Assembly (NCBI GenBank): GCA_018665815.1
Contig: JABJBP010000006.1
Span: forward strand, 1-40,526
Origin: Rhodospirillaceae bacterium
Lineage (GTDB): Bacteria; Pseudomonadota; Alphaproteobacteria; Rhodospirillales; Casp-alpha2
Direction of reading: 5' to 3'
Length of the DNA: 40,526 nucleotides
The position numbers were made by a program, and so were the translations under genes. Of this stretch, positions 1 to 40,526 are shown piece by piece (the stretch's first letter is position 1; every line of letters begins with the position of its first letter). A model generated the notes under the pieces. It was given only the letters and a program-made list of their open reading frames with translations, made no database searches and was not told the DNA's origin.

Positions 1-4
1 ATGA

Positions 5-410
5 CGCTTTAAGTCGAGATGTCGACGGCACAAAATCGTTGTCGGCGAAGGGCAGGACATTCGTGAAATCATTCATCGCGGCTTTTATCGGGCTGGGGTT
101 CAGCTATATCGGAATGGCAGCGGCGGCGGAGCAAACGCTCATCCGACAGCTACGGAAGAAGACATGCACTGGGCATGTGAAAAAGCCGGCGTGCTGGAAG
201 ATATCATGGCGCTGGAACAGGGGTCTGGAAAATGGCAGCGCACCGGCTTGGAAGTCCGTATTGGTGATACCGGCGTGGCATCCATGCCGACCAGTCTTTT
301 GCAGCGCTTGAACCTGGCCCGGGGGTATTTGAAGCGGGCGCCAATTATGCTGTTTGACGAACCTGGTAACGGCTTGGACTTCGAAGGCGATCAGGCGTTT
401 AAAGGTCTAA
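5..410 (+). pseudogene. ABC transporter ATPase remnant (3' part lost)
   Basis: One plus-strand reading frame is open from about position 5 and reads as the second half of an ABC nucleotide-binding domain. It has a helical stretch (EEDMHWACEKAGV), a signature-like segment (MPTSLLQRLNLARGYLKRAP) and a Walker B with D-loop (IMLFDEPGNGLD). The order and spacing fit ATPases of type I secretion or peptide export systems. The canonical LSGGQ is replaced by a divergent PTSLLQR. Homology stops right after the D-loop, at about 402-410, where the sequence switches to the antisense of a histidine kinase that is also cut there. The H-loop is missing. No Walker A is visible because the window starts too late. 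I read this as the remnant of a deletion or rearrangement; the family call is firmer than the subtype. Confidence 0.55.
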
Positions 411-1433
411 GCCCGAGCCGATTTGCCGGCGGCTAACACTGCCTTTCGCGTGCTCGAAGGGCTCCATCGCCCTAGTTATGCCTTCTGCCGACATGCCAAT
501 GCCTGTGTCGATCACGCTAAGATGAAGGCTATTACCCTCGTTGACCTTTGTTGAAATAGTGACGTGCCCACCATCTGGCGTGAATTTGATCGCGTTCGAC
601 AGAAGATTGTTGAGCAACTGGATCATGGCTCGTTTTTCGCCCCAAAGCCCAAGACCGTGCGGTTTGATATCCGATGTGATTACTTGTTTTGACGCTTCGG
701 CCATGATCGCCAATTGGCGAATACTCGTTTGGACAAGGGAAGAAATATCGAGGTGCTCTTCTTCAAGCTCATACTTTCCCGCTTCGATCTTCGATAGATC
801 AAGGACATCATTGATGAGACTGACCAGAAGGCCGCCACTATGATGGATGTCGTTCGCGTATTCTTTGTATTCTGGTCCACCAAGTGGCCCAAATGATTCT
901 TGGCGCATGATGTCACTAAATCCGATGATCGCGTTGAGCGGTGTGCGAAGGTCATGGCTCATGCCTGCCAGGAATTCCGATTTCGCCGCATTTGCTTTTT
1001 CGGCATCCTCTTTGGCGTTCAATAACAGCACTTCCGCGCGTTTGCGTTCTTCAAGCTCTGTTTCCAATCGCGTGCTAACGATGGCGCGGCGCGCGAGGAA
1101 AACCAGCGCGATCCCGATGACGGTAATGAGGGTTGCAACGGCATAACGAAAAGCTTTGATATCCGTGGATGCGGCCAGTGTGTCGGAAAGCGCTGTGCCT
1201 ATGACGGCGACGACCGGGAATCCGTGGACTTTTCGATAGGTCCGCAACCGCGTGACCCCATCAACAAGACTGGTTTGGCGGTATGCCCCAGAATCGCTTT
1301 TCGATAAATTCCCCCACAACTTCGAGCGTCCGATTTTTTTCCCGATACCATCAAACCTTTTTTGCGATTTGCGGATGCGGATGGGAAGGATGGCTAATTT
1401 ATGTATTGCGCAAACACAGCATGCCGTATCCAA
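399..1433 (-). pseudogene. Truncated sensor histidine kinase
   Basis: The 344-residue frame has part of an extracytoplasmic sensor (about residues 25-90, with SLVDGVTRLRTYRKV followed by PVVAVIGTALSDTLA). A membrane segment follows at about 96-114, then a short coiled linker (ELEERKRAEVLLLNAKEDAEKA). The HisKA domain has phospho-acceptor His160 in MSHDLRTPLN, and a HATPase domain shows N-box (LLSNAIKF) and G1 (DTGIGM) motifs. The protein ends inside the G2 box: GSGL is followed by DL and a stop instead of GLPLA. The sensor domain also lacks its first membrane segment and most of its N-terminus. With both ends lost it should be non-functional. Its 3' cut coincides with the cut of the facing ABC fragment. 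Confidence 0.7.
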
Positions 1434-1604
1434 ATTATACGGACTTTCTGTCAGTAAATGACCACCTGGGAATCCATTGGTGTCCGCGGTAATGAATTGA
1501 GATCAAAAGACCTCTGATCGCGGATGGATACCATTGTCCACCCAAGTCCACTGTTGCGTACTTGTCGTCGAAATTACCTGTTCGTGGCGGGCTCCGGACG
1601 GCGT

Positions 1605-2045
1605 CTAATTGAGTGCTTCATGCATTTCGATGGCCAAATTGATGATCCGCTTGGTCTCCGACCAGAGTTCCATTTCCATGATCGCATCGATGGAAAACCA
1701 TTTGGCATCCATCGCGTCACCGCCGGCGTGGAGTGTGCCGCCGGCGACACTAGCGCAGAAATCGACGAGCGTATAATGGTATTCAACCTGACCTTCCGCA
1801 TCGGGACGGATAGAATCGACGACGTCGATCAAGCCGTCGATGGTTACGGTTAAGCCGGTTTCTTCTTCAATCTCGCGTATACCTGCTTCGACGACGGTTT
1901 CGCCTAATTCTTGCGCTCCACCGGGAAGCGACCATTTGCCCTGACGGGGCGGCTTTCCGCGCTGGATCAGCAATATGCCTTCCGGGCCCATGACGACAAC
2001 GCCGACTCCGACAAACGGCCGGTCTGGGTAGCGGCGCACTGACAT
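1605..2045 (-). CDS. NUDIX hydrolase
   Basis: A 146-residue NUDIX-fold pyrophosphohydrolase, of the type that cleaves a nucleoside diphosphate linked to another group. The NUDIX box is intact at residues 43-65 (GAQELGE, then REIEEETGL) and carries the metal-binding glutamates. It follows the usual WSLPGG strand. I start at the ATG at 2045 because AGGAG lies about 8 bases upstream and the protein then begins MSVRRYPDRPFVGVGVV, a normal NUDIX N-terminus. A longer frame back to 2153 would add 36 residues without homology and would run into the tandem repeat. The gene is divergent from the cyclic-nucleotide-binding gene. The substrate cannot be told from sequence; the pattern resembles the ADP-ribose pyrophosphatase and MutT-like groups. 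Confidence 0.85.
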   Translation of the reverse strand: MSVRRYPDRPFVGVGVVVMGPEGILLIQRGKPPRQGKWSLPGGAQELGETVVEAGIREIEEETGLTVTIDGLIDVVDSIRPDAEGQVEYHYTLVDFCASVAGGTLHAGGDAMDAKWFSIDAIMEMELWSETKRIINLAIEMHEALN

Positions 2046-2132
2046 AGAAGGACTCCTAAGTGGTTCGAAAATGGCGTATTGTTGTGGATGAAATCTCCGA
2101 CATTTCCAAGTTACATATGTATCAACGAACCG

Positions 2133-2190
2133 ATCTATTGCTAATCCATCCAATGATATAAATCTATTGCTAATCCATCCAATGATATAA
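2133..2190. repeat. 29-bp tandem duplication, two exact copies
   Basis: The unit beginning ATCTATTGCTAATCCATCCA and ending ATGATATAA occurs at 2133-2161 and again at 2162-2190 with no mismatch. It lies between the divergent NUDIX and cNMP-binding genes, in AT-rich promoter-like sequence. It is either a recent slippage or duplication event or a doubled control site. Confidence 0.9.
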
Positions 2191-2231
2191 AAAATATGGG
2201 TTGGTAAGGTTTTTATCCAGGGACTTGAAAA

Positions 2232-2582
2232 ATGGCTTCACAAGTACTGCAGCGGAAAAGTTATAAGCCCGGCGACAAGATTTTTAAGGAAGGCGATGAG
2301 GGTAATCTCGCTTATGTCGTTCAGGAAGGCGAAGTTGAGATCGTCAAGGTCATAGATGGCGTGGAAAAGGTATTGGGTGCGGTTGGCAAGAACGGCATTT
2401 TCGGCGAAATGGCGTTAATTGACAGCAAGCCCAGAATGGCCGCTGCACGCGCTGCGGTCGGCACCACGATCATTTGCGTCACCCGTCAGATGTTTGAAGA
2501 AAAACTTCGAAAATCGGATCCTTTTATCCGTGGATTATTGAATATCCTGGCTGACGATATTCGTTCCATATCCAATAATTAG
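2232..2582 (+). CDS. Small cyclic-nucleotide-binding domain protein
   Basis: A 116-residue protein that is essentially one CAP/Crp-type effector domain. It has the beta-roll start (YKPGDKIFKEGDEGNLAYVVQEGEV) and the phosphate-binding cassette FGEMAL at residues 57-62 with Arg68 (SKPRMAAA). A C-terminal helix follows. No helix-turn-helix or enzyme domain is attached, so it is not itself a transcription factor. Such stand-alone domains usually act as regulatory partners. A DUF502 membrane protein starts 23 bases downstream, so the two are probably co-transcribed. The cassette keeps the Glu and Arg that contact cyclic nucleotide, so ligand binding is plausible; cAMP versus cGMP cannot be decided. 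Confidence 0.85.
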   Translation: MASQVLQRKSYKPGDKIFKEGDEGNLAYVVQEGEVEIVKVIDGVEKVLGAVGKNGIFGEMALIDSKPRMAAARAAVGTTIICVTRQMFEEKLRKSDPFIRGLLNILADDIRSISNN

Positions 2583-2605
2583 CGCCGTCTGAAAAAGGCA
2601 AATAC

Positions 2606-3448
2606 ATGACCGACGACGAGCAGCGCGGCAAACTTGGCTCAACTAGAGACGAAGCAGAAAGAAAGCGCGCGCTAACGTTTGCACAACGCATGCGGGCTTA
2701 CCTGATGACAGGGATACTGGTCGTCGCGCCGATCTCCATCACCTTCTATCTGGCGTGGATTTTTATCGGATTCGTTGATCGGCAAGTAACGCCCCTCATA
2801 CCGGCGGCTTACAACCCCGAAACCTATTTGCCATTTGCCTTGCCGGGATTGGGTTTGATCGTGTTAATTGCCGGGCTGATTTTGATCGGCGCGGCTACGG
2901 CGGGGTTCTTCGGTCGGCTTTGGTCCCGGGTCAGCGAACAGATACTAGCCCGCATGCCGGTAATTCGTAATGTTCATAGCGCCGTCAAACAGATACTCGA
3001 GACCGTGCTGGCCCAACAATCGAACGCCTTTCGCGAAGCCGTATTGGTGGAATATCCGCGCCGTGGCATTTGGGCAATTGCCTTTATCACGGGCCGTACG
3101 GAGGGCGAGGTGCAGAGCATTACGGCTGAGGAGTGCATTAACATTTTCCTGCCGACCACGCCAAACCCGACATCGGGTTTTTTATTGTTTGTTCCGAAAA
3201 AAGATTTGGTGCCGCTGACTATGGGCGTCGAGGAAGCCATTAAAATGGTTATTTCGGGCGGTATCGTGACGCCGCCGGACCGGCGCCCGGCGGCAGAGAA
3301 AAACGTCGTGATGACATCTGCGGTGGTTTACGAGGATCTGGAAGTGTTGCGGGAATTGGAACGCACGCCGGTGCTCGCACCGAAAGGCACGCGGCCCGGT
3401 GAGCGAAAAGAGGCCTCTCTCAACAAGCCAGATGATATTGAGGAGTAG
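2606..3448 (+). CDS. DUF502 family inner-membrane protein
   Basis: A 280-residue protein of the DUF502 family. A charged N-terminus of about 30 residues precedes a first membrane helix (about 32-54, MTGILVVAPISITFYLAWIF). A second helix (about 76-100) is followed by the family hallmark region RMPVIRNVHSAVKQI. The central soluble domain contains the conserved FLPTTPNPTSGFLLFVP stretch. The biochemical role of the family is not established. It sits just behind the cNMP-binding gene, which suggests a shared transcript, and meets recG tail to tail with a 7-base gap. The ATG at 2606 is preceded by a weak AAAAGG at a suitable distance. I am confident of the family but make no functional claim. Confidence 0.85.
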   Translation: MTDDEQRGKLGSTRDEAERKRALTFAQRMRAYLMTGILVVAPISITFYLAWIFIGFVDRQVTPLIPAAYNPETYLPFALPGLGLIVLIAGLILIGAATAGFFGRLWSRVSEQILARMPVIRNVHSAVKQILETVLAQQSNAFREAVLVEYPRRGIWAIAFITGRTEGEVQSITAEECINIFLPTTPNPTSGFLLFVPKKDLVPLTMGVEEAIKMVISGGIVTPPDRRPAAEKNVVMTSAVVYEDLEVLRELERTPVLAPKGTRPGERKEASLNKPDDIEE

Positions 3449-3455
3449 GGCTGGT

Positions 3456-5537
3456 CTATCCGGAGCGAAGGTTCCGGACGGCTGTTTCTCGCTCGAATAA
3501 ATAAAGCAACGTTCGTACGGCTTGGCCGCGTTCGCTGGTCAGTTCCGGATCGCGTGACAATAACAGCGTCGCGTCGTCGCGGGCCGCCGCCAACAATTCT
3601 GCGTGAACTTGAAGATCAGCCAATTTGAACTCCGGCATGCCGCTTTGGCGGGTTCCCAAGAGTTCACCGGCGCCGCGCAATCTCAGATCTTCTTCGGCGA
3701 TTTTGAAGCCATCATCCGTTTCGCGCATGATTGTGAGCCGCGCGCGTGCCATTTTAGATAGTGGCTGCGCATACAATAACAAGCATGTCGATGCGGTGGC
3801 GCCACGTCCGATCCGGCCGCGTAATTGGTGTAGTTGCGCCAATCCGAAACGTTCCGCGTGTTCGACCACCATGACCGACGCCGCCGCAACATCAACACCA
3901 ACCTCAATGACTGTCGTGGCCACCAAAATATCGACACCGCCATTGATGAACTCAGCCATCACCTTATCTTTAGCTGGGCCTTTCATGCGGCCATGGACCA
4001 ATCCGACGCGGTCTCCGAATACTTCGGCGAGATGGGCGTGGCGGTCTTCGACGGCGGCGACGTCGAGTTTCTCCGATTCCTCGACCAACGGGCAGACCCA
4101 ATAAACCTTGGCACCATCATTGAGCGCACGCCCCACAGCCTCGGTCACTTGGCCGAGACGCTCAATCGGTAGAATGCGCGTGTCAATTGGCGTGCGTCCC
4201 GCGGGTTTTTCGGTGAGCCGCGAAACCTCCATATCGCCGTAGGCTGTCAGCATTAGCGTTCTGGGAATGGGCGTTGCCGTCATCACCAGCGTATCCACGG
4301 CTTGCCCCTTAGCGGCGAGCGCTAAGCGCTGATGAACGCCGAACCGATGCTGCTCGTCAATGACGGCCAGCGCCAAGTTTTTGTATCCGACATCATCTTG
4401 GAACAATGCATGAGTTCCAACGGCAAATCCGGCGGCGCCGGATTCCAGAGCTTCCAGAACGCTTGTTCGGTTTTTTCCGCGCTCTCGACCAGTCAACAAG
4501 ACAGTGCGCACACCGGCAGCTTTGGCAAGCGGCTCAATGGTTGCTAGATGCTGGCGGGCTAATATTTCTGTCGGTGCCATGAGCACGGATTGGGCACCGC
4601 ATTCGACGGCATTCAACATGGCCATGACGGCGACCATGGTTTTACCGCTGCCGACATCGCCCTGCAAAAGCCTGAGCATGCGGACGTCTGAGCCCATGTC
4701 GGCGAGGATTTCGTCAATCGCGACGGTTTGTGACGGCGTCAATTGAAAGGGCAGAGTTTTGAGAACCCTTTGGCGCAGCGCACCCGAACCACTGACCGGT
4801 CGGCCTTTGGCACGGCGTAAATGCTTGCGGATTACGGCCAGCGCGACCTGATTGCTGAGCAGTTCGTCATAAGCCAGTCGGGCGCGGGCTGTCGTCGTCG
4901 GTTCCAAGTCACGTGCGTTTTCCGGGGCGTGTGCCTGTAGCACGGCCTCGTGCCAACGCGGCCAATGCTGCTTTGTGACAAACGATTGGTCCGCCCATTC
5001 CGGCAATTCCGGCACGTCCACCAGAGTCGCGTTGATCGCGCGACCCAGTGCTTTCAATGTCAATCCGGCGGTCAATGGATATACGGGCTCGACCTTTTTC
5101 AAGGTTTCAATTTCCTCGGGCGTGCAGATGTGGTCGGGGTGGGTGATCTGCAAATCGCTACCGAATTGCTCAAGTTGACCGCTGACGACGCGGGTTTCGC
5201 CCTCGGGAAGCGTTTTCCGGAGGTAATCCTCATGAGCATGAAAGAACACTAGCGTCAGGGAACCCGTTTCATCAGAGCAGAGGATCTTGTAGGGCATTCG
5301 GCGGTTCGGCGGTTTGCGGTGTTGATCAACCTGAACAGTGATGGTCGCGATGACACCGGGTGTTGCGTCAACGATTTTCGGTGCATAGCGCCGGTCAATC
5401 ATACCGCTCGGTACATGCCACAACAGATGGGCAAGGTTGGCCCCCGCAACCTTTTCAATCAGATTGCCGATTCGTGGTCCGACGCCTTTGAGGTCGGTGA
5501 CGGGGCGAAACAGCGGGTAAAGAATTTCCGGGCGCAT
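3456..5537 (-). CDS. recG: ATP-dependent DNA helicase RecG
   Basis: RecG remodels stalled replication forks and branch-migrates Holliday junctions. The 693-residue product has the N-terminal wedge/OB domain (about 45-130, with DRRYAPKI and SLTLVFFHAHEDYLRK) and Walker A GDVGSGKT (about 293-300). The DEQH box sits in AVIDEQHRFGVHQR, and TATPIPRT is motif III. Motifs V and VI (TTVIEVGVDV, QLRGRIGRG) and the terminal TRG-type region (RLRGAGELLGTRQSG) are present. I chose the ATG at 5537 (MRPEILYPLFRPV), the usual start in alphaproteobacteria; an in-frame TTG at 5555 would add six residues. No strong ribosome site is visible at either. The gene is divergent from sdhE and mfd, a common alphaproteobacterial arrangement. 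All catalytic motifs are intact. Confidence 0.97.
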   Translation of the reverse strand: MRPEILYPLFRPVTDLKGVGPRIGNLIEKVAGANLAHLLWHVPSGMIDRRYAPKIVDATPGVIATITVQVDQHRKPPNRRMPYKILCSDETGSLTLVFFHAHEDYLRKTLPEGETRVVSGQLEQFGSDLQITHPDHICTPEEIETLKKVEPVYPLTAGLTLKALGRAINATLVDVPELPEWADQSFVTKQHWPRWHEAVLQAHAPENARDLEPTTTARARLAYDELLSNQVALAVIRKHLRRAKGRPVSGSGALRQRVLKTLPFQLTPSQTVAIDEILADMGSDVRMLRLLQGDVGSGKTMVAVMAMLNAVECGAQSVLMAPTEILARQHLATIEPLAKAAGVRTVLLTGRERGKNRTSVLEALESGAAGFAVGTHALFQDDVGYKNLALAVIDEQHRFGVHQRLALAAKGQAVDTLVMTATPIPRTLMLTAYGDMEVSRLTEKPAGRTPIDTRILPIERLGQVTEAVGRALNDGAKVYWVCPLVEESEKLDVAAVEDRHAHLAEVFGDRVGLVHGRMKGPAKDKVMAEFINGGVDILVATTVIEVGVDVAAASVMVVEHAERFGLAQLHQLRGRIGRGATASTCLLLYAQPLSKMARARLTIMRETDDGFKIAEEDLRLRGAGELLGTRQSGMPEFKLADLQVHAELLAAARDDATLLLSRDPELTSERGQAVRTLLYLFERETAVRNLRSG

Positions 5538-5631
5538 GGTATTGGCTACTGACAAAGAGCGCGAGAGACCGTATATCCTAGGCCGCTCACAACCAGTGGC
5601 AATCTCAATTTCATCAGGTCCTCAAATTCCC

Positions 5632-5877
5632 ATGGATCCACGCCGCAAAAAACTACTGTATCAAAGCCAGCATTGCGGCATGAAAGAAAACGATTTCATG
5701 CTGGGTGGTTACGCTGAGGTCCACATCGAGGATATGACAGTTGACGATCTGGATGCCTTCGAACGCTTACTGGAAGACAACGATAACGACATCTACACCT
5801 GGATCACCGGCCGCGAGCCGCTGCCCCAGCGCCACGACAATGCCTTCATGGCGGCGTTGATCGCGTTTAACAACTAG
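5632..5877 (+). CDS. sdhE: Succinate dehydrogenase assembly factor SdhE
   Basis: An 81-residue SdhE/Sdh5 family protein, which promotes covalent FAD attachment to the succinate dehydrogenase flavoprotein subunit. The start MDPRRKKLLYQSQHCGMKENDFMLGGY contains the family's RRKKLLYQSQHRGMKE-type signature. The familiar Arg before GMKE is Cys here, reading SQHCGMKENDF. The C-terminal part keeps the acidic ERLLEDNDNDIYTWITG segment. The frame is open upstream to 5536, but the ATG at 5632 gives the standard family length. It is followed five bases later by mfd. The identification is secure. Confidence 0.93.
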   Translation: MDPRRKKLLYQSQHCGMKENDFMLGGYAEVHIEDMTVDDLDAFERLLEDNDNDIYTWITGREPLPQRHDNAFMAALIAFNN

Positions 5878-5882
5878 AACCC

Positions 5883-8800
5883 TTGGTACTCGTGGACGAT
5901 ATTTCCGAATTTGGCATGGCCGCCGGCGCGCTTGAAGAATTGCACCGGGCAGCGGACGGCAGCTCCGGCGCGCGGGAGGTTTCTGGTGTTCCCGCCGGCG
6001 CCGAGGCGCTTGTCCTGGCGGCATTGGCAATGCGCGGACAAGATGTCGTTTTCGTTGCCCGCGATGACGTCACCTTAGCGGAGACCAAAGCGGCATTGGC
6101 ATTCGTGGCCGGAGATTTGGAATGCCTGACATTTCCAGCCTGGGATTGCTTGCCTTACGATCGAGTCTCGCCGAAACCGGAAATTGTCGGCCGGCGCCTC
6201 GATACCTTGGCCCGGTTGAGCGTTGATGGGCGGCGTGAGGGCTGCGTTGTCATCACCACGGTTTCGGCGCTCATGCAGCGCGTTGCGCCGGCGAGCGCGT
6301 TGCAAGCATCAAGCCGTAGCCTATCCATCGGTGACAGCATCGATACGATGGAATTGACCGCCATCCTGCAGAGCAACGGCTACCAACCCACCGAGACCGT
6401 CCGCGAGGACGGTGAGTTCGCGTTACGCGGCGGCATTGTCGATATCTTCCCACCTGGCGCGGCGGCGCCAAGTCGCCTCGATTTCTTCGGTGACGTCTTG
6501 GAAGGTATCCGAACGTTCGATCCCATGACCCAGCGCACCATTGCCGATGAGCGCGCCGGCGAAAGTTTGCAGTTAAATACCGTCAGCGAAATTTCCCTGA
6601 CCGATGAGAGCATTTCGAAATTCCGGTCCGCATACCGTGTCATGTTCGGTGTCGCTGGTGATGATGATCCGCTCTACGGCGATATCTCGGCCGGGCAGCG
6701 CCATATAGGGATGGAGCACTGGTTGCCACTGTTTCATGATCACCTTGAGACGCTCTTGGATTACCTGTCCGATGCGGCCTTGGTCTTGGGCCACCAAGTC
6801 GACGAAGCGCGCGCCGCGCGTCTCGATTTAATCACCGAGTACTTTGCCGCCCGGCGTGATTTGGCGGCGGCGAAATCGACGGACGGCACACCCTATAGGC
6901 CGGTCCCCGTTGATAGTCTTTTCCTTGATGCCAAGGCTTGGGACGAACTAATGGCGCCGAAGACCGTTCTGCGGTTGACGCCGTTCTCGGGTTCGGGCGG
7001 CGCCATGGCCACCGACCTGGCGGGGAGGCCGGGCCAAGGTTTCGCCGATGTCCGCGTCGATCCGAACGCCAACATTTTTGACGCCGTTCGCGAACGCATA
7101 GCGGCGCAATTGGTGGCCGGCCATCGCGTTCTGATCACCGCCCATACCGAAGGCTCCAGCGATCGCCTCGGCGGATTGCTGCGCGAGCATGGTGTCGAAA
7201 ACCTCGTTACCGTGAAGAATTTCAACGAGTTTCTGGCCCTGCCCGCCGGCGCGCTCGGCATGGCGATCTTGCCATTGGCGCAGGGGATCGAGTTTCCCGG
7301 CCTGTGCGTGATCACCGAACAGGACATTCTGGGTGACCGCTTGAACCGCCCGTCACGACGGCGCCTGAAGGCCGAGAATTTCATTACCGAAACCTCGAGC
7401 CTGGGCGAGGGCGATATCGTCGTCCACGCCGATCACGGGATTGCACAGTTCGACAGCCTTGTGACCATCGAGGTCGGCGGCGCGCCGCATGATTGCCTGC
7501 GCCTTCTTTATGCCGGCGACGACCGCTTGTTCTTGCCTGTCGAGGACATCGAGATTTTATCGCGCTACGGATCCGAAGATGCCGGCGTGCAGCTCGATAA
7601 GCTTGGCGGTGCGGGCTGGCAGGCGCGGAAGGCAAAGCTCAAGCAACGCATTCGCGACATGGCCGATGAGCTGATCGGCGTCGCCGCTGCGCGTTCGGTC
7701 AAGCGCACCGACAAAATCCCGCTGCCCGCCGGCATTTACGACGAGTTCGCGGCACGTTTCCCCTACACGGAAACCGATGATCAACTGCAAGCCATCAACA
7801 GCGTCCTGGATGATCTGGCCAGCGGTCAGCCTTCTGATCGCCTGGTTTGCGGCGACGTTGGTTTCGGCAAGACCGAGGTTGCGCTGCGGGCTGCCTTTGC
7901 CGCCGCCTATGACGGCAAGCAGGTCGCCGTGGTGGTGCCGACCACGTTGCTTTGCCGCCAGCATTTCCATGTCTTCTCTGAGCGCTTCAAAGGCTATCCC
8001 ATGCGGATCGAGCAAATTTCCAGGTTGGTCAGCCCGGCCCACGTCCGCGACATCAAGGAAGATATGAAATTCGGCACCGTCGATATCGTCATTGGCACCC
8101 ATGCGTTGTTGGCGAAAGACGTGCGGTTCAAGAACCTGGGCCTGTTAATTGTCGACGAAGAACAGCATTTCGGCGTCGCCCATAAGGAACGCCTGAAACG
8201 GCTCCGCGCCGATGTCCATGTCCTGACCCTGACTGCAACGCCAATCCCACGCACCCTGCAATTGGCCTTAACCGGCATCCGTGACATGAGCCTAATTGCG
8301 ACGCCACCGGTCGATCGTTTGGCGGTTCGGACCTTCGTGCTGCCCTTTGATCCGGTGGTCGTTCGCGAAGCCTTGATGCGGGAAAAATACCGGGGCGGAC
8401 AGAGCTTCTATGTCTGTCCGCGCGTCGCCGATATCCCGCGTCTCGAGGGCCGCCTGAAGGAATTGGTGCCGGATCTCAAATTCTCCGTCGTCCACGGCAG
8501 GTTGCCGACCAAGGACTTAGAGGCCACCATCGCGGCCTTCGATGAGGGCGCCTTTGATGTGTTGCTATCGACCAACATCATCGAATCGGGGCTCGATTTG
8601 CCGGCGGTCAACACGATCATCATTCACCGCGCCGATATGTTCGGGCTCGGGCAGTTGTATCAATTGCGGGGCAGGGTGGGGCGCTCGAAAACCCGCGCCT
8701 ATGCCTATTTGACGCTGCCTGAAAAACAAAAGCTGACGAAAAAAGCCGAACAACGGCTCAACGTCATGCAGACCCTAGACAGCCTCGGTGCCGGATTTTC

Positions 8801-9410
8801 CCTGGCCAGCCATGATTTGGATATTCGCGGCGCCGGCAATCTGTTGGGCGATGAACAATCGGGCCATATCCGCGAGGTCGGCGCCGAATTGTACCAGCAA
8901 ATGCTGGAAGAGGCCGTCGCCGAAGCCCGCGGCCTGCAAACCGAAACCGACGACAAGGATTGGAGCCCACAAATTGCCGTCGGCCTGCCGGTCCTCATCC
9001 CAGATCACTACGTCGCCGATTTGACCGTCCGCATGGGGCTCTACCGGCGCTTGGCCTGGCTCAATACCCGCGCCGAACTGGATGCCTTCGCCGCCGAACT
9101 CATTGACCGCTTCGGCCCGCTACCCGAAGAGGCCGAAAATCTCATGCAGGTCATGGCCTTGAAGGCGAACTGCAGGAAAGCCGGCATCGCCAAGGTCGAC
9201 GCCGGGCCGAAAGGCGGCGTCATCACGTTCCGCAACGACGATTTCGCCAACCCCGCCGGGCTAGTGGATTTCCTCACCAAACAAGCCGGCACGGCAAAGC
9301 TCCGCCCCGACCACCGCTTGGTCTACATGCGCCAATGGAAGACGCCTGAAGAGCGATTGGAGGGCGTGCGGTATCTGGTTGGGGAACTGGTGAGGATCGC
9401 TGAAAGCTGA
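5883..9410 (+). CDS. mfd: Transcription-repair coupling factor Mfd
   Basis: Mfd displaces RNA polymerase stalled at DNA lesions and recruits UvrA for nucleotide excision repair. The 1175-residue product has the UvrB-like N-terminal module (FPAWDCLPYDRVSP, FALRGGIVDIFPPG). The CarD-like RNA polymerase interaction domain spans about 500-565 (LGEGDIVVHADHGIAQF). Walker A GDVGFGKT is at about 657-664 and the DEEQ box at about 758-761. The motifs TATPIPRTLQLAL, STNIIESGLDLP and QLRGRVGRS follow, then a TRCF C-terminal domain. The start is uncertain: TTG at 5883, GTG at 5892 and ATG at 5916 are all in frame without a clear ribosome site. The N-terminus is little conserved, so this does not affect the call. 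It closely follows sdhE and may be co-expressed with it. Confidence 0.96.
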   Translation: MVLVDDISEFGMAAGALEELHRAADGSSGAREVSGVPAGAEALVLAALAMRGQDVVFVARDDVTLAETKAALAFVAGDLECLTFPAWDCLPYDRVSPKPEIVGRRLDTLARLSVDGRREGCVVITTVSALMQRVAPASALQASSRSLSIGDSIDTMELTAILQSNGYQPTETVREDGEFALRGGIVDIFPPGAAAPSRLDFFGDVLEGIRTFDPMTQRTIADERAGESLQLNTVSEISLTDESISKFRSAYRVMFGVAGDDDPLYGDISAGQRHIGMEHWLPLFHDHLETLLDYLSDAALVLGHQVDEARAARLDLITEYFAARRDLAAAKSTDGTPYRPVPVDSLFLDAKAWDELMAPKTVLRLTPFSGSGGAMATDLAGRPGQGFADVRVDPNANIFDAVRERIAAQLVAGHRVLITAHTEGSSDRLGGLLREHGVENLVTVKNFNEFLALPAGALGMAILPLAQGIEFPGLCVITEQDILGDRLNRPSRRRLKAENFITETSSLGEGDIVVHADHGIAQFDSLVTIEVGGAPHDCLRLLYAGDDRLFLPVEDIEILSRYGSEDAGVQLDKLGGAGWQARKAKLKQRIRDMADELIGVAAARSVKRTDKIPLPAGIYDEFAARFPYTETDDQLQAINSVLDDLASGQPSDRLVCGDVGFGKTEVALRAAFAAAYDGKQVAVVVPTTLLCRQHFHVFSERFKGYPMRIEQISRLVSPAHVRDIKEDMKFGTVDIVIGTHALLAKDVRFKNLGLLIVDEEQHFGVAHKERLKRLRADVHVLTLTATPIPRTLQLALTGIRDMSLIATPPVDRLAVRTFVLPFDPVVVREALMREKYRGGQSFYVCPRVADIPRLEGRLKELVPDLKFSVVHGRLPTKDLEATIAAFDEGAFDVLLSTNIIESGLDLPAVNTIIIHRADMFGLGQLYQLRGRVGRSKTRAYAYLTLPEKQKLTKKAEQRLNVMQTLDSLGAGFSLASHDLDIRGAGNLLGDEQSGHIREVGAELYQQMLEEAVAEARGLQTETDDKDWSPQIAVGLPVLIPDHYVADLTVRMGLYRRLAWLNTRAELDAFAAELIDRFGPLPEEAENLMQVMALKANCRKAGIAKVDAGPKGGVITFRNDDFANPAGLVDFLTKQAGTAKLRPDHRLVYMRQWKTPEERLEGVRYLVGELVRIAES

Positions 9411-9429
9411 CTGGTAAACTCAAACTCAA

Positions 9430-9462
9430 GCGGGATGGGGATGGCAGGGGTGGTCATCCCGC
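9430..9462. terminator. Inverted repeat 20 bases behind mfd
   Basis: GCGGGATG (9430-9437) pairs exactly with CATCCCGC (9455-9462) across a 17-base loop. It lies about 20 bases after the mfd stop. There is no T-tract, so it is at best a weak or Rho-assisted terminator, or an mRNA 3'-end stabiliser. Confidence 0.35.
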
Positions 9463-9562
9463 GCTCCGCAAACCGGACATTGTTGGATAATTACGCGACG
9501 CCCGCGCCCCCAGGTAGCAATTAACCCACCCACCATTTTTACTTCGTCAGCATCCGTCAGGA

Positions 9563-9675
9563 AAAGTCATCATTTGTATCCATTTTGACAGCTGACGAAC
9601 CGTAGTTTCGTTTGTTCTCAATATCTTAAAATGATGACAAATGTGTATACGATTTCACCGAAAGTCATCATTTGT
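9563..9675. promoter_or_regulatory. Paired AAAGTCATCATTTGT repeats with an inverted partial copy
   Basis: AAAGTCATCATTTGT occurs exactly at 9563-9577 and 9661-9675, 98 bases apart. Between them, AAATGATGAC (9629-9638) matches ten bases of the same motif in inverse orientation. The arrangement looks like a set of binding sites for one dimeric regulator, but no intact gene follows it within this window's numbering until cinA. It may be the left-over control region of the decayed hydrolase. Confidence 0.4.
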
Positions 9676-9741
9676 CTGCAATTGTCATCGCAATGTCAGC
9701 ATTTTCTGAAGCCCGTCACCTGCCGATGCTTCGACAATGTT

Positions 9742-9779
9742 CTGGGGCCGTCGCCGCATACGCGGCGGCGTAACCCCAG
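9742..9779. repeat. Long two-part hairpin
   Basis: CTGGGG (9742-9747) pairs with CCCCAG (9774-9779). Inside it CGCCGC (9752-9757) pairs with GCGGCG (9762-9767) around an ATAC loop. The stem is GC-rich and has no T-run on either strand. It could be a repetitive extragenic element or a structured leader; I cannot tell which from a single copy. Confidence 0.55.
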
Positions 9780-9806
9780 GTTATCCCCCGGAGGGGCGCT
9801 ACATAT

Positions 9807-10840
9807 CTTATTACGGCGACACTTTGGAAGTATGCCGAGCTTAAAAAGCGCCACCGGACGCCGAAGAAACTGGTCATCGGAACCTGGCTCCATGGCGGCG
9901 ATATGTTCACCCAATCGTGGGCCGGGGATGTGGACTTTGGCGCAGAGGCAGCGCTGGCAGATTCCAACGGCCTGAAGCTCCGCTGGGGGTTGATCATCAC
10001 TTAAAGGGTCTGCGGACAGGCCTTGATGAGGAAGCGCCGGTACGGATATTCGTCATGGGCGGCGGTAGTGGCCGGCGCGACGGCATGGGGCGCCTATCAC
10101 ACGGTGGGTGTTGGCGCGACGAACAGGAATGGCCGCTCGCGCGGACGGAACCAAGGACACTTCACTTACATCCCGACGGCGCCTTGTTGGCAGACCCTGC
10201 GCCGAAGGACGTGCCACCGGCGCAATATGATTTCGACCCAGCAAATCCGGTCCCGACGGTCGGTGGGAATTTCACCAATTATGGGACGTCGGGTTTTCTG
10301 GAAGGCGGCGGGTATGATCAGAAAAGCGGCACCATGTTCGGAGACAATAGCCCGAGTTTACCGTTGTCGGCGCGCGCCGATGTCTTGGTGTTTCGCACGG
10401 TGCCCTTGAAAGCCGGCCTGGAGGTCACAGGCGTGGTTTCTTGACGTCTGTGGGTCGCTTCATCCGCCGTCGATACGGATTTCACCGTGAAATTGATCGA
10501 CGAGTATCCACCCAATGTTGATTACCCCGAAGGATACGCATTGAACCTTGGCGATTCGATTTTACGGATGCGCTACCGCGATGGTTTCGACGCCCCCGTA
10601 TTCATGGAGCCCGGTGACGTTTACGAGATCGAGCTTCAACTCCAGGCAACCAGCAACTACTTCGCCGCCGGCCATCGCCTTCGTGTCGATATCTCAAGTA
10701 GCAATTTCCCGCATTATGACGTCAATCCAAATACCGGCGAGCCGCTGGGGTTGAACCGATGCACCGAGGTCGCACGCCAGACAATTTACCATGACGCGTC
10801 GCGGCCGTCGTCCGTACTGCTGCCGGTCATTCCTGCATGA
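9807..10840 (+). pseudogene. Decayed CocE/NonD (X-Pro dipeptidyl-peptidase-type) hydrolase
   Basis: The region reads as the C-terminal half of a CocE/NonD-family alpha/beta hydrolase. One frame gives PKKLVIGTWLHGGDMF, then GDVDFGAEAAL and LKLRW. The sequence then shifts frame near 9987 and continues as DHHLKGLRTGLDEEAPVRIFVMGGGSGRR. The second frame runs through the jelly-roll domain but is broken by an in-frame TGA at 10442-10444 (EVTGVVS, stop, RLWVASSAVDTDFTVKL). It then reaches the normal C-terminus (GHRLRVDISSSNFPHYDVNPNTGE). The catalytic N-terminal half is missing altogether. One frameshift, one stop and a 5' deletion make this a clear pseudogene. Confidence 0.8.
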
Positions 10841-10902
10841 ATGTCGGCTAGCGTTGCGCAATGTTTACATCGTAGCTTCCGAGATGACGAAAAGGATTGA
10901 AA

Positions 10903-11388
10903 ATGGATAGGTTAATGCCACTTGCTTCGGCCCTTGGTGAGACATTGAAGGCCCAAAGCGAATCCATCGCCGTCGCAGAATCATCCGCTGGCGGTTTGAT
11001 CTCGGCAGCGCTGTTGGCTGTGCCGGGTGCATCCGCATATTTCGTCGGCGGTGGTGTGATTTATACGCGCCAGGCCAGGCGCGGCTTGCTGGGCTTGTCC
11101 GAAGACGTCGTCACCATGCGGGCCGCGACCGAAGACTACGCATTGATTTTGGCCGGCACGGTGCGCGAGCGCGTCGGCGCCACCTGGGGGTTTTGCGAGA
11201 CCGGAGCCAGTGGGCCCACGGGCAATAGCTATGGTGACGCGGCTGGGCATGCGTGCATGGCCATGGTTGGATCGTCGGATAGCTCCATGACATTGGAAAC
11301 CGGTCTCACTGATCGTGAAGAAAACATGTGGCGGTTTGCCGAGGAGAGCCTGGCGTTCATGGCGCGTGTTTTAGGCGACGTTAAGTAA
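10903..11388 (+). CDS. CinA-family nicotinamide-nucleotide amidohydrolase (PncC-type)
   Basis: A 161-residue stand-alone CinA C-terminal domain. Members of this group deamidate nicotinamide mononucleotide to nicotinate mononucleotide, recycling NMN. The hallmark segment AESSAGGLISAALLAVPGAS (about residues 26-45) is intact, as is the following FVGGGVIYT. The second conserved block reads GASGPTGNSYGDAAGHACMA in place of the more common GIAGPxG. I use the ATG at 10903 because AAAGG lies about seven bases before it; a TTG at 10897 is in frame. It stands alone between the hydrolase remnant and a permease. The length is typical of the short PncC form without the molybdopterin-binding-like domain. 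Confidence 0.82.
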   Translation: MDRLMPLASALGETLKAQSESIAVAESSAGGLISAALLAVPGASAYFVGGGVIYTRQARRGLLGLSEDVVTMRAATEDYALILAGTVRERVGATWGFCETGASGPTGNSYGDAAGHACMAMVGSSDSSMTLETGLTDREENMWRFAEESLAFMARVLGDVK

Positions 11389-11472
11389 GCCGTGATCATG
11401 GCCATTGCACGAGGCCACGCGAGTGCCGATAAACATCTTAGTTTTTCGCCGAAACCATATTGAGGCTCGCTG

Positions 11473-13302
11473 ATGATTTTCCCAGCCCCGCCCGATGCCC
11501 ACGGCATTGCTGTTCTTGTCCTGATCGCGATTGCGCTGGTTCTGTTCACCCGCGACCGCATTCCCCTGGAAACATCAAGTTTGGCGGTTCTGGTGTTGCT
11601 GGTGGCGGGATTCGAGTTGTTTCCCTATGCGTCCGGCGCCAAGTCCGTTCACGCCATCGACTTGTTTCTGGGCTTTGGCCATGAAGCGTTGATTGCCGTT
11701 TGTGCGTTGATGATTGCCGGCCAGGGCCTAGTGCGGACCGGCGCATTGGAGCCGGTGGGCCGGGCACTTTCGAGTTTGTGGTCGGTCAGCCCGCAGTTGT
11801 CGTTGTTGCTGACATTGGTGGTTGGCGCGGTGCTTAGTGCGTTCGTCAACAACGTGCCCATTGTCGTGCTGCTGTTGCCGATCCTGATCAGCATTTCGCT
11901 GCGTACGGGCAAAAATGCATCGGGCATGTTGATGCCCATGGGGTTCGCGACATTGATCGGCGGTATGAGCACAACCATCGGGACGTCGACCAATTTGTTG
12001 GTAATCAGTATTGCCGCTGACCTGGGGCTCCGGCGTTTCGGGATGTTTGATTTTATTGTCCCGGCGGCGATCGCCAGTAGTGTCGCTATTGTTTATTTGT
12101 GGCTGATTGCACCGCGCATGTTGCCCGAACGCGAAGCGCTGTTGGCGGATACCTCGCCACGTTTGTTCGCTGGGCATTTGCATGTGGAAGCCGACGGCTT
12201 TGCTGATGGCCAGACATTGTCCAAAGTCATCGAGCGTGCCGGCGGGGCGATCAAAATTGATGAGATTTGCCGCGCACCGGATTTGGTGATGAAGCCGTTT
12301 CCGGATTTGGTCCTGCAGGCGGGGGACCGGTTGGGGGTGCGTGATACGCCGGCCAATTTGAAAGAGTTCGAAGACGTATTGGAAGCTCGGCTGTATGCGG
12401 GCAACGCGCCGGTTGACGCCGATAATCCCTTGAGCGCGGAAGATCAGCAGATTGCCGAAATCGTCGTCACCCAAGGCTCGCCCTTGGATGGCCGCTCGCT
12501 ATCGCGGGCCCGGTTCACCCGAAAGTATCAATTAGTCACACTGGCGCTAAATCGCCCCGGCACATCGATCACGACACTCCGCGATGACATCGAAGACCTG
12601 CGATTGCAGATCGGCGATATCCTTTTGGTGCAGGGCGCCAGTGAACAGATCGCGGCGATGAAGATGGACACGGACCTTCTGATCCTGGACGCCACCGCCG
12701 ACCTGCCATCGACCAGCAGGGCACCGTTGGCTTTGGGGGTGATGATTGGCATCGTCGCTGCTGCCGCTGTCGGGATCTTGCCGATTGCCATCAGCGCGGT
12801 TTGCGGGGTGTTGGTGATGTTGGTGACGCGCTGCATCCGCTGGCTTGACGTGGCCCGTGCGCTTTCCATTCCGGTGATCATGATCGTCGTCGCCAGTTTG
12901 GCGCTGGGCAAGGCGCTATTGGCGACCGGCGGGGCGGACTATCTGGCCCAATTGTTTGTTGTTGTCGCGGCCGATGCGTCGCCGACAATTGTGTTGAGCG
13001 GCTTGATGCTGGTGATGGCGGTGATGACGAATATCGTCTCCAACAATGCCGCCGCCGTCATCGGCACACCCATCGCGCTGGGAATCGCCGGACAGTTGGG
13101 TTTGCCGGCGGAACCGTTCGTCCTCGCCGTGCTGTTCGGCGCGAACATGAGCTACGCGACGCCGATGGCTTATAAAACCAATCTCTTGGTGATGAATGCG
13201 GGTGGCTATCGGTTTTCCGACTTTGTCCGCGTCGGCGTGCCGCTGACGGTCATCATGTGGCTTTGTCTGTCGTGGTTGTTGCCGAGTTTGTACGGATTGT
13301 AA
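11473..13302 (+). CDS. SLC13-type permease with two TrkA-C domains
   Basis: A 609-residue ion-coupled anion permease of the divalent anion:sodium symporter (ArsB/NhaD-like) superfamily. The N-terminal half has five to six membrane helices, with NNVPIVVLLLPI and GTSTNLLV, the SNT-like substrate/cation motif. A cytoplasmic insert of about 180 residues carries two TrkA-C (RCK_C) domains at about 225-310 and 317-397. The C-terminal helical half contains the symmetry-related SNNAAAVIGTPIALG. Close relatives transport sulfate, dicarboxylates or other anions; the sequence does not settle the substrate. It ends 22 bases before the facing cupin gene. The ATG at 11473 lacks a strong ribosome site. Confidence 0.85.
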   Translation: MIFPAPPDAHGIAVLVLIAIALVLFTRDRIPLETSSLAVLVLLVAGFELFPYASGAKSVHAIDLFLGFGHEALIAVCALMIAGQGLVRTGALEPVGRALSSLWSVSPQLSLLLTLVVGAVLSAFVNNVPIVVLLLPILISISLRTGKNASGMLMPMGFATLIGGMSTTIGTSTNLLVISIAADLGLRRFGMFDFIVPAAIASSVAIVYLWLIAPRMLPEREALLADTSPRLFAGHLHVEADGFADGQTLSKVIERAGGAIKIDEICRAPDLVMKPFPDLVLQAGDRLGVRDTPANLKEFEDVLEARLYAGNAPVDADNPLSAEDQQIAEIVVTQGSPLDGRSLSRARFTRKYQLVTLALNRPGTSITTLRDDIEDLRLQIGDILLVQGASEQIAAMKMDTDLLILDATADLPSTSRAPLALGVMIGIVAAAAVGILPIAISAVCGVLVMLVTRCIRWLDVARALSIPVIMIVVASLALGKALLATGGADYLAQLFVVVAADASPTIVLSGLMLVMAVMTNIVSNNAAAVIGTPIALGIAGQLGLPAEPFVLAVLFGANMSYATPMAYKTNLLVMNAGGYRFSDFVRVGVPLTVIMWLCLSWLLPSLYGL

Positions 13303-13324
13303 TAGCGAGCCGCTTAAGGGCGCG

Positions 13325-13591
13325 TTACTTGCGCGCGATTAAAACCGTCGCCCCGTCCGGGCCGGTTTCCTCGGTGTGCAGGGTCCCGGCGGCAACCTCG
13401 CAGGTGTCGCCCGGCTGGTGACTTTTGGTGCCGTCTTCGGTACGGAGAACGAATTCGCCGCTCACCACATAGACGAACGCGGTGATATCGTGGACGTGCA
13501 TATCCTTTGCGGAACTCTGGCGATACTCAGCCCGTTCCGCCTCGCCGTAGCCCTTGTCTTTAAGGGCTTGTTTGAATTGTGTTTCGTTCAC
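13325..13591 (-). CDS. Small cupin-domain protein
   Basis: An 88-residue single-domain cupin. The metal-ligand region begins MHVHDITAFVYVVSGEFVLRTEDG. The second motif is QPGDTCEVAAGTLHTE. The fold is clear, but reaction and ligand are not. I place the start at the GTG at 13591 (VNETQFKQAL) because a perfect AAGGAGG ends five bases upstream. The in-frame codon at 13612 would put that ribosome site inside the gene. It is the last gene of the six-gene operon and follows the enoyl-CoA hydratase stop by 17 bases. It may be a pathway enzyme or a sensor of a pathway intermediate. Confidence 0.8.
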   Translation of the reverse strand: MNETQFKQALKDKGYGEAERAEYRQSSAKDMHVHDITAFVYVVSGEFVLRTEDGTKSHQPGDTCEVAAGTLHTEETGPDGATVLIARK

Positions 13592-13608
13592 GGCGACCTC
13601 CTTCAATA

Positions 13609-14412
13609 TCAACGGCCTCGAAACTTCGGCGGACGTTTATCGTGAAAGGCTTCGACACCTTCGCGGAAATCGTCCGATTGGCGCAGCCGCGAATAGCAAT
13701 GCCCCTCAACCTGAATGGCCATCGACAGCATCATGTCTTCGGTCTCATTGAGAAGGCGTTTCGCGGTGCGCTGGGCCAGCGGCGCGAAGGTCCAGAGTTC
13801 GGCGACCAGGGCGTCGGTGGCTGCTTCCAACTCGGCGTCCGCCACGACCTCGGTAACGATACCCCAATCGTAAGCCTGCTGTCCAGACAGGCGCCGGGAC
13901 CGCATGACGATATCCTTGGTACGCGTGATGCCGACCATCTTTTGCAAGCGCGCTGAGCCGCCCGACCCGGGAATTTGGCCGAGGCGTTGTTCGGGCAATG
14001 CGTATTGGACGGTATCCGACGCGATGCGGAAATCGCAGGCCAGCGAAATTTCAAACCCGACACCGAAGCAATACCCCCGGTTAGCCGCGATCACCGGTTT
14101 TTCGCAACGCGCCGGCGCGGCCATGTTGTCGGCCAACTTTGAGACGTGTTCCGGCGCGGCGTCCAAGAACCCCCGGATGTAACCGCCTGACGAAAAATTC
14201 GGCCCCTCGGCGCGGAGCACGATAACCCGCACGCGTTCGTCGCGGTCCAGGTTCTCAAAAACCGCGCGCAATGCATCGCGTTGCTCCATGGAGATCGTGT
14301 TCATGTCGCCACGGTCCAAAATAATATCGCCGCGTTGGTGCTCGGCGTCGACGGTGACACTGAAACCGTCAAGTTCCTGGCCATGAAGGTCTTGGTTTTG
14401 ATCAATGGACAT
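13609..14412 (-). CDS. Enoyl-CoA hydratase/isomerase family protein (paralogue 1)
   Basis: A 267-residue crotonase-fold protein. The oxyanion-hole regions read FSSGGYIRGF (about residues 73-82) and NRGYCFGVGFEISLACDFRIAS. The active-site loop is LPEQRLGQIPGSGGSARL, with the Glu position typical of hydratases. The first motif lacks the usual AGADI (SSGGYI instead), so the exact reaction could differ from simple hydration. It shares the C-terminal KRPPxFxGR ending with the other crotonase gene of this operon, so the two are related paralogues. It starts about 50 bases after the ligase stop and overlaps nothing. It probably acts on the CoA ester made by the adjacent ligase. Confidence 0.85.
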   Translation of the reverse strand: MSIDQNQDLHGQELDGFSVTVDAEHQRGDIILDRGDMNTISMEQRDALRAVFENLDRDERVRVIVLRAEGPNFSSGGYIRGFLDAAPEHVSKLADNMAAPARCEKPVIAANRGYCFGVGFEISLACDFRIASDTVQYALPEQRLGQIPGSGGSARLQKMVGITRTKDIVMRSRRLSGQQAYDWGIVTEVVADAELEAATDALVAELWTFAPLAQRTAKRLLNETEDMMLSMAIQVEGHCYSRLRQSDDFREGVEAFHDKRPPKFRGR

Positions 14413-14461
14413 GGTCTTAAATCTCCGTCGTTGAAGTATTTAGTGGCGCCCGGCGCCGTGG

Positions 14462-16051
14462 TTATGTCGCGAGTTGCAGCAGGTTTTTCTTATCAATCTT
14501 ATTGCCGCTGACGCGCGGCAACTCAGTGACGGCAATAAAACGCGCCGGTATTTTATAATGCGCCAAGCCGGTTGCCTTCAAAGCCTCAATCATTTCATCG
14601 GCCTCAAACGGTAATTTTTCACGGAGCTGAACGAAAGCCCAGGGCACTTCGCCGTATTCTTTGTCCAGTGCACCGATGACGGCACAATCAAAGATGTTTG
14701 GGTGTTTGGCAATCTCGGCTTCAATCTCGGCGGGCAGGATCTTGTGGCCGCTGCGGTTGATGACCTCCTTGATCCGGCCCTGCAACGTCAACCGGCCGTT
14801 TTCGTCCAGCACGCCGATGTCACCCGTGGCGTACCAACCATCCGTCCAGGCGGCTTTGGTGGCCACGGGATCGTCCCAATATCCTGATGCGGCAAAGGGC
14901 GCAGACACGTTTAGTTCGCCAAGTGTGCCGGGCGGTACGCCGCCGCCTTCAATGCGCAGACGGCATCCATCGAGCGGCAGACCGACGGAGCCGTCGAGGC
15001 GGACCTCCTTGGGTTCCGTCACGTGGGCGTGGCCGAACCCGGGACACTCCATGGAGCCGGACGCGATGATGACCTGACAACCGGTCTGGTCTTCAAAGGA
15101 CCGCGCCGCATCGACGTCGGCCGCCGCCGTGCCGACACGCAGCACCCGCAACGCGTTGAAGCTGCGCGATGACAAATCTTCCGCAGCCAAGCGCGCTAAG
15201 ATCACGGGTACCGTGGTGATGACCGAAATGTCTTCGGCTTCCACAAGATCAAGCAGCGCCGCCGCGTGATAGGTGGATGGGAATACGCACGTGCACGGGG
15301 TCGCCGCGCTGATCGTCCAGACCAGCAAACCCGCGGCGCCGGACATCGGTGAGAAAATGCCTACGCGGTCATCGGCCAGGATACCTAACCGTTCGCCCAG
15401 CACGCGGCCCATGCAGCTCTGTGCGCCTTCCGGCCATTCACACAACTTGGCCAAGCCGCTGGTGCCGCTGGAAACCGTGATCAGTGAGACCTCATCGAAG
15501 GCGAAGGCTCGGCTGGCCAATTGATCTCGGACGTCGGCGCCGGGTGTGCTGTCACAGACCTCGGTCCAGTCGATCCAACCGTTCAATGACCTATCGGACA
15601 GATCAATCCGATGGTTCACAGTCGTGGCGTTATCCAAGCATGAAATCTCATCGTCGTCCGTGGCGTCGCGCGATATCACCACCAACTCTGGCTTGATGCG
15701 CTCACGCACATAATCCAATTCCTTGCGGCGCCATTGCAGGGGGCCGAATGCGCCGATGATCCCGGCTTTCTTGAAGGCGATCCGCAATACCATTTCGCGG
15801 CATGATGAAGCCATTTGAACCAGTGCGCGGGCATCACGCTCAATGCCCAGGCCGATTAAATTGGCCGCCAGCTGGTCGGTCGCCGTGTCCAATTGGCCCC
15901 AAGTGTACGAGTGCCTTTCATCGCGACATGCGATCGCATTGGGGATTTCCACGGCAAACCGAGCGTATAGATCAAGCGTGGTCTCGAGGGTCCAATGCCC
16001 GTCACGCACATAGGTCTCGAATTCATCGGTGCTCAGTCGGGTCGGATGCAT
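14462..16051 (-). CDS. AMP-forming acyl-CoA synthetase/ligase
   Basis: A 529-residue ANL-superfamily adenylating enzyme, activating a carboxylic acid as acyl-AMP and then most likely as acyl-CoA. The P-loop reads ISVTSSGTSG-like (SSGTSGLAK, with CEWPEG in place of the usual KG tail), an atypical A3 motif. The A7 aspartate lies in YATGDIGVLDENG, the hinge in LQGRIKEVINRSGHKI, and the terminal catalytic Lys in RVSGNKIDKK. I start at the ATG at 16051, seven bases after the upstream hydratase stop. A longer frame back to 16159 overlaps that gene. CaiC and 2,3-dihydroxybenzoate-ligase-like proteins are the nearest style, but the substrate is unknown. It is translationally close-packed with both crotonases. 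Confidence 0.87.
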   Translation of the reverse strand: MHPTRLSTDEFETYVRDGHWTLETTLDLYARFAVEIPNAIACRDERHSYTWGQLDTATDQLAANLIGLGIERDARALVQMASSCREMVLRIAFKKAGIIGAFGPLQWRRKELDYVRERIKPELVVISRDATDDDEISCLDNATTVNHRIDLSDRSLNGWIDWTEVCDSTPGADVRDQLASRAFAFDEVSLITVSSGTSGLAKLCEWPEGAQSCMGRVLGERLGILADDRVGIFSPMSGAAGLLVWTISAATPCTCVFPSTYHAAALLDLVEAEDISVITTVPVILARLAAEDLSSRSFNALRVLRVGTAAADVDAARSFEDQTGCQVIIASGSMECPGFGHAHVTEPKEVRLDGSVGLPLDGCRLRIEGGGVPPGTLGELNVSAPFAASGYWDDPVATKAAWTDGWYATGDIGVLDENGRLTLQGRIKEVINRSGHKILPAEIEAEIAKHPNIFDCAVIGALDKEYGEVPWAFVQLREKLPFEADEMIEALKATGLAHYKIPARFIAVTELPRVSGNKIDKKNLLQLAT

Positions 16052-16058
16052 GATCGAT

Positions 16059-16844
16059 TTAGCGGCCCTTGTAGACGGGCGGGCGCTTTTCCTTGTAGGC
16101 CTGAAGACCTTCTTTGTTGTCTTCGGTCGCCATGCAGATGGCATAGAGCTTGCGCTCAAAATCGATGCCCGAGATCAGGTCCGTGTCGGTCGATTGCAGG
16201 ATCGCATCGCGGCCCGCCACGAAGGCTAGGGGTGCGCGAGATCCCAAGGTGTGGGCCAATTCCTTGGCGCGGGTGAGCAAATTCGCCTGCGGATGAACTT
16301 CCGTCACCAAGCCGATGGTGCGTGCGGTTTCCGCGTCGACGGGCTCTCCGGTCAAGATCATCTGCATGGCCCAGCCCAGCCCGACGAAGCGATATAGACG
16401 CTGGGTGCCGCCCGATCCTGGAATTTGACCCAGCGTAATTTCCGGCTGGCCCAGCGACGCGTTGTCGCTGGCGATGCGGACCGTGCTGCCCATGGCGAAT
16501 TCCAGCCCGGCGCCGTAGCAATATCCATTGATGGCGGCGACGCTGGGTTTTGCGAGACGTTCGATGGTGGTCGGCAGTTCTTTTCGCAACGTCGCATCGT
16601 TGCCCATTTCGGACACCAAGGTGCGTTCTTCAAGTTCCGGAATATTGGCGCCGGCGCAGAACGCCTTGTCGCCGTGGCCGGTAAACACAATGGCTTTCAC
16701 CGCATCGTCCGCCTCGGCGCCGCGCACGCAATCCAACAGATCGACCCGCATCTCATGGGTCATGGCATTCAGGCTTTCGGGGCGGTGCAGGGTGACGATC
16801 AACAGATCACCATCCATTTCCGTTTTGACGTTCTCGTAACTCAT
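16059..16844 (-). CDS. Enoyl-CoA hydratase/isomerase family protein (paralogue 2)
   Basis: A 261-residue crotonase with well-kept signature sequence. It has AFCAGANIPEL (first oxyanion NH), NGYCYGAGLEFAMGSTVRIAS (second oxyanion NH), the catalytic-Glu loop LGQPEITLGQIPGSGGTQRL and the terminal KRPPVYKGR. The Glu at the second catalytic position (GQPE) supports hydratase or isomerase activity on an enoyl-CoA. The start at 16844 (MSYENVKTEMDG) fits the family; a longer frame from 16892 adds 16 residues without homology. It sits between the FAD oxidase and the AMP ligase. It is better conserved than the downstream paralogue and could be the primary hydratase of the pathway. Confidence 0.88.
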   Translation of the reverse strand: MSYENVKTEMDGDLLIVTLHRPESLNAMTHEMRVDLLDCVRGAEADDAVKAIVFTGHGDKAFCAGANIPELEERTLVSEMGNDATLRKELPTTIERLAKPSVAAINGYCYGAGLEFAMGSTVRIASDNASLGQPEITLGQIPGSGGTQRLYRFVGLGWAMQMILTGEPVDAETARTIGLVTEVHPQANLLTRAKELAHTLGSRAPLAFVAGRDAILQSTDTDLISGIDFERKLYAICMATEDNKEGLQAYKEKRPPVYKGR

Positions 16845-16916
16845 CGTTCTGTGTTTCCCTTTGTGACACGACGTCTCGTGGCAGGTTGCCATTTTAGCAG
16901 GCCGGTCGCGGGGACG

Positions 16917-18008
16917 CTACTCAAGGCAGGTTTCGACCTTTTTCATGGCAATTTCGGCGGCTTCCAACGCGCCTTCCAGATAGCCGCCGAATTCAGGCGC
17001 TGTTTCCGTCGAACCCAATATGACCCGGCCGTCGCAGAGACCGCTCAATGCTGCCGGTAGTCCGTAAGCGGGGTGATGGTTCGAGCTCGCGTGATCGAGC
17101 GGCGTTGCGGTCAGCTCATCAAAGGCCCAGTCGCGGATGATCAACTCATCCGGTTCGGCGACGGCGTCACCGAACAGGCGGCCCAATTGATCGCGCCCAT
17201 GCTCGGCTAAACCGCCGCCCAACTGCGCGCGCGCGTCGGGGGAATAGCCGACAAACCCAAACAGCGCATAGGGGCCGCCGGCGGCCGGCGAGGCGTCATG
17301 AATTTCGACCATCGGGCCGCGCCGGCTCATGGCGTCCCCCGATAGCCCGTCATCGCGCCAATGGGGGCGGCCGTAGATCGCCAGAATTTTTGCATGGCCG
17401 GCCATCCAAGTGGGAATTGCCCGCATGGCGTCCTTGGCCGCCGCCGTAATCTCACCCGGCAATTGGATGGTATCGGCGACGACGCGAGGCAGCAGCGCCA
17501 CGACGGCACAACGGCTTTCGATTGAGCGAATTTCGCCGTCCGCCGTATGGGCCGCCGTGACGACGGTGCCGTCTTCAAAGCTGATCTGTCTGACGACCTG
17601 ACCGAGCGCTAGACGGTTATCGGGCAGTGCTGCCACAAGTCCATCAATCAGACAGCCGAGCCCTCCATCGAGGCGGAGCGATCCTTCCATGGAGGCGAAC
17701 CCCGCGCCCCTTACAACACGGCCATTTTCATCCTCGGCGGTAATGTCGCCGCTGGCGTGCTGCAGAAAGTGTTGTAAACCCAGGCTGTCTAACAATTCTG
17801 CAATGCGCGGCTGTCCGGGCCAGAACCAGGCCGGGCCCAAGTCGAAGGCGGCGGTCTCGCCGTTGATCGTCACCGATTGGCTGAGAATGCGGCCGCCAAA
17901 TCGCGGACGGGCCTCAATCAGCTCATAGGCAACGCCGCGTTGTTCGAACAAACGGGCAATGGCGAGGCCGGCGAGGCCGTCGCCGATGATGAGGACATCG
18001 GTTTTCAT
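16917..18008 (-). CDS. FAD-dependent flavin amine oxidase
   Basis: A 363-residue flavoprotein with an N-terminal Rossmann dinucleotide motif (IIGDGLAGLAIARLF, with GxGxxG read as GDGLAG). The adjacent ERRG-type region reads ARPRFGGRIL. The C-terminal FAD-binding signature reads RVILGSTETAPEFGGYLEGALEAAE, typical of the monoamine oxidase/phytoene desaturase fold. At 363 residues it is shorter than most MAOs (about 450). It should oxidise an amine C-N bond, but the target is not evident. GGAG precedes the ATG by six bases. The TauD-like dioxygenase upstream ends 18 bases away, so the two likely run consecutively in one operon. Confidence 0.85.
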   Translation of the reverse strand: MKTDVLIIGDGLAGLAIARLFEQRGVAYELIEARPRFGGRILSQSVTINGETAAFDLGPAWFWPGQPRIAELLDSLGLQHFLQHASGDITAEDENGRVVRGAGFASMEGSLRLDGGLGCLIDGLVAALPDNRLALGQVVRQISFEDGTVVTAAHTADGEIRSIESRCAVVALLPRVVADTIQLPGEITAAAKDAMRAIPTWMAGHAKILAIYGRPHWRDDGLSGDAMSRRGPMVEIHDASPAAGGPYALFGFVGYSPDARAQLGGGLAEHGRDQLGRLFGDAVAEPDELIIRDWAFDELTATPLDHASSNHHPAYGLPAALSGLCDGRVILGSTETAPEFGGYLEGALEAAEIAMKKVETCLE

Positions 18009-18026
18009 GAATACTCCGGCCGGGGC

Positions 18027-19070
18027 CTAATTAGGCAGCGCGGCGAACCCTTCGAGCAAATGGCCCCGCGTCGCCAAAAACCGCGAATGCTCGGGCATGT
18101 ACCAATCCATCTTGCCGGGGCCATTGTGGCGGCTGGCGGGGGTATCCAGCCAGAGTCTAATCAAGCGACGTTGCTGTTTCGGTGTATCGAAATATTCAGT
18201 GCGCGAATGCAGGACAACGAAATTATTGACCAATTGCAGATCGCCGGGCTTGAGCGACATGGACACTTGGATTTCGGGCCGGGCAATGACGCTGTCGACA
18301 AAATCCAGGGCCCGATTTTCAGCTTCCGTAATCACCGTGCCCTCAACTTCGCAATAATTGATCGAAGGCCGCACGTAAGTGATATGAAACTGATCGCCGT
18401 AAAAGGAAAATACCGGCGAGCGCCACGGTGTGACCGGGGCTTCATCCGGCGCCTGTTCGCCGCGACGGTGGTGATGGAAGCCGCGATAAAGAATATCGAG
18501 GTATTCGGGATGCTCGCCCAGCACGGCGTTGTAGATGGCAGCCCCGCTGACCAACAAACTCTCGCCGCCCTCGGGCGCCGTCTGCAGGCATAACAGCGTC
18601 ACCGTGTTGGCGCCGTCGGCATGAAATGGCAGGCTTTCCGAACCGTAATGACCACGCGCGCCAGTGCCCATTTTCTCGCCCTTATCCGACACATCGACGA
18701 CATATTCATCTAAATGGCTCTGGATCGAAATCCGCCCGAAATGCGCAGCCAGCCCTGTGTAGGCCAGCGCCGTGTCCTCATAACTGAAATCATCGACCGG
18801 AAATCCCGACAGCAACTCAAACCCGGGTCCGGCTTCCAGGTGGCCGTTGACCTCGGCTAGGAACGCGCCGCTGCGGGGCAGGGGAAAATGCTCGGGTCGA
18901 ATATCGCGGGGATGCAGCGTGCGTTCACGCAGCCCCGGCAACGCTTTGGCGATGTCATCAATCACCCAGTCCGGGATCGGCCGTACCCATGACCGGTCAT
19001 CGGGGAAATCATCACGTCCCCAATGGGTGGCGTCGGTGATTACGTCGCCGGGGTTGGCTGGTATGTTCAT
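18027..19070 (-). CDS. TauD/TfdA-family 2-oxoglutarate/Fe(II) dioxygenase
   Basis: A 347-residue non-heme iron dioxygenase. The facial triad is visible as His150-x-Asp152 (PFHADGANT) with distal His288 (NNFVVLHSRTEYFD). The 2-oxoglutarate-binding arginine lies in RRLIRLWLD (about 301-305). It should hydroxylate a small organic substrate with O2 and 2-oxoglutarate. The family covers taurine, gamma-butyrobetaine, phenoxyacetate and many amino-acid-derived substrates; nothing here picks one. It is the first gene of the operon that continues with the amine oxidase, crotonases and ligase, which suggests an oxidative opening step. The ATG at 19070 has no clear ribosome site. Confidence 0.88.
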   Translation of the reverse strand: MNIPANPGDVITDATHWGRDDFPDDRSWVRPIPDWVIDDIAKALPGLRERTLHPRDIRPEHFPLPRSGAFLAEVNGHLEAGPGFELLSGFPVDDFSYEDTALAYTGLAAHFGRISIQSHLDEYVVDVSDKGEKMGTGARGHYGSESLPFHADGANTVTLLCLQTAPEGGESLLVSGAAIYNAVLGEHPEYLDILYRGFHHHRRGEQAPDEAPVTPWRSPVFSFYGDQFHITYVRPSINYCEVEGTVITEAENRALDFVDSVIARPEIQVSMSLKPGDLQLVNNFVVLHSRTEYFDTPKQQRRLIRLWLDTPASRHNGPGKMDWYMPEHSRFLATRGHLLEGFAALPN

Positions 19071-19449
19071 GCCGATAATACTAATCGAGCCCGGGCCCTG
19101 GCATCAAGCCGCCGACATGGATGCTTGCCTGCCGCCTGCCGGGGCTATCTCCTGTGGGGCACTGCCTATGCGCAGGCCTAGTAAAATGAATAGCTGTATT
19201 TCTCAAGTTATTCGGCTACATCTTAATTCCGACCAATCATTCCTTGGCAGGGGAACATTCGATTTCGGAGCCGCCGCGTAGGCGGTTTCGCTGTGCTTAC
19301 CGTGAGGAAATGTCATTTGTGACACCCCTAATCTGCCGATACACCCTTCATTCAATCGATTCCCAGTGGGGCATCCGCATCCACCGGAGAAGGCTAAATG
19401 ACGTCGCGTATCGGGTATGCCCATAGATTGATAAGGAAGGAAATTCGGT
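19071..19449. other. Spacer without a supported gene
   Basis: I find no coding signal between the dioxygenase start and the 56-codon ORF. One short hairpin, GCCGCC (19270-19275) with GGCGGT (19281-19286), is visible. The dioxygenase promoter should lie in the left part, but I cannot pick -35/-10 boxes with confidence. Confidence 0.5.
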
Positions 19450-19620
19450 ATGAAAATTTCAGAGGAGAAATGGGAAAGGTCCAAGGTTTTTGCCGGATTC
19501 AGCGAAGACGATGTCAAAATTCTGGAATCCATGGCTCCGGCCATGGAAAAGTGCGTCGACGAGATCGTGTGCGGCCAAGGTTGTAACTTCTGGTTTGATA
19601 TTCCCGCCGGCGATCCATAG
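19450..19620 (+). pseudogene. Short ORF resembling the N-terminus of a protoglobin/globin-coupled sensor
   Basis: A 56-codon frame with a good ribosome site (AAGGAAGG about nine bases ahead). It begins MKISEEKWERSKVFAGFSEDD and continues VKILESMAPAMEKCVDEIV. That pattern resembles the first helices of protoglobin domains (FLGFT-EDD..L..L.P.....D.IV..FY). After DEIV the resemblance stops and the frame ends in CGQGCNFWFDIPAGDP. I read it as a globin-coupled sensor cut after its first helices and now ending in unrelated sequence. It could instead be a real small protein. The recognition is from pattern memory, not a search. Confidence 0.4.
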
Positions 19621-19660
19621 ACATCAAACGAAATTAACAATATCTCGTGGCGGAGTGTCC

Positions 19661-20185
19661 CTAATGCACGACGCCGCCGCTTTCCGGCACCACAACCTGG
19701 GGGTCGCCGACGGCGAGTTCCAAATCCCAATCGGCCTTTTGCGCCGATGTGATCATCATGTGACAAAGCGCGTGCAGGAGCTGTTTGTTGAGGCCGAATT
19801 CGATGTTCATGCCGTTGTCGGTCTTCAGATTGATGCGGGTTAAATCAGGATTAACTGTTTTTACGTTGCCGCCAGTCACCAGCAACGGTCCCGTATTTGA
19901 GGTCAAGTTAGTGGTTTCTTTGGAATGGCTTTTTGAAAAGTCGCTGGATTGGATTGATTCTTGATGTTCCATGGCCAGCACGGCGTCTTTGACGTCGGGC
20001 AGCAGATCGGCGGCCATTTCTGGGTTCTTTTCCATGGTCTGGATCAGCGCTCCGCACATGACCCGGACAAATCGCCGGGTCATCCACAGCTGATATTCCG
20101 TCTTTTCGCTGGTCGCGATGCGAAGCAATACGCGGTCCTGCTCCGGCGAATACGTCATAGTGAGTTGATGAAGCGGGCTAGACAT
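19661..20185 (-). CDS. Conserved hypothetical protein
   Basis: A 174-residue protein that I recognise only as a conserved hypothetical of the type beginning QLTMTYSPEQDRVLLRI, found in Rhodospirillales and other proteobacteria. Visible features are a conserved start (TSEKTEYQLWMTRRFVRVMCGALIQTM) and a polar, low-complexity middle (about 75-95, rich in Ser and Thr). A second conserved part follows (TRINLKTDNGMNIEFGLNKQLLHALCHMM). It has no signal peptide or membrane helix. It follows the DsbA-like gene after 18 bases and is likely the last gene of that unit. Codon 10 (MTYSPEQ) is an alternative start. No function can be assigned. Confidence 0.72.
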   Translation of the reverse strand: MSSPLHQLTMTYSPEQDRVLLRIATSEKTEYQLWMTRRFVRVMCGALIQTMEKNPEMAADLLPDVKDAVLAMEHQESIQSSDFSKSHSKETTNLTSNTGPLLVTGGNVKTVNPDLTRINLKTDNGMNIEFGLNKQLLHALCHMMITSAQKADWDLELAVGDPQVVVPESGGVVH

Positions 20186-20203
20186 GGAGGATGCGCCGGT
20201 CGT

Positions 20204-20842
20204 TCAAGCTGCGTTCGCGGTGGCTTGCGCGGCGTCGATCATGCGGGCCAGGATTTGCGGTTCCTGGGCGCCAGAGATCACCATCCGCCCATTGAAGACA
20301 AAGGCCGGTACGCCGTTGACGCCCATGCGGTGCGCACGGTTGTTTTCATCATATACGAAATCGATGTCGTCGTCACTGATCAGGTATTCCTTCAATTCGC
20401 CGGGCGGCAGGCCGGCGCGGACGCCGATCTCCACCAGTACGTCGGTCTCGCCGATATCCAGCCCGTGGATGAAATATTCGTTGAACAAATCTTCGACGAT
20501 CCCGACATCGCAATCGCGGGATTGTGCAAAACGGACCAAGCGGTGCGAATCAACTGAGTTCGGCGTCCGGTCGATGCGGTCAAAGGCGAAGTCGATATCG
20601 ACCGATTGGCCCGCTTGGGCGATGGCGCCGTAGATGCGCCGGACCCGCGCTTCCGAGCCGAATTTCCGGACCAAATAGTCATTTCGGTCAATGCCATTCA
20701 ACGGCATCTCGCGGTCCAAAAGAAATGGCCGCCAGACCAGCCGGGCATCTACATGCGGGCGCAACGCGACAGCTTGCTCAATGCGGCGTTTGCCGATGTA
20801 GCACCACGGGCAGACGGTGTCGTAGATGAATTCGATATCCAT
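20204..20842 (-). CDS. DsbA-family (FrnE-like) thioredoxin-fold oxidoreductase
   Basis: A 212-residue cytoplasmic protein of the DsbA/FrnE group. The redox motif CPWC is at residues 11-14 (DTVCPWCYIGKRR). The cis-proline loop is GVNGVPAFVFNG (about residue 174), with the typical helical insert between the two. It has no signal peptide, which fits FrnE-like or 2-hydroxychromene-2-carboxylate-isomerase-like proteins rather than periplasmic DsbA. These catalyse thiol-disulfide exchange or glutathione-dependent isomerisation. Both active cysteines are present, which favours redox activity over isomerase. It lies 77 bases after the AstE-like gene and 18 bases before the conserved hypothetical. Confidence 0.85.
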   Translation of the reverse strand: MDIEFIYDTVCPWCYIGKRRIEQAVALRPHVDARLVWRPFLLDREMPLNGIDRNDYLVRKFGSEARVRRIYGAIAQAGQSVDIDFAFDRIDRTPNSVDSHRLVRFAQSRDCDVGIVEDLFNEYFIHGLDIGETDVLVEIGVRAGLPPGELKEYLISDDDIDFVYDENNRAHRMGVNGVPAFVFNGRMVISGAQEPQILARMIDAAQATANAA

Positions 20843-20919
20843 GCGGACAGTCTATACCACAAGTAACCGGTGTTGGAGCAAACGCCGAAGCGCGTGACGC
20901 CAGGGTATAGGGTGCGGCG

Positions 20920-21873
20920 CTAATTCACCAAACGCCCAAAGCGGACAGCTGATTGACCTTTATTTCTGCGCCGGTTCGGCATGATCAAGACGCAGTCGTC
21001 GTAAGGTGTCGCGACGGGCTGATCACCGTCGTGGCCGAGCACCGTGCCGGCGTCCTTGATAACTTCCATGCCTTTGCATTCCCGAACCCAGTTAAAGTCG
21101 TCGGTCTCGATGGTATAGGGACCGGAAACCTCAATGAGCTTTTGCGCTATGGGTTGCGCCTCACCGATGTGGGCATCGAAAAAGTCATCATCGATGGCGC
21201 CGGTGTTTTTCAGAAACCTGAGCGTCACATCCATGGAGACATCGACGGACGATTGTTCCCAATGCTGGCCGGCTTCCAAAAGCAGGGAGTTTTGCGCCGC
21301 ATTGGGATCGCTGAACCGCCCGTAATCGCGCAACCGCTTGCCCGCCGCGTGGCCTGAGTCGCTGACCACGTATTCGGGCGCGCCCAGGCCGAGCGCGAAA
21401 TCCTGGCCCTTTTTCAGCGGCCCGCACAGCATCAAGGGCGGGCAGGGGTTTTGCATGGAATGGATATCGAGCAGAAGATCGACCGTGTCGATAATCGGAC
21501 GCATCTCGCGGGCGCGGCGGGTTTCCGCTGTATCGCGGGCACCATCCAGGACGTCTTCGCCCCAGGCGCGGTTTAAATCTTCATCGACAAAGCGCGACGC
21601 GGTGGGATCGTCGGTGTCGAACGATTGATAGGCCGCGACATTGTGAAAGCCCAACGTCAGCTTGCCTAGGGCCGGCCGGACATCGCTTTGAAACAAGCGG
21701 TCCAAGGTAATCGCACCGCAAAGCTCATTGCCGTGGGTGACGGCCATGACCATGACATGCGGGCCCGGTTTGCCGCTGTCGAAGGTGGTGACATAGGGCG
21801 TGCCGGTGTTGCCGGTGGCGTAGGCCGTAATGTCGACGGGCATGATTTCAATGGGGTAGGGATTGTCGGTCAT
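20920..21873 (-). CDS. Succinylglutamate desuccinylase/aspartoacylase family hydrolase
   Basis: A 317-residue zinc carboxypeptidase-fold deacylase. The zinc ligands are visible as His47 and Glu50 in VTHGNELCG, and His138 in LLLDIHSMQ. A catalytic glutamate candidate lies in LLLEAGQHWE (about residue 205). Family members remove succinyl, acetyl or similar acyl groups from N-acylated amino acids, or act on related amides. It follows the MmgE/PrpD gene by 37 bases and belongs to the divergent unit facing the LysR regulator and the ABC transporter. With the HutG homologue at the end of the transporter operon it makes two N-deacylating hydrolases in one locus. I do not call it astE because the arginine succinyltransferase genes are absent. 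Confidence 0.85.
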   Translation of the reverse strand: MTDNPYPIEIMPVDITAYATGNTGTPYVTTFDSGKPGPHVMVMAVTHGNELCGAITLDRLFQSDVRPALGKLTLGFHNVAAYQSFDTDDPTASRFVDEDLNRAWGEDVLDGARDTAETRRAREMRPIIDTVDLLLDIHSMQNPCPPLMLCGPLKKGQDFALGLGAPEYVVSDSGHAAGKRLRDYGRFSDPNAAQNSLLLEAGQHWEQSSVDVSMDVTLRFLKNTGAIDDDFFDAHIGEAQPIAQKLIEVSGPYTIETDDFNWVRECKGMEVIKDAGTVLGHDGDQPVATPYDDCVLIMPNRRRNKGQSAVRFGRLVN

Positions 21874-21910
21874 GATCGGGGTGGTTCCTGGCTTCCAATG
21901 AAGAGAGAGG

Positions 21911-23311
21911 TTAGGCCGTTGCTGCGGCGTCGTTCATCAAGGCGCCAACGTCGTCCAATTCCGCGAGGCCGCCAAGCGTTTCGAACAGTGCTGCCGTTCG
22001 CTCAGCGCCCAGCACGGGCGTGCAGCAATCTTCGAATTTGCGCCAGCGGTCGTCATCGGTGAACGGATCGCCCAAAGTGCCACGCGCCGCGGTCCGCGAG
22101 GTTTTCAACACCTCGCCCGATTTCAATGTCACGGTCAGCTCGTGGGTGTAGACACCGGACGGATTAAGCTCGGCTTCCGGCGGTGTTGCGTCCATGGTGG
22201 TGAGTGCCAGCAAATCGCGGATATCTTGGCGTTGGACGGCATCGGGAGTGAAGTCTGCAAGGCTCAGGAAGCCGTGCTTCAAGGCCACCGCCATGCAGTA
22301 CTGCATGGAAAACCGGGCTTCCATTTCGTTTCGCGGGTCATCAAAGCAAAGATTGCGGACGTTCGACGTATTGACTAGGCAATGTATGGCGGCAACGTCA
22401 TTCGGGCCGATGCCATGAGATTTTTTCAAATCCAGCAGGTTGTCGACGCTCTTGTGGGTCGAGCCACAGCAAGGATGGCATTTTGGCGCGAGACCCACGG
22501 CCTCAACGACCAATGGCTCGCCGACCGGATGCTTGGTGAAATCCCATCCTGGTGCACCCTCGCCGACGAACAAGTTCATAAAGCCGTAATCGTTTTCCAA
22601 CACCTCAGTGCGGCCGATGACGCCGTTCTTCGCATAATTGGCGGCGAGAACGGCGTTTTGAGCGGCCATGCCGGCCTGGAACGGCTTGGCGTGGGAACCG
22701 AACTGGCCTTTAACGCCGGCCGCCATGGAAACGCCAAGGCTCATGGCGTGCGCCGTCTGGTTGGCACTCAGGCCCAAAAGTCGGGCACATGCGGCCGCGG
22801 TGCCGATGCAGCCGACGGTCGCGGTGGCGTGCCAGCCTTTCATATAATGTGCCCGGTTGACGCCGCGCCCGATGGCCGCATGACATTCTAGGCCGACGAT
22901 ATAGGCATCAATCACGTCGGCGCCGCTGGCACCTGTTTCTTCGGCAACCGCCAGGATCGCCGGCACTAGGACGGCCGAGGCATGGGTCAACGCCGCCATG
23001 AAGTTGTCGTCGAAATCTTGGGCGTGGGCGGCGGTGCCGTTGGCAAACGCCGCAAAGGGCGCGGGCAGGCGGCGGGAATCACTGATAATCGTGGCGCCGG
23101 TGGCGGCACCGGGCGCGGCCCAGCCGACAAGGGTGTTGCGCACGCCGATTGCGGCCTCGTCAGTGGCCCCGGAAACCATGCAGGCAATGGTGTCCGTGAT
23201 GGCGTCCATCGCCGGGCGAACGGCGCTGTCAGGCCAGTCATTGCCGACGCCCGCCGCCCAATGGGCGATTTCCTCAATAACAGTTGCGTGTTCGCTGGGT
23301 TGATCTTTCAT
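21911..23311 (-). CDS. MmgE/PrpD family protein
   Basis: A 466-residue MmgE/PrpD-fold protein. This family includes 2-methylcitrate dehydratase, cis-aconitate decarboxylase and iminodisuccinate epimerase. Typical segments are the all-helical N-terminal domain (DTIACMVSGATDEAA, FANGTAAHAQDFDDNF) and GLECHAAIGRGVNRAHYMKGWHATATVG, split here as GLECHAAIGRG and KGWHATATVG. The later KCHPCCGSTHKSVD is also typical. I place the start at the ATG at 23311 because AAGGAGG lies nine bases before it; the frame opens ten codons earlier. No prpB or prpC partner is nearby, so methylcitrate metabolism is not supported. It is the first gene of the unit divergent from the LysR regulator. Confidence 0.85.
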   Translation of the reverse strand: MKDQPSEHATVIEEIAHWAAGVGNDWPDSAVRPAMDAITDTIACMVSGATDEAAIGVRNTLVGWAAPGAATGATIISDSRRLPAPFAAFANGTAAHAQDFDDNFMAALTHASAVLVPAILAVAEETGASGADVIDAYIVGLECHAAIGRGVNRAHYMKGWHATATVGCIGTAAACARLLGLSANQTAHAMSLGVSMAAGVKGQFGSHAKPFQAGMAAQNAVLAANYAKNGVIGRTEVLENDYGFMNLFVGEGAPGWDFTKHPVGEPLVVEAVGLAPKCHPCCGSTHKSVDNLLDLKKSHGIGPNDVAAIHCLVNTSNVRNLCFDDPRNEMEARFSMQYCMAVALKHGFLSLADFTPDAVQRQDIRDLLALTTMDATPPEAELNPSGVYTHELTVTLKSGEVLKTSRTAARGTLGDPFTDDDRWRKFEDCCTPVLGAERTAALFETLGGLAELDDVGALMNDAAATA

Positions 23312-23387
23312 CGCCGGGCGCCTCCTTGACCCTCCAAACATGCCCCTGACGGATTGCTGTTGTCCAATGTTAATGCTGGCACCGTTG

Positions 23388-23402
23388 ATGCAAATTCTGC
23401 AT
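23388..23402. promoter_or_regulatory. LysR-type operator (T-N11-A palindrome) in the divergent promoter
   Basis: ATGCAAATTCTGCAT is a perfect palindrome with five-base arms (ATGCA/TGCAT) and fits the LysR consensus T-N11-A. It lies 23 bases before the lysR start and about 77 bases before the MmgE/PrpD gene. That is the usual place for autoregulation and divergent activation. Confidence 0.55.
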
Positions 23403-23425
23403 GATTTGGATGAGGAGGGACGGTC

Positions 23426-24358
23426 ATGGAAATTGCCTGGTTGGAAGATTTTGTCGTTTTAGCCCGGCTGCGGCATTTCTCCCGCGCCGCCGAAGACCGC
23501 AACGTTAGCCAGCCGGCCTTCAGCCGCCGTATTCAGGCATTGGAGGCCTGGATGGGGACTCGGCTGATCAACCGTCGAACAACACCGGTGACCTTGACCG
23601 CCGAAGGTGACAGGTTTCGTGAGACCGCCATCGGTGTTCTGCGCGATATATATCGGGATCGGGATGCGTTCCGCCGCGATTTCTCGAAGATGCATGCCGA
23701 TGTTTGGATATCCGGATCGACAGCGGTATTGGTTCACTTTGTGCCTGATTGGCTAAAGACAATGGCCGGCAAAACAGGCCCGTTCACCAGCAACATCAGT
23801 ACCTACGCAGCGCACAACTCAGTTACCCCCGCCGAAATGGTGCACAGATTGCGGCAAGGCGATATCGATTTTACATTCATTTATGCCCATCCAGATATGC
23901 CATGGATTCTCGATACTGCGGATTTCGAATGGCAGGTTGTGGGCACAACACCTTTCCGGCCGTTTTCTCCAGTCGGCGCCGATGGCAGACCGTTGTATGA
24001 GTTGCCAGGCAGTGAAAAAGAGCCGCTACCCTGGCTGGCTTATGCCACAGATTCCATTCTCGCCCGGGCCGAGGGCCTGGCTCTGCAGCGCAGCGGCGCT
24101 GAATTGAATTTGCAAATCAAACACCAAAGCGCCGGGGTTGAACTGCTGAAACGGATAGCGCTTTCCGGTGCCGGGTTTTGCTGGTTTCCTAATTTTGCCG
24201 TCCGCGATGAAGTAGAGCAGGGCATTCTGCAACCCATTGGCAATGTCAGCCACGAAATTGATCTTGAAATACGGCTTTACCGGGGGCGAGGCCGAACCCG
24301 ACCCATTGTAGACAAGATTTGGGACGAAGTTTGTTCGTCTGCGGATCAGGCTGCTTGA
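23426..24358 (+). CDS. LysR-family transcriptional regulator
   Basis: A 310-residue LysR regulator. The winged helix-turn-helix is at residues 1-60 (FVVLARLRHFSRAAEDRNVSQPAFSRRIQALE, split here as LARLRHFSRAAEDRNVSQ and PAFSRRIQALE). RRTTPVTLTAEG follows, then the effector-binding domain. It lies between the minus-strand MmgE/PrpD unit and the plus-strand ABC transporter and is oriented with the transporter. A palindrome fitting its family's operator consensus sits in each of the two promoter regions. I therefore infer that it controls both, and that its co-inducer is the imported compound or an intermediate. GAGGAGGGAC lies just upstream of its ATG as ribosome site. Confidence 0.9.
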   Translation: MEIAWLEDFVVLARLRHFSRAAEDRNVSQPAFSRRIQALEAWMGTRLINRRTTPVTLTAEGDRFRETAIGVLRDIYRDRDAFRRDFSKMHADVWISGSTAVLVHFVPDWLKTMAGKTGPFTSNISTYAAHNSVTPAEMVHRLRQGDIDFTFIYAHPDMPWILDTADFEWQVVGTTPFRPFSPVGADGRPLYELPGSEKEPLPWLAYATDSILARAEGLALQRSGAELNLQIKHQSAGVELLKRIALSGAGFCWFPNFAVRDEVEQGILQPIGNVSHEIDLEIRLYRGRGRTRPIVDKIWDEVCSSADQAA

Positions 24359-24360
24359 TC

Positions 24361-24375
24361 ATGCAACATACGCAT
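24361..24375. promoter_or_regulatory. Second LysR-type operator before the ABC transporter
   Basis: ATGCAACATACGCAT, directly behind the lysR stop, keeps the T-N11-A spacing. It matches the site in the lysR/prpD promoter in 11 of 15 positions, including both outer arms. It lies about 200 bases before the substrate-binding protein gene. A looser TGCA-N6-TGCA at 24486-24499 may be an additional half-site pair with altered spacing. Confidence 0.45.
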
Positions 24376-24571
24376 AATCAATGTGAAATCAGCATTTGAC
24401 TGGTAATTCTATTCGCCGCAGGGTGACAGCTAGTAAAATGGTGTTCAGAGCCCCTGCTTCGAGAGACATTTTGTGTTGTCGAGGCATGCAGGTTGATGCA
24501 CCATTAATACGTTAAACCGGTCCGCAAATGAACCGGGCCAAAAGTGTCTAATTCAGGGAGGAATCAGAGAC

Positions 24572-26158
24572 ATGCAAATTCGCAAAACCCTTGTGCTTGC
24601 GGCGGCTGCCGCGGCGGTGTCCTTCGCACCGCAGGCCTACGCGCAAACACTGACCATCGGATTGGGCACCGAGCCCACGTCCATCGATCCGCATTACCAT
24701 AACCTGGGCCCCAACAATCAGATCGCGCAGCACTTCTTTTCGCGACTGATCGAGCAGGATCATAAACAGAATTTGTCACCGGGTCTGGCGACATCATGGA
24801 AAGCCACCGACGACACCACTTGGGAGTTCAAGCTCCGCAAGGGTGTCAAATTCCACGATGGTTCCGATTTCAACGCCGATGACGTGCTGTTTTCCATGCA
24901 TCGTGGCGGCAATCACCCGAACGCCAAGTCGAGCTTCGGCCTTTATACAAAGGGTAAAACCTTTACGAAAGTCGATGACTATACGGTTCGAGTGACGACG
25001 GCGAAGCCGTATCCACTGATGCCGGTCGACCTCTCCAGCGTCCACATCGTCTCCGATCAGGAAAAGGACAAATGGGAAGGCGAGTACAACAACGGCAAAT
25101 CCGCCCACGGCACCGGTCCTTATAAGCTGGTCAAGTGGGTCAAGGGCGAAGTCCTCGAGATGGTGCGTTATGACGGTTATCATGGCGCGAAACCGCATTG
25201 GAAACGTGTCGTTATCAAACCGATCAATTCCGCGCCGTCACGCTTGGCGGCACTGTTGTCTGGCGATGTTGATTTCATCGATCAAGTCCCGACGGTTGAT
25301 ATCGCGCGGCTCAAGAAAAATGCGAAAGTTGAGCTGAGCCAGGGCGTGTCCAACCGGATCATCTATTTGCATATGGACCAGTACCGCGACAATCCGCAGT
25401 ACATGAAATCCCATGACGGTAAGCCGCTGACAAAGAACCCGATGAAAGATGTGCGCGTCCGCAAAGCCATTTCCATGGCAATCAGTCGCGACCTCATCGT
25501 TGATCGGGTCATGGAAGGCGTTGCCATACCGGCCGGCCAATTGCTGCCTGAAGGTTTCTTTGGTCGTTCATCGAAGCTGATGGTTCAAAAGTATGATCCT
25601 GAAGGCGCTAAGAAGTTGCTGGCCGAAGCCGGTTATCCGAACGGCTTCCAAGCCACCCTGCATGGACCGAACAACCGCTATATCAACGACGCCAAAATCG
25701 TTGAAGCCATCGCCCAAATGTTGACCCGCATCGGCATCAAGACGACGCCCGATACCATGCCGAAGAGCGTTTTCTTCAAGCGCGGCAAGAACAAGGGTCC
25801 GGCCAAGCCGGCGGAATGGAATTTCCAGCTGGTGGGTTGGGGCTCATCGACGGGTGAACCTTCGTCGCCGCTGCGTTCGCTCTTGGGTACTTACGACAAA
25901 ACCAAGGGCTGGGGTTCGTCCAATCGCGGTCTGCACTCTAACCCGGTGATGGATAAGATCCTGGACGAGGCGTTGGCCACGGTGGACGACACCAAGCGCG
26001 CTGCGCTTTTGGCGAAAGCCACGGAAATCGGTGTCGGCGAAGATCAGGGCATTGTCCCGCTGCACTACCAGGTGAATACCTGGGCGGGTAAAAAGGGCCT
26101 GACCTTCAAGGCCCGTACGGACGAACGTACGGTCGCCTACGACGTCGTGCCGAATTAA
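24572..26158 (+). CDS. ABC transporter substrate-binding protein, family 5 (peptide type)
   Basis: A 528-residue periplasmic solute-binding protein. A Sec signal peptide is clear (MQIRKTLVLAAAAAAVSFAP, then QAYA with cleavage before QTLTIG). The mature part shows family SBP_bac_5 features: PTSIDPHYHN, the LATSWKATDD.TWEFKLRKGVKFHDG region, and VRKAISMAISRDLIVDRVM, split here as VRKAISMAIS and RDLIVDRV. Family members bind di- or oligopeptides, but also opines, nickel, glutathione and other small molecules. The operon contains both permeases and both ATPases, so the system is complete. GGGAGG lies about 12 bases before the ATG. A strong hairpin follows the gene and probably keeps its transcript more abundant than the rest. 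Confidence 0.92.
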   Translation: MQIRKTLVLAAAAAAVSFAPQAYAQTLTIGLGTEPTSIDPHYHNLGPNNQIAQHFFSRLIEQDHKQNLSPGLATSWKATDDTTWEFKLRKGVKFHDGSDFNADDVLFSMHRGGNHPNAKSSFGLYTKGKTFTKVDDYTVRVTTAKPYPLMPVDLSSVHIVSDQEKDKWEGEYNNGKSAHGTGPYKLVKWVKGEVLEMVRYDGYHGAKPHWKRVVIKPINSAPSRLAALLSGDVDFIDQVPTVDIARLKKNAKVELSQGVSNRIIYLHMDQYRDNPQYMKSHDGKPLTKNPMKDVRVRKAISMAISRDLIVDRVMEGVAIPAGQLLPEGFFGRSSKLMVQKYDPEGAKKLLAEAGYPNGFQATLHGPNNRYINDAKIVEAIAQMLTRIGIKTTPDTMPKSVFFKRGKNKGPAKPAEWNFQLVGWGSSTGEPSSPLRSLLGTYDKTKGWGSSNRGLHSNPVMDKILDEALATVDDTKRAALLAKATEIGVGEDQGIVPLHYQVNTWAGKKGLTFKARTDERTVAYDVVPN

Positions 26159-26168
26159 TATTCGGTTG

Positions 26169-26197
26169 CCGGGCGGTGGCATAATGCCGCCGCCCGG
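26169..26197 (+). terminator. Strong intercistronic stem-loop behind the binding-protein gene
   Basis: CCGGGCGG (26169-26176) pairs with CCGCCCGG (26190-26197). The stem continues inward through a T-G pair and GGCAT/ATGCC. TTTCTCTTT follows directly. It sits 11 bases behind the binding-protein stop and 33 bases before the permease start. This is the usual place for a partial terminator or RNA stabiliser that raises binding-protein level over the membrane components. Confidence 0.65.
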
Positions 26198-26229
26198 TTT
26201 CTCTTTGCGGACATGAGCGGGGAAGCCAG

Positions 26230-27207
26230 ATGACTGTATTTATCATCCGTCGCTTGATGCAAAGCGTGCTCGTGGTGTTCGTAATGTCGTTCCTGGTGTT
26301 CGGCGGCGTCAATCTGGTTGGCGATCCGGTCGAGATGATGGTCTCCGACGAAGCCGATCAGGAAGAGCGTGAACGGGTCATCAGGTCCATGGGGTTAGAT
26401 AAACCCTGGTACGTTCAATATGGCCTCTTCGTCGCCAACGCGGCGCAGGGGGACCTGGGTAAATCCTTCGTTTATGGCGAACAGGCGCTGGGCATTATCG
26501 TCCAGCGCATGCCGGCGACGTTTGAGTTGGCGCTGGCCGCACTGCTCATGGCCATTGTTATTGGGATACCGCTCGGTGTCTATTCAGGGCTGAATTCTGA
26601 GTCACGATTTTCCAAGGTGATTATGGCGGGATCCATACTCGGATTCTCTCTGCCGACGTTCTGGGTCGGCCTGATGTTTATCATGGTGTTCGCCGTCATG
26701 CTGGGGTGGCTGCCATCCACTGGGCGCGGCGAAACCGTCGAATTACTGGGCATCAATGTCAGTTTCCTGACGACCAACGGTCTATCGCACCTTATATTAC
26801 CTGCCGTCAATCTAGCGCTATTCAAGATATCATTGGTTATTCGTCTAGCCCGCGCCGGGACCCGTGAAATCGTCCATATGGATTTCATCAAGTTCGCCCG
26901 CGCCAAAGGCCTGAGCACACAACGGGTCATTATGGTGCATCTGATGAAGAACATCATGATCCCCGTGGTTACCGTGCTGGGGTTGGAATTCGGTGGACTG
27001 ATTGCGTTTTCAGTTGTCACTGAAACGGTCTTTGCCTGGCCTGGTATGGGCAAGCTGATTATCGATTCCATTCAAGGCTTGGACAGGCCTGTGATCGTCG
27101 CTTACCTGATGATCATCGTGCTTGTTTTTGTCGTCATCAACCTGGTGGTCGATGTCCTTTATTCGATCCTCGATCCCCGGGTTCGCATACAGGATGTTAA
27201 GGGATGA
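26230..27207 (+). CDS. ABC transporter permease, DppB/OppB type
   Basis: A 325-residue integral membrane permease. It has six predicted helices, the first at about 9-29 (QSVLVVFVMSFLVFGGVNLVG). The periplasmic stretch includes MGLDKPWYVQYGLFVANAAQGDLGKSF, split here as MGLDKPWYVQYGLF and QGDLGKSF, a family hallmark. The cytoplasmic EAA-type coupling loop reads DFIKFARAKGLSTQRVIMVH. It would pair with the DppC-type permease encoded next, whose start overlaps its stop by four bases (ATGA). That overlap implies coupled translation. The typical TETVFAWPGMGKL segment is present near the C-terminus. Confidence 0.92.
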   Translation: MTVFIIRRLMQSVLVVFVMSFLVFGGVNLVGDPVEMMVSDEADQEERERVIRSMGLDKPWYVQYGLFVANAAQGDLGKSFVYGEQALGIIVQRMPATFELALAALLMAIVIGIPLGVYSGLNSESRFSKVIMAGSILGFSLPTFWVGLMFIMVFAVMLGWLPSTGRGETVELLGINVSFLTTNGLSHLILPAVNLALFKISLVIRLARAGTREIVHMDFIKFARAKGLSTQRVIMVHLMKNIMIPVVTVLGLEFGGLIAFSVVTETVFAWPGMGKLIIDSIQGLDRPVIVAYLMIIVLVFVVINLVVDVLYSILDPRVRIQDVKG

Positions 27208-28130
27208 ACACCATCGCAGAACAGGTTGCGCCGATTGCCGCGGCGTCTGAAGTCAAAGTGGAAACACCGTTCCGGCGGTTCTGCACGGCATTCCTGGACA
27301 GCAAAGTCGCCACCACTGCCCTTATTGTCCTTGGTATTTTGATTTTCATGGCGCTTTTTGCGCCGTTAATCTCGCCGACCAATCCTTATGACCTGGCGGT
27401 TGTCAGCATCCTTGATTCGAAAATGCCACCGGGCACCAAAAGCTTGGACGGCGTGACCTTCCTGTTGGGCACTGACGGCGCTGGGCGTGATCTGGTTAGT
27501 GCGATGATTTACGGCCTGCGCATCAGTCTTGGTGTCGGCGTCATGAGCGGCATCTTCGCCATGGCCATCGGCGCCACCGTCGGCCTGATCGCGGCCTATT
27601 TCGGTGGCCGCACAGAAAACATCATCATGCGGATTGTCGATATCCAGTTGTCGTTTCCGGCCATTCTGGTGGCGTTGATCTTGCTGGCGATCCTGGGCAA
27701 GGGCGTCGACAAAATCACCATCGCCTTGATAATCGTGCAGTGGGCGTATTATGCCCGGACCGTGCGGGGGTCGGCGTTGGTGGAACGCAACAAGGAATAC
27801 ATTGAGGCGGCAACGTGCTTGGCCATCGGCCACCGGCGTATTTTGTTCCGCCACCTATTACCAAATTGCCTGCCGCCGCTGATCGTTGTTGGCACCATTC
27901 AGACGGCACATGCAATTTCCCTGGAGGCCACGCTGAGCTTCCTGGGCGTCGGATTGCCGGTTAGTGAGCCGTCGCTCGGGCTTTTGATATCGAACGGCTT
28001 CGACTACATGCTCAGTGGTAAGTACTGGATCAGTTTCTTCCCTGGCATTGCGCTGTTGATCACGATCGTTTCCATCAACCTGGTCGGCGACCAGTTGCGC
28101 GACGTCCTCAACCCGCGCCTCGACCGCTAG
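27204..28130 (+). CDS. ABC transporter permease, DppC/OppC type
   Basis: A 308-residue permease. It has a cytoplasmic N-terminal tail of about 30 residues, a first helix at about 33-55 (TTALIVLGILIFMALFAP) and LLGTDGAGRDLVSAMIYG, a well-known DppC segment. The EAA coupling loop reads EYIEAATCLAIGHRRILFRH. Helices towards the C-terminus include LEATLSFLGVGLP. It overlaps the upstream permease stop by ATGA and is followed nine bases later by the first ATPase gene. The two permeases form the membrane channel of a peptide-type importer. Substrate specificity resides mainly in the binding protein. Confidence 0.92.
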   Translation: MNTIAEQVAPIAAASEVKVETPFRRFCTAFLDSKVATTALIVLGILIFMALFAPLISPTNPYDLAVVSILDSKMPPGTKSLDGVTFLLGTDGAGRDLVSAMIYGLRISLGVGVMSGIFAMAIGATVGLIAAYFGGRTENIIMRIVDIQLSFPAILVALILLAILGKGVDKITIALIIVQWAYYARTVRGSALVERNKEYIEAATCLAIGHRRILFRHLLPNCLPPLIVVGTIQTAHAISLEATLSFLGVGLPVSEPSLGLLISNGFDYMLSGKYWISFFPGIALLITIVSINLVGDQLRDVLNPRLDR

Positions 28131-28139
28131 GTCTCTGTC

Positions 28140-29129
28140 ATGAACGATAGTCAACCGACGCTTTCGGTACAGAACTTGGAGACCCATTTTTTCACCAAGG
28201 AAGGCGTGGCGAAAGCCGTGAACGGCGTCAGCTTTGATATCGCCAAAGGTGAAATCATGGGCCTGGTGGGCGAGTCGGGCTCGGGAAAATCAGTGACCGG
28301 GTTTTCAATCATCGGCTTGGTTGATCCGCCGGGCGAGGTGGTCGGCGGCAAGGTTTTGTTCAACGGCGAAGATTTGGTGCAGGCCGGTGAAGAGCGCATG
28401 CGCCAGTTGCGCGGCAATCGGGTCGCGATGATTTTCCAAGACCCGATGATGACGTTGAACCCGGTGCTGCGGGTGGATACGCAAATGATTGAGACCGTGC
28501 TGGCGCACGATAAATCCGTCAGCAAGGATGAAGCGCGCCAACGTTCACGGGATGCGTTGGGACAGGTCGGCATTCCGTCTCCGGATGAACGTCTGAAGGC
28601 TTATCCGCATCAGTTTTCCGGCGGTATGCGCCAGCGTGTGGCCATTGCTATCGCTTTGTTGAACAAACCCGACGTAATTATCGCCGATGAGCCGACGACG
28701 GCCCTGGACGTTACCATTCAAGGTCAAATTCTTTATGAAGCGCAGAAACTTTGCCGCGAAACCGGCACGGCGCTGATTTGGATCACCCATGATTTGGCCG
28801 TGGTCGCCGGTCTGGCGGATCGGATTTCCGTCATGTATGCGGGCCGTGTCGTTGAACAAGGCAAATTGGACGATGTGCTGGATCATCCCGTGCACCCATA
28901 CACGGTCGGCTTGTTGGGCTCGGTACCGGGCCACAACACGCGGGGCCAACGGTTGTTTCAAATCCCCGGCATGACGCCGTCATTGTTGAAATTGCCGCCC
29001 GGCTGCGCGTTCCAGGAACGCTGCCCGCGCGTCGATGGTGCCTGCGAGGCCGATCCGGGCATCACCCATCCGGTCGATGGCCGCAATGTGCGCTGCTTCC
29101 ATCCGCACCTCGAGGAGGCGGCACAATGA
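28140..29129 (+). CDS. ABC transporter ATPase, DppD/OppD type
   Basis: A 329-residue ATPase. Walker A GESGSGKS is at 44-51, the Q-loop in [13 protein letters not shown], the signature FSGGMRQRV at about 159-167 and Walker [12 protein letters not shown] at about 180-190. The H-loop is in [13 protein letters not shown]. The C-terminal oligopeptide-transporter domain carries a Cys cluster (C-x5-C-x6-C-x17-C, within [15 protein letters not shown] and RCFHPH). In characterised DppD proteins this kind of region binds an iron-sulfur cluster, and the spacing here would allow it. All catalytic motifs are canonical. Its stop overlaps the start of the next ATPase gene by four bases. Confidence 0.93.
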
Positions 29130-30118
29130 CGGCGATGCTGGAAGTCAAAGATCTGACCAAGAATTTCGTCAAGCGCCTGGATATGGCGGGCAAGATTGCG
29201 CAGAAGCTCGGCTCATCCATCCGCGAGGAAGTTGTGCATGCCGTCGATACCGCCAGTTTCACGGTTGATAAAGGCGAGGTTGTCGGACTGGTCGGCGAGT
29301 CGGGGTGCGGCAAATCGACGCTGGGACGGATGATTGCCGGTATCCTGCCGCCGACGGCAGGCCAAATTTCCTTCAAAGGTGTCGAATTTACCTCGATGAC
29401 CCAAGAAGAGGGCGACGCCGCCGCGCTGGCTATCCAAATGATCTTCCAAGACCCGTTCGCATCGTTGAACCCGCGGATGCGCGTCGAGGAAATTATCGGC
29501 GAGGCGCCGGTGATTCACGGCATGACGACCATGCAGGAGAAAGCAAATTACGTCGGCGAAACCATGGAACGTGTTGGCCTGGGACGTGAATACAGCCGCC
29601 GCTATCCGCATCAGTTTTCCGGCGGTCAACGTCAGCGCATCGGTATTGCCCGCGCCCTGGCCGTGCAACCCGAATTCTTGGTTTGCGATGAGGCCATCGC
29701 AGCGCTGGATGTATCCATTCAAGCGCAGGTCATCAATCTGTTTATGGATTTGCGCACGGATCTGGATTTGACCTATCTGTTCATCAGCCACGATTTATCG
29801 GTGGTTGAACATATTTCCGACCGTTTGGTGATTATGTATCTTGGGCGTATCGTCGAGACCGCGCCAACGGACGAGTTGTTCGACAAACCTAATCACCCCT
29901 ATACCTCGGCCCTGCTGAACGAAGTGCCTAGATTGGATCACCGGGGCATCGACTATGAGCCAGTTTCCGGCGAAATTCCGTCACCGCTGGACCCGCCCCC
30001 CGGCTGTCACTTCCATCCGCGCTGCCCGCATGCCATGGACCGGTGCAAGGCGGAAATTCCGGTGCTTCGCGAGATCGCGCCGGGTCGGCTGTCGGCCTGC
30101 CACCTCAACGACGGTTAG
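29126..30118 (+). CDS. ABC transporter ATPase, DppF/OppF type
   Basis: A 330-residue ATPase that would dimerise with the preceding DppD-type protein. Walker A GESGCGKS is at 58-65, the Q-loop in MIFQDPFASLNP, the signature in FSGGQRQRIGIARAL and the H-loop in ISHDLSVVEHISD. Walker B reads FLVCDEAIAALDVS, with Ala190 where nearly all homologues have Pro (CDEPVSALD). The catalytic Glu189 is kept, so activity is still likely. The C-terminal Cys segment (CHFHPRCPHAMDRCKAE) resembles that of other OppF/DppF proteins. The gene overlaps its upstream partner by ATGA. The formylglutamate amidohydrolase gene starts six bases after its stop, so that enzyme is clearly co-transcribed with the transporter. 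Confidence 0.93.
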   Translation: MTAMLEVKDLTKNFVKRLDMAGKIAQKLGSSIREEVVHAVDTASFTVDKGEVVGLVGESGCGKSTLGRMIAGILPPTAGQISFKGVEFTSMTQEEGDAAALAIQMIFQDPFASLNPRMRVEEIIGEAPVIHGMTTMQEKANYVGETMERVGLGREYSRRYPHQFSGGQRQRIGIARALAVQPEFLVCDEAIAALDVSIQAQVINLFMDLRTDLDLTYLFISHDLSVVEHISDRLVIMYLGRIVETAPTDELFDKPNHPYTSALLNEVPRLDHRGIDYEPVSGEIPSPLDPPPGCHFHPRCPHAMDRCKAEIPVLREIAPGRLSACHLNDG

Positions 30119-30124
30119 ACGTCC

Positions 30125-30973
30125 ATGAGCAACAACACCGTTTCGCCGGTCATCATCCAGCCGCCGGAAGGCGACCCGGTTCCGTTGGTTTTTGACAGCC
30201 CGCACAGCGGCAACATTTATCCTGACGACTTTAAAACTCTGGTGCCGTTTGAGCGCATGCGCCGCGCCGAGGATGCCTTTGTCGATGAGCTGTTCGCCGC
30301 CGCGCCAGGCCATGGTGCGACGTTGCTCGCGGCAACTTTTCCGCGCCTCTATGTCGACCCGAATCGCTCGCCGGACGACTTTGATCCGAACGAGGTCGAG
30401 GGCGATTTTCCGACGCCGCTGAAACCATCCAAAAAGGCATCGGCGGGGAAGGGGATTGTCTGGACCCGTCTGCATGGGCTTGATCAACTTTATCAGACGC
30501 CGCTCACGGCCGACGAGGTCGTGCGCCGTATTGAGACCTATTGGCGGCCCTATCATGACGCCGTGAAGGCCGCATTGGATAGCACGTTCGAACGGTTCGA
30601 CGTGGTGTATCACGTCGATTGCCATTCCATGCGCGCGCGCGGCAATCCCACCGATGAAGATGGCGAAAGTGACCGCGTCGATTTCGTTATTAGCGACGGC
30701 GACGGCACGACCAGCAAGAACGCGTTCACCCACCTCATTGCTGATCACCTCACCGGGCGTGGCTTCGACGTTGCCATCAATGACCCTTACAAAGGCGCCG
30801 AACTGGTGCGCGCGTATTCTGACCCCGAGGCCGGTCGGCATAGCGTTCAAATTGAGATTAACCGCAAACTTTATATGAATGAGCATGCAGTCGAAAAAGT
30901 CGATATCTTCGGTTCTCTTCAAACTGAAATGACAGGATTGATCTCGGCCTGTGCTGATTTCTCTACACGCTGA
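30125..30973 (+). CDS. N-formylglutamate amidohydrolase family protein (HutG-like)
   Basis: A 282-residue protein of the N-formylglutamate amidohydrolase family. Characteristic parts are VFDSPHSGNIYPDDF near the N-terminus, VDPNRSPDDF, the metal-region VYHVDCHSMRARG and the late VQIEINRKLYMNE. The family hydrolyses N-formyl-L-glutamate in histidine degradation, but many members act on other N-acyl amino acids. No hutH, hutU or hutI gene is present, so a role in histidine use is not supported by context. It is the last gene of the ABC transporter operon, six bases behind the second ATPase. I infer it processes the imported compound. Confidence 0.87.
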   Translation: MSNNTVSPVIIQPPEGDPVPLVFDSPHSGNIYPDDFKTLVPFERMRRAEDAFVDELFAAAPGHGATLLAATFPRLYVDPNRSPDDFDPNEVEGDFPTPLKPSKKASAGKGIVWTRLHGLDQLYQTPLTADEVVRRIETYWRPYHDAVKAALDSTFERFDVVYHVDCHSMRARGNPTDEDGESDRVDFVISDGDGTTSKNAFTHLIADHLTGRGFDVAINDPYKGAELVRAYSDPEAGRHSVQIEINRKLYMNEHAVEKVDIFGSLQTEMTGLISACADFSTR

Positions 30974-31014
30974 AAATAGCCGTGAACACTCAATGACCTA
31001 ACTGTTTGTTATTC

Positions 31015-31062
31015 GCGGCTAAGCGGCTAAGCGGCTAAGCGGCTAAGCGGCTAAGCGGCTAA
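31015..31062. repeat. Six perfect tandem copies of GCGGCTAA
   Basis: The 8-bp unit GCGGCTAA is repeated six times without mismatch, between the HutG-like gene and a PAS kinase start 37 bases downstream. Such short tandem arrays change copy number by slippage. Eight is not a multiple of three, but the array is outside any frame I accept. It could alter promoter spacing for the kinase. Confidence 0.95.
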
Positions 31063-31098
31063 GTTCGTCCCACTTGGTGACCAGCGGCGAGACACATT

Positions 31099-31497
31099 GT
31101 GGTCAACGAAATAGATCTTGCAGCATTGATCGAAGGCCCGGTTTTTGACGCGGTATATTCGCACAGCGTCAATCCCGTCTTATTGATGGAAGCCGGACCG
31201 GCGGAAGACGATTTCTCGATGATTGTCCGCGTCAGCGCGCCGTTTTCTGAATTGACCGGTTATACACAAGACGAAGTGATCGGCAAGACGCCTCAGTTGC
31301 TTCATGGTCGGGTGACTTCGACGGAAACTTCGGTTCGGTTGCGACGCGCGGCACATCGCCAAAAATCAATCAGCGAAGAACTTCAAATTTGCGCCAAGGA
31401 TGGGCGGGAAATTTGGGTTCAGGTTGTGTTCACACCGATCATCGATACGTCGAAAAAAGCGGTTTTTGGTGATCTACAGAGACATCAGCCGTTCTAA
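31099..31497 (+). CDS. 5' part of a frameshifted PAS histidine kinase (first PAS domain)
   Basis: A 132-codon frame from a GTG start. Residues about 15-120 are a PAS domain ([20 protein letters not shown], then [20 protein letters not shown] and the LLHG..TS segment). [17 protein letters not shown] is the usual last strand region. Homology then jumps to the next frame: in this frame the end is junk (GDLQRHQPF, stop), while the overlapping frame gives [17 protein letters not shown], the proper PAS exit and linker. The switch is at a run of five T (31463-31467), just after six A (31453-31458). It fits one extra T. The two halves together would form a kinase of about 516 residues. Confidence 0.7.
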
Positions 31498-32647
31498 AAA
31501 AACTCAGGCTGAATTGGCCGAGCGGACGGCCATGCTTGAGCGTGCCGAAGCACTCGGCCAAATCGGTCACTGGACATGGGATCTCGCGACCGATCATGTG
31601 TTCTGGTCGGATGAAGTTTACCGTATTCACGGGCTCGACCACACCAACGAGGCGAAGCGCGGTGACCCCATTGATTATTACCACGATGAGGACCGCGACG
31701 ATTTCCGTAAATTTCTGGGTGAAGCCAAGCGGACCGGTGCTGAGACCGAGTTCGAACTCCGCGTCGTCGACCTCAACGGCGCCGTCCATCATGTGATGAC
31801 CAAGGCCTATGGAAATCGTGACGCCGATGGGGGGCTCGTCGAAATTTACGGCGTCTTTCAGGATATGACTGGGATCAAGGAAGCCGAGGCGGGGTTGCGC
31901 CGTGCCAAAGAGGAGGCCGAGTTCGCGAGCCGCGCTAAAACCGGGTTCTTGGCCAATATGAGCCACGAATTGCGCACGCCGTTAAACGCCATCATCGGTT
32001 TCAGCGAAATGATGAGCCATGAATTGCAGGGTGAATTGCCAAAGGTCTACAAGCACTACGCGTCAGATATCGTTGACAGCGGGAAACATCTCCTCAGCAT
32101 CATCAATGACATTTTAGATATCGCCAAGATCGAAGGCGGCTCCATTGCCATTGACGAAGGATGGCATGATGTCGGTGAGATTGTTGACGCCACGATGCCG
32201 CTGGTCTCGCAAGCGGCGCTCGCCAACCGAACTGACATAATTATCGCCATGCCCGATGGTTTGCCGAAACTCAATTGCGATGACCTGCGGATGAAACAAA
32301 TTCTGCTCAATCTGCTATCAAACGGCGTCAAGTTCGCGCCCGGCGGGAAGGTCATCGTATCCGCCGAGCATGATGGCGCGGTGATCCGAATTCAGGTTGA
32401 AGACGATGGTATCGGCATGCGCCAGGCGGACCTGGAGTTAGCATTGACACCGTTCGGCCGGATCGACGAGAGCCACCTGACGCGGGGATTTCAAGGCAAC
32501 GGCTTGGGGTTGCCCTTGGCGAAAATCCTGACCGAGTTGCAGGCCGGCACATTACGTATCGAGAGCGTCGCAGGGCAGGGGACCCGTGTCGTTCTTGAGT
32601 TTCCTGCGGATGCCGCCCGCGACCCGGCACAAGGCGAATTGGTCTGA
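31400..32647 (+). CDS. 3' part of the frameshifted PAS histidine kinase (PAS, HisKA, HATPase)
   Basis: Only the sequence from about 31463 is meaningful in this frame; an internal ATG at 31532 ([18 protein letters not shown]) could start a shorter protein. A second PAS domain follows ([20 protein letters not shown] to [12 protein letters not shown]), then HisKA with phospho-acceptor His (codon 31974-31976) in [10 protein letters not shown]. The HATPase has N-box LLSNGVKF, G1 EDDGIGM and G2 GNGLGLPLA. No membrane segment is present, so it should be a soluble kinase sensing an internal signal. The C-terminus is complete. No response regulator is adjacent. If the frameshift is real, the first PAS domain is lost; it may equally be a homopolymer sequencing error. 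Confidence 0.8.
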
Positions 32648-32649
32648 AT

Positions 32650-33798
32650 TCAGATCGCCGCCAAAGCTGATTCCAGATCGCCGATCAGGTCGTCCGCGTC
32701 TTCAATGCCGACCGATACCCGAAGTAGGTTCTTCGGCACCGCACTTTCCGGGCCTTCGACGGTAGAGCGGTGTTCAATTAGGCTTTCGACGCCGCCCAGC
32801 GATGTCGCCGGCACGAACACCCGGCACGCGGTGGCGACACGCTTCGCTTCATCTGCACCACCGCTCACCAGCAACGACAACATGCCGCCGAAGCCGCCGT
32901 TCATTTGCACCCGCGCGATGTCGTGGCCGGGGTGGCCCGGAAGGCCCGGATAGAGCATGGCATCAAGTTTCGCGTGGCCATCGAAATGGCTTGCGATCTT
33001 CAAGGCGTTTTCCGATGACCGCTCAACCCGCAGATAGACAGTGCGCATGCCGCGCAACAGCAACCAAGCCTCAAAAGGCCCGCAGATGGCACCGATGAGC
33101 AGGCGCGCGCGCTTAATCTCTTCCCATCGCGTATCCATCTCACGGGTAATCAAAAGGCCCGCCATGACATCGGAATGGCCGTTCAGGAATTTCGTTGCCG
33201 AATGCATGACGATATCGGCGCCCAATTCCATGGGGCGCATGCACACAGGCGTTGCCACCGTGTTATCGACGGCCAGGACGGCGCCGGCGTCATGGGCAAT
33301 GGTCGCGGCTTTGACGATATCGATAATATCCCAGGTCGGATTGACCAACGGTTCAACCCAAACGGCGGACGTTTCACCGGGACGGACGGCATCGGCCAAT
33401 GCATTCGGATCGCCGGCATCGAAAAACGTCACTTCAATCTTGCGGGTCTCGGAAATCCGCCGCAGCCAATCCTGGGTGCCATGGTACATGATGTGCGGCG
33501 CACACACGTGGGTACCACTGGGCACGGTCTCAAAGAACGCGGTGATCGCAGCCATGCCCGAGGCAAACACCAGCGCCGCTGCGCCGCCTTCCAGCGTCGC
33601 CGCGACGGATTCCAACTGGGCGTAGGTGGGGTTGGCGGTGCGGCTGTAGGAACTTGCGCCGATCAACTCATAATCAGCGTCACGGGCGTAGGTCGTCGAC
33701 GGATGGATCGGCGGTGAGACACCGCCCGTTTCGGGATCGATGAAATGCCCGGCCTGGGCGGCAATGGTGCGCGGCGAGATGTTATTTCTGTCACTCAT
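32650..33798 (-). CDS. Cys/Met-metabolism PLP-dependent enzyme (cystathionine lyase/synthase family)
   Basis: A 382-residue fold-type I PLP enzyme of the trans-sulfuration family. The PLP lysine is Lys203 in HSATKFLNGHSDVMAG. The phosphate-binding YSRTANPTYAQLE segment and FASGMAA are intact, as is the C-terminal SLGGVESLIEHR. Members include cystathionine gamma-synthase, cystathionine beta- and gamma-lyase and methionine gamma-lyase. Length and motifs do not separate these; the style (PPIHPSTTYARD) is close to beta-lyase-like proteins often annotated MetC. It stands alone, tail to tail with the kinase (2-base gap) and divergent from the C45-type gene. Confidence 0.88.
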   Translation of the reverse strand: MSDRNNISPRTIAAQAGHFIDPETGGVSPPIHPSTTYARDADYELIGASSYSRTANPTYAQLESVAATLEGGAAALVFASGMAAITAFFETVPSGTHVCAPHIMYHGTQDWLRRISETRKIEVTFFDAGDPNALADAVRPGETSAVWVEPLVNPTWDIIDIVKAATIAHDAGAVLAVDNTVATPVCMRPMELGADIVMHSATKFLNGHSDVMAGLLITREMDTRWEEIKRARLLIGAICGPFEAWLLLRGMRTVYLRVERSSENALKIASHFDGHAKLDAMLYPGLPGHPGHDIARVQMNGGFGGMLSLLVSGGADEAKRVATACRVFVPATSLGGVESLIEHRSTVEGPESAVPKNLLRVSVGIEDADDLIGDLESALAAI

Positions 33799-33912
33799 AT
33801 TGAAGGGCTCTTTCGATGTTTGCCCTGGCCGGTGCCAAGAGCCTATAAATTGTTGATAATGTGCACTGAGCCGGACTTTAGTGAAAGCCGGAATGCCGGG
33901 GGGCTGGTTGGC

Positions 33913-34956
33913 ATGGAAACGAATAATTCAATTACCCCAGTTAGCGTCGCCGGATCACACTTCGAAATCGGCACGTCCCTGGGCGCCGCCACCGGCGATG
34001 CGATCCGCGATCGCGTTTTTACGACGCCGGAATTTGCGGAATTGAAAGCCAGGTGGTTGAACTCGACGCGGCTCGGTCAATTGGAAGAAGCGGCCCGATC
34101 CGCCTATCCCGAATTCGTCCGCGAGATCGAAGGCATGGCCGCCGGTGCCGAATTGGATTTTGAAACTCTTTTCCTGTGGAACTGCCGCGGCGATTTACGT
34201 TTGCCGCCAGATGGTGCCGAGGCCGAAGGCTGTACCTGCGTCCTGCAGCCCGCCGTGGGCCATGACAAGCCGGCCATCATCGCGCACAACGAAGACGGTG
34301 CGCCGGAGTTCTTGGGCCATTGCTTTTGGGTCACCGTAAACCCCGACGACGGCCCTGGCTTCCAGAGCTTCATGTATCCGGGCATGCTACCGGGCCACAC
34401 ATTCGGTATGAACGCCTGGGGGCTTGCTCAGACCATCAACAACATCCGCGTTCACGATCTGCAAATTGGTGTGCCACGCCAAATCATCACGCGGGCCGTG
34501 TTGGCGTGCCGGGAACTGAATGACGCCGTGGATATCCTTAAGCGCAAAGACCGCGCCAGCGGCTTTCATCATGCGTTGGGCCAAGCGGGGCTCCGGCGGC
34601 TGGTATCGGTGGAGGCGCCGGCATCCGAATGCTACGTCAAAGAAATCGAGGTGCCATCGGGGCACGCCAATCATGTCATCGACCCGTCCTTCGATACCAC
34701 CCGGCAAACGGTGACGCGCTCATCTATGCTTCGGCAAGCCAAGGTGGATACCGATTTGGGGATTTGGACCCGCGAAGAGCCCGAAGTCATTCTGTTCGAC
34801 ACCGAGACGCCCGTCTATCGGGCCAATGACGACGGCGATGATTATGCGCAAACGCTGGCGACGGGTGTGCTTCACTTGTATGCGAACGGCGCGGAATGGA
34901 CCGTGCACGCATCGCCCTCGGAACGCCACACCATTCGCGGCCGCTTGAACATCTGA
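33913..34956 (+). CDS. C45-type acyltransferase/peptidase (penicillin acyltransferase-like)
   Basis: A 347-residue Ntn-hydrolase of the peptidase C45 (isopenicillin-N acyltransferase-like) family. These proteins cut themselves before a conserved cysteine, which becomes the nucleophile. Here the likely site is Gly106/Cys107 in EAEGCTCVLQPA. The family pattern EIEGMAAGAELDFETLFLWN lies before it, and HNEDGAPEFLG and FGMNAWGLAQTINNI lie after it. The probable role is hydrolysis or transfer of an amide-bound acyl group; the natural substrate is unknown. I use the ATG at 33913; in-frame starts further up (33745, 33859) overlap the divergent PLP gene or add unconserved residues. The shared promoter region is about 115 bases. 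Confidence 0.82.
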   Translation: METNNSITPVSVAGSHFEIGTSLGAATGDAIRDRVFTTPEFAELKARWLNSTRLGQLEEAARSAYPEFVREIEGMAAGAELDFETLFLWNCRGDLRLPPDGAEAEGCTCVLQPAVGHDKPAIIAHNEDGAPEFLGHCFWVTVNPDDGPGFQSFMYPGMLPGHTFGMNAWGLAQTINNIRVHDLQIGVPRQIITRAVLACRELNDAVDILKRKDRASGFHHALGQAGLRRLVSVEAPASECYVKEIEVPSGHANHVIDPSFDTTRQTVTRSSMLRQAKVDTDLGIWTREEPEVILFDTETPVYRANDDGDDYAQTLATGVLHLYANGAEWTVHASPSERHTIRGRLNI

Positions 34957-35048
34957 TATCGGTTCGTCGCAATTCGGTGTATCTCATTTACGCCGTGCCG
35001 CTTCCATGAAATAAGGTTCCTCGGGGAATTTCTACGAAGGGGACATCC

Positions 35049-35157
35049 ATGAGCGCCATGATCTTGCATCATTATTGGCCGTCACCGGTGGCCGAGAAAG
35101 TGCGCAAGGTGTTGGGCATCAAAAATGCCAGGTGGCGCTCGGTGGAAATCCTGCGCC
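35049..35157 (+). pseudogene. Glutathione S-transferase, N-terminal stub cut by an insertion sequence
   Basis: The start MSAMILHHYWPSPVAEKVRK followed by VLGIKNARWRSVEI is the beginning of a glutathione transferase N-terminal thioredoxin domain. GAAGGGG lies just upstream of the ATG as ribosome site. After about 36 codons the frame enters the left end of the IS6-family element. No continuation of the transferase is found on the element's right side, so the rest of the gene was deleted, not merely split. Confidence 0.65.
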
Positions 35158-35975
35158 GGTGCTGTCAGACGAATGCGAACTCGTCTCAGTTTGCTTCGAG
35201 TAAGGGGCGCTTATGCAGCACAAAGCTGCTGCCACTCATCAAGTGCAGCGCTGCGTTGAAGTTTAAATTGGTCTCGGCTGTTTAGGTGTCTTTCGTTGTT
35301 AAAGTGATTATAGACAGATGAATGAAGAGCGACGAACTTTTGTAGACTTTGTATCCGCCTGAACCGCTGCATTGCTCGCTCTCGTCTTCGAAATGGAAGA
35401 TGAGAATTTTCAGCCCGGTTATTTATCCATCTTCCCACTTCTTGTTTGTGAGCGCTGTTGATCTGTTTAAGCGCAGCTTTGTAAGAAGGCAGCCGATCCG
35501 TGACGACGACCTTCGGGTTGCCGTATCTCTTCATGGCTTTCCTTAGAAAAGCTAGTGCAGCTGCTTTGTCGCGGCGCTTTGTTACATATGATTCCAGGAC
35601 TTCACCCTCGTGATCAACGGCGCGCCAGAGATAGTACTGTTCACTGTTAATCTTCACGAAGACCTCGTCCACATGCCACTGCCAGTTAGAATAGGACTTC
35701 AGTCGAGATGCGCGATTACGTCTGATCTCTGAAGCAAACATAGGACCAAATTTATTCCACCAATACCGCACCGTCTCATGGCAAATATCGATCCCACGTT
35801 CGTGCAACAGATCTTCCACGTTTCGCAGTGAAAGCGGAAACCGGACGTACAACATCACAGCCAGGCGGATGACTTCAGGTGATGTCTTGAAGTAGCGGAA
35901 GGGATTGGTTTTTGTCATTCCGAAACGCTAGAGATGCGAATACCTGCTTTCAAGGCGTTTTTATCTGACAATCCC
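35158..35975 (-). mobile_element. IS6-family insertion sequence
   Basis: A complete-looking element of about 818 bp around one transposase gene. The ends are imperfect inverted repeats. The left end begins GGTGCTGTCAGACGAATGCG. The right end, read inward, begins GGGATTGTCAGATAAAAACG; 13 of 20 positions match, with TGTCAGA in both. The length is normal for IS6. The flanking octamers (CCTGCGCC left, GTTGGCTG right) differ, so there is no 8-bp target duplication. This points to a later deletion or to recombination between copies instead of a simple insertion. Confidence 0.75.
35211..35918 (-). CDS. IS6-family transposase
   Basis: A 235-residue DDE transposase of the IS6/IS26 type. It opens with the helix-turn-helix region (MTKTNPFRYFKTSPEVIRLAV, split here as NPFRYFKTSPEVIRL). 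It continues LSLRNVEDLLHERGIDICHETVRYW, read as SLRNVEDLLHERGI and CHETVRYWWNKF. The catalytic triad is visible: Asp in WHVDEVFVKI, Asp in VTDRLPSYKAAL and Glu in NNRAENSHLPFRRRER. All three blocks are uninterrupted, so the protein is probably active. The start lies 57 bases inside the right end. The orientation is opposite to the disrupted transferase and to the decarboxylase island. Confidence 0.93.
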   Translation of the reverse strand: MTKTNPFRYFKTSPEVIRLAVMLYVRFPLSLRNVEDLLHERGIDICHETVRYWWNKFGPMFASEIRRNRASRLKSYSNWQWHVDEVFVKINSEQYYLWRAVDHEGEVLESYVTKRRDKAAALAFLRKAMKRYGNPKVVVTDRLPSYKAALKQINSAHKQEVGRWINNRAENSHLPFRRRERAMQRFRRIQSLQKFVALHSSVYNHFNNERHLNSRDQFKLQRSAALDEWQQLCAA

Positions 35976-35989
35976 GTTGGCTGGAACCG

Positions 35990-36009
35990 CCGCTAATAGC
36001 CATTAGCGG
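35990..36009. promoter_or_regulatory. Perfect 8-bp inverted repeat before the small ORF and decarboxylase
   Basis: CCGCTAAT (35990-35997) and ATTAGCGG (36002-36009) form an exact palindrome with a 4-base centre. It lies 14 bases right of the IS end and about 108 bases before the 47-aa ORF. It is either a regulator's operator or a hairpin in the leader transcript. No T-run follows. Confidence 0.5.
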
Positions 36010-36117
36010 TAATTTACGCTGGCCTACTGACAGTTTCCCAAGAACCAGTTATCGAACATTTCCTCACAGTGACAGCTACCCCCGCTTCATCTACCTTGGC
36101 GGCAGGAGAAAACAACA

Positions 36118-36261
36118 ATGACGCCTGTAAATTTTAACATAGAAAAAACCGCTATTGGGGTGCAATACGTTATTCTCGGCACTGAACGGCCAGTTAAGCC
36201 ACGACGACACGTATACAAAGCGGATGGCAGCAAACGTTTTGAAACGTGGGTTAAGCCATGA
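36118..36261 (+). CDS. 47-residue protein translationally coupled to the decarboxylase
   Basis: A short frame from an ATG with a clear ribosome site (CAGGAG about eight bases ahead) to a TGA that overlaps the decarboxylase start as ATGA (36258-36261). The product begins MTPVNFNIEKTAIGVQYVIL and ends in SKRFETWVKP. It is basic, with Arg- and Lys-rich centre (RPVKPRRHVYK), and has no signal peptide or membrane helix. The decarboxylase start has no ribosome site of its own, so its translation probably depends on this frame. I recognise no family. It could be a small partner or substrate protein, or just a leader peptide. Confidence 0.55.
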   Translation: MTPVNFNIEKTAIGVQYVILGTERPVKPRRHVYKADGSKRFETWVKP

Positions 36262-37691
36262 CCCCAAAAGAACATGAATTGATGACGAATTTCCTAAAAT
36301 TGCTTATGGACTACCTTCGGAACAACACCCTAAAAGATAATGTGCTTGTAGACTACCAAGACTATGACTCTTTAGAAAAGAAATTTGATGCATCAATTGG
36401 GAAGAAAGGCGTTGTGGAAGATGAATTACTATCGAGTGTTCAGACGTACATGCAATATTGCGTCCGAACATTTCATCCCCAATTTTGGGGCACCCTCCGT
36501 GCTGGTTACAACATTCCCGGCTTGGTTGGAGAAATTCTAGCCGACATTACGAATACATCTATGTCGACCTATGAAGGATCCCCTGTCGCTACATTAATCG
36601 AAAATAAATTGATAAAAAAGATGACCGATATGGTCGGCTTCGACGATGGGGACGGAATATTCGTAACGGGAGGAACACAGGCGAATTTGGTTGCGGTGCT
36701 GAGCGCAAGGAACACTCTTGATCCGAACATCAAAAAAATGGGGCTTAGACAACATCAAGACTTGGTTTTGTTCATATCGGATCAAGCTCACTATTCCTAT
36801 ATAAGCGCCGCGAATGTTTTGGGTTTAGGGGTTCAAAATATTATCCGAGTAAAGTCCGATCAATTGGGAAGAATGGATTCAGGGGCGTTAGAATTCGCCA
36901 TTCAAACAGCAATTAAGGAGAATAAAACCCCCCTCTTTATTGGAGCGACTGCTGGAACAACGGTCCTGGGAGCCTTTGACCCTATCGAAGATATCGCCAA
37001 CATTGCCTCGAAATATAATCTGTGGCTGCATGTCGATGGTGCCTTTGGTGGCTCCGCTTTATTAAGCAATCGCTATAAGTCATTGCTGGCGGGATGTGAG
37101 CTGGCTGATTCCTTCAGCTGGGATGCTCACAAGATGATGGGAGTGCCTGTTCCGTGCTCTGTTATATTAATGCGGAATTCAGGAGTGCTTTATGATGCTT
37201 GTACAACCACTGACGTTGAAGAAACACCGAGTTATGTGTATCACAACATTGGTGGCGAATCATATGATTTAGGAGAAAAATCACTCCAAGGCACCCGCAA
37301 TGCTGATGTGCTTAAATTATGGTTTGCCTGGAAATATTATGGTGATGAAGGATACGAAAACCGACTCAATCGTGTCGTTGAGCTTGCTGAATATGCTGAA
37401 CAAAAAATAAAAATGACTCCATTTTTAGAAATGGATTTTCCACGACAATTTGTCAATTTATGCTTTAGATATAAACCAAAAGCGGTGGAAAATGCTGATC
37501 AGGTGAATATACGGGTGCAGAAGAAACTTATGCAAAAAGGACAGGCTTATATCAATTACACTCAAGTTAAGGGATTAACAGTGTTGATGCTAAATGTTGT
37601 TAATCCATTAGTTGACGAAGAAGATATAGATTATTTGCTTAATCGCGTGATTGAGATAGGCCAAGAGCAAGATGAGCTTGCCATTTTTTGA
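36258..37691 (+). CDS. Group II pyridoxal-phosphate-dependent decarboxylase
   Basis: A 477-residue fold-type I decarboxylase related to glutamate, tyrosine/aromatic and aspartate decarboxylases. The N-terminal substrate-pocket region has HPQFWGTLRAGYNIPGL. The PLP region shows TGGTQANLVAV and LWLHVDGAFGGSAL (PLP-binding Asp and Ala). The Schiff-base lysine is Lys292 in SWDAHKMMGVPVPCS. The specificity cannot be read off. The gene and its upstream spacer are visibly richer in A and T than all neighbours, with frequent AAA, ATA and TTA codons, so it was probably acquired by transfer. It lies between an IS6 element and an IS6-like lone end. Translation likely starts from the ATGA overlap with the small ORF. 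Confidence 0.87.
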   Translation: MTPKEHELMTNFLKLLMDYLRNNTLKDNVLVDYQDYDSLEKKFDASIGKKGVVEDELLSSVQTYMQYCVRTFHPQFWGTLRAGYNIPGLVGEILADITNTSMSTYEGSPVATLIENKLIKKMTDMVGFDDGDGIFVTGGTQANLVAVLSARNTLDPNIKKMGLRQHQDLVLFISDQAHYSYISAANVLGLGVQNIIRVKSDQLGRMDSGALEFAIQTAIKENKTPLFIGATAGTTVLGAFDPIEDIANIASKYNLWLHVDGAFGGSALLSNRYKSLLAGCELADSFSWDAHKMMGVPVPCSVILMRNSGVLYDACTTTDVEETPSYVYHNIGGESYDLGEKSLQGTRNADVLKLWFAWKYYGDEGYENRLNRVVELAEYAEQKIKMTPFLEMDFPRQFVNLCFRYKPKAVENADQVNIRVQKKLMQKGQAYINYTQVKGLTVLMLNVVNPLVDEEDIDYLLNRVIEIGQEQDELAIF

Positions 37692-37780
37692 TGGACAGAA
37701 AAATTGTCCTGATCTGATCTGTTAAATTAACTAATGGTGATAGGGCATTCGGCTGATACGATCGGCGTATGCAAAAAACC

Positions 37781-37797
37781 GGCATTGTCAGAGGAAA
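37781..37797. repeat. Solitary IS6-like terminal repeat
   Basis: GGCATTGTCAGAGGAAA matches the right end of the IS6 element (read inward, GGGATTGTCAGATAAAA) in 14 of 17 positions. It shares the TGTCAGA core with both ends of that element. No transposase lies beside it. It sits 90 bases behind the decarboxylase, so the AT-rich island has an IS6-like end on each side. The match could be coincidence, but the shared core is long. Confidence 0.4.
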
Positions 37798-37840
37798 TGA
37801 AGGCAACCTGCCTAGGACGATGATAACTGAATTATGAACC

Positions 37841-39124
37841 TCAGGCAGTCCCAATGTGAGCGCGGGCTTGTGCTGGCCCTGCATCAACATATGTGTACTC
37901 AATTTTCCTGAAGTTGCCGTAAAGCAATCGCAAATACGTTTCGGATTGGTTTGGGCAGGCAATATCACCTCCAAGGAATGAAACCGTTGATGTTGGCAAG
38001 ACGATATCTTGTGGTATTCCGTAACCACCGTTTTCGGTAATCGGCATAGCACCCTTGTGGGTCCGCCTTTCGAGTACGGGTTGACCTTGGCTGACGGCAC
38101 GTCGATAAATCGCGATGTCGGTGCGGATTTCGCCACGCAAACGATTGCGTTCCCAATGAAGCGGCCATCGTCCAGGCGGGTCAAACGAGATTGAGATGAA
38201 ACCCTTCTTCTCGAATAGATCGACATAATAGCCGTCTCGTGCACCACATTTGACAAGCCCGGTCGCCAAGCGATCCCAGGTCATATCATCGTCGAGCAAA
38301 ACGGATATATCGATGTCGTCCTCCCATTCAAGGAGCGCACCTTTTTCCCTCACAGCGCCAAGGAGGCTGCCGCCCTCCAGCCAATGTATGGTGCCAATTT
38401 CACTTAAGCTGGCGGCAACAAAATGGCTGAGATCCTTCATGTGCTCGCGGCAACATGGTGCCGTGTTGAGGCCGAGACGATTGACATAGAGATTAAACGG
38501 GCATGGCGCCGTCTTTTTCCCACATCCCATCCAATTGACAGAGCCCTTCAATAGCACCAGTTCGCGGATGCCATGGCGCCGCTGGAATGCCGGGAGATCG
38601 CCTTCAGCCTGAATATCAAGGACTGACAAATCATTTTCATTCAGGGTATACAGCCGACGCTCCGAGCTGTCCCAACGCTGGCGAAGGAACCACGTGAGTT
38701 CGATCGCCATGGCGACAATCATGACCGCCTGAAGTTTCACATTGGGCATAATCAATACAACAAGCAGAACAGGGCTAAGGAGCCAAAGTCCTGCATAATC
38801 GCCGTGCCGTGCAAAAAATTCGAATGATCGGGAGGCTGGCCGAAAGGCGATTGCCGGGGCTGCAATGATGTAAAACAGGATGGCGACAAATCCGAATAAG
38901 ATGATCAGGGCGGCACCGTCGAATCCATCAGTCGAAATCGATACCTGGGCGAGCGTTAGAGCCACCAGAACCGACGTTGCCAAATATGCAGGTATGCTTG
39001 GAGAATTCCAGTTGCGTGGATATCTCAAAAGGCGGACGAAAGACAGATATGCCGCTCCGTATAGAGCGACGGCTATCAGCACGGAGAACACTTGAGTGCT
39101 CAGAGATACGTCGATGCCGGTCAT
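37841..39124 (-). CDS. LicD-family phosphotransferase with N-terminal membrane domain
   Basis: A 427-residue protein in two parts. Residues 1 to about 145 hold several membrane helices (about 12-33, 45-63, 70-96, 113-127, 131-147). The C-terminal part, from about 185, is a LicD/fukutin-type nucleotidyltransferase fold. Its motif reads IHWLEGGSLLGAVREKGALL followed by the metal-binding EWEDDIDISVL (Asp269, Asp270, Asp272). LicD proteins transfer phosphocholine or related groups from a CDP-linked donor to surface glycans. Cysteines at about 201, 208, 224 and 225 (CGKKTAPC and APCC) could hold a metal. Its start overlaps the stop of the preceding nucleotidyltransferase by ATGA, which strongly supports a donor-synthesis and transfer pair. 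The membrane anchor is additional to the short LicD form. Confidence 0.82.
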   Translation of the reverse strand: MTGIDVSLSTQVFSVLIAVALYGAAYLSFVRLLRYPRNWNSPSIPAYLATSVLVALTLAQVSISTDGFDGAALIILFGFVAILFYIIAAPAIAFRPASRSFEFFARHGDYAGLWLLSPVLLVVLIMPNVKLQAVMIVAMAIELTWFLRQRWDSSERRLYTLNENDLSVLDIQAEGDLPAFQRRHGIRELVLLKGSVNWMGCGKKTAPCPFNLYVNRLGLNTAPCCREHMKDLSHFVAASLSEIGTIHWLEGGSLLGAVREKGALLEWEDDIDISVLLDDDMTWDRLATGLVKCGARDGYYVDLFEKKGFISISFDPPGRWPLHWERNRLRGEIRTDIAIYRRAVSQGQPVLERRTHKGAMPITENGGYGIPQDIVLPTSTVSFLGGDIACPNQSETYLRLLYGNFRKIEYTYVDAGPAQARAHIGTA

Positions 39125-39933
39125 AGGCGTAGTCGTTCTCCCTGGCTTATGTCCCGATCGATCATCGTCAGGGCCGGGCGGATACGTTCCGCCGCCAGAA
39201 TACGCGGGAGCACTTCAGCGTTAGCGCGTTCGATATCGACGGAGAAATCAATCTCGATCCAAGGCGTGCCGGTGATATCCTCGAATGTAAAGGTTGCGCG
39301 TGGTGACGTCAGCAAAACATCTCGGATTGCTTCCTCGTAAGGTTCGTGGCGGCGACCTTGGCCTAAATAGAGGCCCGTCTGCATGATGACCTTCGTGGCG
39401 GCCTCAGCGGATAGCTTGAAAAATCCCACAGACTCGCCACAGAAATCGAACTCGGCGCTCAACCATTTGCGAAACTCAACAATCTCGCCATCCCGGATAC
39501 ATAGTTTGACAGGCTCATCGCCCGGATCGAAACCACGGTCAAGGAGCAGGCAGTTCTGGTGGCGTGAGTTGACCAGACGCTCAATCAGTTCTTCGTCATA
39601 GAGAACATCGCCGTCCATGAGGAGAACCGGCTCATCACAGCACAATTCGTCACGCAGGGTCCACAGGGTGACGATGTTGCCCTCCTCGTAATCTTCGTTA
39701 AACACAGTTCTGACAAAATCCTGAGCCCCCAAAGCAGCGATTTCCTTCTCAATGTCTTGATGGTGGAAACCGACACCGAGCACCAATTCGTCAATGCCAT
39801 GTCGTTTGAGGATTTCGATATGGAATTGCAGTAAGGACTTGCCCCCAAAACGAAGCAAAACCTTCGCTGGTTGTTCTGAGCCTGTAGCCCCGAGCCGGGC
39901 GCCAATCCCGGCTGCCAACATAACAGCTTTCAT
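39121..39933 (-). CDS. LicC-like sugar/choline-phosphate nucleotidyltransferase
   Basis: A 270-residue NTP-transferase. The nucleotide-binding start is MKAVMLAAGIGARLG with PAKVLLRFGGKSLL. The metal-binding DxD-like pair lies in LLMDGDVLYDEEL (Asp107, Asp109), and FNEDYEEGNIVTLW is typical of phosphocholine cytidylyltransferases (LicC). I start at the ATG at 39933; GGAG stands eight bases ahead of it. An open frame further up adds 42 residues without homology. The product should make a CDP-activated head group (choline phosphate, or possibly ethanolamine phosphate or aminoethylphosphonate). The overlapping LicD-like gene would then transfer it. No choline kinase or choline transporter is seen in the window. 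Confidence 0.83.
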   Translation of the reverse strand: MKAVMLAAGIGARLGATGSEQPAKVLLRFGGKSLLQFHIEILKRHGIDELVLGVGFHHQDIEKEIAALGAQDFVRTVFNEDYEEGNIVTLWTLRDELCCDEPVLLMDGDVLYDEELIERLVNSRHQNCLLLDRGFDPGDEPVKLCIRDGEIVEFRKWLSAEFDFCGESVGFFKLSAEAATKVIMQTGLYLGQGRRHEPYEEAIRDVLLTSPRATFTFEDITGTPWIEIDFSVDIERANAEVLPRILAAERIRPALTMIDRDISQGERLRL

Positions 39934-40526
39934 ACGTGTTGCTCCGCAGCGACCGCTCGTGAAGACAATAGCCAACCTGTGGGCCACAAACGGCCACACG
40001 GCGCACATATAGTCGCGACGAAACGGATTGCTTGGTTTTAGAAAGACGGGTGTGATCAAACAGAAAACACCACGTTTAGCGTAGAAAAGGTGGTGCAGTC
40101 GAACTGCAGCCCCCCCTAGTATTGGGATAGCATTGATGCAATCTAACTGATTGAACCCGCTAAGGCCAGTTATCCCTTGGTGGCGTGTCGAGGCGTCCCT
40201 GCCGACGATGTCTACAAGAGGGGCACATTATCAATGTAAACGGAAACGCCGAGCCGATGAGTCCGCTCAGGGTCGTGTGTCACGAGCGTCGCCAGATTAC
40301 AGCGGCGCGTAACTATACGAGAGATGAAGGAGGGCCCTTCGGGTTCGGTCGTCAGGGACTGATCCCAAGCCACTGCAAGCTGCTGTCGTTAAGAGCGATG
40401 GTGGTGAGCGTTGCAGAAACGTCGGGACAATGATCCCGACAGGCACGGTTGAGAGAGGCGAGCGCAAGCGAACCACTGCTGAAGTGTCGAAAGCGGATTA
40501 GACGATGTCAGAACCGGGGGGTGACC
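39934..40526. other. Gene-free end region with structured sequence
   Basis: I find no supported gene here. The left part holds TGCAGT-CGA-ACTGCA (about 40096-40110). The right part, from about 40190, is rich in short stems: GGGCCC with GGGTTC around TTC near 40336-40350, and GTCGGGA (40421-40427) exactly pairing with TCCCGAC (40434-40440). The 82-codon frame within it has no protein-like character. Confidence 0.5.
40190..40526 (+). ncRNA. Possible 5' part of a large structured RNA (group II intron-like), cut by the window edge
   Basis: Dense short stems, purine-rich joints (AACGCCGAGCC, GCGCAAGCGAACC, GTCGAAAGCGG) and the absence of a coding frame resemble domain I of bacterial group II introns. 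The decisive parts (domain V, the maturase gene, the 3' boundary) lie outside the window. The strand is inferred from the look of the tetraloop-like GCAA only. I give this as a suggestion from pattern memory. Confidence 0.25.

Follow-up and report, generated by a model that had tools for sequence, protein, structure and literature searches.

The window, by which we mean the whole 40,526-nt stretch of a Rhodospirillaceae contig that was analysed, contains a small open reading frame leading directly into the gene of a PLP-dependent decarboxylase. An insertion element of the IS6 family lies upstream of the pair. The arrangement has a single close relative in our material, locus L002, from a metagenome-assembled genome. 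The features are as follows.

35061 to 35156, plus strand: possible glutathione S-transferase N-terminus, cut at the start of the IS6 element (PF13417, weak at 13.1 bits and E 0.13 against a cut-off of 22)
35158 to 35975 (ends approximate), minus strand: IS6-family element with GGNNNTGTCAGA ends, delimited by its end pattern
35211 to 35918, minus strand: IS6-family transposase (NF033587, 8.7e-59; PF13610, 1.4e-42)
36017 to 36117, plus strand: leader, conserved in L002 (86 identities among 111 aligned nt, 36005 to 36117; left limit by eye)
36026 to 36039, minus strand: possible old IS6 end, GGGAAACTGTCAGT, recognised by reading; a similar one occurs in L002
36065 to 36076, plus strand: box CACAGTGACAGC, 53 nt before the ATG of the small frame
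36104 to 36108, plus strand: AGGAG, ribosome-binding site of the small frame, 9 nt before its ATG
36118 to 36261, plus strand: small frame, 47 codons with an ATG start (ORF list and family profile match)
36258 to 37691, plus strand: PLP-dependent decarboxylase (Pyridoxal_deC), 477 aa, complete (PF00282, 1.3e-84)
37781 to 37792, plus strand: third IS6-end-like site, GGCATTGTCAGA, directly behind the decarboxylase gene
37841 to 40059, minus strand: LicD-like and nucleotidyltransferase genes, which converge on the decarboxylase gene and are also kept in L002

The stop of the small frame and the start of the decarboxylase gene share an ATGA at 36258 to 36261, the short overlap expected of a coupled pair. 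The ORF coordinates confirm the 47-residue frame and its ATGA overlap with a PLP decarboxylase, both described in an earlier sequence-only reading; that reading carried the frame to 36270, 9 nt beyond the real stop at 36261. It had also credited the small frame with the sole good ribosome site of the pair. Computed over the 20 nt before each start, the anti-SD duplex is indeed stronger for the small frame (-7.4 kcal/mol) than for the decarboxylase (-3.3 kcal/mol), with -0.9 kcal/mol at a possible second decarboxylase ATG at 36282. In L002, however, the two sites are alike (-5.7 for the small frame, -6.0 for the decarboxylase), and the statement holds for the window but not for this relative.

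By sequence, the nearest solved structures to the decarboxylase are glutamate decarboxylase 1 and GADL1, and cysteine sulfinate decarboxylase is also among them. Compared with its counterpart in L002, the gene shows a dN of 0.082 and a dS of 0.554 (NG86; ratio 0.148), and it is under purifying selection. A decarboxylase at E<=1e-80 was found in two of the 317 genomes of the order, namely the source genome and G030, whose contig is that of L002 (no difference in the 4425 bases that the two share). The 79 further relatives kept have 36-44% identity, with Beggiatoa-like, Bacteroidota and marine archaeal genomes at their head. Because the gene combines such distant relatives with a low G+C content (41.6%, compared to 56.2% for the window), it was likely acquired by horizontal transfer.

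The small frame and its parent family

The 47 residues matched no model in Pfam, NCBIfam or PHROGs, and tblastn located no counterpart in plasmids. Two intact relatives emerged when 48 genomes of the same family were searched: an 89-aa protein in G006 (L088; 62% to small-frame residues 1-39, E 1.2e-11) and an 85-aa protein in G033 (L090/L093; 58% to residues 1-38, E 3.6e-8). When scored against a profile built from nine members of the family, all from genomes other than the source genome, the small frame reaches 36.8 bits. The best of 2000 shuffles, 1838 of which returned any score, reached 10.4, and the frame is therefore not a chance ORF.

The intact family is about 73-89 residues long. Its alignment, A3, consists of nine intact proteins with two QYVIPGxE-like repeats and a PxxPRxxQxGLxGTxLFG tail; the starts were picked by eye, and the rows of L099 and L111 begin a few codons 5' of the ATG, with frames open further upstream. 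The small frame shares the N-terminal MTPxxFxxEKTxxGxQYVIxGTER stretch, of the family's ExTxxGxQ[YF]VIPG[AT]E type, but has neither the second, QFVIPG-like repeat (GxQ..xPG) nor the C-terminal tail, in which P, R, Q, G and LF are invariant. Six of the seven invariant residues of the matched half are kept; Pro 20, present in nine of nine members, is Leu in the window. The match spans residues 2-38 (profile positions 3-41 of 84), so that about 38 codons resembling the orphan gene are followed by about nine without similarity and the stop. In a six-frame profile scan of the window, the next best stretch reached E ~1 and 5.8 bits, and the source genome contains no other family match at E<=0.001. 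Since the match ends at residue 38 and the missing half was not found in the window, the small frame is best read as a fragment rather than an intact member, that is, as the front of a gene and not a complete gene. Taken alone, its origin as a relic is very probable.

Members of the parent family, and one split copy, were located as follows.

L088, 1288 to 1557, and L093, 1498 to 1755: orphan-family members
L098, L099, L100, L101, L102, L103, L111, L119 and L120: further orphan-family members
L124, 1498 to 1659 (minus strand) and 2276 to 2383 (plus strand): split orphan gene of G698

Family matches found with the first profile at E<=0.001 cover 15 of the order's 297 genomes (source genome included, some weak); at E<=1e-6, three of 385 genomes of the class have one, again with the source genome included. 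At E<=1e-5 they were found in four of seven genomes in the family of G488 and in seven of 73 in the family of G245. The distribution extends over three families of the class and is patchy, and the gene surroundings differ. Damaged copies, judged by reading, are present at L122, L123, L124/L126 (one place), L125, L130 and L131. G286 (L130) retains only the front and G123 (L131) only the tail, while in G698 (L124) front and tail lie about 600 nt apart on opposite strands, an arrangement that looks like the result of an inversion or insertion. The copy at L112 is truncated by the contig start.

No match was obtained for four family members tried in Pfam and two in PHROGs, nor for the nine intact A3 members in PADLOC or, above cut-off, in NCBIfam. 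The RPE5 palindromic element domain (TIGR03776) was considered and rejected, as L088 scores 17 bits against a cut-off of 29.45 and two of the nine intact members reach E<=1. A PDB profile search with the family yielded nothing convincing (best E 0.2), and structure prediction for an intact sequence of the family reached a mean pLDDT of 65 and a pTM of 0.25, which was judged too poor for a fold search. Intact members had no counterpart in plasmids (two queries) or phages (one query), and four pattern matches of the family alignment in viral contigs gave none that was confirmed. The sequence-only reading had singled out the small frame as something not yet described. This assessment is sustained, as no library model lies above cut-off for the frame or for the parent-family members tried, and the parent family itself appears undescribed. 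The protein search proposed there likewise gave no library match for the 47 residues, and it is the intact relatives that reveal them as the truncated front of an orphan gene.

Upstream of the frame, the box CACAGYGACAGC at -53 is exact in the window, in L002 and in the intact gene of L088, and occurs with one mismatch at -50 in L120. Written as CACAGYGACA(G/C)C, it lies about 50-53 nt before the start in all four, so that the window has it in common with two relatives of family A3. In L088 and L120 the box reads TTTTCCACAGCGACA(G/C)C, and the TTTTCCACA within it presumably resembles a DnaA box. In random draws such a box arose once in 200,000 for L088, a figure that is optimistic as it was the alignment with L088 that suggested the box, and 16 times in 200,000 for L120, which is independent but is one of 11 genes tried. 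Within three mismatches at the same distance it is absent from the other nine of these 11 family genes, and the close relative L093 has four mismatches. Plain local alignment of the leader to family upstream regions is weak, with 24 of 300 shuffles as good for L088, 17 of 300 for L093 and at least 32 of 300 for the other seven. The fixed-position box is the one significant homology signal between the leader and these regions. Because the box is common to the window and intact family genes, the leader and the 5' end of the orphan gene probably arrived together. A scan of the leader for a sigma-70-like promoter, the one promoter type covered, found none.

Distribution and conservation of the pair

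We scanned 85 decarboxylase loci (80 plus five), which correspond to 84 distinct places outside the window. At 82 of these the sequence reaches upstream of the expected start; L064 and L069 begin inside the gene, and L025, L076, L031 and L017 offer just 125-287 nt upstream. In a six-frame scan with the family profile, E<1 was reached solely in L002 and in L083, which is part of L002 and the same place, and the frame is shifted there. The small frame thus accompanies the decarboxylase at one of 84 other places (82 assessable), in broken form, and does not always precede it, a point that the sequence-only reading had proposed to check. In the loci scanned, conservation is absent except at this one place, which is the outcome that reading itself had named as speaking against a shared function.

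The reverse search agrees with this picture. With the decarboxylase as tblastn query, 12 family loci of 1.9-3.3 kb each gave a best E of 0.79, and 10 loci of a further set gave nothing at E<=1; the two sets share three loci, and two of the 10 are one place. In G006 and G023, a family gene and a decarboxylase of only distant similarity (27-30% identity) are both present, but on separate contigs. The co-occurrence expected of a decarboxylase subunit or partner peptide was therefore not found in the loci checked.

Window positions 36005-40044 are collinear with L002 2744-6795 at 79.6% identity, including the LicD-like and nucleotidyltransferase genes. A second LicD-like homologue, 54% identical, lies elsewhere in the source genome. 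The small frame of L002 carries a 5-nt insertion (149 nt compared to 144 nt) that shifts the frame, a change that may be specific to this lineage or an assembly error in this single metagenome-assembled relative. The shifted frame is 54 codons long and runs 20 nt into the decarboxylase gene. Despite the lost peptide frame, L002 keeps the start codon with its ribosome site, and its small frame still ends in overlap with the start of the decarboxylase.

IS6-family elements adjoin both copies of the block. The one in L002 (1888-2706, limits by eye) is decayed, runs in the orientation opposite to that of the window element, is 67.7% identical to it and has six stops in the transposase frame. In the window, the GGNNNTGTCAGA end pattern has three matches, compared to a mean of 0.22 in 100 shuffles, none of which reached three; the pattern had been derived from these very ends, and the count is descriptive. 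The locus resembles known IS6-family insertion elements in its transposase family and in the GG..TGTCAGA ends beside the relic, but the small frame sits outside the element. Because both copies abut an IS6 element, we suspect that such elements took part in a rearrangement. The third end-like site behind the gene raises the possibility that two IS6 ends formerly flanked the enzyme.

When comparing the window with L002, we observed that the DNA before the enzyme is more conserved than neutral sites. The two sequences agree at 115 of 144 positions of the small frame (five gapped columns left out) and at 86 of 111 of the leader (three left out), compared to 100 of 172 fourfold sites of the decarboxylase and 86 of 144 positions of the downstream spacer (11 left out). 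These values amount to 78-80% for leader and small frame versus 58-60% for the two references. With sites taken as independent, Fisher tests against the fourfold sites give p 3.7e-5 for the small frame and p 8e-4 for the leader, and against the spacer p 3e-4 and p 3e-3, respectively. Substitutions fall on the three codon positions as 8/8/13 in the small frame, a third-position excess of p = 0.13 in a weak test on 29 changes, and as 50/35/125 in the decarboxylase. The third-position shares (13 of 29 versus 125 of 210) are indistinguishable in a likewise weak test (p 0.16). The selection pattern by which the sequence-only reading would have judged the frame is therefore ambiguous, since the codon positions are indecisive yet identity lies above the neutral level. 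Constraint at the DNA or RNA level is likely. Something within the 250 nt before the enzyme appears to be kept, though not clearly the peptide, and the data leave room for selection on the peptide, past or present. Because a dead fragment should not be so well conserved, some part of the relic is probably useful.

Possible roles of the relic

On balance, we favour an account in which the small frame is at once the 5' relic of an orphan gene and a coupling leader for the decarboxylase, and consider this combination fairly likely. An orphan gene of about 73-89 codons would have kept its leader and first 38 or so codons and lost its 3' half. A rearrangement, probably involving the adjoining IS6-family elements, would then have set the relic directly before the decarboxylase gene, itself probably acquired horizontally. 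There, the relic would supply a ribosome site and a start codon, and its translation would end on the start codon of the enzyme. The relic would thus probably serve as a leader feeding ribosomes to the enzyme by termination-reinitiation; translation in vivo and coupling are what we infer from this layout. The peptide itself probably has no role.

According to two studies (PMC10666635, PMC6728339), genes that run in the same direction are most often spaced by a short overlap, of 4 or 1 nt, and the coupling within such pairs is tight. The pair in the window resembles the termination-reinitiation pairs (ATGA/TGATG) treated there in its 4-nt overlap and its stronger upstream ribosome site. It differs in that the upstream "gene" is a truncated relic, broken in the one close relative, and in that coupling is here a presumed property. 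Several observations weigh against the favoured account. In L002 the decarboxylase start is preceded by a fair ribosome site (-6.0), and the frame there overlaps by 20 nt instead of an ATGA. Also on this side are the six of seven invariant residues that the window frame retains, the absence of the box from nine of 11 family genes tried, L093 included, the negative promoter scan of the leader and an RNA fold that does not surpass shuffles.

A more specific version is put forward tentatively, as a possibility that we rate below even. Here, a dead orphan gene would have left its 5' end, with box, ribosome site and start codon, to a foreign decarboxylase, which would use it as a leader whose coupling does not depend on the peptide. 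In an equally tentative corollary, selection would keep the leader DNA (78-80% versus 58% at fourfold sites) and leave the peptide frame free to shift.

Alternatively, the frame could be pure debris without a role, with the decarboxylase using its own start and the DNA similarity reflecting chance or locally slow divergence. The truncation, the frameshift in L002 and the fair site before the L002 decarboxylase (-6.0) would all be natural under this explanation. We nevertheless regard it as rather unlikely, as identity between window and L002 is clearly higher in the leader and the small frame than at fourfold sites or in the downstream spacer, and neither copy has lost the start codon, the ribosome site or the overlap.

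A functional 47-residue partner, in which the truncated orphan protein is retained as a subunit or regulator of the decarboxylase at a fixed ratio set by ATGA coupling, is improbable. It would account for the overlap, for the frame's own ribosome site and for DNA conservation above neutral with a third-position share indistinguishable from that of the enzyme. Against it stand the broken frame in the sole close relative, the absence from the other decarboxylase places scanned, the loss of an invariant proline and a third-position excess that is not significant on its own (p 0.13). Least credible is a sensing regulatory leader (attenuator or riboswitch-like RNA), which would fit the conservation above neutral but is at odds with the predicted folding of 36090-36320, which is not more stable than that of shuffled sequences (z -0.06), and with an Rfam scan of 35900-36400 in which nothing reached gathering score (sole hit at E<=1: sR33, on the other strand, 17.9 of 37 bits).

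The sequence-only reading had proposed that the two frames function together through coupled translation, as a leader, a small subunit or a peptide on which the enzyme acts. Only the leader survives, as a possible and preferred role; the subunit and the substrate peptide find no support, since the frame is the truncated front of an unrelated orphan gene that does not co-occur with the enzyme in the other loci checked and is frame-shifted in L002.

As a whole, only two points are unusual: the parent family is undescribed, and its expression signals may have been reused. What looks convincingly like a small protein coupled to an enzyme can turn out to be part of a broken gene. Annotation or small-protein screens could easily call such a frame a gene, and it is the intact relatives that argue otherwise. 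The locus thereby offers a small natural case for testing the capture of a relic's expression signals.
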